Source: an uncultured bacterium
Lineage (GTDB): Bacteria > Cyanobacteriota > Vampirovibrionia > Gastranaerophilales > Gastranaerophilaceae
Assembly: GCA_902801985.1 (NCBI GenBank)
Contig: CADCKD010000003.1
Coordinates: 84,771-148,770, forward strand
Direction of reading: 5' to 3'
DNA length: 64,000 nt
A program made the position numbers and the translations under genes. Of the stretch, positions 1-64,000 are shown in pieces. Numbering within the stretch: the stretch's first letter is position 1; every line of letters begins with the position of its first letter. The notes under the pieces were generated by a model. That model made no database searches and was not told where the DNA came from. It saw only the letters and a program-made list of their open reading frames with translations.

Positions 1-334
1 TCTCTACAGATTTTACTGGTTTTTCAACTTTCTTAGCCGGTTCAGCTGCAGTTGCTCCGGATTTTAAATTCTTGACAGAAAATGGTGAAATATAAAGTTC
101 TTTCTCTTTTTCAAAAGCTCTGTCTGCAATTGAACTAAGCCTTTCGGCTTTATTGTTCCATTCCGGCATATTTGAAACTACGGGTTTGCCGTGAAGCACT
201 ATATCAACAATATCATTTGTTTCTTTTTTCTCTTCTATTTTTTTGCCTAATCTTGCGGCAAATTCTTCCAGTGTAATCTTTTCTAATGAGCTTCTCCATT
301 GTTTAATTTCTTCTTTGCTCAAGTATTCTGACAT
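1..334 (-). CDS. Hypothetical protein, 3' part cut off by window edge
   Basis: An open frame reads leftward from an ATG at 334 and leaves the window without a stop, giving 111 residues. An AAGGAG ribosome binding site lies 6-7 nt upstream (341-346), so the start is well supported. The protein starts MSEYLSKEEIKQW and is rich in Lys and Glu, with no signal peptide or membrane segment in the visible part. The last visible residues (EPAKKVEKPVK) look like a low-complexity Lys/Pro/Val linker, so a further domain may follow outside the window. I do not recognise the family. It is divergent from the DUF2339 gene. Confidence 0.6.
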   Translation of the reverse strand, partial: MSEYLSKEEIKQWRSSLEKITLEEFAARLGKKIEEKKETNDIVDIVLHGKPVVSNMPEWNNKAERLSSIADRAFEKEKELYISPFSVKNLKSGATAAEPAKKVEKPVKSVE

Positions 335-562
335 TCATATCTCCTTACAAAAAACTATTCATTAAATATAACCACTATCATAATGTATCATAAACCATGC
401 CCCATGACTCAAAATGTTTCACAGTGTAAATTTTTATTTATTTTGTTTACAATTTCCTAAGAACTCTTGATTTTGAGCTTTGTGCCGTATATTTTAAATT
501 CCCTTAATAAAAAGGCTTATTTCTGACTATTTTAATATAATAAAAGTATATTCGGAGGGATT

Positions 563-2644
563 ATGTTAGCTTTTATTTGTATATTATGTATTGTGATTTG
601 GATTTTGAATTTACAGAGCAAATTAAATAATATTTCGAACCGTTTGGATTTTATCAAGCATAAACTTGAACGTTTGGAGGATGGTACTCATCCTGTAAAA
701 GAGATAAAACCTGAACTTGCGTCAGCGGAAAATAATGCAGGAATACCTGAAGTTAGTGAGTCTGTAATAGTAAAAAATTATGATTATTGTGAATTTAATG
801 AAAGTGCTATTGATAAACAACCTAAGAAAGCAGAAAATCCTGATTTCGGATTACAGGGGGCTTTGCTTGGGAATGTATTTAACAAAATCGGTGCAGTTGC
901 CATTATTATTGCTTTAATAATATTTATTAAACTTGTTTCTCCGTTTTTCGTTTTAACAAATACAATTAAAGTTGTTTTAGGTTTTGTGCTTGGTATAGGT
1001 TTGAGTGTTGGTTCAATATATATGCACAGATCCGAAAAATTGAAAAGCTATTCGGAAGTATTATTGGGAACAGGATTTGGGGTTTTATTTATTAACACTT
1101 TTTGTTCTTATTCGTATTTCCATGTTTTAAATGGAGTGGCAGTTCTTTGTATTGCATCTGTGCTGCTTTTGGCTACGTTTTTAATCGCTGATAGGATGAA
1201 AACGTTGTCTATGCTTGTAATAGGTTTAATTGGCGGTTATTTAACTCCTTTTTTAGCAAAATCAGGTAATGATATTCTTTTTACTTATTTGATATTTTTG
1301 AATATTTTGTCTTTAATTTTTTCTTTGCGGAATTCAAAGGCAAAGTATGTTAATATTGTTAATTTACTGTTAAGTATGTTTATATTCACGGGCTACAACA
1401 TTTTTAGTAAGATTTCGTATATTTATCCTTTAATTTTGTGGGCGGTTTATATAATCTATGATTTTCTAAAGGATAAAGATAATTTAGCAGATGATGTTTT
1501 ATGCTATATAAATTATGCGCTGTTAACATTGTTCACTGTAACAACTACCGGCAGAAGTCAGCTTCAATTGGGGTGTTTACTTGGGGGTGTTGCTTTTGCT
1601 TATTTGTTGTTGGGGCAAATCTCTCGCAGAAACAATACTGAGTTGTTCAAATTCTATGATAATTCTGTATTAATAAATTTGTGGTTATTTGTGTTCTTTA
1701 TTGCAAATGATTTGTGTAGTGTTGTTTTTTGGTCTGTAATTTTAATGGTTATAGCTTTTTGTATTAAGAATTGCAATTGTAGACATCTTGGCGGAATATT
1801 GATTGGATATGGTGTTTCTTTGTTTGCAGGTGTTTTAATGGCAAAAGTAGGAGGAAAGTGTATTTTTCTTGAGGTTTATAATCCTATTATAAATATGAGG
1901 GGTTTAATTTTTGGTGTTCCGATATTATCTATGATTGTTACATCTTCAATGTTGGATAAAGAGCATCAAAAACTCTCAGATATTATAAAATTTTCGTGGT
2001 TGTCCCTTGCGTATTTATATGTGGTAGGAGAGTTGAATTCTATTCTTGTAAAATTTTCTCAATTTAATACAAGTGATAACAGATTAATGATATATCTGAT
2101 TTTGGGTTTTGTTTATGCTTTAAATACAAGAAAATTATATAATACTTCAAAATGTATAATCTTTAATGTTGCTTCTTATGTAATCGGCGGCGTTTCATTA
2201 TTAACGTTGTTAATTTCATCGTATTTTGTGAATGGTTTTTTACCTGTAATTAATTTAAGACTTGCAGCATATTTATCATCGGTTGCGTTGTGTGTTTATT
2301 ATGCAAGAAGTACCAAACTTTCGGTATTTAAATACTTGGCAGTATTTGTTGGCTTTTTGGCATTTCATTTTGAGGGCGTAGGAATATATAAATTCAACCA
2401 TAATATGTTATATGCAATTTCGCTATTGTGGGTTTTGTATTCCGGAGCGACGACAATATGGGGTATATGTTCAAATAAAAGATACTTAATTAACTCAGGT
2501 ATCGCTCTAATAATTTTATCTATAATAAGAATTTTTATTTACGATTTGGCAAATGTTGAACCGATATACAAATTGATTGCGTTTTTAGCTTTAGGCGTAA
2601 TTCTTATGCTTGTTTCATACATCTATAATGTAAAACGTAAATAG
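563..2644 (+). CDS. DUF2339 family polytopic membrane protein
   Basis: 693 residues. After a short N-terminal helix and a charged linker (about residues 25-95), the rest is an almost unbroken series of hydrophobic helices, roughly twenty. This is the layout of DUF2339 integral membrane proteins, and the conserved first part of that family is visible as GNVFNKIGAVAIIIALIIF followed by a gly-rich helix and the LIGGYLTPFL motif. A GGAGGG ribosome binding site precedes the ATG. Function of the family is unknown; it acts in the inner membrane. It stands alone, with its 3' end nearly touching the convergent YhaM-like gene (2 nt apart). Confidence 0.8.
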   Translation: MLAFICILCIVIWILNLQSKLNNISNRLDFIKHKLERLEDGTHPVKEIKPELASAENNAGIPEVSESVIVKNYDYCEFNESAIDKQPKKAENPDFGLQGALLGNVFNKIGAVAIIIALIIFIKLVSPFFVLTNTIKVVLGFVLGIGLSVGSIYMHRSEKLKSYSEVLLGTGFGVLFINTFCSYSYFHVLNGVAVLCIASVLLLATFLIADRMKTLSMLVIGLIGGYLTPFLAKSGNDILFTYLIFLNILSLIFSLRNSKAKYVNIVNLLLSMFIFTGYNIFSKISYIYPLILWAVYIIYDFLKDKDNLADDVLCYINYALLTLFTVTTTGRSQLQLGCLLGGVAFAYLLLGQISRRNNTELFKFYDNSVLINLWLFVFFIANDLCSVVFWSVILMVIAFCIKNCNCRHLGGILIGYGVSLFAGVLMAKVGGKCIFLEVYNPIINMRGLIFGVPILSMIVTSSMLDKEHQKLSDIIKFSWLSLAYLYVVGELNSILVKFSQFNTSDNRLMIYLILGFVYALNTRKLYNTSKCIIFNVASYVIGGVSLLTLLISSYFVNGFLPVINLRLAAYLSSVALCVYYARSTKLSVFKYLAVFVGFLAFHFEGVGIYKFNHNMLYAISLLWVLYSGATTIWGICSNKRYLINSGIALIILSIIRIFIYDLANVEPIYKLIAFLALGVILMLVSYIYNVKRK

Positions 2645-2646
2645 GC

Positions 2647-3480
2647 TTATTTTGCTAAAAGATGGGTATTAATTTTGCCAAATTTAGCAGATAAATTATC
2701 TATAAAATGGATAAGATATAATTCCGGTTCAAGGTCTTTTTGATCAAGATCAATGATTGCGCCCCAATCGCTTCTGCCGTGGTGTGCTGCAATCATTTTG
2801 GCAACCATTTTGAAGCCTGCATTCATGCAGATGCTAAAACCGTATTGTGAATGAGAAATCCATTCTTCTCTAAAGTTTGGAGCATAATCAATAAGTCCTG
2901 TTTCGGTGTCTATTGTGTACTCAAATATTTTACCAAAATCGTGCAATAGACACGCTGCATATATTTCATCTTGATTTGGTTTATATGTGAATTTATCCAT
3001 ATTGAGCTCTGCAAATTGGCAGCATTCAACCGTGTGGACAAGTAATCCGCCGACATAGTTGTGGTGCATAAGTTTAGCTGCAGGCATGATTTTGAATTCT
3101 TGCTGATGAGCTGAAAATAATCCGGATACAAAGGCTTTCAGTTCTTCATCTTGAATTTTATTTATATATGATTGTAATTTGTTCCAATATTCATCAATTT
3201 CAGGTGCTTCTAAACCCAATTTGGCTTCTTTGACAAGTTCAAGCGCTGATACAAGACAATTATTATATTTTTCATTAAAAGTTGCAGAAACTATACGAAC
3301 CAAATTCCCTGTTCTGAAGATTTTTGAGTCAAATCGGTTTAATGTTTCTTCCCAGAGTATACAATTTAACAGACTGTCGTCAACGGTGTCTCTGAGCTGA
3401 AGTTTGCCCATTTTTGTTCCGGCTTTTGTGTCCCCGATTGAAAAAATTACTACTTCGTATATGTCTTCTGTGCTGAACAT
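2647..3480 (-). CDS. YhaM-like 3'-5' exoribonuclease / HD-domain hydrolase
   Basis: 277 residues. The N-terminal part (about 10-85) resembles an OB-fold nucleic-acid-binding domain. The C-terminal part is an HD phosphohydrolase domain with its metal ligands visible: HHNYVGGLLVHT near 139-150, the HD doublet in LLHDFGK at 180-181, AAHHGRSDWG near 232, and a late D in HFIDNLSA. The OB + HD order, the length a little below the usual 310-320, and the GGLLxHT signature match the YhaM/CBF1 family, which degrades RNA and ssDNA from the 3' end. A GGAG site precedes the ATG. Substrate is inferred from family only. Confidence 0.8.
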   Translation of the reverse strand: MFSTEDIYEVVIFSIGDTKAGTKMGKLQLRDTVDDSLLNCILWEETLNRFDSKIFRTGNLVRIVSATFNEKYNNCLVSALELVKEAKLGLEAPEIDEYWNKLQSYINKIQDEELKAFVSGLFSAHQQEFKIMPAAKLMHHNYVGGLLVHTVECCQFAELNMDKFTYKPNQDEIYAACLLHDFGKIFEYTIDTETGLIDYAPNFREEWISHSQYGFSICMNAGFKMVAKMIAAHHGRSDWGAIIDLDQKDLEPELYLIHFIDNLSAKFGKINTHLLAK

Positions 3481-3529
3481 AAATTTCTCCTTGTATTATT
3501 TTGTTTATGTGTATATTGTTTGATGGGAG

Positions 3530-3550
3530 ATCCTGAATCAAGTTCAGGAT
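3530..3550. repeat. Small palindromic repeat (hairpin)
   Basis: ATCCTGAA-TCAAG-TTCAGGAT is a perfect 8-bp stem with a 5-nt loop, followed by GACAAA. It lies between yhaM-like and ilvC, next to the inverted-repeat element at 3576-3650. It has no T-run on either strand, so it does not look like a terminator; it looks like a dispersed intergenic palindrome. Confidence 0.5.
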
Positions 3551-3575
3551 GACAAATAACTGATATGTAAAGTTT

Positions 3576-3650
3576 GTCATTCAGAGCGTAGCGATGAATC
3601 TATAAATTTATCAAAATAAGAAATTCTTTTGGTTTCACCCACAGAATGAC
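3576..3650. repeat. MITE-like intergenic repeat with GTCATTC ends
   Basis: The left end GTCATTCAGAGCGTAGCGA and the right end CAGAATGAC are inverted copies of each other at the tips, enclosing an AT-rich core. The same style (GTCATT + GAGC + AGCGA) recurs at 63891-63986. Such elements are dispersed, non-coding, structured repeats in many bacteria. It lies just downstream of the ilvC stop codon. Copy number in the genome cannot be judged from here. Confidence 0.5.
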
Positions 3651-3659
3651 GGTTTATGA

Positions 3660-4685
3660 TTAATTCCTTTCCCTGTCTATAATGTTTTCATTTCTTCCCC
3701 ATTTGAATGATGAGCGAATTTCTTGTCCGATAGCTTCAATTGGGTGATTAGCATTTTCTTCTCTTAATTTGTCAAAGTTTTTGTGCCCTGATTTCATTTC
3801 ATCAGTAAATTCTTTTGCAAATTCGCCTGATTGTATATCTTTTAAGATTTTGCGCATAGCTTCTTTTGAAGCTTCACCAATAACTTTTGGCCCTCTTGTC
3901 ATGTCGCCGTATTCTGCGGTATTAGAGATTGAATATCTCATATCTGCCAACCCGCCTTGGTTTACGAGATCAATGATGAGTTTCATTTCATGCAGAACCT
4001 CAAAATATGCCATGTATGGAGAGTACCCTGCTTCTGTTAACACCTCAAATCCTGCCTTCATTAATGCTGAAACTCCCCCGCAAATAACTGCCTGTTCTCC
4101 AAAAAGATCTGTTTCTGTCTCTTCTCTGAAAGTTGTTTCAATTATTCCTGCTCTGCCGGCACCGATAGCACAAGCATAAGATAGGGCAACTTCTTTAGAA
4201 TCTCCGCTTGGATCTTGCTCTACTGCAATAAGGCTCGGAACTCCTTTGCCCTCTGTGTATTGGCTTCTTACTGTGTGCCCCGGCCCTTTTGGTGCAACCA
4301 TGATAACATTTACTTCGGCAGGTGCAACGATTTTTTTGAAATGAATATTAAATCCGTGTGCAAACATCAAATATTGCCCTGCTCTCAAATGTGGTTTGAT
4401 TTGGTTTTCGTATACATCTGCCTGTACTTCATCAGGAATTAGTATTTGTATAATATCCGCCCATTTTACCGCATCTTCAATAGTCATAGTCTTGAAACCG
4501 TAATTTTGAGCTTTTTTATCTGATGCTCCGCCAAGTCTTAAACCCAAAACAACATTACAACCTGAGTCTTTAAGATTCATTGATTGTCCGTAACCTTGAG
4601 ATCCAAAACCTATAATTGCGATTTTTTTTGTTTTTATAAGATTTTGATCAATATCCTTGTCCAAATATATTTTTAATTCGCTCAT
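3660..4685 (-). CDS. ilvC: Ketol-acid reductoisomerase
   Basis: 341 residues, the size of a class I (short-form) enzyme. It carries out the isomeroreduction of acetolactate/acetohydroxybutyrate, the second common step of Val/Ile/Leu synthesis. The Rossmann motif GFGSQG is at 26-31, followed by SMNLKDSGCNVVLGLR; other signatures are MVAPKGPGHTVRSQY, DLFGEQAVICGG (metal-binding Asp/Glu region) and MRYSISNTAEYGD. An AGGGGAT ribosome binding site precedes the ATG. It stands alone; the partner ilvB is 19 kb away in the opposite direction and no ilvD or ilvN is in the window. Confidence 0.96.
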   Translation of the reverse strand: MSELKIYLDKDIDQNLIKTKKIAIIGFGSQGYGQSMNLKDSGCNVVLGLRLGGASDKKAQNYGFKTMTIEDAVKWADIIQILIPDEVQADVYENQIKPHLRAGQYLMFAHGFNIHFKKIVAPAEVNVIMVAPKGPGHTVRSQYTEGKGVPSLIAVEQDPSGDSKEVALSYACAIGAGRAGIIETTFREETETDLFGEQAVICGGVSALMKAGFEVLTEAGYSPYMAYFEVLHEMKLIIDLVNQGGLADMRYSISNTAEYGDMTRGPKVIGEASKEAMRKILKDIQSGEFAKEFTDEMKSGHKNFDKLREENANHPIEAIGQEIRSSFKWGRNENIIDRERN

Positions 4686-4730
4686 AAGATATCCCCTTCT
4701 GTGTGTATATTAACATAAATATAAAAAAAA

Positions 4731-4822
4731 TTAACCTCACCCAAAACACCTCTCCCAGAATTAAGCGAGAGAAAAGTATCTTAACCTCACCCCTACCCCT
4801 CTCCTAGAATTAGGCGAGGGGT
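4731..4822. repeat. Two tandem CCTCACCC palindromic repeats
   Basis: Two direct copies, 4731-4780 and 4781-4822, share the pattern TTAACCTCACCC, then a C-rich CACCTCTCC/ACCCCTCTCC, then a short hairpin (CTCCTAGAATTAGGCGAG). The second copy is closest to the copies at 6383 and 6431. They sit between the pilin terminator and ilvC. Their high GC content contrasts with the surrounding AT-rich DNA. Confidence 0.7.
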
Positions 4823-4860
4823 ATATAAAAAACAAGAGAAGAACGAATGTTCTTCTCTTG
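4821..4860 (-). terminator. Rho-independent terminator of the pilin-like gene
   Basis: A perfect 12-bp stem (4833-4844 with 4849-4860) encloses a 4-nt loop. On the minus strand it is followed directly by TTTTTTATAT. It lies about 30 bp after the stop of the pilin-like gene. Confidence 0.9.
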
Positions 4861-4891
4861 CTATGATATATATTTATATCTTTGATTTTGA

Positions 4892-5635
4892 CTACTTAGC
4901 AGTTGCTAATACAGCTTTTGCAGCATCTGTAGCAGGTTCTACTGTTGCATCGTGGAATACAACAGGGAAGATATCTGTCATGTGAGCAGAATCGTTAGGT
5001 ACTGTACAAGCTTGATCTGGGTTCAAAGTTGCTGTTGGAGAAGTTAATGCTTTTCCTGATGCATTTTTAGAACAAGTAACTTCTTTGTTAGGTAATGTTT
5101 TACCGTTAACATCAATAAATCCTAAGCAAGTTGGGTGACTTGTAATCCAAGCGTTGTTCATAACAGAACCAATTTCAAGAACACATTCTTGATTAGCAGC
5201 AGGTTTAGCTGCTGGCATTACAACAAGTGAACCATCAGCTAATGTATAGTAAACGACATCAGTCAAAGTACCTGCTGTTGTACTACTTATAGAATTGAAT
5301 GTTGGATTCTCAACATATGGTTTAGTTTTTGAAACTGTTTGACCTGTTAATGTACCGTTTAATACAGCACAAATTGATTTTGTACCATCATTTGCGTTAT
5401 CAGTTGCAGGGTCTGTACCACATGCTTTGTTTACAGCACCATAGTTGAAATCATATTGTGCTTCAGCCATCAAGCCAGCTTGGTTTAATGTTGATAATGA
5501 TTTTTTGTACTGTGATCTAAATTTTGCAGAGTTAGTGTTTGCAATCAATGTAGGAATAGTCATAGCAGCAACTACACCAATGATACCTAAAGTAATCAAT
5601 ACTTCTGCCAAAGTAAAACCGAATCTTTTTTTCAT
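4892..5635 (-). CDS. Type IV pilin-like (prepilin) protein
   Basis: 247 residues from the ATG at 5635. A GTG 12 bp upstream is in frame but overlaps the likely ribosome binding site (AAAGGTG), so I prefer the ATG. The N-terminus MKKRFG, then FTLAEVLITLGIIGVVAAM, is a class III signal: cleavage by prepilin peptidase after Gly6, Phe as N-methylated residue 1, and the conserved Glu5 at residue 11. The hydrophobic helix is followed by a roughly 220-residue extracytoplasmic domain, Ala/Thr-rich with several Cys that may pair. It could be a major or minor pilin or a type II pseudopilin. No other pilus gene is nearby, but it has its own strong terminator. Confidence 0.88.
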   Translation of the reverse strand: MKKRFGFTLAEVLITLGIIGVVAAMTIPTLIANTNSAKFRSQYKKSLSTLNQAGLMAEAQYDFNYGAVNKACGTDPATDNANDGTKSICAVLNGTLTGQTVSKTKPYVENPTFNSISSTTAGTLTDVVYYTLADGSLVVMPAAKPAANQECVLEIGSVMNNAWITSHPTCLGFIDVNGKTLPNKEVTCSKNASGKALTSPTATLNPDQACTVPNDSAHMTDIFPVVFHDATVEPATDAAKAVLATAK

Positions 5636-5926
5636 AATTTTTTTCACCTTTCTTTTTGAATGTAAATTATAATTACTCTTTACTATATGCTTTACACAAA
5701 GATTATATTACAGTTTTTTTCAAAACGTGTCAACCGAATATATGATTTTGTGTATGAGTATTAATCCCAAATAATTAATTTTGATAACATTAATCTTTAA
5801 AAATTAATTCTTAAGGATTAGTAGAAGGTACACTTAATGGCCCAAAAGCCTTATTTTATGGGAATTTTATTTTTTATAAGATTTTGTTAAGAAATATTAA
5901 CATTTCTTTTAGATGAATTGTCTTTT
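5636..5926. other. AT-rich intergenic region upstream of pilin
   Basis: Non-coding on both strands. On the minus strand a TATAAT (5666-5671) about 30 nt upstream of the pilin ATG is a possible -10 box; I see no convincing -35. The remainder (5700-5926) is AT-rich; I see no RNA gene, ORF or clear hairpin in it. Confidence 0.4.
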
Positions 5927-5927
5927 T

Positions 5928-6012
5928 ACCTCACCCCAACCCCTCTCCTAATATTAGGCGAGGGAAAAACTAAAAGCCTTCTCCTAAAGTGTAGGAGAAG
6001 GTTGGATGAGGT
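5928..6012. repeat. Head-to-head pair of CCTCACCC repeats, left flank of DUF559 gene
   Basis: The left half (5928-5967) runs ACCTCACCCCAACCCC, then CTCTCCTAATATTAGGCGAG. The right half (5976-6012) is in the opposite orientation: hairpin CCTTCTCCTA-AAGTG-TAGGAGAAGG, then TTGGATGAGGT. Together they form one large imperfect palindrome. The right edge is 6 nt from the 3' end of the DUF559 gene. Confidence 0.7.
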
Positions 6013-6017
6013 ATGTA

Positions 6018-6362
6018 TTATAAATCTCTTATAATATCCGAGAGTTTTAAATATACCCCTTCAATATTTTCATCAATTTCATTATTCCAAAATCTAATAA
6101 TTCGGTAGCCTCGAGATGTAAGATATTCGCTTCTTTTATTATCATAAGCTATATTTTGGGGCTCATTATGCTGACCGCCATCCAATTCAATAATTAATTT
6201 TAATTTTCTGCATGCAAAATCGACAATATAGTCACCTATTGGGTACTGTCTTACAAATTTAATTCCGTTAAATTGCTTGTTTCGAAGTAAATTCCATAAT
6301 TTTTGTTCTTGGGTAGTTGAATTATAACGTAATTCTCTAGCTTTTATATATTTATCTTCCAT
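6018..6362 (-). CDS. DUF559 / Vsr-like endonuclease-domain protein
   Basis: 114 residues. It has the DUF559 pattern: RELRYNSTTQEQKLWNLLR, then KFVRQYPIGDYIVDFACRK, KLIIELDGGQH and GYRIIRFWNNEI. DUF559 belongs to the PD-(D/E)xK / very-short-patch-repair fold; the likely catalytic residues are the Asp in YIVDF, the Glu in IIELDG, and the following Gln/His. Cellular role is unknown. An upstream GTG at 6392 is in frame but lies inside the neighbouring repeat; the ATG at 6362 has no ribosome binding site, but TATAAT ends 6 nt before it. The gene is boxed in on both sides by inverted CCTCACCC repeats, which suggests it moves or arose with them. Confidence 0.85.
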   Translation of the reverse strand: MEDKYIKARELRYNSTTQEQKLWNLLRNKQFNGIKFVRQYPIGDYIVDFACRKLKLIIELDGGQHNEPQNIAYDNKRSEYLTSRGYRIIRFWNNEIDENIEGVYLKLSDIIRDL

Positions 6363-6368
6363 AAATTT

Positions 6369-6374
6369 ATTATA
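6369..6374 (-). promoter_or_regulatory. -10 box 6 nt before the ATG (possible leaderless start)
   Basis: TATAAT on the minus strand, then AAATTT, then the ATG of the DUF559 gene. There is no Shine-Dalgarno. A transcript starting 6-7 nt after the -10 box would begin at the ATG. Confidence 0.5.
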
Positions 6375-6382
6375 TAACAATC

Positions 6383-6480
6383 TTAACCTCACCCCTACCC
6401 CTCTCCTAGAATTAGGCGAGGGAAAAGTATCTTAACCGCACCCCAACCCCTCTCCTAATATTAGGCGAGGGAAAAGTATT
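6383..6480. repeat. Two tandem CCTCACCC repeats, right flank of DUF559 gene
   Basis: Two direct copies, 6383-6430 and 6431-6480, run TTAACC(T/G)CACCCC(T/A)ACCCC, then the CTCTCCTA-AT-TTAGGCGAGGG hairpin, then AAAAGTAT. They face the opposite way to the copy at 5976-6012, so the nuclease gene lies between inward-facing ACCTCA ends. The first copy is nearly identical to 4781-4822. Confidence 0.75.
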
Positions 6481-6493
6481 TTGGCCTCTTTCA

Positions 6494-7468
6494 CTACCCC
6501 CTAACCTGGTTTTCTCCAAGGACAAAAATCTCCCAATTTTGTGAGGTTTCTGATACCGGCTTATAAAAATCTCGTACAAGTATTTGTTGTGTCTGTACGG
6601 GTGTATATCCTTTTTGTTTTAAATATTCTCCAAATCTTTCAGATTCTTTTGTGTATTTTTTTTGTTTAATAAATGGGTAAAAAGCATGCTTTTTTTTGCC
6701 TATTTCGCACAAAAGAGAGTTTAGTATATCGTCATAACTGTATTCATAGCCGCTATTTGTAGTTACATCTATTATATAATTTAAATTATCGCTTGTTGTT
6801 ATTGAAAAATAACCAAGTAACTTTTTGCTTTCTTCTAATATATAGCGAGTTTTGTATTCTTTTGTAAACCCTTGAAATAGCGGCTGTGTAAATTCTTTCG
6901 GGTTTCTTTGCAAAGAATTCTTGTATATAGAAACCAATTCTGAATTATATAATTCGGAAATTCTTTTGGCATCAGAATTTTGTGCATATAAAAGCCCGTT
7001 TTTCTTTAGTTCAGGGGTTGGTCTTTCTATTTTCCACAAAGTTTCTGATGCGCATTGTCTAAAGCCGCATCCATTAATGAATAAATCAAATAATTCTTCA
7101 TGACATTCGTCTATTGTGACGGTAAATGTTGCTGCTCCTTTTCCACCAAGTTTTTGGACTACAAATTCTACAAGGCTCTTACCTATTTCGTATCTGTTTT
7201 CTTTAAATATAAGCCTTGTAATATTAATTTTTTCGCAGTTGCCCGGGGTGCATTGTATCGTAATCAAACCCAAAATCTCTTTATCTTGCACTACAATAAA
7301 TGACTCAGATTTGAATTTGAATTGAAGCGGTAACATTGCATTAATAAATCCAACAGATTCTTGTGTTAGATTTTTTGCAAGTTTATCGTTCTCATCAGTA
7401 CAAAGGTACGATATGAGCTTCTTGAGTTTTGGAATATCAAAGCAAGTTAATCTTCTTATCTTTATCAT
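6494..7468 (-). CDS. GNAT-like two-domain protein, function unknown
   Basis: 324 residues. The N-terminal half (IRRLTCFDIPKLKKLI, then FIVVQDKEILGLITI) follows the beta-alpha-beta plan of GCN5-related N-acetyltransferases. The second half (about 165-290) shows a similar pattern, again with LGYFSIT. The acetyl-CoA P-loop (Q/RxxGxG/A) is not clear: the equivalent stretch reads ENRYEIGKSLVEF. So this may be a divergent or inactive acetyltransferase pair. The ATG at 7468 has no ribosome binding site, but a TATAAT ends 6 nt upstream. It lies between the repeat cluster and the glycosidase gene on the same strand. Confidence 0.6.
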   Translation of the reverse strand: MIKIRRLTCFDIPKLKKLISYLCTDENDKLAKNLTQESVGFINAMLPLQFKFKSESFIVVQDKEILGLITIQCTPGNCEKINITRLIFKENRYEIGKSLVEFVVQKLGGKGAATFTVTIDECHEELFDLFINGCGFRQCASETLWKIERPTPELKKNGLLYAQNSDAKRISELYNSELVSIYKNSLQRNPKEFTQPLFQGFTKEYKTRYILEESKKLLGYFSITTSDNLNYIIDVTTNSGYEYSYDDILNSLLCEIGKKKHAFYPFIKQKKYTKESERFGEYLKQKGYTPVQTQQILVRDFYKPVSETSQNWEIFVLGENQVRG

Positions 7469-7474
7469 ATTAAT

Positions 7475-7480
7475 ATTATA
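7475..7480 (-). promoter_or_regulatory. -10 box 6 nt before the ATG (possible leaderless start)
   Basis: On the minus strand TATAAT is followed by ATTAAT and then the ATG of the GNAT-like gene. No Shine-Dalgarno sequence lies between. Confidence 0.5.
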
Positions 7481-7517
7481 GAAAGTTTTTGTATTAAATC
7501 AATACAGATATTTACCC

Positions 7518-9809
7518 CTAGCCGCGTTGCAACTCAAATATGCGGAATTGGGAAGGTTCTAATTTATCAAATTCCAAAATATCGGTATTTTCTATTGATT
7601 TTGTTTTATAATCTTTGTTTTCTATTATATATTCGCATTTTAGGTTGTAATCCCCGGGTATTGCAATTTTTCTGTCAAATACAGCATAACCTTCTACAAT
7701 CTCTTTGTATGTTTCCCCTGTCGGTGCAGTTTTTACAACTTTTTCTGTCGGGTATTTGTAATTTGCGACTACAAGGTAAGCTTTGTTTAAAGGTTCTCTT
7801 GTGATAAGCCAAGCGCAGAAACCATCCTCATCTTCAATTATGATTTGGGCTTCTCCCTCTGTTATTATGCTATTATTTTTTACAAATCTATCAAGAGCAT
7901 CAAATTTCTTGAAGAAATCTTCGTTTTTGCTGCGTTTCATTGCGACTTCTTCGCCAATGGTAAATTCAAGTCCGCCTTTTGTAAAGCTTTCATCCCCATC
8001 TGCGTATAACATAGGACGCTGTGCATATTTACCTCCCGGTAAAAGTTTATATTTCGCCCATTTAAACAATGCTCCACTTTCGCCAAGTTGTGCAGGATAC
8101 TGATCTATTACATTGAATTCCCCGTCTTGATTGTTATACGTTTTCAAGATAGAAAGCATATTGCCTTGTTTAAATTTAGTATTGTAATTGTATAGTTCCT
8201 GATTGTCATCTGTTATTTTTTCAGGTGTTTTTTCAAATTGGGATATTATATCATTTCCCCAAAGAGTATCGAATTTCATATCTTCATGATATTCCTTGTA
8301 ATATCCGTCCCATAGCATATATTCTGCCAGAGTGCCAAAGTACGGATATTTTTTCTTCATAGTGGCATTAAGTTTATTTAGAACGTATTTAGGGGCTCTA
8401 TAACTTATCGGGCGGCCGTTTTGTTCTGAAACTTCGTCTACAACGTGGTCAATGTGATCTACTCTGAAGCCGTCAAAATTGTAATCACTTTGAAGATTTT
8501 CAAGGCTTTCAATAAATAAATTTATTACATCTTCATTAAATTTGCCGTTTTCAAGATTTACAAAATAATATGGCGTTTGGCAATCTAGGTTTGCAAATGC
8601 GCTGACATCATCTCCTTTATAGTCAAAATGCTTAAATAACGGATAACCTCCGCATTCACTCATTCCGTCAAATACAGGAACCCCTGCAGAACACCATGCT
8701 CCTCCCGGTGCCGGCCAAAGACCTGCACTAATTAGGGACTGAATGGCATCTATTTGCTTTGTAATATCTTCTTCTGTTAATTTTTTGCTATCGTTTTTAA
8801 ATCCGTGGATTTGAGCAACGATTTCTCTTACTCGTTTGTGGAGTTTTAATTGATTTTGTCTTGAAAGCATAAGATTTGAAAGTGTTTTCTTATGTTCAAG
8901 CATTATTCCGTCAAAATTGTCGTATAATTCTTGAAATGCAGGACTCAAATCCCCGCTATTTCCTTGAAGCCTTTGCAAATATACTTCTTTAGTTATTTTT
9001 ATATCGTCTTCGTCGTGGTCTTTTGATAAAAATTCTGCTACTTCATCAACTTTTTCTTTGAGTTTGTCTTGTAATTCATTAACATCATACCAGCGTGCAA
9101 CTTGAGGGTTTGCGAGTACAAATTTTGAAAATCTTCCGGTTTGCGGCAATACATCATATATTACCGGGTGTCCCGCAAGCTGTGCAAGTTCTATAAAAAT
9201 TTGTAATTGCTTTTTAACATCCATTCCTGTGATATTTGCAATTTCTTCATCATACAGTTTGTCGCTGACTTCGTTGCTTTTTGGAAGATAAGCACAACCA
9301 AATTCCCTTGGGTGAAACGGTATTAAGTATATTGTTGTATTATATATACCGCTATTTTTATTCCCTGTCGGTAATATCAGTAACTGCTTTAGCCAGTCGA
9401 AAAATTTTCCCGGTTCCTCATTTTTATTACCGTTGCCAAGTGCAGCTAAATTTATGAGCTTGATATCGTGCCCTTCTTTTTTAAACCAATCAGAGTTTTT
9501 TTCATGATTTCTTGATAAAGGACTTATTTCATTATTTTTAAATGTGAATTTGCCGTTTGAAAATACTTTATTTGCACGCCATTTTTTTTCTAATGCAAAT
9601 AAGGTTTCTTCATAAGTAAGTTCATCAAGAGCTTTTTGGAACGGGTATGGCAAGTATCCGTATATATCTAATTGTTCAGAGAGAAATTCTTTTCTTTCTT
9701 CTTCAATATTGTCAAATGAATATACATTTTTTAAGTTCTCATATATTTCATTGAGCTCTTTATCTTTTGCTATTTCAGGCTTTTTTCGTGTAAATAAAAA
9801 ATCTAACAT
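7518..9809 (-). CDS. GH13-like alpha-amylase superfamily glycosidase
   Basis: 763 residues, no signal peptide, so probably cytoplasmic. A GH13-type (beta/alpha)8 barrel is suggested by the region II motif DGFRVDHIDH near residue 449 (the Asp would be the nucleophile), the region III Glu in GTLAEYMLWDG near 495, and the late stretch AKYKLLPGGKYAQRPMLYADGDE, which parallels the end of the barrel. Region IV, normally NHD, reads NNQDGE, and region I is not obvious. A C-terminal beta-rich part (about 650-763) fits domain C. Likely substrate is an alpha-glucan or other alpha-glucoside, but this is a divergent member and may be altered. A GGGAG site precedes the ATG. Confidence 0.65.
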   Translation of the reverse strand: MLDFLFTRKKPEIAKDKELNEIYENLKNVYSFDNIEEERKEFLSEQLDIYGYLPYPFQKALDELTYEETLFALEKKWRANKVFSNGKFTFKNNEISPLSRNHEKNSDWFKKEGHDIKLINLAALGNGNKNEEPGKFFDWLKQLLILPTGNKNSGIYNTTIYLIPFHPREFGCAYLPKSNEVSDKLYDEEIANITGMDVKKQLQIFIELAQLAGHPVIYDVLPQTGRFSKFVLANPQVARWYDVNELQDKLKEKVDEVAEFLSKDHDEDDIKITKEVYLQRLQGNSGDLSPAFQELYDNFDGIMLEHKKTLSNLMLSRQNQLKLHKRVREIVAQIHGFKNDSKKLTEEDITKQIDAIQSLISAGLWPAPGGAWCSAGVPVFDGMSECGGYPLFKHFDYKGDDVSAFANLDCQTPYYFVNLENGKFNEDVINLFIESLENLQSDYNFDGFRVDHIDHVVDEVSEQNGRPISYRAPKYVLNKLNATMKKKYPYFGTLAEYMLWDGYYKEYHEDMKFDTLWGNDIISQFEKTPEKITDDNQELYNYNTKFKQGNMLSILKTYNNQDGEFNVIDQYPAQLGESGALFKWAKYKLLPGGKYAQRPMLYADGDESFTKGGLEFTIGEEVAMKRSKNEDFFKKFDALDRFVKNNSIITEGEAQIIIEDEDGFCAWLITREPLNKAYLVVANYKYPTEKVVKTAPTGETYKEIVEGYAVFDRKIAIPGDYNLKCEYIIENKDYKTKSIENTDILEFDKLEPSQFRIFELQRG

Positions 9810-9962
9810 AAATTTCTCCCTATAATGTTAGAATTATACCACATACAAAAAAATAGTCTATTGTTAATATTCCCCACGTGTCTAATAGTATTACAACTTT
9901 TTGCAATTACATTAGTAAGTAAGAAAATAAAAAGTTTTTTGTGTAGTAAAGAGGATTTAAAA

Positions 9963-10637
9963 ATGCAAACCAAAGAAAAAAGTATTACAGTGATTATTGT
10001 GGAGGATTTTAAACTTACCCGTGTAGGATTGAGATGTGCCCTAAACTCAAATCCTGATATTGAAGTAGTAGCCGAGTCGGAGGATGCCATCAACGGATTA
10101 AAATACATAGATAAATTCCATCCGGATGTTGTTTTAATGGATTTGGGTCTTCCTCAGATGAACGGAATTGAAGCTATAATTAAATTAAGAGAAAAGTATA
10201 AAGATCTTAAAATAATTGCTTTGACTTCTCATGACAGAGAAGAAGAGGTTATTGCGGCTCTAAGTTCAGGGGCAAATGCATATTGTTTAAAAGATATTGA
10301 TCCTGAAAAATTGGCTGATGTCATAAGAGATGTTAATAATGGCGTCTGTTGGTTAGATCCTATGGTTGCTCATTTAGCACTTAAATCTATTCCAAAAGTC
10401 GATGATGCAGCTTTGGTTGGTGAACATGCCGCATCAGGAGTGAAAATTCCTTTAACAGAACGAGAATATGAGGTTCTAAAACACTTAGTTGCCGGCAAAA
10501 GTAATACTGAGATTGCAAAAGAATTGATTGTCAGTGTTCATACTGCTAAGGCTCATGTTTGTTCTATTTTGCAAAAAATGTGCGTCAATGACCGTGTTCA
10601 AGCTGCAGTAAAAGCTGTTAAAGAAGGAATGGTTTAA
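9963..10637 (+). CDS. NarL/FixJ-type response regulator (LuxR HTH)
   Basis: 224 residues from the ATG at 9963, which has a GAGGA site; a longer in-frame start at 9825 would add 46 hydrophobic residues with no ribosome binding site. The receiver domain has acidic pocket residues E14-D15 and the phospho-acceptor D60 (VLMDLGLPQMNG), plus the conserved Thr in IALTSHD and the Lys in CLKDID. After a linker, the C-terminal LuxR helix-turn-helix reads LTEREYEVLKHLVAGKSN, then EIAKELIVSVHTAKAHV. It would bind DNA when phosphorylated. No histidine kinase lies nearby, so the partner is unknown. A strong terminator follows. Confidence 0.9.
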   Translation: MQTKEKSITVIIVEDFKLTRVGLRCALNSNPDIEVVAESEDAINGLKYIDKFHPDVVLMDLGLPQMNGIEAIIKLREKYKDLKIIALTSHDREEEVIAALSSGANAYCLKDIDPEKLADVIRDVNNGVCWLDPMVAHLALKSIPKVDDAALVGEHAASGVKIPLTEREYEVLKHLVAGKSNTEIAKELIVSVHTAKAHVCSILQKMCVNDRVQAAVKAVKEGMV

Positions 10638-10675
10638 ATAAAAATTACATATTTCTGTATCTATTTATATAGTTG

Positions 10676-10712
10676 CTTCTGAGTGAATTAGATTTCATTC
10701 AGAAGTTTTTTT
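10676..10712 (+). terminator. Terminator of the response regulator, overlapping the end of maf
   Basis: A 12-bp stem (10676-10687 with 10694-10705, one G-U pair) with a 6-nt loop is followed by seven T. The right half encodes the last codons and stop of the convergent maf gene. Confidence 0.88.
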
Positions 10713-11260
10713 ACAAGTTTTGACGGTAAGCCTATTACATTGTCTATGTCCCCTTTAACTTCTTTTACATAGCCCTGTGGTAATTCTTGTATTCCGTATG
10801 CTCCGGCTTTATCATACGGTTTATAGGTCTCAATATAATAGTTAATTTGTTCATCTGTTAAGTCTTCAAATGTTACATAAGTTGTATCAGATTCTACCTT
10901 ATATTTCATTGTTTCAGAATTTATTACTGCAACTGATGTGACCACAAAGTGAGTTTTATTAGAGAGCTCTTTAAGCATTTTGTATGCATTTTGTTTGTCC
11001 GTTGGTTTACCTAATATCTTGTTATCAATTACAACAATAGTGTCTGCACCGAGCACGAGAGAATTCTTTTTTTGACTTTGAAGTTCTTTTGCTACGTATA
11101 ACGCTTTATTATATGCTAAATTTTCAACAAAATCATAAGAGAAATCCGTCTTGTCATGTTGTTCAACATAAGAAGACGGAAGAACTTCAAAATCAATTTT
11201 CATTTTTTTTAGAATATCTGCCCTTCTTGGTGAAGAAGAGCCCAGGATAATTTTTCCCAT
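10688..11260 (-). CDS. maf: Maf family nucleoside triphosphate pyrophosphatase
   Basis: 190 residues. Maf proteins hydrolyse dTTP/UTP and modified nucleotides to the monophosphates (house-cleaning). The diagnostic N-terminus ILGSSSPRRADILKKM is present, followed by NKALYVAKEL, LGADTIVVIDNKILGKP with the catalytic Asp, THFVVTSVAVI and the C-terminal KAGAYGIQ. The length is typical. A AAGGAG site lies upstream. It is a single gene convergent with the response regulator. Confidence 0.95.
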   Translation of the reverse strand: MGKIILGSSSPRRADILKKMKIDFEVLPSSYVEQHDKTDFSYDFVENLAYNKALYVAKELQSQKKNSLVLGADTIVVIDNKILGKPTDKQNAYKMLKELSNKTHFVVTSVAVINSETMKYKVESDTTYVTFEDLTDEQINYYIETYKPYDKAGAYGIQELPQGYVKEVKGDIDNVIGLPSKLVKKLLNEI

Positions 11261-11313
11261 TGTTGTCTCCTTTTTGATAAATCTATTTTATCAAAAACAA
11301 AGACTTCAAACTT

Positions 11314-11553
11314 TTAGTTTTGACCCAGGGATCTTTGATATCTTGCTGTTCTTGCATTTATTGCATAACAAGCAATATTAAGTCTTTGACGTAAGCCGAT
11401 CATATTTTTTAATGTATTGGCATAGTCATTCATTGCGCCCATCATTTTTTCCGGGTCTACCATGGATTCTGTATTCTCATGGTTATCTACTTTTTCTTCC
11501 TGATACTTTTGTACCAGCATTCTATCGATGTAATCATCCGCTCCGACGCTCAT
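11314..11553 (-). CDS. Small hypothetical protein
   Basis: 79 residues (starts MSVGADDYIDRMLVQ), with a strong AGGAGG ribosome binding site 7 nt upstream, so the ORF is very likely translated. It appears helical, with an acidic middle (NHENTESMVDPEKMM) and a basic C-terminus (LRQRLNIACYAINARTARYQ), and no signal peptide or membrane helix. I do not recognise it. It is transcribed in the same direction as maf, 53 bp upstream, and may share its transcript. Confidence 0.7.
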   Translation of the reverse strand: MSVGADDYIDRMLVQKYQEEKVDNHENTESMVDPEKMMGAMNDYANTLKNMIGLRQRLNIACYAINARTARYQRSLGQN

Positions 11554-11782
11554 AATGCATCCTCCTATTGATTTTGTTTTCCTGTTCCTGTAATAAAAAT
11601 ATAATCCTAGATATTCCTATACTTTAATAAAGTGTTTTATTTCTCGGGAATTGCTTATTTTATATAAAAACTTTACAAAAGTTTACATACTCGCTAAATT
11701 GGGGATATATTTTTTGTTACATAAATAGCAACATAAAAATGTTTGTGTTATCATGTGTTTGTTAATAATTAGGGATGAAATC

Positions 11783-12859
11783 ATGACTCATACAGCAGCT
11801 AAAGAAAAAGTAATCGGTATACCCCGCGCGATGTCGTTTTATAACAATTATCCGTTTTATTTCGGCTTTTTCAATGATTTGGGTATAAAAATTGTATTGT
11901 CAGATGTGACAACTAAGCAAACTATGTCTGAAGGTGCAGGGTTAGTTGTTACGGAAACATGTTTGCCAATTAAGGTGTATGTCGGTCATGTTCTGAATTT
12001 AATTGGCAAAGGCGTTGAAAATATTTTAGTCCCGTCTTTGCAATCTATTGATTATAAAATATATAATTGCTCTAAAATCAGAGGACTTCCTGATTTAATC
12101 AGAAATGTTGTAAAACAGCCGTTTAATATGATTGAAGCAACTTTGGATAAATCTGAAAAGGGTAAAGGTTTATATGAATTCTTGGCGGAGTGTGTTGCTC
12201 CGTTTGGAATTACTGATAAAAGTATTATTAAAAAGGCTTCAAAGGCCGGTTGGAGATGTTACAACAATTTCCATGTAATGACAAAATCCGGAATTCCTTA
12301 TTCTAAGGCGTTAAGTTATGCGTTGCAAGGGAAAGTTGTTATTTCTGAGTCAACAAGAGAGTATCCGATATCAATAGCTCTTGTTGGGCACGCTTATAAT
12401 CTGTATGATGAGCGTGTTTGTATGAAGCTGATTGATAAATTGGATAAGATGGATGTAAAAGTTTGTACCGCTCTGCAACTATCTGCTGAACAACTGAATG
12501 ACGGCATTGCAACTTTAGGTAACGAAAAATATTGGGCGAATGAAGATGAGATGACAGGGTGTGCAGGTCATTATTTAAAAGATAATAAGGTTGACGGTCT
12601 TATTTCAATAACTGCGTTTGGTTGCGGCCCTGATTCTTTAATGATTGAACGTATTACTCGTAAAGCTAAACAGTTCGGAAAACCTCTTTTGAATTTAACG
12701 ATTGATGAACAAACAGGGGAAGCCGGTTTTATAACAAGAATTGAAGCTTTTGTTGATATGTTGTTCCGTAAAAAACGTGCAAATATTGTTAACAAAATTG
12801 ATATTAAGGAAAAACAAAATACTTATAACTTAAAAACTGATTTTATCGAAGTAAACTAA
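11783..12859 (+). CDS. DUF2229 protein (CoA dehydratase-activase-related)
   Basis: 358 residues from the ATG at 11783 (AGGGATG upstream); a longer start at 11753 lacks a site. The N-terminus VIGIPRAMSFYNNYPFYFGFF with the following LSDVTTKQTMSEG, VVTETCLPIKVYVGHVLNL is the DUF2229 pattern, found next to or fused with 2-hydroxyacyl-CoA dehydratase activases (BadF/HgdC type) and the related CoA-protein activase family. Cys residues in TETCLP, YNCSKIRG and ITAFGCGPD may bind an Fe-S cluster. Here it stands alone, without the ATPase part, and its function is not known. A hairpin terminator follows. Confidence 0.8.
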   Translation: MTHTAAKEKVIGIPRAMSFYNNYPFYFGFFNDLGIKIVLSDVTTKQTMSEGAGLVVTETCLPIKVYVGHVLNLIGKGVENILVPSLQSIDYKIYNCSKIRGLPDLIRNVVKQPFNMIEATLDKSEKGKGLYEFLAECVAPFGITDKSIIKKASKAGWRCYNNFHVMTKSGIPYSKALSYALQGKVVISESTREYPISIALVGHAYNLYDERVCMKLIDKLDKMDVKVCTALQLSAEQLNDGIATLGNEKYWANEDEMTGCAGHYLKDNKVDGLISITAFGCGPDSLMIERITRKAKQFGKPLLNLTIDEQTGEAGFITRIEAFVDMLFRKKRANIVNKIDIKEKQNTYNLKTDFIEVN

Positions 12860-12882
12860 TTAAAAAATTACAATATAACGAT

Positions 12883-12918
12883 GCGGACGATTTTTATAAA
12901 TCGTCCGCTAAATTTTTG
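12883..12918 (+). terminator. Terminator of the DUF2229 gene
   Basis: A perfect 11-bp stem (GCGGACGATTT, 12883-12893, with 12898-12908) and a TTAT loop are followed by TAAATTTTTG. It lies between two convergent genes; the T-run is on the plus strand. Confidence 0.8.
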
Positions 12919-12920
12919 TT

Positions 12921-14156
12921 TTATTTTACAATTTGTGCAAGTGCATTAATTACGTCTGCATCCCATTTTTTGCCGCTCTCATCTCTCATAATTCCGAGAG
13001 CTTTGTCTTTTTCCATAGCTTTTCTGTATGGTCTGTCTGATGTCATTGCACAATATGCATCTGAAACAGCAATTATTCTTGAACCAAGAGGAATTGATTG
13101 CCCTTTCAATCCTTCAGGACCTCCGGAGCCATCTACTCTTTCTGTTTGGTATGTTATGTATGGAACAACTTCTGATAAGAAATTTATGTTCATCAATAGG
13201 TTAACACCAACATTTGTGTGATTTTTAATCTTGTTTAGTTCTTCGGCAGACAATTTTCCGCTTGCCGCAAAGAGTTTTTCAGGCAATGTTATTTTGCCGA
13301 TATTTTGAAGTAGTGCCGCATAATATATTAAATCTGTTGTTTTTTCGTTTAAACCAAGTTTAGAACAGATGCTTCTTGCAAGTTTTGCACTGTTTCTTGA
13401 ATGAGAAACAGTGTATTGTCCTTTTCTATCAACTGCGTTTGCAAGTGCTTCAACAAAATTTTGTTGATAATCGCATAAATCTCCGATAAGGGCTGTTAAT
13501 TCTCCTCTTATAGCTTTTAAATCAAACTCAGTTGTGTTTATATCTTCAATTGATTTGTTGCTTCGCTCTATTGTACTTTGCAATGTTATACTTGTACCAA
13601 GTAAATTTGCGATACTTATTACAAGCTCAAGGAAGTCTTCATCCAATTTTTTATCTGTAAATACTTCAATTGCTCCGACCGGAACGGTTGAACTCCTCAT
13701 AGGTACACAAATGCAATTATTATTTTCAATAACTTCGTTATGAGTTAAATCTTCTATTGTACAAGTAATAGCCTTTGTGTCTTTGTCACTGCTGCCGACA
13801 ATTTTCAACTCTTTGTCTTTAATCAGAAAGACAATACATTTTATGACTTCAACCATTTTAACTATGGATTTTGCAATTGATGTGTATATTGCCTGTTCTT
13901 CATTTTTGTTAAAATCAAGTACGCATAATGTATTATTTGAGGAATATATATCTATAAGCTCTTTTAACTGATTAACAAGTCGTTCTTTTTTATTTGATTT
14001 TATGCTGATTTTTTTTGCTAAGTCTTCTGAAATCAAACTTTCTGATATAAAATCGCCTAAATTAAGAGCAAACATTTCTTCTATTGGATCTGAATCCATT
14101 AAAAACTCTGATTGTCCGAATATAGAGACTCCGTTGTTTTTCTCTTCCTTACTCAT
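12921..14156 (-). CDS. GAF + degenerate HD-GYP domain protein
   Basis: 411 residues from the ATG at 14156 (AGAAGGA upstream); the in-frame ATG at 14177 has no clear site. About residues 70-190 look like a GAF sensor domain. About 245-411 are an HD-GYP domain by overall sequence (HSRNSAKLA, IGKITLPEKLF, IPLGSRIIAVSDAYCAMTSDRPYR). However, the HD doublet is replaced by Gln-Asn (LLQNIGKI, near 281), the later His-His by Gln-Thr (YQTERVDGSG, near 335), and GYP reads GGP. Active HD-GYP enzymes need these metal ligands to cleave cyclic-di-GMP, so I infer a non-catalytic receptor or scaffold. No GGDEF gene is nearby. Confidence 0.88.
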   Translation of the reverse strand: MSKEEKNNGVSIFGQSEFLMDSDPIEEMFALNLGDFISESLISEDLAKKISIKSNKKERLVNQLKELIDIYSSNNTLCVLDFNKNEEQAIYTSIAKSIVKMVEVIKCIVFLIKDKELKIVGSSDKDTKAITCTIEDLTHNEVIENNNCICVPMRSSTVPVGAIEVFTDKKLDEDFLELVISIANLLGTSITLQSTIERSNKSIEDINTTEFDLKAIRGELTALIGDLCDYQQNFVEALANAVDRKGQYTVSHSRNSAKLARSICSKLGLNEKTTDLIYYAALLQNIGKITLPEKLFAASGKLSAEELNKIKNHTNVGVNLLMNINFLSEVVPYITYQTERVDGSGGPEGLKGQSIPLGSRIIAVSDAYCAMTSDRPYRKAMEKDKALGIMRDESGKKWDADVINALAQIVK

Positions 14157-14228
14157 AATAAATCCTTCTGTATTCATGAACCTTCTATGTAATATGTCGG
14201 CATAAATAAGAAAAACTTTAATTTCTTG

Positions 14229-14252
14229 TTAAAAATCCTCCAGATGGAGGAT
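14229..14252 (-). terminator. Terminator of the rsmH-ftsL operon
   Basis: An 8-bp perfect stem (ATCCTCCA with TGGAGGAT, 14235-14252) with a 2-nt loop is followed on the minus strand by TTTTTAAC. It lies 16 bp after the ftsL-like stop. Confidence 0.7.
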
Positions 14253-14267
14253 AAAACGTTTAAAAAC

Positions 14268-14744
14268 TTAATATCCAATAGACCAATTATATTTTAAATG
14301 ATTTGCCTTTTTAGGCTCTACAATTGTGTTTACAGAATTCATCGCGGTAACTTCAATTACTTTTTCTGCTTTTTGGAGCAAATTAAATTTTTCAACGTTG
14401 TTATCAACGTTATTAAAAGATTTATATCTGTCTAAGTCTGCTTGTAAATCTTGGTTTTCAGTATTTATTCTTACAATTTCGCGGTCTAAATTATTGAGTT
14501 TTGCTTCATAGTTCATTGCAATGTAGTAACTTATAAAAGTAACAACTATGGTTATTAATAAAAAAATACATAGGGTTTTGTTGATTTTCCTTGTTACTGC
14601 ATCTCTAAGGGTTAAAGGTTTTGCTTGGTAGAAAGATCCTTCTATAACTGTACCGTAAGTATTGTTTATAGGCTGGGTTGCTCTATAATCCTTGGTGTGA
14701 TTATATATGGATGTATTTCTTTCATATATTGTATTTGTTGTCAT
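14268..14744 (-). CDS. ftsL: FtsL-like cell division protein
   Basis: 158 residues: an N-terminal cytoplasmic part of about 53 residues, one membrane helix (CIFLLITIVVTFISYYIA, about 58-75) and an extracytoplasmic coiled coil (LDREIVRINTENQDLQADLD). This bitopic, leucine-zipper-like layout, together with its position 15 bp downstream of rsmH, is that of FtsL, a septal protein that with FtsB/FtsQ activates FtsW-FtsI. FtsL sequences diverge greatly, so the call rests mainly on topology and synteny. An AAGGG site precedes the ATG. The ftsI that normally follows is absent; an unrelated gene comes next. Confidence 0.7.
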   Translation of the reverse strand: MTTNTIYERNTSIYNHTKDYRATQPINNTYGTVIEGSFYQAKPLTLRDAVTRKINKTLCIFLLITIVVTFISYYIAMNYEAKLNNLDREIVRINTENQDLQADLDRYKSFNNVDNNVEKFNLLQKAEKVIEVTAMNSVNTIVEPKKANHLKYNWSIGY

Positions 14745-14759
14745 TATTAACCCTTGAAG

Positions 14760-15695
14760 CTATTTCTTTATAAACCTTGCAATTCTAAGTTTTGCACTTC
14801 TTGACGGCGGATTTTCCCTAACTTCTTTTTCGGATGCTAATATTGGTTTTTTATTAACTATTTCTAATATTGGTGGCGGACAATTACATATCATTTGATT
14901 TTTGTCACAATGACAACGCTGAGAGTAATATTTGAATGTCTGCTTTACAATCCTGTCTTCAAGAGAATGAAAACTTATAACGCTAATTATAGCACCAAAC
15001 TCTAATAAATCAAATATGTCAACAAGGGCTTTTTTTACATTTTGTAATTCTTGGTTTACTTCTATTCTAATCGCTTGAAACACTCTTGTTGCCGGATGTA
15101 TTTTAGATTTTACGTGGGGAGTTGAAGCTATAATTAGGTCCGATAGTTCAGTAGTAGTCTTAATCGGTTTAATTTTTCTTTGTTCTGTTATAGCGTGAGC
15201 TATTCTTTTAGAAAATCTTTCTTCTCCGTATTCAGAAAAAATTCTTACCAAATCTTCTTCTTTATATGTATTTACAACATCATATGCGCTGAAGTCAGAA
15301 TCTTGATTAAATCTCATATCTAAAGGTGCTTCTTTTGTAAAAGAAAATCCTCTTTCTTGCTTTGTAAGCTGGTGGTATGAGGCGCCCAAATCAAATAATA
15401 CCCCGCCCGTAATCTTTTTAATGCCCAGTTCTTCCATTACTTCTTTGATATTTGTATATGAATTTTTTACTATCGTAACATTATTATATTTTTTTAGTTT
15501 TTCAGAGGCTGCTTTTATTGCGTCTTCGTCTATATCAAAAGATATAAGTCTGCCATCAGGTGAAATTCGCTTAAGAATAAGTTCGCTATGCCCTCCCCCG
15601 CCTAAAGTGCAATCAACATAAATTTTGCCGTTTGTACACTCAAGAGCATCAACGGCTTCGTTTTTCATAACTGTATAGTGTTTAAATTCTTCCAT
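14760..15695 (-). CDS. rsmH: 16S rRNA (cytosine1402-N4) methyltransferase
   Basis: 311 residues, the usual length. RsmH methylates N4 of C1402 in 16S rRNA using S-adenosylmethionine. Visible signatures are HYTVMKNEAVDAL at the N-terminus, the SAM motif YVDCTLGGGGHSELIL, GVLFDLGASYHQL, ERGFSFTKEAPLDMRF, and the C-terminal ISFHSLEDRIVK and PPSRSAKLRIAR. It forms an operon with the ftsL-like gene, the usual order at the start of a dcw cluster. The ATG has no spaced ribosome binding site (AGGGAA abuts it), while TAGAAT ends 6 nt before it. Confidence 0.96.
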   Translation of the reverse strand: MEEFKHYTVMKNEAVDALECTNGKIYVDCTLGGGGHSELILKRISPDGRLISFDIDEDAIKAASEKLKKYNNVTIVKNSYTNIKEVMEELGIKKITGGVLFDLGASYHQLTKQERGFSFTKEAPLDMRFNQDSDFSAYDVVNTYKEEDLVRIFSEYGEERFSKRIAHAITEQRKIKPIKTTTELSDLIIASTPHVKSKIHPATRVFQAIRIEVNQELQNVKKALVDIFDLLEFGAIISVISFHSLEDRIVKQTFKYYSQRCHCDKNQMICNCPPPILEIVNKKPILASEKEVRENPPSRSAKLRIARFIKK

Positions 15696-15701
15696 TTCCC
15701 T

Positions 15702-15707
15702 ATTCTA
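15702..15707 (-). promoter_or_regulatory. -10-like box 6 nt before the rsmH ATG
   Basis: On the minus strand TAGAAT is followed by AGGGAA and then the rsmH ATG. The AGGGAA is too close to the ATG to act as a normal ribosome binding site, so a leaderless start is possible. Confidence 0.35.
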
Positions 15708-15710
15708 ACA

Positions 15711-15735
15711 CAAAAGAGATGCATTTCTGCATCTC
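15711..15735 (-). terminator. Hairpin downstream of the 69-residue gene
   Basis: GAGATGCA-TTTC-TGCATCTC (15716-15735) is a perfect 8-bp stem, followed on the minus strand by TTTTGTG. It lies between the 69-residue gene and rsmH and likely separates their transcripts. The stem core GAGATGCA is the same as in the hairpin at 16061-16092. Confidence 0.6.
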
Positions 15736-15757
15736 GTAAATTTCTCTATATCTTTTC

Positions 15758-15967
15758 TTATATAATAAATCCGGATAGACCTTCTTTGTCGAATATTTCA
15801 ACAAATTTATTTCTTGTGCATGATAGGCTTGCTCCTGATTCATCTATGATTTGAATTACATTTTCAAAGTCAGATTTGTTAATATGACTTCCTGTTGACA
15901 AAATCATATAAGAATTTTCTTCTTCCAGACCCTCATTTAAATTTTTAAATAATTTTCTAAACTCCAT
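15758..15967 (-). CDS. Small hypothetical protein
   Basis: 69 residues (starts MEFRKLFKNLNEGL), with a GAGG ribosome binding site about 8 nt upstream. It is acidic, with a predicted helix-then-strand pattern, one Cys and a hydrophobic C-terminus (GLSGFII). There is no signal peptide. I do not recognise the family. Hairpins on both sides suggest it is a single-gene transcription unit. Confidence 0.6.
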   Translation of the reverse strand: MEFRKLFKNLNEGLEEENSYMILSTGSHINKSDFENVIQIIDESGASLSCTRNKFVEIFDKEGLSGFII

Positions 15968-16057
15968 ATAGACCTCAATCTGTTTCTTACATTATTGTTA
16001 TCGGTGTAATAGTCTAAAAACTTTAATATTTTGAGCTTATTCTTAACAATTCTTTAC

Positions 16058-16092
16058 AAAAAATTAGAGATGCAAATTTGCATCTCTAATTT
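16058..16092 (-). terminator. Terminator of the small secreted protein gene
   Basis: A perfect 16-bp inverted repeat (16061-16076 with 16077-16092) with core AGAGATGCAAA is followed on the minus strand by a run of T then GTAAAG. It is 24 bp after the stop codon of the gene at 16116. Confidence 0.85.
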
Positions 16093-16115
16093 TTATGAAA
16101 ATTTTAATTGTTTAA

Positions 16116-16406
16116 TTATATTTTTCTTTTACCACCGTTTAGCCAAGGAGCTGATTCCAAGTCATCTATAACGTATTTTAAAATATATTCGTTACCAGAT
16201 GCAGGTTTGTAAACTTCTGATTTTTTTGGAGCGTAGTTTACTCTTCTTGGTTGTACAAGATTTGGTTGGTTGTAGTACGGTCTTTCATAATTCACTTGAC
16301 CTGCTGTTGCAGCAGCTTGAGTTGTAGCAGACGGTGCTGCTTCTTCTGCGCTAACAACTGCTTGAGAAATAAGTAATAAACCTAAAATAATTACAATTCT
16401 TTTCAT
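16116..16406 (-). CDS. Small secreted protein of unknown function
   Basis: 96 residues with a clear Sec signal peptide: MKRIVIILGLLLISQAVVSA, with cleavage expected after SA at about residue 20. The mature part is short, Ala/Thr-rich at first, then rich in Tyr, Asn, Gln and Pro (NYERPYYNQPNLVQPRR) and basic; it has no Cys. A CAGGAGATA site lies upstream. Likely periplasmic or surface-located. It is 27 bp downstream of apt on the same strand and has its own strong terminator. Not a family I recognise. Confidence 0.7.
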   Translation of the reverse strand: MKRIVIILGLLLISQAVVSAEEAAPSATTQAAATAGQVNYERPYYNQPNLVQPRRVNYAPKKSEVYKPASGNEYILKYVIDDLESAPWLNGGKRKI

Positions 16407-16433
16407 ATTATATATCTCCTGATTTTTTCTGTA

Positions 16434-16970
16434 CTAGTATTGTAACATGGAAACAACTTTTCCGCAATCATCTAATTTTTCTCTGCCTTTTAAATCCCGT
16501 AATTCAATTAAAAATGCAATTCCCACAAGGTTTCCCCCTGCTCTTTTAACTAAGTTGCATGCAGCTTTTGCTGTTCCTCCTGTCGCAAGTAAATCATCTA
16601 CGACCAAAACGTTTGCGCCTTTTTCTATGGCATCTTCGTGCATTTCTATTGTATCGTGTCCGTATTCAAGACCGTATGATTCAGAAATTGTCTTTGCCGG
16701 AAGTTTATTTGGTTTTCTTATTGGTATAAAGCCGCAATTAAGTTTATATGCCATTGGCATCCCAAAGATAAATCCGCGGCTTTCTATTCCGGCGATATAA
16801 TCTATTTTAATATCTTTATATTGTTCACAAAGATAGTCAACCATAAATTTCATTGTTTGTGCATCTTTTATCCCTGTTGTTATATCTCTGAATATAATTC
16901 CTGCTTTTGGGAAATCTTTTACTGCTCTTATTTTTGATTTTACGTCCTCTATTGATATAGTTGTTGTCAT
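16434..16970 (-). CDS. apt: Adenine phosphoribosyltransferase
   Basis: 178 residues. Apt salvages adenine with PRPP to make AMP. Signatures are KIRAVKDFPKAGIIFRDIT near the N-terminus, AGIESRGFIFGMPMAYKL, FIPIRKPNKLP, and the PRPP-binding motif VLVVDDLLATGGTAKA near 120-135. Length is typical. An AGGAG site lies upstream. It is flanked on the same strand by the glycosyltransferase (upstream, 23 bp) and the small secreted protein (downstream), so the three may be co-transcribed. Confidence 0.96.
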   Translation of the reverse strand: MTTTISIEDVKSKIRAVKDFPKAGIIFRDITTGIKDAQTMKFMVDYLCEQYKDIKIDYIAGIESRGFIFGMPMAYKLNCGFIPIRKPNKLPAKTISESYGLEYGHDTIEMHEDAIEKGANVLVVDDLLATGGTAKAACNLVKRAGGNLVGIAFLIELRDLKGREKLDDCGKVVSMLQY

Positions 16971-16993
16971 TTATATTTCTCCTATTTATATTT

Positions 16994-18361
16994 TTACATT
17001 TTTAGAAGTTTTTTAAGTTCTTCTTTGGCTTGTTTTATTTTTTCTTTTGCTCTTTGTATTGCGTGTTCGTGACGAACTAAGCCGTGAGCGGTTTTACCCC
17101 AATTCATGTCTTTTTTCATGAATAAAATTTTGGTACCAATGAATAATACAAGCGGGAACCATATTAAAAGCAAATATGCTGAAGTTACTATTGATTGAAT
17201 AAGTGCTTCTATTCTGTTTAGTTTGTCATATTTTCTGAGTGCATATCTGCCTGCCAGCATAAATCCTATACCTATTATACATCCCATTATAAGTGATGAC
17301 ATTAAAATATATGTAGGGGCATCTTTTAGAATAATTTTTGCTAAAAGAATAAATATTTCTATAATAAACCACGCCGGCATTATAAACTCAGAGATATACG
17401 CAATCAAATCAAGCTTTACACGCAAAGACATTTTTTTAGATGTGAATATGTCTCCAAAATATTCTAAATATCTGCGTATTGTGCCTTCAAGCCATCTTCT
17501 TCTTTGTCTGTATAGAGGGAATAGGTACATAATTCCTTCTTCATAGACAATTGTATCTTTGCAAAATCTTACGTCCCAACCTTTTATGTGTAATCTTGTA
17601 GACATATCAAGATCATCTGTAATGGTGTAATTATTCCAGCCGCCGATATCTTCAAGAGCTTCTCTTTTTATAAGTTCTCCGTTCCCTCGAAGTTCAACTG
17701 CTCCTTTTACGGCATCTCTTGAAACTTGACAATATGTGTCCATTGTCATTTCGTTGTTTTGACAGCGAGTAAGTATATTTACATCTTTGTTTCGAACAAC
17801 TTTTCGAGCTTGAACGGCTCCGACATCTTTTGGTTCAAGTTCATATACAAGGTTTGTTAAAAAATCCGGATCCATTGTTGCATCAGCATCAAATACGAGA
17901 ATGGCTTCGCCTTTTGCAATTTTAAGTGCATCATTTAATACTGCGGATTTTCCCGGAAAAGCATCTTTATTTCTTATTAATGCCACCAATCGACCTTGAT
18001 ATTTCTTTTCAAGGTCTTTAATTACGGATGCTGTGTTATCTGTACTTCTGTCGTCGATTACTATTACTTCATAATTTGGGTATGTCATATTGAAAACTGT
18101 TTCAACTGTTGAAGTTATGACGCTATCTTCATTATGTGCAGGAATCAAAATGCTGACAAAAGGTTTATAATTTTCATTTTTTGGTTTAGGATTTTTTAAT
18201 TCTTTTCTTGTTTTAACTTTTGTTGCGATTGAAGAAAATATTGAATATATAGCCATTAAGCATACAAAAAGTCCAAGCCCCCAGGTAGTATAACTCTGGA
18301 ACACGTATATAAATACTGTTAAGCCAATAACTATTAAAAATAATAAAATTCGTTCTTTCAT
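16994..18361 (-). CDS. Membrane glycosyltransferase family 2 (processive type)
   Basis: 455 residues from the ATG at 18361 (AGGGAAG upstream); an upstream in-frame ATG at 18430 lacks a site. Two N-terminal membrane helices, a GT-A domain and about four C-terminal helices. Motifs: IDDRSTDNT near 100, DADATMD (D-x-D, metal/UDP-sugar) near 157, TDDLDMSTR near 246 and QRRRWLEG near 284 (Q/RxxRW). This set belongs to processive synthases such as poly-N-acetylglucosamine, hyaluronan or cellulose synthase-like enzymes; the polymer made here cannot be told. The C-terminus is a Lys/Glu-rich helix. Confidence 0.85.
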   Translation of the reverse strand: MKERILLFLIVIGLTVFIYVFQSYTTWGLGLFVCLMAIYSIFSSIATKVKTRKELKNPKPKNENYKPFVSILIPAHNEDSVITSTVETVFNMTYPNYEVIVIDDRSTDNTASVIKDLEKKYQGRLVALIRNKDAFPGKSAVLNDALKIAKGEAILVFDADATMDPDFLTNLVYELEPKDVGAVQARKVVRNKDVNILTRCQNNEMTMDTYCQVSRDAVKGAVELRGNGELIKREALEDIGGWNNYTITDDLDMSTRLHIKGWDVRFCKDTIVYEEGIMYLFPLYRQRRRWLEGTIRRYLEYFGDIFTSKKMSLRVKLDLIAYISEFIMPAWFIIEIFILLAKIILKDAPTYILMSSLIMGCIIGIGFMLAGRYALRKYDKLNRIEALIQSIVTSAYLLLIWFPLVLFIGTKILFMKKDMNWGKTAHGLVRHEHAIQRAKEKIKQAKEELKKLLKM

Positions 18362-18434
18362 TCTTACTTCCCTATTAATAATAATAGCAAAAAAGATTTT
18401 TTTGTTTAGCATTCTCAAAAATTGTAACAACTTC

Positions 18435-18954
18435 TTACATAATACATGGTATAAGCATGTATTGTGTAAATCGGGGGCTTATGCAGCCCCCGTATCCCCT
18501 GCAGTCTATTTTCTTGTGCCGACAAGAAAATAGACAAAAAGAAGCTCCCGACCTGAACTCCGCTTGCTAATAAATTGTAATGCTCGAGTACAAGGCGGAT
18601 AACTCGCTAAAAAATAATGCTCAAACAAATCCGCCTTTGAAATTCTCTCGCATAACATTTATTGCCAGCTTCATAAAGGTCGGAGGGGTAATAATTCCCC
18701 CTCTCCTAAAGAATAGGAGAGGGGTAGGGGTGAGGTATGCAAACCGTTATTTAGGTTCGCCCTTAATTTTTGCCTGTAAGGCAAAAACGTAAGAACAAAT
18801 TATACTGATATTTTGTGAGCGGAACGCTGCCGGAGGCAGTGTAGTATAGTGCGAGTTTTTCTTTTTTGGTTCGTTTTTTCTTTTTGCTTCAAGACAAAAA
18901 GAAAAAATGAACAAATAATAAGCATAATACATGCTTATACCATGTATTATGTAA
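18435..18954. repeat. Hairpin-rich non-coding element with 32-bp inverted ends
   Basis: The outer ends 18435-18466 and 18923-18954 are inverted copies, 31 of 32 bases identical. The core of each end is also a palindrome by itself (CATAATACATG, 7-nt spacer, CATGTATTATG in the right copy). Inside are further hairpins: 18472-18492 (CGGGGGCT stem), 18504-18535 (14-bp perfect stem, 4-nt loop), 18697-18724 (CCTCACCC-family repeat) and 18767-18787 (TTTTTGCC stem). There is no ORF with a ribosome binding site. The whole region is probably a MITE-like or composite repeat inserted between the divergent glycosyltransferase and HU genes. Confidence 0.65.
18697..18736. repeat. CCTCACCC-family palindromic repeat, reverse orientation
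   Basis: CCCCTCTCCTA-AAGAA-TAGGAGAGGGG is a perfect 11-bp stem followed by TAGGGGTGAGGT. This is the reverse complement of the pattern at 4781, 6383 and 6431, so the family is not restricted to the cluster at 4.7-6.5 kb. It is nested in the inverted-end element. Confidence 0.7.
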
Positions 18955-19010
18955 ATTTCATATAAAAAAAGGTTTTTATTGTTAAAAAGTGTTAAATTTA
19001 TTAAAAATAC

Positions 19011-19038
19011 TTGCATGCCTGAAAATTTTTTATATAAT
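19011..19038 (+). promoter_or_regulatory. Sigma70-type promoter of the HU gene
   Basis: TTGCAT (19011-19016), a 16-nt spacer, and TATAAT (19033-19038). The expected start is about 25-30 nt before the HU ATG, and an AAGGAG site follows. Confidence 0.6.
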
Positions 19039-19071
19039 GATTGAGTACACTTTAAGAAAAGGAGTTTTATT

Positions 19072-19350
19072 ATGAACAAAGAAGAATTAGTACAAGAAAT
19101 TTCAAAAAAAGCTGGAGTTACTCAAAAAGAAGCATCTGAAGTTTTGGGTTCTTTAATTGAAACTATCCAAAAAACAGTTGCTAAAGGTAAAAAAGTAACT
19201 TTAGTTGGTTTCGGTACTTGGGAAGCTCGCAAAAGAGCTGCTAGAATCGGCAGAAACCCTCAAACTGGTAAGGAATTAAAAATCCCTGCTAAAACAGTTC
19301 CTGCTTTCTCAGCTGGTAAAAAATTCAAAACTATTGTTAATGGCAAATAG
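19072..19350 (+). CDS. hup: HU family DNA-binding protein
   Basis: 92 residues, the standard HU length. It bends and compacts DNA as a dimer. Signatures: MNKEELVQEISKKAGVTQKE, the body VTLVGFGTWEARKRAARIGR, the beta-arm RNPQTGKELKIPAKTVPAF with the conserved Pro that intercalates DNA, and SAGKKFK at the C-terminus. A strong AAGGAG site and promoter precede it and a terminator follows, so it is its own transcription unit. Codon use (GCT, AAA, GGT) is that of a highly expressed gene. Confidence 0.96.
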   Translation: MNKEELVQEISKKAGVTQKEASEVLGSLIETIQKTVAKGKKVTLVGFGTWEARKRAARIGRNPQTGKELKIPAKTVPAFSAGKKFKTIVNGK

Positions 19351-19374
19351 TTAGTTGAATAAACTAAGATTGAA

Positions 19375-19413
19375 AGGTATTCATCTCTTATGAGCTGGAT
19401 GCCTTTTTTTTTT
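19375..19413 (+). terminator. Terminator of the HU gene
   Basis: A 13-bp stem with G-U pairs and mismatches (AGGTATTCATCTC with GAGCTGGATGCCT) and a TTAT loop, followed by ten T. It lies 24 bp after the HU stop. Confidence 0.85.
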
Positions 19414-19428
19414 ATATAGGTAGTTTGC

Positions 19429-20046
19429 ATGTTTGATAGTATTATTGCCGGATTTATAGCATGGCTTGAAGATATTATATCCGCAGCAGGGGCATGGGGA
19501 ATTATGGGACTTATGGTCTTAGAATCCTGTAATGTTCCTATCCCAAGTGAGGCAACTTTACCTTTTGCGGGTTATTTAGTAAGTCTGGGAAAATTAAATT
19601 TTCATGTAGCGGCATGGGCAAGTGCTATCGGGTGCTTAATCGGTTCTGCGATTTCATATTATATAGGCTATATTGGCGGTCGTAAATTTATTGAGAAATA
19701 TGGAAAATATTTCTTTGTATCAAAGGAAGAACTGGAAGATGCGGATAAATGGGTTGAAAAATACGGAGATTGGGCATTTTTTATATGCAGAATGCTTCCG
19801 ATAATAAGGACTTTCATATCCTTGCCTGCAGGAATTTTAAAGGCTAAAAAAAGAACATTTTTCATTCTTACTTTTGTGGGTTCTCTAATTTGGAGCTATG
19901 CACTTGTAAAAGTCGGGGTTGAGCTTGGAGAACACATGGCCGCTATTATGCCTCTGTGGCATAAATTTGATGAAGTGATTATTATATTATGTTTTGTATT
20001 GTTTGGAGTTTATCTATACAAACATATTAAAAAATTAAAAAAATAG
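19429..20046 (+). CDS. DedA family membrane protein
   Basis: 205 residues with about five to six hydrophobic segments. DedA signatures are present: ESCNVPIPSEATLPFAGYL near the N-terminus, GSAISYYIGYIGGRKFIEKYG, and the FICRMLPIIRTFISLPAG motif with the essential Arg residues. DedA proteins are thought to act as lipid carrier (undecaprenyl phosphate or phospholipid) transporters driven by proton motive force. It follows HU by 15 bp after the HU terminator; only a weak AGGTAG site precedes the ATG. It ends 5 bp from the convergent PHP gene. Confidence 0.93.
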   Translation: MFDSIIAGFIAWLEDIISAAGAWGIMGLMVLESCNVPIPSEATLPFAGYLVSLGKLNFHVAAWASAIGCLIGSAISYYIGYIGGRKFIEKYGKYFFVSKEELEDADKWVEKYGDWAFFICRMLPIIRTFISLPAGILKAKKRTFFILTFVGSLIWSYALVKVGVELGEHMAAIMPLWHKFDEVIIILCFVLFGVYLYKHIKKLKK

Positions 20047-20051
20047 CAGGC

Positions 20052-20687
20052 TTATGAAAAATCCCTTCCGTGGAAATCAGTTCCGCCGGTTTTGATAAGA
20101 TTATATTTCTCTGCGATTTTGTTTATTTCATCTATAGGGGCAAATTTCAGATACTTTCTCCATCTTGGATATGGGTAGTATATTTCAATTCCGTCAAGTC
20201 CGAGCTCTTTTAAGTCTTGGACAAATTTTTCCATATTAATCGCCCAACAACATGCCGGATGTGCTAAAACAGCTATTCCGCCGGCTTGATGGATCGCATT
20301 AATTAGTTTTTTAATATTGCGTTTTGAAAAAAAACGGATAATGTCTTTTTCTGTGCCTTGCTTGTCTTTTGAATAAAATTCCTGCATGCATTCTGCATTT
20401 ATGTCTATGCCGTATGCAAGAAGGTGCAGAAATATATATTTAAACCATACGTCAAATTCTACTGCGGGAATGACATAATCAAGCAGGTCGGTATTTTCTA
20501 AATGCCCTTGAACGGTATTGTGATCTGTAATGGCAATTCTTTTATACCCGATTTCTTTAGCTTGTCGTACTATTTTTCTGTATTCTCCGTGACCGTCAGA
20601 GTATGTTGTGTGAATATGTAAATTTACTAACCCATTTTTATAATCATCTGTGGTATAGTTTTTTATGAGTTCTTTATAATTTGTCAT
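20052..20687 (-). CDS. PHP-domain metal-dependent phosphoesterase
   Basis: 211 residues. The PHP metal-binding motifs are visible: NLHIHTTYSDGHGEY near the N-terminus, AITDHNTVQGH, a Glu in VIPAVEFDVW, IAVLAHPACCW, and GTDFHG at the C-terminus. PHP proteins hydrolyse phosphoesters (histidinol phosphate, nucleoside bisphosphates, DNA ends); substrate here is unknown. The length is short for YciV-type enzymes (about 280). Only a distant AGAGG precedes the ATG. It is convergent with dedA. Confidence 0.85.
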   Translation of the reverse strand: MTNYKELIKNYTTDDYKNGLVNLHIHTTYSDGHGEYRKIVRQAKEIGYKRIAITDHNTVQGHLENTDLLDYVIPAVEFDVWFKYIFLHLLAYGIDINAECMQEFYSKDKQGTEKDIIRFFSKRNIKKLINAIHQAGGIAVLAHPACCWAINMEKFVQDLKELGLDGIEIYYPYPRWRKYLKFAPIDEINKIAEKYNLIKTGGTDFHGRDFS

Positions 20688-20745
20688 TGTGACTTTTTAT
20701 TTACCTCTATTTGTAATAATATAATAATACAACTAAGGAGGCTTT

Positions 20746-21690
20746 ATGTCCAAGAGCAAGATTAAGAATGGTATGTGGTCGGTTTTATTTGAAGGTGTAA
20801 AGATATTTTTCTCTAATATAGATAAATTTACGATTTATATGTTGTTTCCTGTTTTGGGGCAGCTGGTTGGTTTTATTTTAGCTTTAAGTCTGCCTTTAGC
20901 TTTGGCAGGTAAAATTGCGGAAAAATCAACAAGTTTATCTTCTGCGTTTCTGATTATTTTATTGCTCGCTATTCCCGGGCTGTTGATATTTGTTAAGGCA
21001 TTCTGGGATTATATGGTTGCGTATGTTGCGCTGAATTCGATGACCGAGGGGGCGCTTACAACCGGGCATGTTTATGATTTTCAATCCCACAGAGAAGTAG
21101 CAACTCGCAGGGCGGGTAAGTATATTTTGTTTTTGTTCTGTGTAGGGATATTATCACTTGTTGCTTTATTATTCAGTATTATTCCTATTTTAGGCCTTAT
21201 TCCTCCTTTGATAGTTTGGGTATATTTAATTTTGGTTTTTCAAATTTTTACGTTTGAGCCGGATTTGAGCGTAAAAGGTTATTTTAGGAGAAGTTATGAA
21301 CTTGTAAAAGGGAATTGGGCAAAAACGTTTATCATTATGCTGATTTTAGGCTTCTTCTCCATTTTTATAATAACCGAAGGAGTTAGTGTAATATTTGATT
21401 ATTTGCATTTGACGGATAAAGTATGCTCATTGTTTGATTTTGTCGGGGCTTCTATGCCGTTAGATTATATAAATAAGCCTTTGGCATATCTTGGAATGAG
21501 AACTTTGACGGTCAATTATATCTCTAAGTTAATTTTTTCATCTTGCTTAGGAATTATTATTGCAGAGTTTACATTGCCAATTCGCAGTGTCTGCTGGACT
21601 CTGTGGTATATGTCTTTATCTGAGGCAAAAAATAATCTTAAAAACGAACAAAAACCAAGAAAATCTAAAAAAACAAAAGAGGAAGAATAA
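20746..21690 (+). CDS. Polytopic membrane protein of unknown function
   Basis: 314 residues with about six hydrophobic segments (near 25-50, 65-95, 125-170, 190-215 and 250-290), a conserved-looking linker (VRKFQ-type basic loops) and a highly charged C-terminal tail (QKPRKSKKTKEEE). No signal peptidase site. A strong AGGAGG site precedes the ATG. The helix pattern, with two long helices and a glycine/proline kink (FSIIPILGLIPPLIVW), resembles DUF975/YciC-like membrane proteins, but I cannot assign the family. It starts an apparent run with the zinc-ribbon gene and rph. Confidence 0.65.
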   Translation: MSKSKIKNGMWSVLFEGVKIFFSNIDKFTIYMLFPVLGQLVGFILALSLPLALAGKIAEKSTSLSSAFLIILLLAIPGLLIFVKAFWDYMVAYVALNSMTEGALTTGHVYDFQSHREVATRRAGKYILFLFCVGILSLVALLFSIIPILGLIPPLIVWVYLILVFQIFTFEPDLSVKGYFRRSYELVKGNWAKTFIIMLILGFFSIFIITEGVSVIFDYLHLTDKVCSLFDFVGASMPLDYINKPLAYLGMRTLTVNYISKLIFSSCLGIIIAEFTLPIRSVCWTLWYMSLSEAKNNLKNEQKPRKSKKTKEEE

Positions 21691-21696
21691 ATATTT

Positions 21697-21921
21697 ATGT
21701 TTATCTGTAAAAATTGTAAATCTATAGATAAGTTTGAACTTATGTTCTCTCCTGATTATCATGGGAATAGAGATTTTTCTCAAAGTTATAATGACAAGGG
21801 TGAAATTGAAATTTCTGTTGACGGATATGTTTTTGTTCCTGATTTACAATTTATGAATGAGCATGCCGTGTGCCGATATTGTGGTCAGATATATATGTGG
21901 GATTATGACGGCAAAGGGTAA
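21697..21921 (+). CDS. Small zinc-ribbon protein
   Basis: 74 residues with two Cys pairs, CKNC at 4-7 and CRYC near 59-62, spaced as in a zinc ribbon. The middle is acidic and aromatic (FSPDYHGNRDFSQSYNDKG), and the C-terminus ends YMWDYDGKG. It lies 6 bp after the membrane protein gene, with a GAGGAAG site contributed by that gene's last codons, so the two are probably translated from one mRNA. Function unknown; zinc binding is inferred from the Cys spacing. Confidence 0.7.
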   Translation: MFICKNCKSIDKFELMFSPDYHGNRDFSQSYNDKGEIEISVDGYVFVPDLQFMNEHAVCRYCGQIYMWDYDGKG

Positions 21922-21969
21922 ATATGAACAATTTTTATTTAGTATCGTTATAAAGAATAGGAGTGAATA

Positions 21970-22677
21970 ATGAGAAAAGATAATAGAGCGTTAAATCAAA
22001 CAAGGGAAATAAAATTTACAAGAAACTTTACTAAGAACGCGTTGGGTTCTGTGTTGGTAGAATTCGGTGATACAAAGGTGATTACAACAGCATCAGTTGA
22101 AGTCGGGAAGCCAAAGTGGATGGATAAAGATGACCCAAGAGGTTGGTTAACTGCGGAATACTCTCTTTTGCCTTCCTCTACATCTACGAGATGCCAAAGA
22201 GAAAGAACAAAAATTTCCGGCAGAACTCAAGAAATTCAACGTTTGATAGGCAGAAGTTTGAGGGCTTGTGTTGATTTAGAAAAAATGCCTGATTTAACTA
22301 TAACTATTGATGCTGATGTAATTCAGGCTGATGGGGGAACAAGAACTGCGTCTATTTGCGGAGCTTATGTTGCTCTGAATGATGCAGTAAAGAAACTTTT
22401 AAAAGATGGTACTATTAAACAAAATCCTATAATAGAACCAATTGCAGCTATTTCTGCCGGCATTGTTGATGGTGAGGTCTGTCTTGATTTAAATTATGAA
22501 GAAGATTCGCATGCTCAAGTAGATTCTAATGTTGTATTGACAAAAAGCGGAAAGATTATCGAGTTTCAAACTACTGCTGAAGGTGAAGCATATGAATTTG
22601 ACAAGATGATAGAGATTTTTAATGTTGCAAAAAAAGGTATTAATGAAATTATTGAAAAATATTTCACTTTGGAGTAA
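21970..22677 (+). CDS. rph: Ribonuclease PH
   Basis: 235 residues, typical length. It trims tRNA 3' ends by phosphorolysis as a hexameric ring. Signatures: RALNQTREIKFTRNFTKNA, GSVLVEFGDTKVITTASVE, GWLTAEYSLLPSSTSTR, QEIQRLIGRSLRACVD, TITIDADVIQADGGTRTA with the catalytic Asp, and LDLNYEEDSHAQVDSNVV. An AGGAG site lies upstream. It follows the zinc-ribbon gene by 48 bp and is followed closely by a pair of small secreted proteins. Confidence 0.96.
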   Translation: MRKDNRALNQTREIKFTRNFTKNALGSVLVEFGDTKVITTASVEVGKPKWMDKDDPRGWLTAEYSLLPSSTSTRCQRERTKISGRTQEIQRLIGRSLRACVDLEKMPDLTITIDADVIQADGGTRTASICGAYVALNDAVKKLLKDGTIKQNPIIEPIAAISAGIVDGEVCLDLNYEEDSHAQVDSNVVLTKSGKIIEFQTTAEGEAYEFDKMIEIFNVAKKGINEIIEKYFTLE

Positions 22678-22686
22678 TTTTTTGTT

Positions 22687-23022
22687 ATGAACAAATTTTT
22701 TGTATATGTTATTATATTACTATGTTTTGGGATGTTGACAATGCCTTGCCAAGCAAGTGATAAACCTATTTCTACTCAGGGGTTAACACTTGAAGAAGGA
22801 ATTGAAAAAAATGTGAAACCTGCCAAAGCTGAGCTTGCTGAAATGAAACAAATAAGAAAAATGAAAAGAAAATATTTCAGAAATGTAGCAAGATTAAAAT
22901 CAAAAAAATACAAGAAGAATATGCAAGAAAAAAATTTAGAATTTTATAATAGTAGGTTAGAAATAAAAAAACAAAAATTGGAAGAATTAAATTCCGATGG
23001 TAGTAAGAAAGGAGAACACTAA
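22687..23022 (+). CDS. Small secreted Lys/Glu-rich protein
   Basis: 111 residues. The N-terminus MNKFFVYVIILLCFGMLTM, then PCQAS, is a signal peptide, with cleavage likely after CQA. The mature part is strongly charged and helical (AELAEMKQIRKMKRKYFRN, KLEELNSDGSKKGEH) and could form a coiled coil. Its TAA overlaps the ATG of the next gene (TAATG), so the two are translationally coupled. GGAG lies upstream, inside the end of rph. I do not recognise the family; likely periplasmic. Confidence 0.7.
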   Translation: MNKFFVYVIILLCFGMLTMPCQASDKPISTQGLTLEEGIEKNVKPAKAELAEMKQIRKMKRKYFRNVARLKSKKYKKNMQEKNLEFYNSRLEIKKQKLEELNSDGSKKGEH

Positions 23023-23393
23023 TGAAAAAATTATTAGTATCATTTATGGCATTATCTTTAGTTTCTATTGCAGCTCCTGCATATAGTGCTAATCCGATTA
23101 CAAATGCATTGAACAAAACTTCAAATGCAATTACAAATGCAGCTAACAAAGTTACAAAAGCTGAAAACGATGCATTAAAAGCACAAGAAGATGCGCAAAA
23201 AGCAGCCGAAAAAAGACAAAAAGAAATGCAAAAGGCAGCTGAAAAAAGACAAAAAGAATTAGAAAAACAACAAAAAGCAAGAGAAAAAGCTATTGCGGAT
23301 CAAAAAGCTGCTTATGAAAAATCAGTTAATGAACAAAAAACATTCTGGGCTAATCAAAAGAAATTCTGGAAAGGTTTGTTTACTTGGAACTAA
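23022..23393 (+). CDS. Secreted coiled-coil protein
   Basis: 123 residues. The signal peptide MKKLLVSFMALSLVSIAAP ends at AYSA, then a helical region with near-repeats (ITNALNKTSNAITNAANK; QKAAEKRQKEMQKAAEKRQK), rich in Ala, Lys, Gln and Glu as in a coiled coil, and an aromatic C-terminus (TFWANQKKFWKGLFTWN). AAGGAG lies 10 nt before the ATG. It is coupled to the preceding small secreted protein gene; together they may form a periplasmic pair. A terminator follows. Function unknown. Confidence 0.75.
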   Translation: MKKLLVSFMALSLVSIAAPAYSANPITNALNKTSNAITNAANKVTKAENDALKAQEDAQKAAEKRQKEMQKAAEKRQKELEKQQKAREKAIADQKAAYEKSVNEQKTFWANQKKFWKGLFTWN

Positions 23394-23411
23394 TTTTTCA
23401 TTAAAAAATGT

Positions 23412-23450
23412 AAAAGACTGTATGTTTTCTGATAGACATACGGTCTTTTT
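23412..23450 (+). terminator. Terminator after the secreted protein pair
   Basis: A 14-bp stem (AAAAGACTGTATGT with ACATACGGTCTTTT, one G-U pair) with a 10-nt loop is followed by TTTTTC. It is 18 bp after the stop codon. Confidence 0.85.
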
Positions 23451-23510
23451 CTTGTTATATATCTATCTCTGTGGTAATATTTAAAAGTCGAATAAGGGAT
23501 ATAAATAGTC

Positions 23511-25145
23511 ATGTTAACAGATAACAATACTAAAATACTAACAGGTTCAAGGGTTATTATTGAATCCTTGAAATCCCTTGGTGTGGATACTATATTCGGG
23601 TATCCTGGAGGTATTGTTTTGGGCTTGTACGATGAATTATATAAGCAAAATGGCATAAAACATGTACTGGTAAGACATGAACAATCTGCAGTCCATGCTG
23701 CAGAAGGTTATGCAAGAACTACAGGCAAATGCGGAGTCGTTCTTGTTACATCTGGCCCCGGTGCGACAAATACTGTAACAGGTATTGCTAATGCTTATAT
23801 GGATGGCTCTCCTTTGATTGTTCTTACAGGGCAGGTATTCAAGAATTTAATAGGAAAAGATGCCTTTCAAGAAGCGAATATTTGTGATATTACACGCTCT
23901 TGTACCAAAGCTGTATATCAAATTGATGACGCTAAAAATATTCAGAGTGTTTTACAAGAGGCATATACTTGTGCAATGTCCGGTAAGAAAGGACCTGTTG
24001 TTGTCGATCTTGTAAAAGATATTTTTGATGGTAAAGCTGAATTTAATCAAGTTATTACTGAAATTCAAGACAGTAGTATAATAAACTATTCTGAAGTAGA
24101 AAGAATTGCAGGTTTATTAAAACAATCTTCAAGACCTGTAATTGTTGCAGGTGGCGGGGTTAATCATTCTAAGTGTTATAAGGAATTATGGAATTTTGCT
24201 CAAAAATTCAGTCTCCCTGTTGTATCTACTATGATGGGTTTAGGTTCCTATCCTCAGGAAGATAAAAATTATCTTGGAATGGTAGGGATTTTTGGTGATA
24301 ATTGCGCAAATGAAGTTATAAGACAGTCGGATTTAATTATCTCTTTGGGGGCAAGATTTAACGATCGTATTACCTGCATGTATAAAGATGTGGATTTGAG
24401 TTCTAAATTGGTACAAATAGATATAAACCAAAATGAAATAGGCCGTATGATTTCTCCGAGAGATTATATGGTATGTGATATAAAACAGTTTTTACGTGCT
24501 CTCGATTCTAAAACTGCAGGCATGAATAAAGATTGGAAATCTTGGCTGTTTGTTGCTCAGGATTATAGAAATTTAAATAAAAAAAGAGAAAAAACTTCTA
24601 ATATGCTTCATTCATTTGAAGTTATGAAGAAAATTGATGAATATACAAAAGATAAAAATGTGATATTTACAAGTGAAGTCGGTCAACATCAATTATGGGC
24701 GGTTCAAAACCTTCATGTAAATCAGGATAGGAAATTGTTGCTATCTGGTGGTTCTGGGACTATGGGTTTTGGTTTGCCTGCAGCGATTGGGGCATGTGTT
24801 GGCAGTCCTGATTCTGAAGTTGTATGTATCTCCGGTGACGGTTCGTTCCAAATGAGTATAGGCGAGCTTGCAACTTGTAAAGATTACAATTTAAATCTTA
24901 AAATAATGATTTTAAATAACGGATATTTGGGAATGGTTCGACAACTCCAACAAAAGAATTGTGAGGGCAGATATTCTCAAACTAAAATATCTAACCCTGA
25001 TTTTGTGGAGCTTGCTCATAGCTATGGAATAAAAGCGGTAAAAGTAAATTCAATAAATGACATTGATAATGCTCTTGAGCGTGCTTTTTCACAACAAGGC
25101 CCGTATATAATCGATTTTTCAATCGAGCCGATGGAGGTTTTATAG
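23511..25145 (+). CDS. ilvB: Acetolactate synthase, large (catalytic) subunit
   Basis: 544 residues, close to the usual 550-590. It condenses two pyruvate (or pyruvate + 2-oxobutyrate) with thiamine diphosphate. Signatures: IFGYPGGIVLGLYDEL, the catalytic Glu in VRHEQSAVHAAEGYAR, TSGPGATNTVTGIANAY, KDAFQEANI, and the ThDP/Mg2+ motif GDGSFQMSIGELATCKD with NN in LNNGYLGMVRQ. AAGGGA lies 12 nt before the ATG. No regulatory subunit gene (ilvN) follows, only a possible 48-codon ORF. It shares the branched-chain pathway with ilvC at 3.7-4.7 kb. Confidence 0.95.
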   Translation: MLTDNNTKILTGSRVIIESLKSLGVDTIFGYPGGIVLGLYDELYKQNGIKHVLVRHEQSAVHAAEGYARTTGKCGVVLVTSGPGATNTVTGIANAYMDGSPLIVLTGQVFKNLIGKDAFQEANICDITRSCTKAVYQIDDAKNIQSVLQEAYTCAMSGKKGPVVVDLVKDIFDGKAEFNQVITEIQDSSIINYSEVERIAGLLKQSSRPVIVAGGGVNHSKCYKELWNFAQKFSLPVVSTMMGLGSYPQEDKNYLGMVGIFGDNCANEVIRQSDLIISLGARFNDRITCMYKDVDLSSKLVQIDINQNEIGRMISPRDYMVCDIKQFLRALDSKTAGMNKDWKSWLFVAQDYRNLNKKREKTSNMLHSFEVMKKIDEYTKDKNVIFTSEVGQHQLWAVQNLHVNQDRKLLLSGGSGTMGFGLPAAIGACVGSPDSEVVCISGDGSFQMSIGELATCKDYNLNLKIMILNNGYLGMVRQLQQKNCEGRYSQTKISNPDFVELAHSYGIKAVKVNSINDIDNALERAFSQQGPYIIDFSIEPMEVL

Positions 25146-25206
25146 TACACCCCCTCCCTCAAATTAAATAATAGTAATTACCCTGGGAATTAAGAAGACT
25201 TGGACA

Positions 25207-25353
25207 ATGGATAAAACAAAAATTAAGAAAATAAAGGAAATTTACTCCTCAAAATTGAATAGAAATAATACTTTAACTAAGAAAAAGTTAAAGACACAGC
25301 CGTTTTTTACAAAGATATTGGCAAAGCTGGAAGACAATACTTATAAAAACTAA
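25207..25353 (+). CDS. Possible 48-residue Lys-rich ORF
   Basis: An ATG at 25207 opens 48 codons ending at TAA 25353. The product is basic (many Lys, starts MDKTKIKKIKEIY, ends LEDNTYKN). Only a weak AAGAAG lies upstream. It begins 61 bp after ilvB. It is in the position where ilvN might be expected but is not similar to an ACT-domain subunit. It may be non-coding; I keep it because the frame is open and lies in an otherwise empty gap. Confidence 0.25.
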   Translation: MDKTKIKKIKEIYSSKLNRNNTLTKKKLKTQPFFTKILAKLEDNTYKN

Positions 25354-25354
25354 T

Positions 25355-26461
25355 TTAGAATATCTCGATTTCGTTTTCGTCGATAGGCTTTATGACCTTT
25401 TTGTCCGCTTCTTTTGCACATATCCCAAGGTTTTCGCTTAAAATGTCTTTAATATAGTCAGTAACTTCTCTTTTACCTAGCGGTTGTCCATCTTTTGTAA
25501 GTACGACGTCTGTTTCATCTTTGTGCTTTTCAAAAAATTGAGCAAATCCTGAATCTGCAAATTCTGAATTCGGTATTGAGCCTGAAGTTGTTGTTGTAAT
25601 GTCTTTATCTCTTTTGAAAATTATAGGTTTGCCGATGTGCATTCCTGTCAGCTTTTTATTCTCGCCTTTTCCGTATGCAAAGCCCACCGGAACAACAGTA
25701 ACTTCTTTTTTTACTCCAAGTATTTTATTTATAATTTCTGCTACTCCGCCTTGGAAACGCTGAAAAAGCTCTAAGTCTTTTCTTACGGCAAGTCTTCCTT
25801 CAGGAAATATAAAAATATTGCATTTGTCAGAGATAAAATCTCGCATCAAAGGAAACATCGCTCTTGCATTGGTTTTTATATCGCGTGAAGATATATTCGC
25901 GTCAACGCCGACGGCTCCAACTGCTTCAAACGCTTTTCTTTTTATAGGATCCATTGTGGTTAAGATGTCTTGGTTTAGTATAATTTTTGGTACAGGAAAG
26001 CTTTCACCCCTGCCTGCATCTTGGTATGCTTGTGTCAGTATAGTATTCAATACCGCAAGCATTTGCGGGTCTTCACTTTGGTTTGAGTGATTCATAATGA
26101 ATATTGTTGATTTGCCGTTTTGAGCAATTTGTTCAAGTATTTTGTCTTCTATATTAACATCAATAATCTTGTTGCTTGCATATATTCTGCTGACGCCTTC
26201 AAGTTGGGAGAGATATTTCGGTGAAGATTCAGGTGTGATTTCGGATATTGTTTTGGTTAATTCTTTTACTTTTTTACTTTGAAATAAATTGCCAATCTTA
26301 TTTGCAATAATTCTCAGAGCATACTCGCCCTTTTGCATTGATTTTTCTGCTCTTACACCTGTAAAAGCCATTTGTGCGGGAGCTTGATTTAATGCAGCTT
26401 TTGAAGCATTTATATTTCTATATTGATATTGGTATTGATAATTTACTGGGGTAATGTTCAT
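25355..26461 (-). CDS. PlsC-like acyltransferase with Asn/Tyr-rich N-terminus
   Basis: 368 residues. The core looks like a glycerolphosphate/lysophospholipid acyltransferase: FIMNHSNQSEDP near 120-130 (the His of the HX4D block; here the sixth position is Glu and Asp follows), then IFPEGRLAVRKDLELFQRF near 217 (the PEG block) and FQGGVAEI. It would transfer an acyl chain to a lysolipid. Before it is an unusual polar leader MNITPVNYQYQYQYRN, then AQMAFTG (about 1-36). No membrane helix stands out. AAAGA-type site only (GAAAGAACCG). The leader resembles those of nearby unrelated proteins (see findings). Confidence 0.75.
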   Translation of the reverse strand: MNITPVNYQYQYQYRNINASKAALNQAPAQMAFTGVRAEKSMQKGEYALRIIANKIGNLFQSKKVKELTKTISEITPESSPKYLSQLEGVSRIYASNKIIDVNIEDKILEQIAQNGKSTIFIMNHSNQSEDPQMLAVLNTILTQAYQDAGRGESFPVPKIILNQDILTTMDPIKRKAFEAVGAVGVDANISSRDIKTNARAMFPLMRDFISDKCNIFIFPEGRLAVRKDLELFQRFQGGVAEIINKILGVKKEVTVVPVGFAYGKGENKKLTGMHIGKPIIFKRDKDITTTTSGSIPNSEFADSGFAQFFEKHKDETDVVLTKDGQPLGKREVTDYIKDILSENLGICAKEADKKVIKPIDENEIEIF

Positions 26462-26591
26462 AAACGGTTCTTTCTTTTTGTGCTATGAAGGAATATTTTT
26501 ATTTGTGTACTCTTATTAAAACTTCTAAATATATATTTTGTTATTTAGGATTTAAATGTTTACAATATTTAATGAGCATATGTATATTTAT

Positions 26592-26633
26592 AACAAAGCC
26601 GACCATTGTATAAGCAGTGGCCGGCTATGTTAT
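26592..26633 (-). terminator. Probable hairpin after the paralogue cluster
   Basis: CATAGCCGGCCACTG and CAATGGTCGGCTTTG (minus strand reading) form a 15-bp imperfect stem with a short loop. The sequence after it on the minus strand is AT-rich (TTATAAATATAC) but not a true T-run. It is 16 bp after the last paralogue. Confidence 0.45.
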
Positions 26634-26648
26634 TTTTATCGTTAATTG

Positions 26649-27209
26649 TTATGACGGGATATTTTTTTCTATTTTAATTATATTTTCCGCGGTCTCTTTT
26701 ATAGTTGCACTACCTGCAGTTTGTGATAATAATCCGGAGCCTGCATAGAATGTTGAAGCAAAACTTTCATTAAAACCATTTGGCTCAGGCATTTGATTTG
26801 TCATAAATTGTGAATGTGCCATCATCTGTGGGTCACTTCCCAGTAAATGTTCATTAATCGATTCCGGGGTGCTAACTCCTTCCATTATTTCAGGTACGGA
26901 TTTTGAACAAACGCTATTGGGGTTATGCACAGATTTCCCGTACAATGCTGCTCCCGTGGAATAATCTAAACCGGAGCCTGTAGTTGAAAGGCTCGAACCG
27001 CCACCAGTAAGCATTGATGAATTTGATATTTCCGTGCTATTTAGTTCTTCACTTTTAACTTTTTTTAAATCTGGTGCAGAAGTGCTTGTTTTTGAGGTCA
27101 TTTTAGAAATGTCACTAGTATCTTTTAACAATTTTTCAAATCCGTTTTTTCTTATTTTTAATCGTGCTTGAAAATTTACGTGATTTGTTGGACCTATTTT
27201 TGTAATCAT
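26649..27209 (-). CDS. Tandem paralogue C, hypothetical, NFQA leader
   Basis: 186 residues. Starts MITKIGPTNHVNFQARLKI and ends ENIIKIEKNIPS, the same ends as the gene at 27257. The middle is Ser/Thr/Gly-rich and shares blocks with that gene (KTSTSA; YSTGAALYGKSVHNPNSV against YSSTAATALEQSAHNPHSI; VSTPESI against ISTPKSA), but it lacks the block ASSGIAE to ISTRDL. No signal peptide or membrane helix. An AAGGAG site precedes the ATG. Together with its two neighbours it forms a three-gene array on one strand with spacers of 47 bp each. Function unknown. Confidence 0.75.
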   Translation of the reverse strand: MITKIGPTNHVNFQARLKIRKNGFEKLLKDTSDISKMTSKTSTSAPDLKKVKSEELNSTEISNSSMLTGGGSSLSTTGSGLDYSTGAALYGKSVHNPNSVCSKSVPEIMEGVSTPESINEHLLGSDPQMMAHSQFMTNQMPEPNGFNESFASTFYAGSGLLSQTAGSATIKETAENIIKIEKNIPS

Positions 27210-27256
27210 TTTAAACTCCTTTTTCTCTAATATTCTAATATTATTTTTTTATTTAA

Positions 27257-27943
27257 TTATGACGGGATATTTTTTTCTATGTCTTTTAGTTCAACAATAT
27301 TCTCGAAATTATTTTTGAGTACAGTGGAGCCGGCCCAATTTGATAGTGAGCCATAGGTTGCGTGGTATCCGGATAAAGATTCTATCTTGGTACTATTACT
27401 TTGCCCCTGCTGATATTCAAGGCCTTTTACGGAATATTCTTGTGTAAAGTTCTCTATATTCCCCATTACCTCAGCTGATTTAGGGGTACTGATTGCTGCC
27501 AGTCCGTCGTGTATTGATCCTGCATATATACTATGCGGGTTGTGTGCTGATTGTTCAAGAGCTGTTGCAGCTGTCGATGAATATAAGCCTACTCCTGAAC
27601 TGATTGAGGATGAACCAATAGCGCTTTCTCTGAGGTCTTCTCCCATATTATTCGGCTTTTCGCTTTCAACTGTTTTTAAGTCTCTTGTAGAAATGTTATT
27701 AGCTTCTCTTTTGATTGCGTCAGCATTTGAACGCATTGATGCTGATAACGCGTTCCCTTCACTTGCAATATCTGCAGGAAATGCTGTGGATTCAGCTATT
27801 CCGCTAGATGCTGAAGTGCTTGTTCTGGAGCCAATTTTTGAAATGTCTACACTATCTTTTAAAAGATTTGTTACTCCGCTTTTTCTGATTTTGATAAGTG
27901 CTTGAAAGTTTACTTGATTTGCCGGTCCGATTTTTGAAATCAT
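27257..27943 (-). CDS. Tandem paralogue B, hypothetical, NFQA leader
   Basis: 228 residues, the longest of the three. Starts MISKIGPANQVNFQALIKI; carries SASSGIAESTAFPADI, SNADAIKREANNISTRDL (shared with the 111-residue copy), then YSSTAATALEQSAHNPHSI and ISTPKSA (shared with the 186-residue copy), and ends DIEKNIPS. It therefore contains blocks of both neighbours and may be closest to the ancestral form. A strong AAAAGGAG precedes the ATG. Ser/Ala/Asn-rich, mostly without predicted hydrophobic segments. Function unknown. Confidence 0.78.
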   Translation of the reverse strand: MISKIGPANQVNFQALIKIRKSGVTNLLKDSVDISKIGSRTSTSASSGIAESTAFPADIASEGNALSASMRSNADAIKREANNISTRDLKTVESEKPNNMGEDLRESAIGSSSISSGVGLYSSTAATALEQSAHNPHSIYAGSIHDGLAAISTPKSAEVMGNIENFTQEYSVKGLEYQQGQSNSTKIESLSGYHATYGSLSNWAGSTVLKNNFENIVELKDIEKNIPS

Positions 27944-27990
27944 ATAGTACTCCTTTTCTTTTTATTCCTCTTTATAATAAATTCAAAATT

Positions 27991-28326
27991 TTATGATGGA
28001 ATGTCTTTTGTCTTTTTTGATTTTGCTGCTGAATTTTGGCTTGCAGTGCTTATTATTGTTCTTAAATCTCTTGTGGATATTGCATCAGATTCTTTATTTA
28101 TTATATCCGCATTGTAGCGAATGGCAGAGAAATTGTGGTTATAACTGGATATATCAGTAGGGAATGAAGTTACTTCTGCTGTCCCGCTAGAAGCAGAGCC
28201 AACTGTTCGCGCTCCGATTTTTGCACTGCCTTTTACGTCTTCGATAATGTTTTTAAATCCCTCTTTTTGGATTTTAATGCGTGCTTGGAAGTTTATTTGA
28301 TTAATAACTCCTATCTTAGAAATCAT
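27991..28326 (-). CDS. Tandem paralogue A, short, NFQA leader
   Basis: 111 residues. Starts MISKIGVINQINFQARIKI, carries SASSGTAEVTSFPTDISS and NADIINKESDAISTRDL (near-copies of paralogue B), then jumps to a short tail ending KTKDIPS. It lacks the YSST-HNPHSI-ISTPKSA middle of the other two, as if the centre had been deleted in frame. AAGGGG lies upstream of the ATG. It is the first gene in transcription order. Function unknown. Confidence 0.72.
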   Translation of the reverse strand: MISKIGVINQINFQARIKIQKEGFKNIIEDVKGSAKIGARTVGSASSGTAEVTSFPTDISSYNHNFSAIRYNADIINKESDAISTRDLRTIISTASQNSAAKSKKTKDIPS

Positions 28327-28408
28327 TTTATACCCCTTTTTCTTTTTAACTCCTGTGAAAATATTTTTTGCTATATATGAATTATGTTATTTACAATGTT
28401 TAATATAA

Positions 28409-28867
28409 TCAATGGCAACCTCTGCATGATGTGCAGCCATTATGTGAGCATTGATTTTTAAATAAATCTTGGAAATCAAAAACTCTATCCTCTAATATTG
28501 CTTCAATAACCGGAGGTACAAGTCGCTTTTTTACCTCCAGAATGTCTTTTTTAAATTCGTCTATATGAGTGTCAATCCCAATAAGAACCGGATATTGCGC
28601 GATGATTTTATTGTTTGAATGTATTGTGATTCCGCTGACTTTAACCCCCGCTAAAAATGCTTTTTCTTCTGCATTTTCTTCATTAAACGAAGGTAATAGG
28701 GAAGGATGAATGTTGATAGATTTTTCGGGAAGGTCACCTGTATGATTATTATAAACAGCTAAATCGTAATCTTCCGTATTTTCGACTATTTCAACATTTT
28801 TGTCCGCAAAATAATTTTGGATTGTTCCAGAAATATCAGAATTTATTAATAATATTTTTTTCTTCAT
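28409..28867 (-). CDS. Reduced PurN-like formyltransferase domain with Cys-rich tail
   Basis: 152 residues. The middle matches the second half of glycinamide ribonucleotide formyltransferase: INIHPSLLPSF (N52, H54 of the active site), EEKAFLAGVKVSGITIHSN, then AQYPVLIGIDTHIDEFKK and a C-terminal helix VPPVIEAILEDRVFDF. The N-terminal nucleotide-binding half is shortened to about 50 residues, and the stretch that normally carries the catalytic Asp (DxGP) is missing. The C-terminus is a Cys/His cluster: C140, C145, C148, C151, H152. It probably no longer makes formyl-GAR and may bind metal. No ribosome binding site; TAAAAT ends 6 nt before the ATG. Confidence 0.65.
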   Translation of the reverse strand: MKKKILLINSDISGTIQNYFADKNVEIVENTEDYDLAVYNNHTGDLPEKSINIHPSLLPSFNEENAEEKAFLAGVKVSGITIHSNNKIIAQYPVLIGIDTHIDEFKKDILEVKKRLVPPVIEAILEDRVFDFQDLFKNQCSHNGCTSCRGCH

Positions 28868-28873
28868 ATGATG

Positions 28874-28879
28874 ATTTTA
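28874..28879 (-). promoter_or_regulatory. -10-like box 6 nt before the ATG (possible leaderless start)
   Basis: On the minus strand TAAAAT, then CATCAT, then the ATG of the PurN-like gene. There is no Shine-Dalgarno. Confidence 0.4.
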
Positions 28880-28882
28880 CTA

Positions 28883-28933
28883 CAAATAATAAAAAGCAGG
28901 AATTTTATTAAAATTCCCGCTTTTTATTATTTG
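28883..28933 (-). terminator. Terminator of the birA-oad operon
   Basis: A very long hairpin: about 23 of 24 bases pair, with one A/C mismatch, around an ATT loop, reading GCGGGAATTTT to AAAATTCCTGC followed by TTTTTATTATTTG on the minus strand. It lies 24 bp past the oadB stop and just upstream of the PurN-like gene. Confidence 0.88.
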
Positions 28934-28956
28934 TTTAATTCTAACTTTAATTTTAA

Positions 28957-30174
28957 TTATTTGCACAAAGCAAGCAAAATACCTGCGGCAACTGCAGAAC
29001 CAATTACTCCGGATACGTTTGGTCCCATTGCATGCATCAAAAGGTAGTTTTGAGAATTATATTCCAAGCCTACTTTGTTTGATACACGTGCAGCCATAGG
29101 AACTGCTGATACACCGGCAGAACCGATTAATGGGTTAATTAGTTTTGGCTCTCTTTTTTGAAGTTTTGCTGTGATAATTTCACAAACATTCATCAATTTT
29201 GCCATTAATACCCCTGCTGCAGTTGCAAATGAGAATGCCAAAATACCTAACAATAATATGAATAAGGTTTGTACGGTTAAAAATTGTTCTGCTGAAAGTT
29301 TTGAACCTACTGTTAAACCTAAGAATATTGTAATGATATTTATTAAAGCATTTTGCATTGTATCAGATAATCTGTCTACAACACCGCATTCTTTGCACAT
29401 ATTACCAAAAGTAAATGCCCCTACTAAAGGACAAGCACTCGGCAATAGAAGAATACACATAAATAATATGATTAGAGGGAAAACAATTTTTTCACGTTTA
29501 GAAACTGGTCTCAATTGTTCCATCTGTATCATTCTTTCTTTTGCTGTTGTAAATAATTTCATAATAGGCGGTTGAATTACCGGTACAAGAGCCATATATG
29601 AATAAGCTGCAACTGCGATTGCTCCCAATAATTCAGGTGCAAGTTTTGAAGTTACATAAATAGATGTCGGGCCGTCTGCTCCTCCGATAATGCCGATAGC
29701 ACCTGCTTGTGGAAGAGTAAAACCAAAACAGCATAATGCTAAAAGTAAAGCTCCGAAGATACCAAATTGCGCTGCTCCACCAAGTAGTGCGGTTTTAGGG
29801 TTCGCAATCAACGGTCCAAAATCTGTCATTGCTCCAACGCCCATAAAGATAATCAAAGGAAATATTCCTTTATGAATACCTATTTCAAAAATTATTCCTA
29901 AAAATCCGGTTGGACCTGCAATTGCTTCTGACGGATCCAAAAACGGAATATTTGATAAAATCCCGCCAAATGCAATTGGTACAAGTAACAACGGTTCGTA
30001 TTGCTTTTTAATGCCTAACCATAGCAAGAATAAACATATAACAAGCATTATCGGATGTCCAAACTGATGTAAGAACTGCTCTGCGGCACTTGTAATATTC
30101 GGATCCGGTTGAGAAATCATGTTATATAATCCGGTATTCTGCCATAGATTTATTAAACCTTCTGTAATTTCCAT
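28957..30174 (-). CDS. oadB: Na+-translocating decarboxylase beta subunit
   Basis: 405 residues, polytopic. The beta subunit decarboxylates carboxybiotin and couples this to Na+ export across the inner membrane. The key motifs are visible: [19 protein letters not shown] with the essential Asp, [13 protein letters not shown], and [20 protein letters not shown] with the conserved Ser/Asn. About nine to eleven helices. It is the last gene of birA-oadG-oadA-oadB, 10 bp after oadA. The parent acid (oxaloacetate, methylmalonyl-CoA or glutaconyl-CoA) depends on the alpha subunit; oxaloacetate is most likely here. Confidence 0.95.
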
Positions 30175-30184
30175 CTAAAGCCTC

Positions 30185-31984
30185 CTAACCGATTGTTACC
30201 AATACTTGTCCGTTTTGGACTTTATTACCTACTTCAATTTCAACAGATTTAACAGTGCCTGAAACAGGGGATTTAATTTCTGTTTCCATTTTCATTGCTT
30301 CGACAACTGCTATTACGTCACCTTCTGAAATGTTGTCTCCTTCTGAAACTAAGACTTTAAGTACATTCCCAGGTAATGCTGCTTTGACAGGGGTTCCTTC
30401 GCCTGTTGAAGCTTTTGCTTCTATTCCGTTTTTAACGCTAAAGTCATATAATTTACCGTTAACAACAGCTTTAGCACCTTCCAATGCCACTGCATATTTT
30501 TTGCCGTTAACTGTTACAGTATAACCGTTTGTATCATTACCTTCAGCTTTTGGAGCTGCATCTGCTGATACTTTATTAACAGAAACTTTGCCTTTTCCAA
30601 GCAAGAAATCTATACCTTTATCAACGTTACCGTCCTTGCATGCGCAGGCGATAAATAAGTTTTCATCAGTTACAGGCAAACCTGCAGCTTTCAGTCTTTC
30701 TTCTGCTGCTTTGATACCTTTTTCAGGATCTTTTTCATTCAAGTCTACAACTTTTTCTGTCGTAGGTTGTAAGCCTGTTTGTTCTTCTGCCCATTTTACA
30801 AGTTCAGGATCCGGCTGGCAAGGAGTCTTTCCGAAGTATCCTAATAACATTTTTGCATATCCTGGGTTAGCTTTGTCCCAAGGTTTTTCAGAAATTGCAT
30901 TTAAGAAAGATTGTTGAGCGTAGAATTGAGAAACAGGAGTTACAGATGTTGCAAAGCCTCCCCTTTCAACAACCTCTTTCATATTGGCAATAAGCTTAGG
31001 AAACTTATCTAGCATACCCATATCTTTTAATTGGTTAACAGTTGTTGCAGTTGCACCTCCAGGTAACGGCGCCTGAATCAAAATTGGATTTACTGCCAAT
31101 GAAATAGGCGAAATCGGATAATCTTTCATACAATCTTTGAAGATTTCTTCTGTTTCCATGATTTTCTTGATATCTAAACCTAAATCATATTCGGTTCCTT
31201 TAAGTGCGTGCCACATTGAAATAATATCAGGTTGACCTGTTCCGCCTGAAACCGGTTTCATCGCCAAATCTATACCATCAGCCCCGCCTTCAAGTGCCGC
31301 CAAGTATGCAGCCAAACCGGTACCGGCAGTTTCATGAGAGTGAAAGCGTATATGAGCATCTTGACCTAATATTTCTCTGGCCATTTTTACAGTTGCATAT
31401 ACCTTTCTTGGGTTGGATGTACCTGATGCATCTTTAAATGCTAATGAATCAAACGGCAATCCTGAATCCAAAATATTTCTCAAAACTTTTTCATAAAATG
31501 CAACATCATGTGCACCTTCACATCCGTACGGAAGCTCCATCATTGTGATTGTAACTTCGTGCTGCATGCCGTATTTTTTAATTGAATTTGCGGAATCAAT
31601 TAAGTTATTTACATCATTTAAAGCATCAAAGTTTCTAACAACGTTAACGCCGTGTTTTGCAAACATTTTAGCATGAAGGTCTATAACGTCTCTTGGTTGA
31701 GAATTCAAACCAACTACATTCACACCCCTTGCCAGAGATTGAAGTTTAATATCTGGGCCAACTGCTTCTCTGATTTTATCCATTGTTTCAAAGGCATTTT
31801 CATTACAGAAAAATATAGGAGCCTGAAATCTTGCACCGCCTGCAGTTTCAAAATGCTTGATACCTGCATCAACTGCAGCCTGCAATGCCGGAATAAAATC
31901 TTCAACAAGAACCTTAGCTCCGAAAATAGATTGGAAACCGTCTCTAAAAGACGTATCCATTACTTTGATAAGTTTTTTACTCAT
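30185..31984 (-). CDS. oadA: Oxaloacetate decarboxylase alpha subunit (biotin carrier)
   Basis: 599 residues. Carboxyltransferase barrel (about 1-300) with MDTSFRDGFQS at the metal site, AFKDASG with the active-site Lys near 180, and RFHSHETAG with the metal His pair; then the conserved carboxylase region (about 310-450); then a C-terminal biotinyl domain with EAMKMETEI, biotin Lys at 565, 34 residues from the end. It transfers CO2 from a 2-oxo acid (probably oxaloacetate) to biotin for OadB. It overlaps no gene; 27 bp follow oadG. Close relatives serve as pyruvate carboxylase subunit B, so that role is possible. Confidence 0.93.
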   Translation of the reverse strand: MSKKLIKVMDTSFRDGFQSIFGAKVLVEDFIPALQAAVDAGIKHFETAGGARFQAPIFFCNENAFETMDKIREAVGPDIKLQSLARGVNVVGLNSQPRDVIDLHAKMFAKHGVNVVRNFDALNDVNNLIDSANSIKKYGMQHEVTITMMELPYGCEGAHDVAFYEKVLRNILDSGLPFDSLAFKDASGTSNPRKVYATVKMAREILGQDAHIRFHSHETAGTGLAAYLAALEGGADGIDLAMKPVSGGTGQPDIISMWHALKGTEYDLGLDIKKIMETEEIFKDCMKDYPISPISLAVNPILIQAPLPGGATATTVNQLKDMGMLDKFPKLIANMKEVVERGGFATSVTPVSQFYAQQSFLNAISEKPWDKANPGYAKMLLGYFGKTPCQPDPELVKWAEEQTGLQPTTEKVVDLNEKDPEKGIKAAEERLKAAGLPVTDENLFIACACKDGNVDKGIDFLLGKGKVSVNKVSADAAPKAEGNDTNGYTVTVNGKKYAVALEGAKAVVNGKLYDFSVKNGIEAKASTGEGTPVKAALPGNVLKVLVSEGDNISEGDVIAVVEAMKMETEIKSPVSGTVKSVEIEVGNKVQNGQVLVTIG

Positions 31985-32011
31985 ATATATGTCCTTTCGT
32001 TTAATACTAAA

Positions 32012-32248
32012 TTATTGCTTTCTTTGTGCCATTATTGCAGCTATAGCGACTGCAATCGCTTCATCAACATTTGATGAAACTTTTTTTGCTGTTGATTTTA
32101 CTTCCTCAACTGCTTCAGGGAATATTTTGTTCAAGTATTGTACGATTTTTGACATTATGCCCATTCCCATAATTAAAAGGCATAAGAACGACAATACAAA
32201 ACCCATCCCTATGGCTAACAAAGCCAGACCGTTTTCTAAATTGTTCAT
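32012..32248 (-). CDS. oadG: OadG-like decarboxylase gamma subunit
   Basis: 78 residues: one N-terminal membrane helix (LLAIGMGFVLSFLCLLIMG, about 10-28) and a cytoplasmic tail (MSKIVQYLNKIFPEAVEEV, then an Ala/Val-rich helix ending MAQRKQ). This is the layout of the gamma subunit that anchors the alpha subunit to the beta pump. The ATG overlaps the end of birA by 4 bp (ATGA), so translation is coupled. Sequence is short and variable; synteny is strong support. Confidence 0.85.
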   Translation of the reverse strand: MNNLENGLALLAIGMGFVLSFLCLLIMGMGIMSKIVQYLNKIFPEAVEEVKSTAKKVSSNVDEAIAVAIAAIMAQRKQ

Positions 32249-32970
32249 AATATATCTCCTATTGAAAGTGTTAGTTCTTCATTATCTCTTGTGCGGAGAA
32301 CAAGCTCTCCTCTGTCGTTTATATCTGTTGCATATCCTGATTTAATTTCATTCAATACTTGCACGGATAAATCTTTATTTAAAAAGCAATTTCTTTTTTT
32401 GTAATTTTCTTTAATATATGTGAAACCTTTGTTTAAAAGATTGTCGTAGTTTTTGAAAAATTCACTCAAAAACTCTTCTAAAAAGTAATCCATATTTACT
32501 GCTTTGCCAATTTCAATGTTGAGGCTTGTAGCTGTTCTGTCCTTTATATTTTCAATATCTTTAATATTGGCATTAAGATTTACTCCAATGCCGACAACAA
32601 GACCTTTTAATTTTCCTCCCTCAATTACAGATTCTGATAATATTCCGGAGATTTTTCTTTCTCCGTCAATCATTACATCATTCGGCCACTTAATTTGAGG
32701 ATTTATTCCGTATTTTTCAAGTATTTCACATAATACAATGCAAGCATATTGCGTAATATTAGAAAGGATATCAATGTATTTTTCAGAAGGCTTCAAAACT
32801 ATAGAAAAAAATAAATTCTCTTTTCCTAAGTCTACCCATTTTCTGTCAAATCTCCCTCTTCCGGAATACTGTTTTAGGGCATGTATGACTGTTTTATCTT
32901 CCAGGGTATCGATATTTAATTTGGCATAAGAGTTTGTTGAATCAACCTCTTCAAGTTTTATAACCTTCAT
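32245..32970 (-). CDS. birA: Biotin-protein ligase
   Basis: 241 residues, catalytic and C-terminal domains only; the N-terminal helix-turn-helix of the bifunctional repressor form is absent. Motifs: EEVDSTNSYAKL, the biotinyl-AMP loop QYSGRGRFDRKW, FFSIVLKP, IKWPNDVMIDGERKISGIL with the catalytic Lys, and VVGIGVNLN. It attaches biotin to the Lys of carriers such as OadA, encoded two genes downstream. GAGGAT lies before the ATG. First gene of the operon, overlapping oadG by 4 bp, which suggests supply of ligase in step with the carrier. Confidence 0.95.
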   Translation of the reverse strand: MKVIKLEEVDSTNSYAKLNIDTLEDKTVIHALKQYSGRGRFDRKWVDLGKENLFFSIVLKPSEKYIDILSNITQYACIVLCEILEKYGINPQIKWPNDVMIDGERKISGILSESVIEGGKLKGLVVGIGVNLNANIKDIENIKDRTATSLNIEIGKAVNMDYFLEEFLSEFFKNYDNLLNKGFTYIKENYKKRNCFLNKDLSVQVLNEIKSGYATDINDRGELVLRTRDNEELTLSIGDIL

Positions 32971-33104
32971 AATATCCTCTAATCAAATTCATTGATTACT
33001 TTCATTATACAACAAACATAGTGACTGCAAACAGATATTAAAATTCTGAAAGATTGTTGATTTCACGGGTTAATAATTCTTAATATATATTTTTTTTTTT
33101 AAGT

Positions 33105-33133
33105 TTGCGAAAATATTTTTTCTGTAATATTAT
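33105..33133 (+). promoter_or_regulatory. Candidate promoter of the ATP synthase operon
   Basis: TTGCGA (33105-33110), a 17-nt spacer and TATTAT (33128-33133). The expected start is near 33140, immediately before the AAGGGAG ribosome binding site of atpB. It follows a run of ten T. Confidence 0.5.
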
Positions 33134-33151
33134 TAGTACGAAGGGAGAAAT

Positions 33152-33841
33152 ATGGAACATTGGGTTTGTACAACCTCAATTTTTGGGCATAGTGTGTCTT
33201 TTAATATGGACACGTTGATTACTATGTGGGCATCTATGTTGATGCTTATTGTTCTTGCATATTTTACAACCAGAAAACTCAATATGGTTCCTTCCAAACT
33301 TCAACTAATCGGTGAAGGAATTGTTAAGTATTTCAATGATTTAGCCAAAAGCAGTATGGGTAATGATAATGCGCAAAAACATATTGCAATCGTGTTAACG
33401 TTGTTTATGTTTATATTAACGGCTAATTTAGTAGGACAGTTACCATTGAAACTTATACATCTGGCAAGCGGAGAATTTGCATCTCCAAATAATGATATAA
33501 ATATGACAGCAGCTATGGCTATTGTTGTGTCCATATATTATATTTATTATGGTGTGCAAAAAAACGGGTTTAGGTTCTTTTTTAAAGGTTTTAGCGTAGA
33601 CGGTATAATTATAACGCTGGTTGATACGTTAGAGTTATTTGTAAGACCTTTTTCTCTGGCTCTGCGACTTTTTGCAAATATCTTTGCAGGAGAAGTTTTA
33701 GTTGCTACGGTTGTCAGTTTAACAGGGATTTTGTGCCCGTTGCCGTTTATGTTATTTGAAATATTTGTTGCTTTAATTCAAGCACTTGTGTTTACAATAT
33801 TATCAACGACATATATTTCATTGGCGATACAGGAAGAATAA
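33152..33841 (+). CDS. atpB: ATP synthase F0 subunit a
   Basis: 229 residues, with about six membrane helices. Subunit a forms the ion half-channels facing the c-ring. The essential Arg is in LFVRPFSLALRLFANIFAGEV, and the C-terminus LIQALVFTILSTTYISLAI is the family's last helix. It begins the operon; an AAGGGAG site precedes the ATG. The next gene, atpE, is 32 bp away. There is no upstream atpI. Confidence 0.95.
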   Translation: MEHWVCTTSIFGHSVSFNMDTLITMWASMLMLIVLAYFTTRKLNMVPSKLQLIGEGIVKYFNDLAKSSMGNDNAQKHIAIVLTLFMFILTANLVGQLPLKLIHLASGEFASPNNDINMTAAMAIVVSIYYIYYGVQKNGFRFFFKGFSVDGIIITLVDTLELFVRPFSLALRLFANIFAGEVLVATVVSLTGILCPLPFMLFEIFVALIQALVFTILSTTYISLAIQEE

Positions 33842-33873
33842 ATTTAAGGATATAAAGATAAAAGGAGAAAGTT

Positions 33874-34110
33874 ATGATAGAACAAACATTAGATTTAGGA
33901 AGATTGGCGGCAGGTATTGCTGTTGGTTTAGGTACTTTAGGCGGCGGTCTGGGTTTAGGTATAGCAACAAAGGGTGTTTTAGAAGCTATTTCACGTCAAC
34001 CTGAAATTAAAGATGAAGCATTTAAAAACTTTATTTTAGGTGCCGGTTTAGCTGAAGCTACTGCTATTTATGCTTTGTTAATCGCGTTATTATTGATATT
34101 TGTTAAATAG
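33874..34110 (+). CDS. atpE: ATP synthase F0 subunit c
   Basis: 78 residues, a helical hairpin with a polar loop (RQPEIKDE). The ion-binding Glu is E61 in GLAEATAIYAL. In Na+-type rings a Gln in the first helix and a Ser/Thr right after the Glu bind the ion; here the aligned positions are L28 and A62, so proton coupling is more likely. The Gly-rich first helix (GTLGGGLGLG) packs the ring. AAAGGAGA precedes the ATG. It is followed 8 bp later by the b' gene. Confidence 0.95.
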   Translation: MIEQTLDLGRLAAGIAVGLGTLGGGLGLGIATKGVLEAISRQPEIKDEAFKNFILGAGLAEATAIYALLIALLLIFVK

Positions 34111-34118
34111 GATAAAAA

Positions 34119-34538
34119 ATGTTTGAGTTCAATGGTACATTAATTGTTGCGATGATTAGTTTTGTGGTGTTCATGTTCGTTATGAATGCTATATTCTATC
34201 GTCCTATTTTGGGAATTATCAGAAAACGTGATGATTTGGTAAATCAAAATTATGAACAGGCAAAAGAATTAGCTGACAATGCTCAAAAAATTAATGCTGA
34301 ATATCAAACTAAATTGACGGATGCAAAAACTGAAAACCGCACAAATATGGCTTTAGAAATTGAAAATGCTCAAAAAAAGTCTTTTGATGTTATACAACAG
34401 GCAAAAGATAATGCTAAAATCCAAATACAAAACAATAAAGATATCATAGAAAAAGAGAAAGAAAATCTTTATGGAGAAGTAAATTCGGAGTTGATAAAGG
34501 ATTTGTCTTCTCAGATAGTAAAAAAGGTAGTAGGTTAG
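34119..34538 (+). CDS. atpF': ATP synthase F0 subunit b'
   Basis: 139 residues: an N-terminal membrane helix (LIVAMISFVVFMFVMNAIFY) and a long Glu/Gln/Lys-rich helix (NAQKINAEYQTKLTDAKTEN), the peripheral stalk. Its place between c and a second b-like gene is that of the cyanobacterial b' subunit (often called atpG in cyanobacteria). The partner b gene starts 4 bp after its stop. The presence of two different b-type subunits is a cyanobacterial/chloroplast and alphaproteobacterial trait. Confidence 0.88.
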   Translation: MFEFNGTLIVAMISFVVFMFVMNAIFYRPILGIIRKRDDLVNQNYEQAKELADNAQKINAEYQTKLTDAKTENRTNMALEIENAQKKSFDVIQQAKDNAKIQIQNNKDIIEKEKENLYGEVNSELIKDLSSQIVKKVVG

Positions 34539-34542
34539 GCTT

Positions 34543-35046
34543 ATGCAAAATATTATAGAAATATTTAAATATATTTTAGAATCAAATATTATCAATTTTT
34601 TGATAATGGTATGGTTGTTGTGTATTTTGTGTAAAAAGTTTGAACTCTCATCAATTCTGAATAAGTCTGTCGATGCTGTTGAGGATTATATTGAAAAGTC
34701 AAAATGCGAAAAACAAAATTCAGTTAAAAAGATTAAAGAAGCTCAGGATTTGATGGATAAATTGCCTTCTCAGGTTGAGGAAATAGAGAAATTTACAAAA
34801 CAAAAAACTGATGTTTTCAAAAAACAGTTAGAAGAGAATACTTTAAAAACTATTCAAAAAGTTGAGAATAATATAGAAAAGATTAAAAATATTGATGAGA
34901 AAAAGACTTCTAATGCAATAATGGAACGTAGTTTTTATATGTCAATCGAAAAGGCTCAGTCCGACATTATTAATATGCTTAAATCTGATCCGAATTTACA
35001 TAACAAATTTATCGATGAAAGTCTGAATGAGTTGGAGAAAATTTAA
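34543..35046 (+). CDS. atpF: ATP synthase F0 subunit b
   Basis: 167 residues: a membrane helix near the N-terminus (NFLIMVWLLCILCKKF), then a long charged helix (EDYIEKSKCEKQNSVKKIKE, EIEKFTKQKTDVFKKQLEEN). It is more diverged than the b' copy, but the topology and position right before the delta gene are those of b. It would pair with b' to form the stator stalk. Its stop overlaps the delta ATG by 1 bp. Confidence 0.83.
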   Translation: MQNIIEIFKYILESNIINFLIMVWLLCILCKKFELSSILNKSVDAVEDYIEKSKCEKQNSVKKIKEAQDLMDKLPSQVEEIEKFTKQKTDVFKKQLEENTLKTIQKVENNIEKIKNIDEKKTSNAIMERSFYMSIEKAQSDIINMLKSDPNLHNKFIDESLNELEKI

Positions 35047-35573
35047 TGCAGGTTAGGAATCTTTCTACAATTTCAAAAATTTATGCACAGGCATTGTATG
35101 ATACCGAAGTAGATAACAGTGTTTTAAAATTTCAGTTGTCTGAAGTGCTGAAGACTGTAAATTCATCGGAAGATTTACAAATTGTTCTTGCAAATTCGTC
35201 TATATCGGGCGGTAAAAAAATTGATATAATTGACGAAATTTTCAAAGATAAGATAGAGATTCATGTATTAAATTTGATAAAATTATTGATAGAAAAAAAC
35301 AGAATATCTGAACTGGAAAGCATTTATTCTGCTTTTTGTGAATTAGATAACAAAAGTTCTAATAAAAAAAATGTAGAAATTATTTCTTCCGTAAATCTTG
35401 ATGACGGGACAAAATCACGCATTATTGAAAAATTAAATAAAAAGTTGAATTGTGAGATTTTGCCGGAATGGAAGATAGATGAAGATATTATTGCAGGACT
35501 TGTGTTCAAATATGATGATTATGTTATTGATACAAGTGTTCTTGCAAAATTAAAACAATTGAGTAAACAGTAA
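35046..35573 (+). CDS. atpH: ATP synthase F1 subunit delta
   Basis: 175 residues. Subunit delta clamps the stator to the alpha3beta3 head. The N-terminal [17 protein letters not shown], the segment [16 protein letters not shown], and the C-terminal [24 protein letters not shown] match the delta/OSCP pattern. It overlaps the end of atpF (TAATG) and ends 13 bp before atpA. The gene was probably translated by coupling; AGAAA-type site only. Confidence 0.9.
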
Positions 35574-35586
35574 AAGGAAACGAAAA

Positions 35587-37098
35587 ATGGCACTAATACA
35601 ACCTGATGAAATTAGTTCAATTATTAAAAGTAAAATAGAAAATTATGATATTCAGACTGAAGTTGCGAATACAGGTACCGTCTTGGAAGTAGGTGACGGT
35701 ATTGCTCGTGTATATGGTTTAGGCAATGTTATGGCAAATGAACTGGTCCAGTTTGAAGACGGAGATTCTACTTTGGGTATTGCGATGAACCTTGAAGAAA
35801 ACAATGTCGGTGTTGTTATTCTTGGGGATTATTTGAATATCAAAGAAGGAACAGTTGTAAAAACTACAGGAAGAATTGCTTCTGTACCTGTGGGCGATGG
35901 TTTAATCGGAAGAATTATTGACCCGACAGGAAAGCCTATTGATGGAAAAGGAGAGTATCCTTACGAAAAAACAAGACCGATTGAACGTGTTGCACCGGGT
36001 ATTGTTACAAGACGTTCGGTTTACCAACCACTTCAAACGGGTCTTACTGCAATTGATGCTCTGACTCCGATTGGCAGAGGGCAAAGAGAACTTATTATCG
36101 GTGACCGTCAAACAGGTAAAACTGCCATTGCTATTGATACTATAATCAACCAAAAGGGTAAAAATGTTATATGTATATACGTTGCAATTGGTCAAAAGGC
36201 TTCAACTGTTGCTCAGCTTGCAAAAACATTAGAAGAGCACGGGGCAATGGAATATACAATTATCGTTTCTTCTACTGCGGATGAATCTGCTCCTTTACAG
36301 TATATTGCACCTTTTGCAGGTGTTACTGTAGGGGAAGAATTTATGGAACAGGGTAAAGATGTTTTGATAGTATATGATGATTTGTCAAAGCACGCTCAGG
36401 CTTATCGTGCAATGAGTTTGCTTTTAAAAAGACCGCCGGGACGTGAAGCTTATCCTGGGGATGTATTCTATCTACACTCAAGACTTCTAGAACGTGCTGT
36501 TAAATTGAATGATGAACTCGGTGGCGGAAGTATTACAGCCTTGCCGATTATCGAAACTCAAGCAGGGGACGTGTCTGCATACATTCCGACAAACGTAATT
36601 TCAATTACTGACGGCCAGATATTCTTAGAAAGTGACGCGTTTAATTCAGGTATCAGACCTGCGATTAATGCCGGAATTTCTGTTTCCCGTGTTGGTGGTG
36701 CAGCGCAAACAAAAGGTATTAAACAAGTTGCAGGGACTCTAAGGCTTGCACTTGCGCAGTATAGAGAACTTGAAGCTTTTGCGCAGTTCGCATCAGATCT
36801 TGATGCTTCAACAAAAAAACAACTTTTAAGAGGAGAAAAATTAACCGAAGTATTGAAACAACTTCAGTACAATCCTCTTAGTGTTGCGGAACAAGTATCA
36901 ATACTATATGCTGCGAATGAAGGTTTTTTGGACGATGTAGATAATACCAAAATTCAAAAATTCAAAAAAGACTGGTTCATCTATTTCAAAGCCAATATGG
37001 GAGATTTAGTTAATAGACTTGATGCCGGTGAAGCTCTGTCTGACGATGATAAAGCTGAATTGTCAAGAGCACTTGAAGTATTTAAGGCAACATTCTAA
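35587..37098 (+). CDS. atpA: ATP synthase F1 subunit alpha
   Basis: 503 residues, standard length. Non-catalytic nucleotide-binding subunit of F1. Walker [16 protein letters not shown] near 170, Walker B-type [34 protein letters not shown], and the [36 protein letters not shown] blocks are all intact. An AAAGGAAA site precedes the ATG. It shows no frameshift. The sequence is very conserved, in contrast with the b subunits next to it. Confidence 0.97.
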
Positions 37099-37148
37099 GA
37101 CTGCATATCAAGATTTTTACTACAAACCCTTTGTTCTTTGTATATAGG

Positions 37149-37154
37149 TATAAT
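37149..37154 (+). promoter_or_regulatory. -10-like box 5 nt before the atpG ATG
   Basis: TATAAT, then TTAAA, then ATG. The 61-bp gap after atpA has only AGG 12 nt before the ATG as a possible ribosome binding site. This may be an internal promoter giving a nearly leaderless atpG mRNA. Confidence 0.4.
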
Positions 37155-37159
37155 TTAAA

Positions 37160-38092
37160 ATGGCGAATTTAAAAGATATTAAAAACAGAATAAACAGTGT
37201 TCAAAGTACAAAAAAAATTACTCGTGCGATGAAGATGGTTGCAGCTGCAAAAGTCAGAAACTCAGAGTATGCTGTTAAAGCTTCTCGACCATATTCAACC
37301 GAAGTTGTTAATATGTTCCAAAAACTTTTAAATTCTGTCGGGGAATTTAGTTCTGAGTCTTTAAAGATAAAACGTGCAATAGATAATTATCCTGCTTTGC
37401 TCAGAAGAAGTGAAATAAAAAATGTTGGTATCTTTGTAATTTCATCTAATAAAGGACTTGCCGGAGCATACAGTTCCAATGTGGCAAGAGCGGCTTTAGC
37501 AAAAATCAAAGAATATACTAATTTAGGCGTTGGTGTAAAAGTTTTTATTGCAGGTCAAAAAGGGATTTCTATTATGCGTAAAAAACTTGCAGCAATGGGC
37601 TGTTCAATTGAACGAAAATATTTTTCCGCAATAGAAGAACTTAATGCCATGGAAGCACGTGATATCGCTGAAGATTTAGCTGAATATTATGTTGATAAAC
37701 GTATTGATAAAATCGAAATTATAACAACAAGATTTAAAAATATGGTTAGTTATAGTGTCGATAGCTGGACTGTTTTGCCGGTAGAAGGAGTTAAAGATTC
37801 TCACGAACGTATTACTGACAATGTTTTGGAATCTTTAATGGAATTTACTCCGGATAAACATCATATTTTACAAAAAGTTGTTCCAATGTATATGACAAAT
37901 ATATTTTATCAAGCCCTATTAGAAGCTAGAGCGAGTGAACTTGCTTCCCGTATGACTGCTATGTCTGCTGCGACTACAAACGCTGAAAAGATTATGCATG
38001 ATTTGTCTATTCAATATAATAAAATTCGTCAGGCTGCTATTACAAACGAAATTATTGAAGTTATTTCAGGCGCGAACTCCCAAATGGGATAG
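37160..38092 (+). CDS. atpG: ATP synthase F1 subunit gamma
   Basis: 310 residues. The central rotor shaft: N-terminal LKDIKNRINSVQSTKKITRA, then MKMVAAAKVR, and the C-terminal ASRMTAMSAATTNAEKIM, NKIRQAAITNEIIEVISGAN are the two long coiled helices. The middle (FVISSNKGLAGAYSSNVAR) is the alpha/beta domain. No extra regulatory insertion of the chloroplast/cyanobacterial gamma is obvious. It is the last atp gene here; beta and epsilon (atpD, atpC) do not follow and must lie elsewhere, as in cyanobacteria. Convergent with the GlcD-like gene. Confidence 0.95.
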   Translation: MANLKDIKNRINSVQSTKKITRAMKMVAAAKVRNSEYAVKASRPYSTEVVNMFQKLLNSVGEFSSESLKIKRAIDNYPALLRRSEIKNVGIFVISSNKGLAGAYSSNVARAALAKIKEYTNLGVGVKVFIAGQKGISIMRKKLAAMGCSIERKYFSAIEELNAMEARDIAEDLAEYYVDKRIDKIEIITTRFKNMVSYSVDSWTVLPVEGVKDSHERITDNVLESLMEFTPDKHHILQKVVPMYMTNIFYQALLEARASELASRMTAMSAATTNAEKIMHDLSIQYNKIRQAAITNEIIEVISGANSQMG

Positions 38093-38093
38093 T

Positions 38094-39479
38094 TTAGAAA
38101 ATTTTATAAGGGTTTAGGATATTTTTAGGGTCAAAGACTTTTTTAATTTTGCGCATATATTCTATTGATAACCCACCTGTAACATTTGGCAAATAATCCT
38201 TTTTTTCAAGACCAATGCCGTGCTCGCCAGAAATTGTTCCGTCAAGGTCTATTGTTAATTGGTAAATCTCTGATTTAGCTTTTTTATATCTTTGGTATTC
38301 GTCAGTGTCATTCAAATCAATAGGAATTTGCGGATGCACACTGCCATCTCCGACATGTCCAACTAGACAAACTGTTAAATCATATTTTTTACAAATATCT
38401 TGCACACCTTTTACAAGCGTTGCCAAGTTTTTTCTTGGAACAATAACATCATCAGTTGTGACATCGGGTTTTATTTTAGAACATGCCGTCATTGAAGATC
38501 TGCGCGCCGTCCAAATTTTATCATATTCTTCTTTGTTAGTTGAATATTGAATATTTGTGGCTCCTGTTTTATTTAATATTTCTAAAATTTGTATTTTCTG
38601 TTCTTCAATAGATGCTTTTGTCCCATCAATTTCTATTAACAATGCAGCTTCTTTAATTTGAATAAGGCTTTGAGGGTAGAATTGATTTACTGTGGTCATT
38701 ACGTTTTTATCCATAAAATCAATTGTAGATGGAAATACCTTTTGATTTATAATTTCATTAACACATTCGATGCTTGTTTCAACACTGTCGAAATATGCCA
38801 TAACAACTTGTGAGTCTTGCGGTTTTGGTATTAGTTTTACGGTTGCTTCAACAACTATACCTAAAGTGCCTTCAGAACCAATAAATAGAGAACCTAAATT
38901 GTATCCTGCTGCATTTTTTATTGTGTTAGAGCCTGTTCTTAAAAGCTCTCCGTCCGCTGTTACAACCAGCATATCTATAATATAGTCTTTGGTGGCTCCG
39001 TATTTGAAGCATCTTGCACCTGCTGAATTTTGTGCGATACTTCCTCCGATAGTTGAAACTTTTAAATTTGAGGGATCAGGCGGATAAAATAATCCGACTT
39101 TTTCCACTTCCTGTTGTAAATCGCCAACGATAACTCCCGGCTGAACTCTGGCTGTCATATTTTGAGGTGTAATATCAAGAATTTTGTTCATTTTCTCAAA
39201 ATTCAAGACTATTCCTCCGTGAACGGGAATGCATGAACCGACAGTATTTGTTCCGGCTCCTCGGCAAATAACCGGAATTTCGTATTTACTTGCCAGTTTT
39301 ACAACATTTTGTACCTGTTCAATATTTTCTACAAATATAACTGCATCTGCAACATTAGTTTTATCTTTTATATATGAGGCATCTTGTGAATACTCAAAAC
39401 AACGGGGAATGTCTGTTATTACATTCTCTGCGGGTAATGTAGTATTCAATTCTGCCATGAATTTTTCTTTAGTCAACAT
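38094..39479 (-). CDS. GlcD-like FAD-binding oxidoreductase (2-hydroxyacid dehydrogenase)
   Basis: 461 residues. FAD-binding PCMH domain: CRGAGTNTVGSCIPVHGGIV, YPPDPSNLKVSTIGGSIAQN, GARCFKYGATKDYI, GYNLGSLFIGSEGTLGIV. The C-terminal FAD-oxidase domain has HVGDGSVHPQIPIDL and LDGTISGEHGIGLEKKDYL. This set is that of glycolate oxidase GlcD / D-lactate dehydrogenase; it oxidises a 2-hydroxy acid to the 2-oxo acid. No GlcE/GlcF partner is adjacent. Its ATG lies 11 bp inside the end of the coiled-coil gene; an in-frame ATG at 39458 is an alternative; neither has a good ribosome binding site, so it likely depends on coupling. Confidence 0.88.
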   Translation of the reverse strand: MLTKEKFMAELNTTLPAENVITDIPRCFEYSQDASYIKDKTNVADAVIFVENIEQVQNVVKLASKYEIPVICRGAGTNTVGSCIPVHGGIVLNFEKMNKILDITPQNMTARVQPGVIVGDLQQEVEKVGLFYPPDPSNLKVSTIGGSIAQNSAGARCFKYGATKDYIIDMLVVTADGELLRTGSNTIKNAAGYNLGSLFIGSEGTLGIVVEATVKLIPKPQDSQVVMAYFDSVETSIECVNEIINQKVFPSTIDFMDKNVMTTVNQFYPQSLIQIKEAALLIEIDGTKASIEEQKIQILEILNKTGATNIQYSTNKEEYDKIWTARRSSMTACSKIKPDVTTDDVIVPRKNLATLVKGVQDICKKYDLTVCLVGHVGDGSVHPQIPIDLNDTDEYQRYKKAKSEIYQLTIDLDGTISGEHGIGLEKKDYLPNVTGGLSIEYMRKIKKVFDPKNILNPYKIF

Positions 39480-42400
39480 ATGCCGTTAGTTTTTCTATAC
39501 TAGTACTTAATCTGGATATTTGTTTATCTATCTTTTCAACTTTTCCTGTTAATCCAAAGTCATCAATATTTTCAATCGCAGATAGAATTTTGTCAATATT
39601 CATTTCTAAACGGTCAATACGCTCTTGTTGCGAAGTGATTTCGTTTTCAATGTTTTTCATTGTAGAAATTTCTGATTCCAAGTTTTGTACTTTATTTTCA
39701 AGAACGTTCAGAATTTGTGTTTGATTTGGTAATTCTGTTTTTAGATTGTCAATGATTGATTTTATGTCTTCGGAATTTCTATTGATATTGTTCATGTTTT
39801 CGCTTGCAGAATCAATCCATTCTCCCATATATATAAGAGCTTTTCTTACTACATTGTCAGAATTGTTTGATTTTTCAAGCATTTTGGTAATATTGTTTAT
39901 TTTACCGCCAAAATCCTCTCCAACCATAGCGTTGTAGGATTTATCAGCGGAAACAATGAGAAATCTTGTCTGCTCTTTAATATTAGTAATTTCATCTTTA
40001 AGAGCTTTCATTTCTTCTTGGGTTAGAGAATCAACAGAAGATGTTATTGAATGAAGTTTTTCGGTTATTTTGGCAAGTTCCCCTGTCGGAAGTCCTGTGC
40101 CGCTATTTTGAATTTCATTCAATGCTAATCTCAATTTTGACAAATCAGTCTCAATATCTTGCATTGAGTAGCTGTAATCATTTATTTCTCCTGAAGTTGT
40201 AAGTTGTTGCAGCTGTCTTGTGATTTGTGCGATATTTTCATTAATTTGGTCTGTTCTTTCTTCTACAAAATCTTTAATATCTTCTGATTCTTCAACAAAT
40301 GATACTTGATCAAAGATATTAACAACTGCGCCCATCAAGGTATCTTTCATATCTTTGAGATCATTTTTAATATCGGTGTTATTTTCAGATGAGATTTTGT
40401 TAACATCTACTGTCAGTTTATCCAAGCAAGATTTGAATGCATCCATTTTGTCATTCGGTTCTAAGCTTGAAATATACTCTTGCTGCTCGTGAATTAAATC
40501 TTTTACTTCTTCAATGTCAGAAATTGTTCCGCCTGTTTCTGATATCAAATCAATTTTTTGATTTAATGTATCCAGCATTGATGTGATTTTTTCATCGGAT
40601 AGAGATAATTTATTTATAGAATTTTCTACCGGTGTTATGAGATTTTCTACGCTATTAATGCTTGTAGTTACGTTGTTGATGCTGCTTTCTACACTATTGA
40701 TGCTTGTCGCTACGCTATTGATACTACTTTCAAAATCTCCTATACGATTTTTTACATCTTCAATATTATTTTCTACATTATGGATATTATTACCAAAATC
40801 GTCTATTTTTGATTCAACTTTAACAATTTTAGAATTTGTATTTCCAATATTATTTTGTAATTCATCTATATTTTGAGATACATCATTGATACTTTCTGAG
40901 ATATCTTCTAAAATCAAATCGTTATTTGCTTGGGCTAGAATATCCATTTTTGAACTCATAACTTCAAGCATTGGCGCTATATTATTGCTTGAGATGTATT
41001 CCTTAATATCTGCAAGCCAATTTCTATCAAGCGCTTTTTCGAGTTTTGAATCAATATTTTCAAGACTTTCTTTGTCTACGAAATTATCATTTGAAAGTAT
41101 ACCGTCTATTCTGAATTTTAGTGTATCAATATCTTTTTTCAGTATGTCAAAAGCTTCGGTAAAGTCAAATTCTGACGTTTGAACCGTATCTGTAACTTTT
41201 ACTCTTTTCTTAACCTTGTCTGAGATACTGTTTTGAGTATCTTCAATATTGTCCAAATGAACTTCTATATTTTGCAATATGCTTGCAATATCTTCGTTTT
41301 GACCAGTTAATTTTTCTATTACGGAAGAATAATGATCCAGATTGTCTCTCAAATCATCAAGATTGCTGTTTGAAATATTATCATTATCACTTGCTGAATT
41401 TTTGAATTTTTTCAGTTTAGTTTCAAAATTTTGTTTTAAATCTTCAATAACTGAAATTAATTCATCGTGGTTCATTGCAACAGTTAGCATTGATTTTAAT
41501 GAATTATTATTCTCGGATATTTCGTTTCGAATTTCTTCAAGTTTTTCAATTGATTCCTCATTAGAAGTTGAAGTATTGTTAGTTTCAATGAGATTTTTAA
41601 CTCCTTCAATTATGTAATCAGGATTCATTGAATTTGCAATCATTGATTTAATTTCATCATGCTGCATTGCCATATTTTCTTGAATAATATCTGTTGCATT
41701 TTGAATTAAATCGTGCTGCGATTTTTGGAACTCATTTATGTCTTTTACATAATCGTGTAACTCCTGCATTTTCTCAGGATCAGGCGGGACGATTGTTTTT
41801 ACGGAAGAATCTATATAGTCTTTTAGTTCGTCAACTTTTACAATAACTGAGTCTATATCTCCAAGCATGTAGTCTCTTATGTTGCGTTCCAACATGCTAA
41901 GACTTTCTGTTATTTCTGTGGATTCTTCTTTTTCTTCTTCATCATTATTCAGACTAGTTTCAATAATAGTCTTTAGGGATTCGAATTTATCTTCCAAATT
42001 CTTTATTTCTTTACTGTTTGCAGCTTCATTGAGTTGTTCTTTTAACGGCAGAAGAGCTTCACTTATAGAATCAGTTTTTGAAGTTAAGTTTTCTATAAGA
42101 TCTGTATTTAATAGTTCTATCTGTTGTTTAAAATCAGAAAGTTTATCTTCCACCTCTTTGAAGTTATTGCGGATAGAATTATTAAATTCTTCATTATCTG
42201 TTGCATTTTTAATAAAGTTTAGTATCGCTTCTGTTTTTTCTTCTATAAGTTCAGTATTGTAGACAAAACCTTGTTGCATTTGAGTTTCATTTTCACCCAC
42301 CGTTGAACCCAAGTCGTTTTTTAACTCTGCGAGTCTTTCACAAATAAAGTTGTTTGTGTTTGCACTGTAAGCTTCAAATGTTTGATCATTCTCTGAACTT

Positions 42401-44466
42401 TTTAATTCTTCGTTCTTTTTCAATAAATCAATAACATCTGAAATTTGTGCTTTCAGACCGTCTAATTCAGATATAGAATATTTTAACTCGGTATCTAAAT
42501 CTTCTTTTTTGTTGATAATACTGTTAATTCCGTCAATAGATTTAATAATCTCCGAAAGTTGAGAGCTATTATCTGTATTGTAGTTTATAATTGAAGATTT
42601 AATGCCTGAAATGGCATCATTAAATTCTTCACTTGCAGGAATTTGTAATTTCTTAGTGAACATTTGTTCCAAATTTTCACTAACTTTTTGAGCAATATCA
42701 ACATACTGTTTATCTTTGTCTTCTTTTAAATGATATTTATCTTCTATAAGAGTTTTAATTTCTTCAATTTTTTCTTTAATAATTTCATCATTTGCTGGAA
42801 GTTTGCTTATATATTCTGAAATTGAAACCAATTGATCTTCAATATGTGTGGTTTTATTATCAATAATTTGATTAGTTGATAAAAATTCATCTTGAATTTT
42901 TTCAATTTTTTTACTCACGTCGGAAAGTGTAGAGCCCAAAATGTCCATGGTATCTTTTTCTGAAAGTTTACTTAGTGCCGCCGAAATTTGTTCTTTCAGG
43001 CTGACAACATCTTCTTGCTCGGCTTTATTAGAAAGTTGAGATGCAATACCTTCGGTATTTTCTTTTATTTTTGAATGTACAAGCCAATCTTCAATTGAAG
43101 TTGTTTTGTTATATATGTCTGAAAATTCTTGATCAAATTTTACTTCAGATATTTTGTCGCCAATATCTTGTACGTCTTCTTTTGTTGCAAGGTTTGTAAT
43201 GCTGTTTTCTATATTTGTTTGGCTGTTGCGAATATCTTCAATATCATTTTTAGATGTATTTAGTTCAACTTCCATTTTTGTTAGAAGATTTTCAATATCT
43301 TCTTTTGTCGGGATAAGTTCTGCCATTTTGAATATCGTCTCTCTAAGGCTTTCAATATCCATATTTGAACCGAGTTTGTTGGCTTGTGAAGATATTTTAT
43401 TGGTTAATACATCATTTAAATCTTCAATAATATTTTTGACAGTTGATAAATCTTCTCTTAAAAGTGAAAAAGATGAATTTAAGTCAAAAATATCTCCTTT
43501 AACATTAGATGCTGATATATTTGCAAGCAGATTGTCCAATTTTGAATATACCTGTAATAATGGTTTTTCCAATGTATCAGTATCAGGAATAGCTTCAATA
43601 TCTTTCGTTACTTTCCCTAGTATTTGTTTTACTTCATCTGTTTTTAGGGAAATTTGTTCTGTACATTTTTTCAAGTCAAAATAATCATCTTTTGAAATTG
43701 TTGTCTGAACATCATCAGATGCTTTGTAATCTGCAAAAGAGGATTCTATCTGTTCTGCTTTGTTGATGATACAATCTACAATCCCTTGCGTGTATTTTAG
43801 GTTTTGAGATGTTGTAATGTTTTTGTATATTTCTTCAAGGCTTGAATCATTAACATTATGCTGCTGAAGCATATTTACAATCTCTTCTGTATCTTTAAAG
43901 ATTGATTCTATTTTCTTTTTATTTTCACGTTTAGAACCAATAACGCTTTCATCTGTTAATACTGTTATTACCGGTTTTAAATTCTTATTAACATCATCTG
44001 CGAATTTTTTAAAGGTGTTGTTTATCTGGGAAAGGCTGTTTTTAATCTCCCCAACTGTCTCTTTTTTACTTATATTTTTCAAATCGTGAACTTTAGATTC
44101 GATATCTTTGAGCAAAGATCTTTGATCTTTTGCTGTTGTATTAAAGGATTTTACGCTGTTTAGGAAATTATCAAAATTCTTATTTATTTCAGGCTCTTTT
44201 AATGCGCTTTTCCCTGTCGCATATATCGATTTAAGAGTTTTTTCAATATTTTTCAGTTTAGATGTTGTGATAGCAAATTTGTTATCTATTGAATTTGCCA
44301 AATTACTTATATATTCTTCCAACAGAATATTTGTATCTCCTTTGGCATGTGAATCTATATTTGTTTCAATACATTCCAATAATTTATCAATGCTCTCTGA
44401 GCTTAATGTGTTGCATTTTTTCATCTCTTTTAGTAACTTAACTATCTTATTTGAATCCTGAGCCAT
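39469..44466 (-). CDS. Giant coiled-coil protein (1665 residues)
   Basis: 1665 residues, almost entirely predicted coiled coil: heptad-like spacing of Ile/Leu with Asp, Glu, Lys, Asn, Ser at other positions, very few aromatic or Pro residues. It has no signal peptide and no membrane helix, so it is cytoplasmic unless exported by an unusual route. Near 1230-1285 a short near-repeat recurs (INSVATS, INSVESS, INNVTTS, INSVENL). The C-terminus is a leucine/isoleucine-rich coil (LENKVQNLESEISTMKN). Such proteins may act as scaffolds, cytoskeleton-like filaments or SMC-like spacers, but no ATPase or known anchoring domain is visible. An AAGGATT-type weak site precedes the ATG. Its 3' end overlaps the GlcD-like gene. 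Confidence 0.8.
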   Translation of the reverse strand: MAQDSNKIVKLLKEMKKCNTLSSESIDKLLECIETNIDSHAKGDTNILLEEYISNLANSIDNKFAITTSKLKNIEKTLKSIYATGKSALKEPEINKNFDNFLNSVKSFNTTAKDQRSLLKDIESKVHDLKNISKKETVGEIKNSLSQINNTFKKFADDVNKNLKPVITVLTDESVIGSKRENKKKIESIFKDTEEIVNMLQQHNVNDSSLEEIYKNITTSQNLKYTQGIVDCIINKAEQIESSFADYKASDDVQTTISKDDYFDLKKCTEQISLKTDEVKQILGKVTKDIEAIPDTDTLEKPLLQVYSKLDNLLANISASNVKGDIFDLNSSFSLLREDLSTVKNIIEDLNDVLTNKISSQANKLGSNMDIESLRETIFKMAELIPTKEDIENLLTKMEVELNTSKNDIEDIRNSQTNIENSITNLATKEDVQDIGDKISEVKFDQEFSDIYNKTTSIEDWLVHSKIKENTEGIASQLSNKAEQEDVVSLKEQISAALSKLSEKDTMDILGSTLSDVSKKIEKIQDEFLSTNQIIDNKTTHIEDQLVSISEYISKLPANDEIIKEKIEEIKTLIEDKYHLKEDKDKQYVDIAQKVSENLEQMFTKKLQIPASEEFNDAISGIKSSIINYNTDNSSQLSEIIKSIDGINSIINKKEDLDTELKYSISELDGLKAQISDVIDLLKKNEELKSSENDQTFEAYSANTNNFICERLAELKNDLGSTVGENETQMQQGFVYNTELIEEKTEAILNFIKNATDNEEFNNSIRNNFKEVEDKLSDFKQQIELLNTDLIENLTSKTDSISEALLPLKEQLNEAANSKEIKNLEDKFESLKTIIETSLNNDEEEKEESTEITESLSMLERNIRDYMLGDIDSVIVKVDELKDYIDSSVKTIVPPDPEKMQELHDYVKDINEFQKSQHDLIQNATDIIQENMAMQHDEIKSMIANSMNPDYIIEGVKNLIETNNTSTSNEESIEKLEEIRNEISENNNSLKSMLTVAMNHDELISVIEDLKQNFETKLKKFKNSASDNDNISNSNLDDLRDNLDHYSSVIEKLTGQNEDIASILQNIEVHLDNIEDTQNSISDKVKKRVKVTDTVQTSEFDFTEAFDILKKDIDTLKFRIDGILSNDNFVDKESLENIDSKLEKALDRNWLADIKEYISSNNIAPMLEVMSSKMDILAQANNDLILEDISESINDVSQNIDELQNNIGNTNSKIVKVESKIDDFGNNIHNVENNIEDVKNRIGDFESSINSVATSINSVESSINNVTTSINSVENLITPVENSINKLSLSDEKITSMLDTLNQKIDLISETGGTISDIEEVKDLIHEQQEYISSLEPNDKMDAFKSCLDKLTVDVNKISSENNTDIKNDLKDMKDTLMGAVVNIFDQVSFVEESEDIKDFVEERTDQINENIAQITRQLQQLTTSGEINDYSYSMQDIETDLSKLRLALNEIQNSGTGLPTGELAKITEKLHSITSSVDSLTQEEMKALKDEITNIKEQTRFLIVSADKSYNAMVGEDFGGKINNITKMLEKSNNSDNVVRKALIYMGEWIDSASENMNNINRNSEDIKSIIDNLKTELPNQTQILNVLENKVQNLESEISTMKNIENEITSQQERIDRLEMNIDKILSAIENIDDFGLTGKVEKIDKQISRLSTSIEKLTAYVD

Positions 44467-44646
44467 TTCCCAATCCTTAAATATAACTATCCCTATTTTA
44501 TAATTTTACCAAGATTGCAAATAATAGTAAATTTATTTAACAATATTTATTACAAATGTTAAGAATACCGTATTGATTTAGGTTAAAAACTTTTATTAGT
44601 GTTAGAATAAGAATAAATTCGACAGCAGATTAAGAGGAAGGGATTT

Positions 44647-44862
44647 ATGAGTCATATAGTAGTTGATGAAAACAGATGCAAAGCTTGTTATTTGTGTGTA
44701 AAAGAGTGTCCCAAACATCTTATAAAAGTAAGTAAAGATAAAGTAAACAAATTGGGAAACAGTGTTGTGGAATTTGATGATCCAAATCACGAATGTTTGG
44801 GTTGTGCTATGTGTGCGACAAGATGTCCGGATTTGGCAATTTCAGAGGTATATAGAGGTTAA
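44647..44862 (+). CDS. korD: 2-oxoacid:ferredoxin oxidoreductase, ferredoxin-like delta subunit
   Basis: 71 residues with two 4Fe-4S motifs: CKACYLCVKECPK at 14-26 and CLGCAMCATRCPD near 51-63. It passes electrons from the thiamine-containing subunits to free ferredoxin. It is the first of four genes, with a GAGGAAGGG site upstream and 6 bp to the alpha gene. The order delta-alpha-beta-gamma is that of KorDABC and VorCBA-type enzymes. Confidence 0.9.
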   Translation: MSHIVVDENRCKACYLCVKECPKHLIKVSKDKVNKLGNSVVEFDDPNHECLGCAMCATRCPDLAISEVYRG

Positions 44863-44868
44863 TATTAA

Positions 44869-45933
44869 ATGGTAGAATGTTTAACAAATAAAAAAGTTTT
44901 AATGAAAGGTAATTATGCGATAGCAAATGCTGCAGTTCTTGCAGGTTGTCAATGCTATTTCGGTTATCCTATTACTCCGCAGAGTGAAATCGGTGAGTTT
45001 ATGAGCGGAAAGATGCAAGAACTTGGCAGAGCATATGTTTCTGCGGAGAGTGAACTTGCTGCAATTAATATGACAATAGGGGCATGCTCGACAGGGGTCA
45101 AAGCGATGTCTTCATCTTCATCTTGTGCGGTTGCTCTTATGCAGGAAGCATTATCGTATGCAACAACGGATGAATTGCCGGTTGTATTGGTTAGTGTCAT
45201 GCGCGGAGGTCCGGGATTAGGTAATATTTATCCTTCACAAGGTGATTACACTCAAGCGGTAAAAGGCGGCGGTAATGGAGATTACAGAACAATTGTTCTT
45301 GCACCTTCTACTGTTCAAGAATGTGCAGATTTGACATACAAAGCATTCTATCTTGCTCAAAAATATAGAAATCCTACTATTTTGCTTGCAGATGGTTTAC
45401 TTGGTCAAATGATGGAGCCGGTGGAATTTAAGGAATATCCGTATCCGGAAGTTGATAATTCTTCTTGGCGTCTGTCCGGCACAAAAGACCATAAGGCAAG
45501 AATAATAAGATCATATGGCCCTCTTGCTGATGATAGGTGTGTTTTCTTAGAAAAATTGTTTGATAAATATAAAAAATTAGAAGAAAATGAAACCGAATGG
45601 GAAGAAATTGGCACTGAGGATGCTGATGTAGTTCTGGTAAGTTTTGGCAGTACATCCAGAAATGTTAAAACTGCTGTAAAAATGTGCCGAGAAAAAGGTA
45701 TTAAAGCAGGATTCTTCCGACCTATAACGTTGTTCCCGTTTCCGAACAAAAGATTAAAAGAGCTTTCTAAAACTGTTAAAAAATTCATTACAGTTGAAGT
45801 TAATATGGGACAAATGGTAGATGATGTTCGTCTTGCCGTAAATGGTGTTGTTCCTGTTGAACTTATCCATAAAGGCGTTGGAGCTCCGCCGGATCCGGAA
45901 GTTATATTTAAGCAAATTGAGGAGTTGATATAA
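44869..45933 (+). CDS. korA: 2-oxoacid:ferredoxin oxidoreductase alpha subunit
   Basis: 354 residues. Signatures of the KorA/VorB/PorA pyrimidine-binding subunit: KGNYAIANAAVLAGCQCYFG, YPITPQSEIGEF, SAESELAAINMTIGACSTG, VSVMRGGPGLGNIYPSQGDY, and the C-terminal VEVNMGQMVDDVRLAVNG. It oxidises a 2-oxo acid and CoA to an acyl-CoA, CO2 and reduced ferredoxin. Whether 2-oxoglutarate or a branched-chain 2-oxo acid is the substrate cannot be settled from sequence alone. Stop codon abuts the beta gene's ATG (TAA ATG). Confidence 0.9.
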   Translation: MVECLTNKKVLMKGNYAIANAAVLAGCQCYFGYPITPQSEIGEFMSGKMQELGRAYVSAESELAAINMTIGACSTGVKAMSSSSSCAVALMQEALSYATTDELPVVLVSVMRGGPGLGNIYPSQGDYTQAVKGGGNGDYRTIVLAPSTVQECADLTYKAFYLAQKYRNPTILLADGLLGQMMEPVEFKEYPYPEVDNSSWRLSGTKDHKARIIRSYGPLADDRCVFLEKLFDKYKKLEENETEWEEIGTEDADVVLVSFGSTSRNVKTAVKMCREKGIKAGFFRPITLFPFPNKRLKELSKTVKKFITVEVNMGQMVDDVRLAVNGVVPVELIHKGVGAPPDPEVIFKQIEELI

Positions 45934-46689
45934 ATGGCTACACAAGTTTTTAAAATCCCAAATACAATAAAAAAAGATGCGAAATTCACGTTTTGTCCGG
46001 GTTGTGATCATGGCGTAGCTGTAAGACTGGTTGCGGAATGTTTAGAAGAACTTGGAGTAATCGATAACACCATTGCCGTTTGCGGTATTGGTTGTTCGGT
46101 TACAATTTACGATTTTATTGATATGGATGCACTTGAAGCTCCGCACGGCAGATCTGTTGCTGAGGCAACAGGTGTAAAAAGAGCCAAACCTGATAAATTC
46201 GTGTTTACCTACTCAGGTGATGGAGATTATGCTTCTATTGGCTTGGCTGAAGGTATGCATGCCGCACTAAGAGGTGAAAAAATCACATCAATTTGTATAA
46301 ATAATACAACTTATGGCATGACAGGAGGGCAACTGGGGCCGACAACTATGCTCGGGCAGGTTACTACAACATCTCCTACGGGCCGTAATATTGAATACTA
46401 CGGCTATCCGATTAAACTTGCTGAACATATTGCTTTATGTGACGGTACTGCGTTTAGTGCCAGAGTTTCATTGGATACAGTTGCTAATATTAAAAAAGCA
46501 AAACAGGCAATTAAAAAGGCTTTTGAAGTTCAGCTAAAAGGCTTAGGTTATAGTTTTGTTGAAATTCTTTCAACTTGCCCTACAAATTGGAGAATGACTC
46601 CGGACAAGGCTCATGAAAGAGTTCAAAATGAAATGATGCAGGTATTTAAACCTGGTATTTATAAAGATGTTACAGTAGAAAATGTTTAA
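45934..46689 (+). CDS. korB: 2-oxoacid:ferredoxin oxidoreductase beta subunit
   Basis: 251 residues. The thiamine-diphosphate-binding subunit: FCPGCDHGVAVRLVAEC, GIGCSVTIYDFIDMD, HGRSVAEATGVKRAKPD, TYSGDGDYASIGLAEGMHAA (GDG motif) and NNTTYGMTGGQLGPTT (metal/ThDP site). The Cys pair in CPGCDHG may bind a 4Fe-4S cluster as in related enzymes. GAGGAG lies 10 nt before the ATG inside the alpha gene. It ends 21 bp before the gamma gene. Confidence 0.92.
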   Translation: MATQVFKIPNTIKKDAKFTFCPGCDHGVAVRLVAECLEELGVIDNTIAVCGIGCSVTIYDFIDMDALEAPHGRSVAEATGVKRAKPDKFVFTYSGDGDYASIGLAEGMHAALRGEKITSICINNTTYGMTGGQLGPTTMLGQVTTTSPTGRNIEYYGYPIKLAEHIALCDGTAFSARVSLDTVANIKKAKQAIKKAFEVQLKGLGYSFVEILSTCPTNWRMTPDKAHERVQNEMMQVFKPGIYKDVTVENV

Positions 46690-46710
46690 AAACAGTAAGA
46701 GGAAATAATA

Positions 46711-47259
46711 ATGGAAAAGGATTTTATAATAGCAGGTTTTGGAGGACAGGGGGTTCTTTTGGCAGGAGAAGTTCTTGCGAATGCATTCATGCTTGATGAT
46801 AAAAATGTTACTTGGTACCCGTCATATGGAGCAGAGATGCGCGGAGGAACGGTAAATTGTTCTGTTGTCATGTCCGATACTGAAGTAAGTGCCGTTCAAA
46901 AAGCAAAAGCTGAATTTATTACTGTTTTAAATCAGGCTTCTTTTGATAAATTTGTCTCTTGTGTCAAAAAAGGCGGTTCTATTATCGTAAATTCTTCTCT
47001 TGCGGCGATTAAAAAGACAAGAGAAGATATAAATTATATTTTCGTGCCTATAACAAAATTGGCTCAAGAAAAGTTAGGAAATATAAAAATGGCTAATATA
47101 TTGGCTCTTGGCGTATTATCAAGGGTAAGTAAATTAGTTTCTTTAGAAACTTTGGAAAAAGCGTTATACACCGTTATTCCACCCCATAGAGCAAATCTTA
47201 TACCTAAAAATATCGAAGCTCTAAAACTCGGTTATGAGTATGATTTATTGAAAGTATAG
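46711..47259 (+). CDS. korC: 2-oxoacid:ferredoxin oxidoreductase gamma subunit
   Basis: 182 residues. Signatures: DFIIAGFGGQGVLLAGEVLAN, TWYPSYGAEMRGGTVNCSVV and PPHRANLIPKNIEALKLG. It completes the four-subunit enzyme. An AGAGGAAA site precedes the ATG. No strong terminator follows; only a weak AAAATCA/TGATTTT hairpin at 47263-47286. Confidence 0.92.
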   Translation: MEKDFIIAGFGGQGVLLAGEVLANAFMLDDKNVTWYPSYGAEMRGGTVNCSVVMSDTEVSAVQKAKAEFITVLNQASFDKFVSCVKKGGSIIVNSSLAAIKKTREDINYIFVPITKLAQEKLGNIKMANILALGVLSRVSKLVSLETLEKALYTVIPPHRANLIPKNIEALKLGYEYDLLKV

Positions 47260-47340
47260 TTCAAAATCACCTAAAAAGTTGATTTTAAATTTTACTGCAA
47301 GGTATATTCTTAAAAAGTAAAATGAAAGGTCCTAATAAAA

Positions 47341-47571
47341 GTGAAACAAGAACTTATTGCCTCTATCAAGCAAAAAGAAATTCAACTGGCGAAATTAAAA
47401 AAACATATTAATAAAAGTGAAATTTGCTCAGATTTATACGACAAAGTGTTAATAGAAAAAGCTATATTGAAAAAACAATTGGATGAGCTTTCTAATCGTT
47501 CTATTGTCGGACGTATTAAACATTTGATACCTCACAAAGAAAAATTAATTTGTGATTATTTCAAAGGATAA
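47341..47571 (+). CDS. Small hypothetical charged helical protein
   Basis: 76 residues, starting at a GTG (47341) with AAAGG 10 nt upstream. Strongly charged and predicted helical, with two coil-like segments (SIKQKEIQLAKLKKHINKSE, EKAILKKQLDELSN) and a basic C-terminus. No signal peptide or membrane segment. It starts 81 bp after korC and ends 4 bp before the convergent OmpH-like gene. Unknown function. Confidence 0.55.
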   Translation: MKQELIASIKQKEIQLAKLKKHINKSEICSDLYDKVLIEKAILKKQLDELSNRSIVGRIKHLIPHKEKLICDYFKG

Positions 47572-47575
47572 TTTT

Positions 47576-48037
47576 TTATTTCATGTTGTGAATGACATTT
47601 TGGGTAATGTCATCGCCGCCTGAAATGACCATTCCTGTCGGTAATACAAGGTTGTAATTTGTCTTTTTTGCTTCTTGTGAAACAAGGGTTTTTACTTTGT
47701 TTGTGATTTTTATCATGTTTTTATTGTAATCTTCATCCATTGCAAGTTTTTTGTCTTCAATCTCTTTTCGGTATTTTGATTCCATTTGAGTAATTTTGTT
47801 TCTGTCTTGCTCATTTGCTATTTCATTTTGTGCTTTCGATATAAGAGTATTAATCTCATTCATTTGCTTTTCTTGAGATGATTTCAGGTTTTGCAGGTCT
47901 GTGGATTTTTCAAGTATTTGCGGGATATCAACAACTGCAACTTTGTATTTTGGGAATGAAACTGCAACGTCATTTGTACTGTATCCTACTAAAAAACACA
48001 CAACACATGCCCCAATAATCCACATATTATTTTTCAT
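47576..48037 (-). CDS. OmpH/Skp-like periplasmic chaperone protein
   Basis: 153 residues from the ATG at 48037, which has an AAGGAG site 7 nt upstream; a longer open frame to 48157 has no such site. The N-terminal hydrophobic helix MWIIGACVVCFLVGY is a signal peptide or anchor. Then FPKYKVAVVDIPQILEKSTD, the first strand and helix of OmpH/Skp, a long charged coiled coil (STDLQNLKSSQEKQMNEINT), and a C-terminal strand YNLVLPTGMVISGG. Skp-type proteins hold unfolded outer-membrane proteins in the periplasm, which points to a diderm cell envelope. Single gene here. Confidence 0.75.
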   Translation of the reverse strand: MKNNMWIIGACVVCFLVGYSTNDVAVSFPKYKVAVVDIPQILEKSTDLQNLKSSQEKQMNEINTLISKAQNEIANEQDRNKITQMESKYRKEIEDKKLAMDEDYNKNMIKITNKVKTLVSQEAKKTNYNLVLPTGMVISGGDDITQNVIHNMK

Positions 48038-48108
48038 AATTTTCTCCTTCTCTTCTGAACAATCAAATATTAAATTCATTTCTTTCCTTTTTAAATTGTC
48101 TAACAGGC

Positions 48109-48139
48109 TAAAAAAAATATCTCTCATGTGAGAGATATT
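48109..48139 (-). terminator. Terminator of the gene at 48190
   Basis: AATATCTCTCA-TG-TGAGAGATATT is a perfect 11-bp stem, followed on the minus strand by a run of about seven T. It lies about 50 bp past the stop codon. Confidence 0.88.
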
Positions 48140-48189
48140 AAACTTTTTTATAAACACGATGTATTCTTATTTCGGGGACATAGATTATA

Positions 48190-48714
48190 TTATGCAAATA
48201 TATTTTTTAACTTATCTGCTTCTTTTGCTTCTTGTTCTTCTTTTGAATTTTTATTATTCATTAATAATTCTCCGTTGTAGAAAGGATTTGAACCTTCTTT
48301 GTCTTTTGCTGTCGGAGCAGTGAATATACTCATAAATTTTGTTTTATTTGAATCTGAAACTTTTTGAGTTTCTGTTACAACTTCATTTACCGCCGGAACA
48401 ATTTTACCTTCAACTCTGTTTGCTACTGCTGCTTGAGAGTTTAAAAATTGAATTGACTTTAATGCTTCGGTGTTCAATTGAAATTGTAGTGCATTATTCA
48501 TTGCAATTTGTTTTTGTGCATTTGCATCAATTTTACCCTGATATAAATCAATTCCCAGTTCTACCGGTTTTGCATATGATGTTGTTTGATTTGTATTTGC
48601 GTATTGAGAACTTTTTTGAGCTGCACGATTCAAAATCTCTTTTGATACTTCTTTTAATACTGAAGTATCAATTCCGTTTTGATATAAAGATGTATAATTA
48701 ACGTTCAGACTCAT
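48190..48714 (-). CDS. Hypothetical Asn/Gln-rich protein
   Basis: 174 residues from the ATG at 48714 (AAAGGGAT upstream; an in-frame start at 48756 lacks a site). Starts MSLNVNYTSLYQNGIDTSV, polar and without a signal peptide. It is helical and rich in Asn, Gln, Ala and Lys, and ends with a charged stretch (KEEQEAKEADKLKNIFA). Not a family I recognise. Its own terminator follows. The N-terminus is similar in style to other uncharacterised non-signal proteins in this window. Confidence 0.6.
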   Translation of the reverse strand: MSLNVNYTSLYQNGIDTSVLKEVSKEILNRAAQKSSQYANTNQTTSYAKPVELGIDLYQGKIDANAQKQIAMNNALQFQLNTEALKSIQFLNSQAAVANRVEGKIVPAVNEVVTETQKVSDSNKTKFMSIFTAPTAKDKEGSNPFYNGELLMNNKNSKEEQEAKEADKLKNIFA

Positions 48715-48862
48715 CCATTTATCCCTTTTGTTTCCGTACATTATTGTATTCGGCATATTTGTATAAAATCTTTAATAATTTATCACTTATTGTTAATATT
48801 TTGTTACATTTATAGTACTAATTTAATGGCAATTTTTTATAAATAGTTGTTTTAATTAATGT

Positions 48863-49171
48863 ATGGAAGGAAAATTACAGGTAGAAAATCCATTAAATAA
48901 ACCCATGCATTATGGTAATGACGGGCCAAGAGTAGGTGTAGTTCCAACTCCCGGGTATTTGCCAATGCCAAAAATTTATTCCGGCTCTGATTGTTTAAAT
49001 CAATACAATCAGATGCAAAAAGATTTATATATTTCTCAAAGGACTGCAAGACCAAAGAAAAAAGGTGCGCCTAAGATAATAAAGATATTATTCGGTGCAT
49101 TTGCCGCGTACATATTATGTGCTCTTGCTAAACCGTCTTTAACAAAATTCTTCGGTAAATTTAAAAGATAG
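48863..49171 (+). CDS. Small single-helix membrane protein
   Basis: 102 residues. A Pro/Gly-rich polar N-terminal part (NDGPRVGVVPTPGYLPMPK), a basic stretch (TARPKKKGAPKIIK) and one C-terminal membrane helix (ILFGAFAAYILCALAKP), then a short basic tail (FFGKFKR). Probably a tail-anchored inner membrane protein with its N-terminus in the cytoplasm. There is no clear ribosome binding site before the ATG. Unknown function. Confidence 0.5.
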   Translation: MEGKLQVENPLNKPMHYGNDGPRVGVVPTPGYLPMPKIYSGSDCLNQYNQMQKDLYISQRTARPKKKGAPKIIKILFGAFAAYILCALAKPSLTKFFGKFKR

Positions 49172-49176
49172 TCTTG

Positions 49177-50004
49177 TTATTCTGTGACTTCAAACTCTCT
49201 AAGTTGAGTATAAATTATAGGAGAGAATTCTTTAGATGTCACGATATCAATTATTTTGTACGAATTTGGTACATTTATAATTGATGGAGTTGAAATGTGG
49301 TAAACTCCGTCTTTCATATTTTCACCGTTAGTATGGAAATGCCCTGATAATACGGCAAGTACGTTGTCGTGTTTGGAGAGCATATTTTGGTATTCTTCAA
49401 CTTTATATGTTCTGTGTGTTTTTAATTTGTTTTCTACCCCATCAGGATATTCAACAGGGAAATGTTGGAATATTATCGCATTTTGTTTCTCATTTTTTGA
49501 CAAAGTTTGATCAACCCAGTTTAGTGTGTCTTTTCTGTAATATCCAATAGAGCCGGGTATTACTTCTTTTGCACCGTCTACGACTAAAAATAAAAAGCCG
49601 TTTTTAGAGAATTTATAATTTGCAGTTTTTTGTCTGTAAAACGGATTGCCTTCTCTTAAAATCTCAAAATATCTTATTTTGGACATTTTTTTGTTCTTAT
49701 AAACGTCATGATTGCCCAAAGCTATATAATATGGAACTTTAAGTTTTTTTATTATTGAGATAAATGTTCTTAAATTGTCTTCTGTCGGGTTGTTTATGTT
49801 ATCTCCGGTAAAGACAACAAATGCGATTTCAGGCTGAGAATTTATATCTGCTATTGCACTTTTAAGAACCTTTTGAGAATATTCAGATCCTGTTGAAATA
49901 TGTGCATCTGTTATTTGAACAAATTTTATATTTTCTGCTTGAGCTTTTGTTGTTGTAAAAATCAAGCATATTATTAAACAAAAAAGTGCAAAAATCCTCT
50001 TCAT
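49177..50004 (-). CDS. Secreted calcineurin-like metallophosphoesterase
   Basis: 275 residues. Signal peptide MKRIFALFCLIICLIFTTT, then KAQA, with cleavage likely at residue 23. Metal-binding motifs in order: ITDAHIS (D-x-H), FTGDNINN (GD), LGNHDVY (GNHD), the His in IFQHFPVEY and SGHFHTNG (GHxH). This is a complete dinuclear site. The substrate is unknown; secreted relatives act on phosphoesters or lipid phosphates. AGGGAGA lies upstream of the ATG. Divergent from the S4-domain gene. Confidence 0.9.
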   Translation of the reverse strand: MKRIFALFCLIICLIFTTTKAQAENIKFVQITDAHISTGSEYSQKVLKSAIADINSQPEIAFVVFTGDNINNPTEDNLRTFISIIKKLKVPYYIALGNHDVYKNKKMSKIRYFEILREGNPFYRQKTANYKFSKNGFLFLVVDGAKEVIPGSIGYYRKDTLNWVDQTLSKNEKQNAIIFQHFPVEYPDGVENKLKTHRTYKVEEYQNMLSKHDNVLAVLSGHFHTNGENMKDGVYHISTPSIINVPNSYKIIDIVTSKEFSPIIYTQLREFEVTE

Positions 50005-50053
50005 ATATACATTCTCCCTATAAACCTAATTATAGCATGAAAATTACAAAATG

Positions 50054-50062
50054 TGCTATAAT
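50054..50062 (+). promoter_or_regulatory. Extended -10 (TGCTATAAT) 6 nt before the ATG
   Basis: TGC-TATAAT is an extended -10 box; CGTGCC follows and then the ATG at 50069. There is no ribosome binding site, so the mRNA of the S4-domain gene is probably leaderless. Confidence 0.55.
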
Positions 50063-50068
50063 CGTGCC

Positions 50069-50317
50069 ATGAGATTAGATAAATTTTTAAAAGTTTCAAG
50101 GTTAATAAAGCGCCGTACTGTCGCAAATGAGGTGTCTGATATGGGCAGAGTGTTCATCAACGGCAATCCTGCAAAACCTGCAAAACAAGTCAAAGAAAAT
50201 GATATTATTGAGATTGAATATGCTTCAAGAACTCTTAAAGTTAAAGTTTTAAAAGTTCCGTCTAATGCTGTTAGTGTGCAAGAAGCTCCAAATTTGTATT
50301 CCATTTTAGAAGAATAA
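50069..50317 (+). CDS. S4-domain RNA-binding protein (RqcP/Hsp15-like)
   Basis: 82 residues from the ATG at 50069; an in-frame ATG at 50051 would overlap the -10 box. It is a single S4 fold: MRLDKFLKVSRLIKRRTVAN, then MGRVFINGNPAKPAKQVK and IEIEYASRTLKVKVL. Proteins of this type (RqcP, Hsp15) bind stalled 50S-tRNA complexes and help in ribosome quality control or recycling. The order of residues is close to RqcP/YabO. It stands alone; no RqcH gene is in the window. Confidence 0.88.
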   Translation: MRLDKFLKVSRLIKRRTVANEVSDMGRVFINGNPAKPAKQVKENDIIEIEYASRTLKVKVLKVPSNAVSVQEAPNLYSILEE

Positions 50318-50416
50318 ATTATTAAGCATTGTAACAAAATAATGTTTAACTGAAATTCCGTATTTATAAAAAACTTTATTTAATTATAGAGAGCAGATTA
50401 TACGGAGATATTTAAG

Positions 50417-50695
50417 ATGGTTGACGGTATTCAAGGTAATGGACGAGTAAATTCAAATATTAAGTTAAATAATATTGAAAAATTAAAAAATTCTATCGCT
50501 GCACCTTTAGGTGTTTTTGGATTTGGCAAAGCTAAAGAAACCTCTTATTCAGGACCGGTTGAGGCTTTGGCTGCAAAATTTAATTTTGAAGCTCCAAAAT
50601 ATCCAAAAGGCGGTATTAAAGAGAACTTAGTCATAAAAGCGGAAGATTATATTCCGGATGATGTATTCAAAGAGAATGCATATTGCGAGGTTTAG
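50417..50695 (+). CDS. Small hypothetical protein
   Basis: 92 residues with an ACGGAG site about 10 nt upstream of the ATG. The N-terminus is Asn/Gly-rich and polar (MVDGIQGNGRVNSNIKLNN), followed by APLGVFGFGKAKETSYSGPV and a C-terminus ending ENAYCEV. No signal peptide or membrane helix. Function unknown. The N-terminal half resembles in style the polar leaders of the PlsC-like and M16 proteins. A symmetric terminator follows. Confidence 0.6.
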   Translation: MVDGIQGNGRVNSNIKLNNIEKLKNSIAAPLGVFGFGKAKETSYSGPVEALAAKFNFEAPKYPKGGIKENLVIKAEDYIPDDVFKENAYCEV

Positions 50696-50700
50696 TCAAA

Positions 50701-50737
50701 AAAAAGAGATAAGTTTTAACTTATCTCTTTTTTTTGT
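50701..50737. terminator. Bidirectional terminator between the 92-residue gene and rpmA
   Basis: A perfect 15-bp inverted repeat (AAAAAGAGATAAGTT with AACTTATCTCTTTTT) around TT, with T-runs on both strands (eleven T on plus; TTTTTTTGACT on minus). It ends transcription of both convergent units. Confidence 0.88.
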
Positions 50738-50750
50738 TTTGTATTTAATT

Positions 50751-51005
50751 CTATGCAGAATAAACACTAACTTGTTTTCTGTCACGTCTGTGAGGTTCAA
50801 ATTTAACTGTGCCGTCAATCATAGCGTACAATGTATCATCAGAACCGATACCTACGTTATTTCCCGGATGAATTTTTGTTCCTCTTTGACGAACAAGGAT
50901 ATTACCAGCTTTAACTGCTTCTCCGCCGAATTTTTTAACGCCTAAACGCTTCGCTTCGGAGTCGCGGCCGTTACGGGTGGATCCCATACCTTTCTTATGT
51001 GCCAT
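50751..51005 (-). CDS. rpmA: Ribosomal protein bL27
   Basis: 84 residues, standard length. Signatures: [60 protein letters not shown]. The start MAHKK is the mature form: it lacks the cleaved N-terminal extension found in Firmicutes, which fits a Gram-negative-type or cyanobacterial ribosome. It is the second gene after rplU, 43 bp apart, with an AGGAGAA site. Confidence 0.97.
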
Positions 51006-51048
51006 TTTTCATTTTCTCCTTTTTACTTAACTAACTACATTTACTGCG

Positions 51049-51408
51049 TTATTCAGCTGAAGCTTCAGCAGTTTCTTCTTTTGTTGATTTTTTAGCAGAA
51101 GTTCTGATTTTTGAAATCATAACTCTTGTAAATTGTTGTCTGTGTCCTTGTTTTTTTCTGTAACCTTTTTTAGGTCTTTGTTTGAACACGATGATTTTTT
51201 TAGCTTTGTCATGTTTAAGGATCTTACCTTCAACAGAAGCTCCTGATACATAAGGTTGTCCAACTTTTGACTTTTTGCCGTTAACAAGCATAACGATTTT
51301 GTCAAAAACAACTTTAGAATCTGCTTCGCCTTCTAATAGCTCAATATCAACGTAGCGTCCTTCTTCTACTTGATACTGTTTTCCGCCAGTTTCAACTATT
51401 GCGAACAT
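51049..51408 (-). CDS. rplU: Ribosomal protein bL21
   Basis: 119 residues. Signatures: [76 protein letters not shown]-terminal tail of about 15 residues ([13 protein letters not shown]) extends beyond the usual 103. An AAAGGAT site lies upstream, and a TATAAT (minus strand, 51438-51443) 30 nt before the ATG is a candidate -10. First gene of rplU-rpmA. Confidence 0.97.
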
Positions 51409-51578
51409 TTTTTTATCCTTTCGTTTGTGGGATCGTAATTATACCGCTAGTGTGGGGTACAATATTTTTCATAACGATTGCCCGAGTAATCACTTATAGT
51501 TATTATTAAACGATAATATCGCATTGTCAAGCTATTTTAATATTTATTAATTATTATGCAATGCTTTGTTATTTGCGT

Positions 51579-51584
51579 TAAAAT
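51579..51584 (+). promoter_or_regulatory. -10-like box 6 nt before the murF ATG
   Basis: TAAAAT, then ATTATT, then ATG. There is no Shine-Dalgarno in the 30 nt upstream, so murF may be translated from a leaderless mRNA. Confidence 0.4.
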
Positions 51585-51590
51585 ATTATT

Positions 51591-52913
51591 ATGTTTACTA
51601 AAGAAGAATTGATAAATATAACAGGGGCGCAAGTTCTTAAAGATGATATAAGCAATGATGCAGATCTTTGCTTGTCTACCGATACCCGAACTATTTCATT
51701 CGGTGATATTTATTTACCTCTAAAGGGTGCCAGTTTTGACGGAGAAGATTTTATCGAAGCTGCTATTGAAAAAGGTTCAAAAGCATATTTTACAACAAAA
51801 GATGTTGTTTATGACGGAGCTGAATTGGTATTGAAGGTAGAAAATACTTTGGACTCTTATCTTAAGATTGCACAATATTACAGAGAAAAAATAAATCCGA
51901 TAACTGTTGGAATAACGGGAAGCTCCGGTAAAACAACTACGAAAGAACTTGTTTATTCTGTATTGAGTCAAAAATTTAAAACCCAGAAAACATATTTAAA
52001 TCATAATAACGAAATTGGTTTTTGCCAGACTGTTTTAGCTATGCAAAATGATACTCAGGCGCTTATTGTTGAAATGGGTATGAGGGGACTTGGTGAAATT
52101 GAGCTTATTACTTCCCATTTAAAACCTAATTATGCAATTATAACAAATTGCGGGAGTGCTCATGTCGGTCGTTTAGGTTCTTTAGATAATATTGCAATTG
52201 CAAAATGTGAAATCGCTAAAGGACTTATGCACAATGGTGTTTTCATCGGATTAGACCAAGATATTATGAAAAAACATCTTGATTATTCAGGAAAGAAAAT
52301 ATTTTATTCCTTGAAAGATGTCAATATTATTCAACAGTCAAAATCATGTTCTAAGTTTGAATATAAAGGAAAGCTATATGAGCTTAATGTTGAAGGAGAA
52401 TATAATATAGAAAATTCATTGTCTGCAATAGAATTGGGACTTGAATTAGGACTTTCATACGAGGAAATCCGCGCCGGTTTAGCTTCATATCGTCCGATAG
52501 AAAAAAGATGGGAAATGGTTTGCGTAAATGGTTTAAATCTCATAAATGACAGCTATAATGCAAACCCGGAATCTGTAAAAGCTTCCGTTAAAACTTTTGT
52601 TGATTTATATTCAAATCCTGTGGTGGTACTTGGTGACATGTGCGAACTCGGAGATGAGAGTGCTATATATCACAGGCAGGTCGGAGAATATCTTGCACGT
52701 TCTAACCATAATGTTAAATATTTGACTGTTGGCAAGTATGCTTCTGAAATTGCTAAAGTCCTTAATAATAGCGGCTTTGATGCAAAGGCATTTGACAATA
52801 ACAAGGATGTTTCTTGTTACATTGTTGAAAATTTGAATAACAGTAATACAATATTTTTGAAAGCTTCTCGTGCGATGAAGTTTGAAGAAATTATAGAAAA
52901 TATAAAAAAATAG
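51591..52913 (+). CDS. murF: UDP-MurNAc-tripeptide:D-Ala-D-Ala ligase
   Basis: 440 residues. It adds the D-Ala-D-Ala dipeptide to UDP-MurNAc-tripeptide in the cytoplasm. Motifs: LSTDTRTISFGDIYLPLKG, ITGSSGKTTTKELV (ATP P-loop), TYLNHNNEIGFCQTVLAM, VEMGMRGLGEIELITSHLKP, NDSYNANPESVKASV and VLGDMCELGDES. Length and order match MurF. It starts the murF-mraY-murD-ftsW-murG run; mraY follows 15 bp later. Confidence 0.95.
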   Translation: MFTKEELINITGAQVLKDDISNDADLCLSTDTRTISFGDIYLPLKGASFDGEDFIEAAIEKGSKAYFTTKDVVYDGAELVLKVENTLDSYLKIAQYYREKINPITVGITGSSGKTTTKELVYSVLSQKFKTQKTYLNHNNEIGFCQTVLAMQNDTQALIVEMGMRGLGEIELITSHLKPNYAIITNCGSAHVGRLGSLDNIAIAKCEIAKGLMHNGVFIGLDQDIMKKHLDYSGKKIFYSLKDVNIIQQSKSCSKFEYKGKLYELNVEGEYNIENSLSAIELGLELGLSYEEIRAGLASYRPIEKRWEMVCVNGLNLINDSYNANPESVKASVKTFVDLYSNPVVVLGDMCELGDESAIYHRQVGEYLARSNHNVKYLTVGKYASEIAKVLNNSGFDAKAFDNNKDVSCYIVENLNNSNTIFLKASRAMKFEEIIENIKK

Positions 52914-52928
52914 AGGGATATTAAGATT

Positions 52929-53909
52929 ATGATAATGGCTGCTGTGGCATTTTTGCTCGGATTTATATTGTGTTCGCTTTTTGGCGTCCCTTATATTTCT
53001 ATGTTGAAAAAGAAAATGATAGGTCAGTATATTAAAGATGTTGCTCCTGAAGCTCATGCTAAGAAAGAAGGAACTCCGACAACCGGTGGTGTTTTTATTG
53101 TTGCTGCAATAATTATGGCTTCTGTAATAACTTTATGCCTTGCTCAAAAAATGAATTCCCTCGCTTTAGTGGTGATTATAACATTGGCGTTTTATACATT
53201 TGCTGGCTTTCAGGATGATTATATAAAAATTAAGGGCAAAGGTAATGACGGATTAACCCCTAGAGGAAAATTGTTCAGGCAAATTGCTATTGCTTTGTTA
53301 CCTACTTTATATTTATTAACTACAAATTCAGCTTCTTGTAATTTTGCTGTTGGTAATTGGGTTATAAATTTAGGGTGGTTTTATCCTATTTTAGCCGTAT
53401 TTATTATAACAGGTGCTTCAAATGCATATAATTTGACTGATGGTTTGGATGGTTTAGCTGCAGGGTGTGGTGTTCCTACATTTATTGCATGCGCTGTTAT
53501 AGCTTTATTACTTGGAAATATTGAGTTAGCAATAATTTCAGCCGCTGTTGCCGGAGCTTTGATTGGATTTTTGGAATATAATAAGCCTAAAGCTCAAGTT
53601 TTTATGGGTGATACCGGATCATTAGCCATCGGAGGTTTACTCGGTACTCTTGCTGTTATTGGTAAATTTGAGTTCTTTTTAATTTTTTGTGCAGCCGTTT
53701 TTATTGTTGAGACTTTATCCGTAATCATTCAAGTGACAAGTTTCAAAACAACAGGAAAGCGTGTATTTAAAATGGCACCTATACATCATCATTTTGAACT
53801 TCTTGGCTGGAGCGAGAAAAAAGTTGTTGCGGTATTTTCTATTGTGTCGCTTTTATGTTCCGTTTTGGCGGTTGTATTGTTTGTATTATTCAGTAAGGGG
53901 ATTATATAA
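52929..53909 (+). CDS. mraY: Phospho-MurNAc-pentapeptide transferase
   Basis: 326 residues with about ten membrane helices. It forms lipid I on undecaprenyl phosphate. Signatures: KEGTPTTGGVFIV, AGFQDDYIKIKGKGNDGLTP (catalytic Asp pair), NAYNLTDGLDGLAAG (NLTDGLDG, Mg2+ and Asp nucleophile), VFMGDTGSLAIGGLLG and MAPIHHHFELLGWSE. An AGAGGGAT site lies upstream. Its TAA overlaps the murD ATG (TAATG). Confidence 0.97.
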   Translation: MIMAAVAFLLGFILCSLFGVPYISMLKKKMIGQYIKDVAPEAHAKKEGTPTTGGVFIVAAIIMASVITLCLAQKMNSLALVVIITLAFYTFAGFQDDYIKIKGKGNDGLTPRGKLFRQIAIALLPTLYLLTTNSASCNFAVGNWVINLGWFYPILAVFIITGASNAYNLTDGLDGLAAGCGVPTFIACAVIALLLGNIELAIISAAVAGALIGFLEYNKPKAQVFMGDTGSLAIGGLLGTLAVIGKFEFFLIFCAAVFIVETLSVIIQVTSFKTTGKRVFKMAPIHHHFELLGWSEKKVVAVFSIVSLLCSVLAVVLFVLFSKGII

Positions 53910-55255
53910 TGAGCGTAAGAGGGAAAAAGGTTTTAGTTTTAGGGCTGTCAAAAAGTGGGATTGCGGCAGCGACTTTTGCAAAAAAGCATGGGGCAAATGT
54001 TTATTTAACTGAATCGCAGGATGTTACTACTAAGGAAAAATCAGATCAGGTGAAGGCGCTGGAAGATTTGGGCATCCATGTAGAGTATGGTAAGCATTCA
54101 AAAGAATTTATTCAGGGTTCGGATATGGCTGTAACCAGCCCGGGTATTCCTCCGCGCAGTGAAATTATAAGAAAAGTCAGAGAAGAGCAAATCCCTGTTA
54201 TATCTGAGTTGGAGCTTGCATACAGAGAATGCGATATACCGTTTATTGTTATTACGGGTACAAATGGTAAAACAACTACGACATCTCTTACGGCGCATAT
54301 TTTATCTAAAAAGCTAAAAACTATGGCTTGCGGGAATATCGGAACTCCGCCTTGTTCTATCGCGGATGAAAATTTAGATTATTTTGTTTGTGAGGCAAGT
54401 TCGTTTCAACTTGATATGAGTACTTCTTTGAAGCCTTATATTGCGGTTTGGACGAATTTTACTCCGGATCATATTGATTGGCATAATGGTCTTGAGAATT
54501 ATTTTAATGCGAAGGCCAGAATTTTTAGAAAACCTCAAACGGCCAAGTATTGCGTCTTAAATGCAAAAGATCCGAAACTTTTAGAATTTTCAAAAGAAGT
54601 TGAAGGGAATGTATTCTTATTCGGGGAAAATATTGGTACTAATTGTTGTTATGAGCAAGATGGCAAAATTGTTTACAAAAGCAATAATGTTGCAGAAGAA
54701 ATTATTGCCTTAGATGAGTGTCCGTTAATTGGTGAACATAATTATCAAAATATTATGTGTTCTATAATTTGCGCAAAGTTAACAGGTATTGATAATGATA
54801 CAATTAAGCAGGCTATTATGGAATTTAGAGCTCCTGAGCACAGATTGGAAAAAGTTTGTGAGGTAGGTGGGGTTACGTTCTATAATGACTCCAAAGCAAC
54901 AAATCCTGAGGCCGCAATTGTGGCTATAAATTCATTTAATGATAAAAATGTCGCTCTTATTGCAGGCGGTCGTGACAAGAATACTGATTTGGACGAATTC
55001 TGTGAAGCTGTAAACGGACATATTAAAACAGTTGTGTTGATTGGTGAAGCAACTGAAAGATTTGAGCAAAATCTTGAAAAACACCATTTTACAAATATCA
55101 TAAAAGCTGCATCTATGGAGGATGCGGTTGATAAATCTGTTCATGCCGGTTCCGATGTTGTTCTTTTATCTCCGGCGTGTGCAAGTTTTGACATGTTTGA
55201 CAGCTACGAGCATAGGGGGAAGGTATTTAAAGATTATGTCTTATCGCGAGTATAA
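53909..55255 (+). CDS. murD: UDP-MurNAc-L-alanine:D-glutamate ligase
   Basis: 448 residues. Adds D-Glu to UDP-MurNAc-L-Ala. Motifs: KVLVLGLSKSGIAAATFAKK at the N-terminal Rossmann domain, VTSPGIPPRSEI, IVITGTNGKTTTTSLTAHIL (P-loop), WTNFTPDHIDWHN, HRLEKVCEVGGVTFYNDSKA, TNPEAAIVAI, and SPACASFDMFDSYEHRGKVF near the C-terminus. Coupled to mraY by a 1-bp overlap; its 3' end overlaps the ftsW start by 20 bp. Confidence 0.97.
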   Translation: MSVRGKKVLVLGLSKSGIAAATFAKKHGANVYLTESQDVTTKEKSDQVKALEDLGIHVEYGKHSKEFIQGSDMAVTSPGIPPRSEIIRKVREEQIPVISELELAYRECDIPFIVITGTNGKTTTTSLTAHILSKKLKTMACGNIGTPPCSIADENLDYFVCEASSFQLDMSTSLKPYIAVWTNFTPDHIDWHNGLENYFNAKARIFRKPQTAKYCVLNAKDPKLLEFSKEVEGNVFLFGENIGTNCCYEQDGKIVYKSNNVAEEIIALDECPLIGEHNYQNIMCSIICAKLTGIDNDTIKQAIMEFRAPEHRLEKVCEVGGVTFYNDSKATNPEAAIVAINSFNDKNVALIAGGRDKNTDLDEFCEAVNGHIKTVVLIGEATERFEQNLEKHHFTNIIKAASMEDAVDKSVHAGSDVVLLSPACASFDMFDSYEHRGKVFKDYVLSRV

Positions 55256-56432
55256 ATCTAAATATCTTCAAAATAACGAAAATAAAACGAAACGAAGAAA
55301 AAAAGACTCTCCGTATTCGTTGACGCCCCCTGATAAGCCTTTGATTATTATAGTAACATTCCTTGTGATAATAGGCTTTTTGGCAATATTTTCTTCTACT
55401 GCTCCAAAATGCATGAGAGAGGGTGCGAATATTGTATCTTTCTTATTAAAACAAGGAGTGTATGCTGTTTTTGGTTTCTTTGCAATGGGATTTTTTGCAG
55501 GGTTTGATTATCATAAATTGGAACGATATAATGTAAAAGTTTTGTGGATTGTTGCTATTATGCTTTTACTTGTAGACTTTACTCCCCTGGGAGTTGAGAT
55601 AAACGGGGCAAGAAGATGGCTTGGACTTGGCCCTTTGCAATTGCAGCCGTCTGAATTTGCAAAACCTTTATTTTGTATGATGCTTGCATCTTCATTTAAA
55701 AATAAAGTGCAGCTTTTGAATACGGATATAATTTGTAAAGTATATTTACCATTGTTGATTATTGTATTTTTAATCTTTAAGCAGCCAAATTTAAGTATGG
55801 TAATTATATTGTTCATGACTTCTTTAGTGATGTATATTGCTGCCGGAGGTCCAATGATGCTGCTTGGAATTGGAGGGGGAATTGTTGGAGCGGGAGTTCT
55901 TGCAATGATTCCAAAGTTGCTCCACGGATATCAGATGGATAGAATTACTATATGGCTAAATCCGGGTAGTGATGCTCAAGGTAAAGGATATAATATAATC
56001 CAATCATTGATTGCTTTTGCTTCCGGCGGAATAACCGGAACGGGGTATGGCGGTTCTATTCAGAAGTTGGCATATTTGCCTGAATGTCATACAGACTTTA
56101 TATTCTCAATTATTGCTGAAGAATTCGGATTTTTAGGGTGCTTTTTTATTGTCGGCTTGTTTGCTGCGCTTGTTTATAGAGGCTTTAGAATTTCTAAAAG
56201 ATGCCCTGATATGTATGGAAAGCTTTTGGCTATTGGTATAACATTTATTTTCGGATTTCAAGCATTTTTGAATATGTCTGTTGCGCGTTCGTTATTACCT
56301 GTAACCGGTGTTACTTTGCCATTTATCAGCTATGGCGGTACATCTATTGTAGTATTCTTGGCAATGGTCGGAATGTTGTTAAATATCTCAAAACAGAGAA
56401 TTAGAAAAGTTAAGGTAGAAGAAGATGTCTAA
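55236..56432 (+). CDS. ftsW: FtsW/RodA-family lipid II polymerase
   Basis: 398 residues from the ATG at 55236, which has a GGAAGG site upstream inside murD; an upstream in-frame start at 55122 lies entirely within murD and is unlikely. A basic N-terminal tail is followed by about ten membrane helices. Signatures: FSSTAPKCM, INGARRWLGLGPLQLQPSEF, KPLFCMM, IQSLIAFASGGITGTGYGGS, ECHTDFIFSIIAEEFGFLG and LPFISYGGTSI (septal SEDS polymerase). Position between murD and murG points to FtsW rather than RodA. Confidence 0.94.
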   Translation: MSYREYKSKYLQNNENKTKRRKKDSPYSLTPPDKPLIIIVTFLVIIGFLAIFSSTAPKCMREGANIVSFLLKQGVYAVFGFFAMGFFAGFDYHKLERYNVKVLWIVAIMLLLVDFTPLGVEINGARRWLGLGPLQLQPSEFAKPLFCMMLASSFKNKVQLLNTDIICKVYLPLLIIVFLIFKQPNLSMVIILFMTSLVMYIAAGGPMMLLGIGGGIVGAGVLAMIPKLLHGYQMDRITIWLNPGSDAQGKGYNIIQSLIAFASGGITGTGYGGSIQKLAYLPECHTDFIFSIIAEEFGFLGCFFIVGLFAALVYRGFRISKRCPDMYGKLLAIGITFIFGFQAFLNMSVARSLLPVTGVTLPFISYGGTSIVVFLAMVGMLLNISKQRIRKVKVEEDV

Positions 56433-57540
56433 AAAAACTTATTTTATAACCGGCGGTGGTACCGGAGGACATATTTATCCTGCAATAGCAGTTGCTGATG
56501 CTCTTTTACAAAAAGAAGATACTAAAAATATATATTATATCGGCAATCCTAATAATATGGAAAAAAATATAGTAAAGGATAAAAATTATACGTTTTTGCC
56601 TGTTTCAAGTTCCGGTATGCCGAGAAAATTGTCATTTGGTTTTATTAAATGGACCTTTTTGATGTTTTTAGGTTGGTTAAAATGTTGTTTTTATATATTA
56701 AAATACAAACCTGATGCCGTATTTGGAACAGGGGGGTACGTTTCTGCTCCGGTGCTTTTTGCTGCTATATCTATGAGGGTGCCTTTTGTAATGCACGATT
56801 GTGATGCAAATCCGGGGCTTGTTACAAGAAAGCTCGCTCCTTATGCGAAAAGTGTTTCTGTAGCTTTTGAAGTCGCAAAGGAAAAATTAAAGAATAATAA
56901 TATCTTTGTGAATGGCAATCCGATAAGAAAAGATTTTTCGCTTCTAGGAAAAGATGAAGCTCGAAAAAGATTGAATTTGTCTTCGGATAAGTTGACTATA
57001 TGTATTATGGGGGGCTCACAAGGGGCAAAAACAATAAATGATGCAACTGTTGTCATTCTTAAAGATTTGGTTGAAGAATTGGATTTACAGGTTATTTTTC
57101 AAACAGGTAAGAAAAACTATGATAGTGTTATTCAACAATTAAAGGATATTTATCCGGAGTATAGCAAGAATTCAAATATTATAGTAAAACCTTATTTTGA
57201 TGATATGATAACGATTTTAAAAGCTGCTGATATTGCAATTTCCCGTTCCGGCTCTTTAAGTATTTCGGAATTATGCGCGTGTGCTGTTGCTACTATCTTT
57301 GTTCCTTATCCATACGCTGCTGCGGATCACCAAAGAAAGAATGCAAAGTATATGCTTGAAAAAGGTGCAGGTTTATATATTGAAGACTCAGAGCTCAGTC
57401 CTGAATCTTTAAAAAATAGTATTTTATCTTTAGTAAATGACAAAATCGACCTTGTAAATATGCAAAATAGTGCACTTGATTTGGCAATTTATGATGGCGC
57501 TGACAGAATTGTAAACCAAATAACTAAGGTTTTTGATTAA
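56425..57540 (+). CDS. murG: Lipid II synthase (GlcNAc transferase)
   Basis: 371 residues. Adds GlcNAc to lipid I on the cytoplasmic face of the membrane. Signatures: ITGGGTGGHIYPAIAVADAL (first Gly-rich loop), FGTGGYVSAPVLFAAI, HDCDANPGLVTRKLAPYAK, GNPIRKDF, CIMGGSQGAKTIND, and ISRSGSLSISELCACAV (UDP-GlcNAc site). It overlaps ftsW by 8 bp. Its stop codon overlaps the convergent M16 peptidase stop by 4 bp, with no room for a terminator. Confidence 0.96.
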   Translation: MSKKTYFITGGGTGGHIYPAIAVADALLQKEDTKNIYYIGNPNNMEKNIVKDKNYTFLPVSSSGMPRKLSFGFIKWTFLMFLGWLKCCFYILKYKPDAVFGTGGYVSAPVLFAAISMRVPFVMHDCDANPGLVTRKLAPYAKSVSVAFEVAKEKLKNNNIFVNGNPIRKDFSLLGKDEARKRLNLSSDKLTICIMGGSQGAKTINDATVVILKDLVEELDLQVIFQTGKKNYDSVIQQLKDIYPEYSKNSNIIVKPYFDDMITILKAADIAISRSGSLSISELCACAVATIFVPYPYAAADHQRKNAKYMLEKGAGLYIEDSELSPESLKNSILSLVNDKIDLVNMQNSALDLAIYDGADRIVNQITKVFD

Positions 57541-60377
57541 CCCAATTCTCCAAGAGTTTGTAAAAATTCTTTATTTGCGTCAATTGCTTCTTTTGTTCCT
57601 GCAATAGAGTATATCGGTTTTTGTGAGAAGATATTTTTTGCGGTATTTAGAATGTCTTCTGCTGTAATAGAGTCTATTGTTTCGAATTTTTTATTAAAGT
57701 AATTTATTCCATAAGGATTTTTGCCGCTGTCAAAAAGTATACCATTTTTATTTATGCTTTTTTCTGTTGCGGCTAACATCTCATTTTTGAGAGCTTTTTT
57801 TGCTGTTTCAAGTTCTTCGGATGTTACTTTTTCTGTTGAAATTTTCTTGATATTTTCTCTAAAGCCGTCAATAGATTTTTTAATATTGTCCGGAGTTTTT
57901 TCTCCTGTTTCTTTATTGTCAGTTGTGGTTTGTATTTGTAAGGTCATTATTCCGGTATCTCCGTTATTCTGTGAAAATGAAGATACTGTATACGCAAGTT
58001 GTCTTTTTTCTCTCAAGTCAGAGAACAATCTTGATGACGGAGAGCCTCCTAAAATGTATTCTAAAAGCTCTATGCAAACGCTGTCTTTTACATTTCTATT
58101 TTGTTGATATTTAAAACCTTCAAGTATTGTTGCTTGGTTTTTATTAGTTTCTGTTGTGTAGACTTTAGATTTTTCAACAGGGGTATACACGTTTTCAAGT
58201 GTTATATCTTTAGGTTGAACGGTGTGATAGTATGCAAGATTATTAAATATTTCTTGCTTTAATTCTGGGTGTTTTGAAAATGGTCCGGTTACGGAAACTT
58301 GTCCTTGCCCTTGTGTCATTATTTGATTAAATAGATTTATTACATCGTTGTATTGGAGTTTAGATAGTTTTTCTAAACGCTCTTCGGCAGTCATTTCTTG
58401 TGGGGTATTTTTGAACATTTCTTTACCGTATTTTTCATAGGCACTAGGTTCTATCGTTGAATATTTGTCTATGCATCTTTGTACTGCTTGGGTAAATAAT
58501 TCCGGTGTAAATTTTGGATATAATACTTTTTCTCTAAAAAGAGATAATGCTGTATAGGCTTTTTCTACCGGAAAATCTGCACTAATACCTATTCCTTTTG
58601 TTCCTGCTCCTATTCCGGATGAAATGGCATTATTATCTTCGATTGCTGCGATGTTTTCCCAGCTTCTTTGTTGAGAGCCGCAGTGTTCAAGCATATCATT
58701 TAACACCTCTGCTGCTACGATATTTTGACAGATGTGTTTATTTGTTCCGATATTAATATGATAATTTACTACATCTGTATCTTCATCTTGCAGGCTTACA
58801 TTAAAATTGTTTAATGTTTTGTATTCGGTGATTTTGTTTGTATCTATCGGGGTTTTATGTGTGCGTCCTGTAAAAGCGATATTACCAGTTTCTTTTGTTT
58901 TATTGTAATTGTTTATAATGCTTTCTCTTGTTGTACCTTTTGGATGGACAACAGTTAGGGCAACTTTATTTAAGTCGTAATATTTTTTTGCAGTATTTAT
59001 AAAATCTTGATAGGTCATATTATCAAGTATTGTATTATAATTTGCGGTAAAATGAGTGTCTCCGTTCAGAAAATCCATACCAATATACGAATTTAAAGCC
59101 TTTGAAGATTGAAATGCCTTTGAGTCTGCGAATTTAAGTTTTGTTTTTATTGCTTCAAATTCTTCAGGAGTCGGTGGAGTGTCAGACAGGCTGTGTATTG
59201 CTCTATATAAATCTTTTAGCATTGGCTCTACGTTCTTTTCAGGCAAATATGAGTCAAGCATTAAGGCGGTTTTATCTGTTGGTCTGCTGCCTAATCTTTC
59301 AATATTATAATAAATTTTTGTTGAGTGTTTCTTTTCAATGTCTTTGACTCGTGATTTTATAAGACCATTGAACAATAACCCAATTGCTTCTATATGAACT
59401 TTGTCTTTAGAATTGTTATTTTCTGGTCCGGCAAAACCAATAAGCACTTCTGCGGCCCCTTCATTTTTTGTCGATATAAGATCTTGTCTTACAGGGCGGT
59501 TTGTAGGAGTCATTGGTTCGTGATGCCTGTTTGATTGAGGAGCTTTTGTAAAATTGAAATATTTTGCGATTAGGGGCATTGCTTCTTCCGGGGTTGTTTC
59601 TCCTGTGATGACGGTTACCATATTTGCAGGGAAGTAATTATTATTAAAGTAATTAACAACGTCATCTCTTGTAAGCGCGTCAATATTATCTGTCGAACCC
59701 GCCACTAAATCAGGAGCTTTAGATTTAATATTAAACAGATTTTTAATGGTTATAGTTGCTGCTCTGCTATATTCGTCAGAAAGCGCCATATTAATTTCAG
59801 AATCAACGATTTTCTTTTCTTTATCTAATTTTTCTTGTAAAAATTTTGGAGTTTGTACCATACCGGCATGAAGTTTTATTTGTCTCTCAAAGTCTGTATC
59901 TTCAAGACGCTGGGAAGATATATAATAATCGGTTAACGAGAAATTCGTAGAGGCATTTGTGCTTGCCCCCATTTTGTTTACTTCATCAAAGAAAACTTTA
60001 TCACCTAAAGCTTCAGAACCGTTAAAGAGGTTGTGCTCAATGTAGTGACTTATCCCTCTTAAATGATCGGGTTCATTTAAAGAACCTGTGTTAACGTATG
60101 TTTTTACGATTGTTGCTCCTTTTTTAGGCACAATGATAACTTTTTGCCCGTTTGCGAGCTTGTAATAATGTGCAGTTAAATTATTAGGGAGTTTAATATC
60201 TTCAATATGAGAATATGCAATAGGAGCTTTTACTTGGAATTGAGGGGTGATATTTTCAACACCGGGGCCTTTTGCAATATCGTCCGGAATCGTAAAATTT
60301 TTGCCAAAACTCGTTTGTTTTTGGTTGTTAACATTTAAATTATTGTTAATACTGAAATAATTCGGAATAATTTTCAT
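57537..60377 (-). CDS. M16 family zinc metallopeptidase (two domains)
   Basis: 946 residues from the ATG at 60377; an in-frame start 33 bp upstream is not preferred. The first M16 domain has the inverted zinc motif HYIEH near 108-112 (GISHYIEHNLFNGS), with the third ligand Glu likely in VDSEINMALSDEYS. The second domain has the Arg-Tyr block LREKRQLAYTVSSF typical of the inactive half. No signal peptide; the first 35 residues are a polar Asn-rich leader (MKIIPNYFSINNNLNVNNQK, then TSFGK), unusual for this family. Cytoplasmic or non-classically exported. Ends overlap murG by 4 bp. Confidence 0.88.
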   Translation of the reverse strand: MKIIPNYFSINNNLNVNNQKQTSFGKNFTIPDDIAKGPGVENITPQFQVKAPIAYSHIEDIKLPNNLTAHYYKLANGQKVIIVPKKGATIVKTYVNTGSLNEPDHLRGISHYIEHNLFNGSEALGDKVFFDEVNKMGASTNASTNFSLTDYYISSQRLEDTDFERQIKLHAGMVQTPKFLQEKLDKEKKIVDSEINMALSDEYSRAATITIKNLFNIKSKAPDLVAGSTDNIDALTRDDVVNYFNNNYFPANMVTVITGETTPEEAMPLIAKYFNFTKAPQSNRHHEPMTPTNRPVRQDLISTKNEGAAEVLIGFAGPENNNSKDKVHIEAIGLLFNGLIKSRVKDIEKKHSTKIYYNIERLGSRPTDKTALMLDSYLPEKNVEPMLKDLYRAIHSLSDTPPTPEEFEAIKTKLKFADSKAFQSSKALNSYIGMDFLNGDTHFTANYNTILDNMTYQDFINTAKKYYDLNKVALTVVHPKGTTRESIINNYNKTKETGNIAFTGRTHKTPIDTNKITEYKTLNNFNVSLQDEDTDVVNYHINIGTNKHICQNIVAAEVLNDMLEHCGSQQRSWENIAAIEDNNAISSGIGAGTKGIGISADFPVEKAYTALSLFREKVLYPKFTPELFTQAVQRCIDKYSTIEPSAYEKYGKEMFKNTPQEMTAEERLEKLSKLQYNDVINLFNQIMTQGQGQVSVTGPFSKHPELKQEIFNNLAYYHTVQPKDITLENVYTPVEKSKVYTTETNKNQATILEGFKYQQNRNVKDSVCIELLEYILGGSPSSRLFSDLREKRQLAYTVSSFSQNNGDTGIMTLQIQTTTDNKETGEKTPDNIKKSIDGFRENIKKISTEKVTSEELETAKKALKNEMLAATEKSINKNGILFDSGKNPYGINYFNKKFETIDSITAEDILNTAKNIFSQKPIYSIAGTKEAIDANKEFLQTLGELG

Positions 60378-60443
60378 ACACACATTACCTATGTATATAT
60401 AAAAACACATAGTGTGAAAATATTGCCCTTTATTTTCGAAATA

Positions 60444-61727
60444 TTAAGATTTAAAAATGGTTTGTTCTCTGTCTGGCCCAACGGAAACAATAGATATAGG
60501 GGTTTCGAGAACTTCTTCTAATCTTTCTAGATATTTTCGTGCATTAATAGGCAGATCTTCATATGTTTGAATTTTTGTAATATTTTCCCCCCAGCCTTTG
60601 TGGGTTTCATATACCGGTTCTAAATATTTGTGGATATAAACATCTGTTGGGTATGATTTGTATATTTTACCGTCACGCTTATCTTTGTATGCGATGCAAA
60701 GTTTTATTTCATCAAATCCGTCGAAAACATCAATTTTTGTAAGAGCTATTGATGTTATTCCGCCTACAAGACAAGCATATTTCATTGTGACAGCATCAAA
60801 CCACCCGCATCTTCTTGCTCGGCCTGTTGTAACTCCATATTCGTGTCCAATTTCTCTGATTTGTTCTCCTGTTTTATCTGTAAGTTCTGTTACAAATGGA
60901 CCTTCTCCAACTCTTGTTACATAGGCTTTCGCAACGCCAATTACTTCATTTATTACAGTCGGGCCATATCCTGAACCTGTTGCAGCTCCTCCGCCAACCG
61001 GGTTTGAACTTGTTACAAACGGGTATGTCCCGTAATCCACGTCAAGCATAACTCCTTGAGCTCCTTCAAATAAGATTTTTTTGCCATCTTTTTTAAATTT
61101 TTGAAGCATTTCTTGCCATTCAAAGCATACGTATGGCTCAAATATTTTTGCGTATTTATCACAAAGTCGGAGAACTTCTTCTTTTGTATATGTTTTCAAG
61201 CCATATAATTCTTTTAGTTGTTTATTTTTTGTTGGTAGAATTACGTCAAGCTTTTCATTTAATGCTTCTTTAGAGTATAAATCTCCGATTTTTAGTGCAA
61301 TTCTTGCCATTTTGTCTGTATATGTCGGCCCAATACCTTTTTTTGTTGTTCCGATTTTACCTTTTGTTGCATTATCTTCGCTGTATCCGTCAACTTCCGT
61401 GTGCCACGGCATTGTAATAGTTGCCAGAGGACTTAATTTTAAGCCTGAAAGATCAATATTTTCTTTTTTAAGTCCTTCAATTTCTTGTTCAAAATATTCT
61501 GGCAGAACAACTGTTCCGTTTCCGATAAAACAAGTTTTGCCTTTATATAAAATGCCTGAAGGAATAAGGTGAAATTTGAAAGTTTTTCCATGTGCTACGA
61601 CTGTGTGTCCTGCGTTACATCCCCCTTGATATCTGATAATCAAATCGGCTTTTTGAGCAAGTAAATCTGTTATTTTAGCTTTACCTTCATCTCCCCATTG
61701 TGCACCAATTACAACTTTGTTTTCCAT
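60444..61727 (-). CDS. purA: Adenylosuccinate synthetase
   Basis: 427 residues, standard length. It joins IMP and Asp with GTP in AMP synthesis. Signatures: VIGAQWGDEGKAKITDLLAQ with the P-loop-like GDEGK, GGCNAGHTVV, GIGPTYTDKMARIAL, LFEGAQGVMLDVDYGTYPFV, TSSNPVGGGAATGSG, TRVGEGPFVTEL, and TTGRARRCGWFDAV. An AGAAGGGAAA site lies upstream. Same strand as the M16 gene but separated by 66 bp. Confidence 0.97.
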   Translation of the reverse strand: MENKVVIGAQWGDEGKAKITDLLAQKADLIIRYQGGCNAGHTVVAHGKTFKFHLIPSGILYKGKTCFIGNGTVVLPEYFEQEIEGLKKENIDLSGLKLSPLATITMPWHTEVDGYSEDNATKGKIGTTKKGIGPTYTDKMARIALKIGDLYSKEALNEKLDVILPTKNKQLKELYGLKTYTKEEVLRLCDKYAKIFEPYVCFEWQEMLQKFKKDGKKILFEGAQGVMLDVDYGTYPFVTSSNPVGGGAATGSGYGPTVINEVIGVAKAYVTRVGEGPFVTELTDKTGEQIREIGHEYGVTTGRARRCGWFDAVTMKYACLVGGITSIALTKIDVFDGFDEIKLCIAYKDKRDGKIYKSYPTDVYIHKYLEPVYETHKGWGENITKIQTYEDLPINARKYLERLEEVLETPISIVSVGPDREQTIFKS

Positions 61728-61935
61728 ATCCCATTTCCCTTCTTTTCTCTCTTACGTAATTAAATCTTATCACGGGGGTATTAGTATATCAAATTTTTAT
61801 TTTTATTTGTTTCAAAGTTTTCTTATTTAAATTGTTAATTTTTTTGTAACGAATTGTAAACAAATTAAATAACTCTGAAATTAGCCCTTTTCGAAATTTT
61901 TTATATATCTAGAGAGATTTTAAAGAGAGCTAAAC

Positions 61936-63729
61936 ATGAGTATTAATTCCGTAAATCAACAGAATAATAGCATGAACATCAAGAAGCTTCTTGAGGCGAT
62001 GAAAAACGGCAAAGCCGGTGCAGCCGGTTTAAGCAAAAAAGTTCCTCAATGGGCTACAAAAGATGGCTCTGTTTTTGCTGCAAACAATGCAAGCATGATT
62101 TCCGGTCAAAACAGACTTGGAAATATTTCTGCTTTGGATAATAATAATGCAATTAAAAATCTTTCAGCATTGAATACTGCAAAATCTGTTGATGCAGTTG
62201 AAAATAAAAATGTTAACACTAATAACAATGTAAATAATAATCAACAAGTTGATAATGAAGAAAACAAAGTTGATATTTCAAATATCGATTTTGATAATTT
62301 GACTCAATTATCAGATGTTGAACTTTCAAGTGTAAAACAAGAATTACAAGAATTAAAAGACTCGGATGTTCCTGTATTTTTGAGATCAAGTGTTGATAAA
62401 AAGTTGAAAAAAGTTGATGCTGAAATTACAAAAAGAGCTGAAAATCAAGAAACTATTGAACAAAAGAATGAGAAAAAAGAAGCCGAAAGCTTAGAACAAG
62501 ATGGTAAGCAGGCAACAGTTGAAGCAAAAAGTGCTCAAACATCTACTGCTCAAGGAACAAAAGAAACTCAGCGCAATACTGCGAAAATGAAAGACGCGGG
62601 CAATGATGCTAAAAATATTGAAAAGAAGATGAAATCTGATGAAGCTAAGTTCAAAAAGCAAATGAAAACAACCGAAAAAATGGTTGCAACAAATCAGAAA
62701 AAAATTGCAAATGATTCAAAAGCTATTGAATCTTTAAATGAAGCAAATGAAGCTGCATCTGCTGAAATTGAAGAATTGAATGCTCAATCTGAAGCATTAT
62801 CAGCTCAAAGTCAGCAAGATGGCGGAGAAGATACATCATCTCAATTGCAAGATATTAGTTCAAGAATTCAATCAAGATCAGCATCAATTGACTCAAATCA
62901 GGCTCAAATTGGTAAAAGACAAGTTTCAATCCAAAAGACATCTTCTAAAACTAATAGAGCGATAAGGACTATGTCAAGGACAGCAAGGTCTTTCCAAAAA
63001 ACTGCTGCGAAGAACGTATCTGCAATGCAGCAGAATCAACAAGAATCTAATAAAGTTTTAGAAGTTGCAAATAAAGTTGACCAAATTTCAAGTTATACTG
63101 CAACTGCAGGACAAATGACTCAATATGTCGGTAAAGGTATGGTCATCGCAGGGAAAGCTTTAGCAAGTAATCCATGGAGTGCATCAATCGGTACTGCAAT
63201 GATAACCGCAGGTGGTGTTACCCAAAAAGTGGGGACTGTTGCTGAAACGGTTGGTAATTATGGTAAAATGGCTGCAAATGTTACAAAAGCTACCGTATTT
63301 ACTGCTCAAGGTAACTTCTCAGGAGCATTAATGGCTGCAGGTACCGCAGTTATGTCAGGAGCTTCAGCTGTTAAGGGAACCAAAGAAATGGCGAATGGTT
63401 TTGAAAGTATAAACAAATCGGTTGAATCGGCAAAATCTGCGGCAGCTGATAAATTAGCTGAAAAGACAGAAGATGCTGCTAATAAAGTGTCAGAAAAGGC
63501 TACAGATGTTGCAGAAGAAAGTACAAGTACTGCCACTACAGAAGCAGGAAATAAAGCTACAGAAAAAATGGCTGGTGTTACAGAGAAACGCCTTGACAAA
63601 GCTATGCAATTGGGTGGTTTCATGATGCAAGCCGGTCAAATGCTTGCTTCTAATCAGCAACAACACGGCGTAACAAGAACAGTTGGCCGTCCGGTAAGGG
63701 CTCAACATTTACACAGAGCTCGTGTATAA
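61936..63729 (+). CDS. 597-residue coiled-coil protein with Gly/Ala hydrophobic core, function unknown
   Basis: 597 residues, no signal peptide. Polar N-terminus (MSINSVNQQNNSMNIKKLLE), an Asn-rich linker near 95-115 (VNTNNNVNNNQQ), then a long coiled coil (about 225-370: TEKMVATNQKKIANDSKAIE, ISSRIQSRSASIDSNQAQIG), then a Gly/Ala-rich amphipathic or membrane-active region (about 395-490: GMVIAGKALASNPWSASIGT, GNFSGALMAAGTAVMSGASA), and an Ala/Lys/Glu-rich C-terminus ending RPVRAQHLHRARV. This order is reminiscent of secreted translocator or pore-forming proteins, but no homology can be claimed. A GAGAG-type site lies upstream of the ATG. Confidence 0.75.
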   Translation: MSINSVNQQNNSMNIKKLLEAMKNGKAGAAGLSKKVPQWATKDGSVFAANNASMISGQNRLGNISALDNNNAIKNLSALNTAKSVDAVENKNVNTNNNVNNNQQVDNEENKVDISNIDFDNLTQLSDVELSSVKQELQELKDSDVPVFLRSSVDKKLKKVDAEITKRAENQETIEQKNEKKEAESLEQDGKQATVEAKSAQTSTAQGTKETQRNTAKMKDAGNDAKNIEKKMKSDEAKFKKQMKTTEKMVATNQKKIANDSKAIESLNEANEAASAEIEELNAQSEALSAQSQQDGGEDTSSQLQDISSRIQSRSASIDSNQAQIGKRQVSIQKTSSKTNRAIRTMSRTARSFQKTAAKNVSAMQQNQQESNKVLEVANKVDQISSYTATAGQMTQYVGKGMVIAGKALASNPWSASIGTAMITAGGVTQKVGTVAETVGNYGKMAANVTKATVFTAQGNFSGALMAAGTAVMSGASAVKGTKEMANGFESINKSVESAKSAAADKLAEKTEDAANKVSEKATDVAEESTSTATTEAGNKATEKMAGVTEKRLDKAMQLGGFMMQAGQMLASNQQQHGVTRTVGRPVRAQHLHRARV

Positions 63730-63769
63730 AATAAAAATAACTCTCTTTTAATCTTAATATAATGTGTCC

Positions 63770-63801
63770 GCCCCTTGAAGTAATTCAGGGGCTTCACTTT
63801 T
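63770..63801 (+). terminator. Terminator of the 597-residue gene
   Basis: GCCCCTTGAA-GTAA-TTCAGGGGC is a 9-bp stem with one bulged T; CTTCACTTTTG follows. It lies 40 bp past the stop codon. Confidence 0.6.
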
Positions 63802-63890
63802 GTCTGTGACATGTTGTTTTGCACAGTGGATGATTGATGTCATTTCGAGCGGGGGTAAATGTTGTAATAAATCTTACGCATTTTTTCATG

Positions 63891-63986
63891 TCATTGCGAG
63901 CTTTAGCGAAGCAATCCAGCCGTTTTGAATAATTTGTTTAATCTAGATTGCCGCGTCGTCACTATCATTCCTCCTCGCAATGACAA
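63891..63986. repeat. MITE-like repeat with GTCATTGCGAG ends
   Basis: The left end GTCATTGCGAGCTTTAGCGA and the right end CTCGCAATGAC are inverted at the tips, with the inner GCAATC/GATTGC also inverted. It is related in style to 3576-3650 and to the partial GTCATTTCGAGCGGGGG at 63838-63854. The rest of 63802-63890 holds nothing else I can identify. Confidence 0.6.
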
Positions 63987-64000
63987 TAGTCCCCCACCCA

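What the first reader, a model, noticed from the sequence alone, without database searches (positions are those of the whole stretch)
5928..6480. DUF559 nuclease gene boxed between inward-facing copies of a palindromic repeat family
Seen: the 114-residue DUF559 gene (6018-6362) begins 21 bp from repeats on one side and ends 6 bp from them on the other. The nearest copies (5976-6012 and 6383-6430) are in opposite orientation, so the ACCTCA ends point inward like terminal repeats. The gene itself seems to use a -10 box placed against the repeat. Known: DUF559 is a Vsr/PD-(D/E)xK-type nuclease domain; REP sequences elsewhere are spread by a dedicated enzyme (RAYT transposases). Inference: this nuclease could mobilise or process this palindrome family, a REP-nuclease partnership not built on a Y1 transposase.
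Basis: partly seen in the sequence, partly recalled or inferred. Interest (0 to 1): 0.7.

Follow-up and report, generated by a model that had tools for sequence, protein, structure and literature searches.

The report
Mobile nuclease gene with palindromic ends
A small gene for a predicted DNA-cutting enzyme (DUF559) is boxed here, and in most of the related genes sampled across many bacterial phyla, by inward-facing copies of a palindromic repeat that fits E. coli's long-known BoxC element, and the pair or the bare repeat occupies sites that are empty in related genomes, so the enzyme is likely the missing machinery that spreads this repeat.

Summary
The DUF559 gene (6018-6362) lies between inward-facing palindromes, each a hairpin plus a mirror-image purine block, the published intrastrand-triplex/BoxC design. 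In a cross-phylum sample (best 80 of 571 loci), 62 of 75 scorable DUF559 genes have matching inverted repeats in both flanks (same-locus controls 4 of 769); in the genus 60 of 75 (controls 1 of 300). The unit is mobile: one site in prmA, and another in an M14 peptidase gene, is found empty, with the palindrome alone, or with palindrome+DUF559+palindrome in frame. Other cassettes lie in frame inside PriA, Mfd and an MmeI-type methylase. Palindromes are commoner in relatives with DUF559 (mean 10.3 vs 1.8 per genome). The model's top structure matches are a solved DUF559 protein and homing endonuclease I-Bth0305I. E. coli ycjD, still called hypothetical in a 2026 paper, is a member with a triplex motif beside it. 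That DUF559 itself moves the palindromes is inferred, not shown; exceptions exist (G055: 41 copies, no strong DUF559 match). My ten paper searches listed no title or abstract linking DUF559 with these repeats.

The parts
6018..6362 (-). DUF559 gene (114 aa), predicted Vsr/EDxHD-type PD-(D/E)XK nuclease
   Evidence: Pfam PF04480 E 2.5e-40; model pLDDT 89.9; top structure matches 3hrl and I-Bth0305I, Vsr at rank 7
6387..6422 (-). palindrome/triplex-type repeat on the 5' side of the gene, facing it
   Evidence: hairpin folding
6436..6471 (-). second palindrome copy, outside the first
5977..6011 (+). variant palindrome (CCTTCTCC arms) on the 3' side, facing the gene
   Evidence: folding z -7.38
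5929..5964 (-). palindrome copy outside the 3' one
6369..6374 (-). TATAAT, -10-like box between repeat and start codon
   Evidence: read directly from sequence; promoter function untested
4785..4821 (-). further copy of the palindrome, 1.2 kb from the cassette
18699..18735 (+). further copy of the palindrome, far from the cassette
6494..7468 (-). flanking 324-aa ORF (no Pfam family) used for the empty-site test
4892..5647 (-). flanking pilin-like ORF (label recalled from its N-terminus), other border of the empty-site test

Best explanation
The DUF559 gene at 6018-6362 sits between inverted copies of a BoxC-like (triplex-type) palindrome, and the unit is most likely a mobile element whose predicted Vsr-type nuclease would cut DNA at or beside the palindrome so that host repair copies the whole element, or the bare palindrome, into new sites. 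Shown by comparison: the inverted-repeat architecture in many phyla; palindrome, full element or nothing at one and the same site in related genomes; in-frame presence inside conserved genes; a direct repeat of host sequence around a few copies. Inferred: the nuclease recognises the palindrome, makes a nick or break, and bare palindromes are moved in trans as non-autonomous partners (as REPs are thought to depend on RAYTs). The varied length of the few flanking direct repeats (7, 26, 31 bp) and the homing-endonuclease fold favour break-and-repair copying over a DDE transposase; this step is a guess. Frames that stay open through the insert would let insertions persist without killing the host protein; that the host proteins still work is untested.
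For: (1) Inverted repeats between the flanks, score 14 or more: cross-phylum 62 of 75 loci (80 fetched, 5 dropped for short or N-rich flanks) vs 4 of 769 same-locus control windows; genus/class 60 of 75 (of 80) vs 1 of 300; flanks of one locus match each other more often than flanks of different loci (62 of 75 vs 166 of 1108). (2) Triplex-type motif beside 61 of 78 cross-phylum and 44 of 75 genus genes, vs 13 of 1258 and 5 of 789 control windows; nearest motif inward 80 vs outward 25, and 66 vs 19. (3) prmA in 43 of 46 genomes: 30 aligned, 3 with the in-frame cassette, 4 with only a short palindrome at the same place, 23 empty; a fourth cassette, G024, by its open frame. (4) M14 peptidase gene: of 33 sequences read, 11 cassettes, 3 palindrome-only (one partial), 3 remnants, 14 without, 2 cut short; two more cassettes, L022 and L082, by their upstream flank. 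(5) Pfam: DUF559 interrupts PrmA, MmeI methylase, HI0933-like, PriA and Mfd domains in one open frame. (6) M14-site nucleases need 3 changes on the tree, prmA-site ones 1. (7) Hairpin counts: 36 genomes with strong DUF559 mean 10.3, 43 without mean 1.77, p 5e-9; in Y1-negative genomes 6.7 vs 1.6, 17 vs 28 genomes. (8) Fold. (9) 31-bp host repeat at cca (L083), 21 bp at the same site in L040, 26 bp at L032; one E. coli allele with and two without a 92-bp triplex insert between pstB and pstA, with 7-bp repeats.
Against: No cleavage or mobility was measured. Palindromes without a strong DUF559 match: G055 (41), G020 (11), G046 (7), G030 (7), G026 (5). ycjD is in 3365 of 5426 E. coli genomes but the triplex repeat in 5375. 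Among DUF559-negative genomes of the genus, palindromes go with a Y1 transposase (4 vs 8 genomes, mean 6.0 vs 0.25, p 0.008), though not over all 79 (p 0.20); among Y1-positive genomes of the genus the DUF559 effect is not significant (17 vs 4 genomes, 13.2 vs 6.0, p 0.53). 13 of 75 cross-phylum, 15 of 75 genus and 6 of 9 plasmid-collection loci score under 14. Most loci show no long flanking direct repeat: 12 bp or more in 7 of 58, four of these, by eye, inside repeat arrays. Genome counts are not corrected for kinship, and near-identical orthologues stand in the genus set.
Confidence: 0.62

Rival explanations
1. The nuclease is a homing endonuclease gene that invades pre-existing palindromes: the palindrome family is its target, spread by something else, and the gene is copied from palindrome to palindrome by break repair.
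For: Fold and sequence profile close to I-Bth0305I; same-site occupancy in many species and, by the tree, probably more than one arrival at the M14 site; palindrome-only states at both sites.
Against: 23 of 30 prmA alleles and 14 of 33 M14 sequences show no palindrome at the site. Where both flanks carry the motif, both usually face the gene (31 of 41 and 27 of 37), which is an inverted pair rather than two halves of one copy. Palindromes are scarcer where DUF559 is absent.
Confidence: 0.2
2. Palindromes are moved by a Y1 (RAYT-like) or IS transposase, and DUF559 is a passenger or a beneficiary.
For: In DUF559-negative genomes of the genus palindromes go with Y1 (p 0.008, 4 vs 8 genomes), and in Y1-positive ones of the genus DUF559 makes no significant difference; G055 has a 41-copy MITE-like family without DUF559.
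Against: The own genome has no PF01797 match yet 12 hairpins; G055 has no Y1 match either; the DUF559 effect holds in Y1-negative genomes (17 vs 28 genomes, 6.7 vs 1.6); the stretch between the palindromes holds the DUF559 frame and little else.
Confidence: 0.12
3. DUF559 is a resident repair or defence nuclease (Vsr-like) and palindromes gather near it because they regulate or terminate its transcription.
For: A DUF559 protein of Caulobacter (VsrA) is linked to a cytosine methyltransferase (PMC12907096, passages); Vsr-like fold (rank 7); a -10-like box sits next to the repeat.
Against: Cassettes with palindromes lie inside unrelated genes that are uninterrupted in relatives or split known domains; the same repeats occur far from any strong DUF559 match. 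PADLOC gives three weak partial hits, one to a homing endonuclease.
Confidence: 0.05
4. Chance or base-composition artefact.
For: None beyond the G/C-rich simple look of the repeats.
Against: Same-locus controls 4 of 769 and 1 of 300; motif controls 13 of 1258 and 5 of 789; reversed patterns 0 and 1, although the looser pattern matched its reversed control more often in some genomes (own: 10 vs 7).
Confidence: 0.01

Closest known systems
BoxC / PIT / intrastrand triplex motif (Holder et al. 2015, PMC4666352)
   Same: Pyrimidine arm, purine arm, mirror purine block; the TTA second loop of its type A stands in the repeat behind ycjD; many copies in many bacteria including cyanobacteria and Neisseria.
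   Different: That paper reports no mobility gene near the repeats (sections 18 and 20 part 1 read) and its text has no 'endonuclease' or 'ycjD'; it finds the E. coli repeats always between genes, whereas here such repeats flank a nuclease gene and also lie inside genes.
REP/REPIN with RAYT transposase (recalled; papers seen only as listing)
   Same: Palindromes with an asymmetric head, dispersed singly and as inverted pairs around one enzyme gene.
   Different: Enzyme is a PD-(D/E)XK-type nuclease, not a Y1 HUH transposase; the own genome has no PF01797 match.
EDxHD homing endonuclease I-Bth0305I
   Same: Similar fold of the catalytic domain (Foldseek E 5.8e-6; profile E 1.5e-4).
   Different: The window protein has 114 residues and no second domain in Pfam; no intein domain in the split frames scanned; palindromic ends. 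Introns were not searched for.
Rickettsia palindromic elements
   Same: Palindromes inserted in frame in unrelated coding genes (PMC10969869, passages).
   Different: About 150 bp; no nuclease mentioned in the passages seen; sequence not compared, so a link was not tested.
Vsr mismatch endonuclease
   Same: Related fold (1vsr, E 1.4e-2); a YcjD profile finds Vsr (PMC1189080, passages).
   Different: NCBIfam vsr model far under cut-off (16.3 vs 97.85 bits); a linked methyltransferase was not sought.

Membership tests
DUF559 (PF04480) | Pfam score over curated cut-off | tested here: met
   137.2 vs 20.6 bits
EDxHD / Vsr-like nuclease | fold and conserved acidic/His residues | tested here: met
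   Foldseek matches 3hrl, 3r3p, 1vsr; invariant E19, D48, E59, D61, H65, D74 in 45 sequences; residue-by-residue match to Vsr not made, catalysis not tested
BoxC / intrastrand triplex repeat | pyrimidine arm, purine arm, mirror purine block, short loops | tested here: met
   motif scan on window copies, my own rule; the published consensus letters were not read, only its description
REP-RAYT system | Y1/HUH transposase partner | tested here: not met
   no PF01797 in own genome
Insertion sequence with DDE transposase | transposase gene and fixed-length target duplication | tested here: not met
   the frame between the palindromes is DUF559; flanking repeats vary (7, 26, 31 bp) and are absent in most loci
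Homing endonuclease element | occupies one site in some relatives, empty in others | tested here: met
   prmA and M14 sites
Homing endonuclease element | cleaves the empty allele | not testable with these tools
   needs protein
Intein or intron | splicing domains or ribozyme | tested here: inconclusive
   Pfam scans of the split host frames list no intein domain; no Rfam search was run
Rickettsia palindromic element | sequence match to RPE families | not tested
   no RPE sequence was fetched

The most novel reading that the evidence does not exclude
DUF559 is the mobilising enzyme of a pan-bacterial class of transposable elements, unlike any known transposon: a single Vsr-like nuclease between triplex-forming palindromes, which spawns BoxC-type repeats as its non-autonomous offspring and writes itself in frame into host proteins. 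E. coli ycjD is the K-12 representative.
Probability: 0.5. Interest if true: 0.95.

Novelty: new variant of a known kind. Interest (0 to 1): 0.85.

Why it matters
BoxC/triplex repeats have been known in E. coli since the 1990s and in over 260 bacterial genomes, and the 2015 study found no agent near them that could spread them (PMC4666352). A nuclease partner makes that question testable in K-12, suggests a role for a very large family of unknown proteins, and would add a second enzyme class to palindrome-enzyme partnerships. In-frame insertion into conserved genes such as prmA, priA and mfd would also be a source of new protein segments.

Tried and rejected
Rejected: chance (controls); RAYT as the necessary partner. 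A clean ycjD empty site in E. coli was not found: the three ycjD-less strains I opened carry an efflux operon between sapF and fabI, as a 2026 paper also reports (PMC12817139, passages). The yihR-yihS comparison (L343 vs L348, L349) was too diverged to place borders; the zntA-tusA site gave no clean absent allele in 20 listed rows. Literature: searches (capped listings) showed no title or abstract linking DUF559 to palindromes. DUF559 occurs in 14 held papers; I looked at passages in three of them: a Thermosynechococcus paper assigning a DUF559 gene to EDxHD homing endonucleases (PMC9403480), a Legionella paper with transposase/DUF559 segments as recombination hotspots (PMC12308824), the Caulobacter paper (PMC12907096); the other 11 were seen only as listing. 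Of the 8 papers with ycjD I saw passages in two. Not done: Rfam, metagenome or viral-contig scans, kinship-corrected tests, DUF559 subfamilies outside the one peptide pattern used by the genome scan.

Full report
OBSERVATION. The gene, the repeats and their orientation are as described. DUF559 hits Pfam with E 2.5e-40. Repeats lie at 5929-5964, 5977-6011, 6387-6422 and 6436-6471; the innermost two face the gene. All four fold better than nearly all shuffles (0, 0, 4 and 2 of 200 shuffles as good; z -2.4 to -7.4). In the own genome 9 pattern matches exist, 3 within 95 bp of the DUF559 match and a fourth 1.2 kb away; the reversed pattern has none. A looser pattern matched 10 times in the own genome against 7 for its reversed control, so I rely on the stricter ones.

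WHAT THE REPEAT IS. That is the design of the intrastrand triplex motif, earlier BoxC or PIT (PMC4666352; abstract, search passages, sections 15 and 18 and part 1 of section 20 read). The paper counts 23 copies in K-12, speaks of over 260 bacterial genomes, found no mobility gene near the repeats, and has no 'endonuclease' or 'ycjD' in its text. I did not see its consensus letters, but its type A second loop, TTA, stands in the repeat behind ycjD.

CROSS-PHYLUM TEST. The set is thus one subfamily (pattern [IV][VI]E[LVI]DG[GSE][QI]H). Between the two flanks, 62 of 75 scorable loci have an inverted repeat scoring 14 or more, against 4 of 769 same-locus windows; in the genus/class set 60 of 75 against 1 of 300; among nine plasmid-collection loci 3 of 9. 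Flanks of different loci pair less often (166 of 1108), so the two ends of one element tend to share a palindrome type. The triplex-type motif is beside 61 of 78 and 44 of 75 genes, against 13 of 1258 and 5 of 789 windows; nearest motifs face inward 80:25 and 66:19. Some genus loci are near-identical orthologues, so not all are independent.

MOBILITY. prmA was found in 43 of 46 genomes. Of 30 aligned, three hold palindrome-DUF559-palindrome in frame at one place (own genome G000, G031, G008), four hold only a short palindrome there (G045, G021, G014, G020), 23 are empty; a fourth full copy, G024, is judged by its open frame. An M14 peptidase gene was found in 44 of 46 genomes. Of 33 sequences read, 11 hold a cassette at one site, three only a palindrome (one partial), three a remnant, 14 nothing, and two are cut short; two more cassettes (L022, L082) reach contig ends and are placed by their upstream flank. 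Pfam shows DUF559 interrupting PrmA, an MmeI-type methylase, a HI0933-like protein, PriA (another phylum) and Mfd (a Rickettsiales genome), and lying in frame with M14, UvrD, GHMP kinase, SMC/RecF and PolyA_pol (CCA-enzyme) domains. On a poorly resolved tree (9 starred of 71 inner branches) M14-site nucleases need three label changes and prmA-site ones one, so the M14 site was probably reached more than once. For the window element itself, two of the 29 other loci compared (G018, G036) have the same two neighbours in the same order without DUF559; G036 has a palindrome there. In the rest the neighbours differ or lie the other way round.

BORDERS. At cca, 31 bp of host sequence including a start codon stand on both sides of the element in G033, with 21 bp at the same site in G045; at L032 26 bp of a hairpin are repeated. 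Over 58 loci, 7 have a repeat of 12 bp or more, against 1 of 997 controls, but four of the seven lie, by eye, in palindrome arrays. In E. coli, one allele with and two without a triplex repeat between pstB and pstA differ by 92 bp, with AACCGTG on both sides of the insert. Whether that is a gain or a loss is not known.

GENOME COUNTS. Hairpins CCCTCYCC..GGRGAGGG number 447 in 79 relatives; the reversed pattern 1. Genomes with a strong DUF559 match: 36, mean 10.3, 4 with none; without: 43, mean 1.8, 33 with none. In Y1-negative genomes the difference holds (6.7 vs 1.6). In Y1-positive genomes it holds over all 79 (13.5 vs 2.1, p 0.0007) but not within the genus (13.2 vs 6.0, p 0.53, only 4 without). 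Against it: G055 with 41 hairpins of a MITE-like family and no DUF559 found, four more genomes with 5-11, and a Y1 link among DUF559-negative genomes of the genus.

ENZYME. The model (pLDDT 89.9) matches 3hrl (a DUF559 relative by sequence, E 2e-37) and homing endonuclease I-Bth0305I; Vsr is rank 7 (E 0.014), behind PvuRts1I and two mitoribosomal chains. E19, D48, E59, D61, H65 are invariant in 45 sequences.

E. COLI. ycjD (DUF559) is in 3365 of 5426 complete genomes, and a 46-bp triplex repeat query in 5375, median 18 places. In three ycjD-less strains opened the locus holds an efflux operon (PMC12817139, passages).

VERDICT. A mobile unit of nuclease and palindromes is shown by comparison. 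The nuclease as its engine is the best reading (0.62), not proved.

Noticed in passing
G055 (loci L314-L333): A MITE-like family with a CCCTCTCCCAATGGGAGAGGG core, part of 41 hairpins, several at contig ends, in a genome with no DUF559 or Y1 match.
   Followed up: partly
E. coli collection: Triplex-repeat copy number varies strongly among the 24 listed records: 1-4 places in GN04096, FDAARGOS_1304, CFT073 and MS8324, 14-28 in 19 others (a small contig with 1 aside); may follow ycjD absence, not tested.
   Followed up: no
L030, L078, L118 (G016) and L139: DUF559 matches with a stop codon inside: decayed copies beside intact ones.
   Followed up: no
relatives: A weak DUF559 match in an ORF of about 1045 aa occurs in many relatives, DUF559-cassette-free ones included; probably a resident protein of another subfamily, its flanks were not examined.
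   Followed up: no
L126, L127 (cyanobacterial plasmids): DUF559 genes among CCCCCTAAATCCCC..GGGG type palindromes, a different palindrome sequence with a similar layout.
   Followed up: no
window 4735-4821: Second cluster of the same repeat about 1.1 kb from the cassette, upstream of a gene that looks like ilvC (label recalled).
   Followed up: no
genus DUF559-negative genomes: Palindrome number goes with presence of a Y1 transposase (4 vs 8 genomes).
   Followed up: partly
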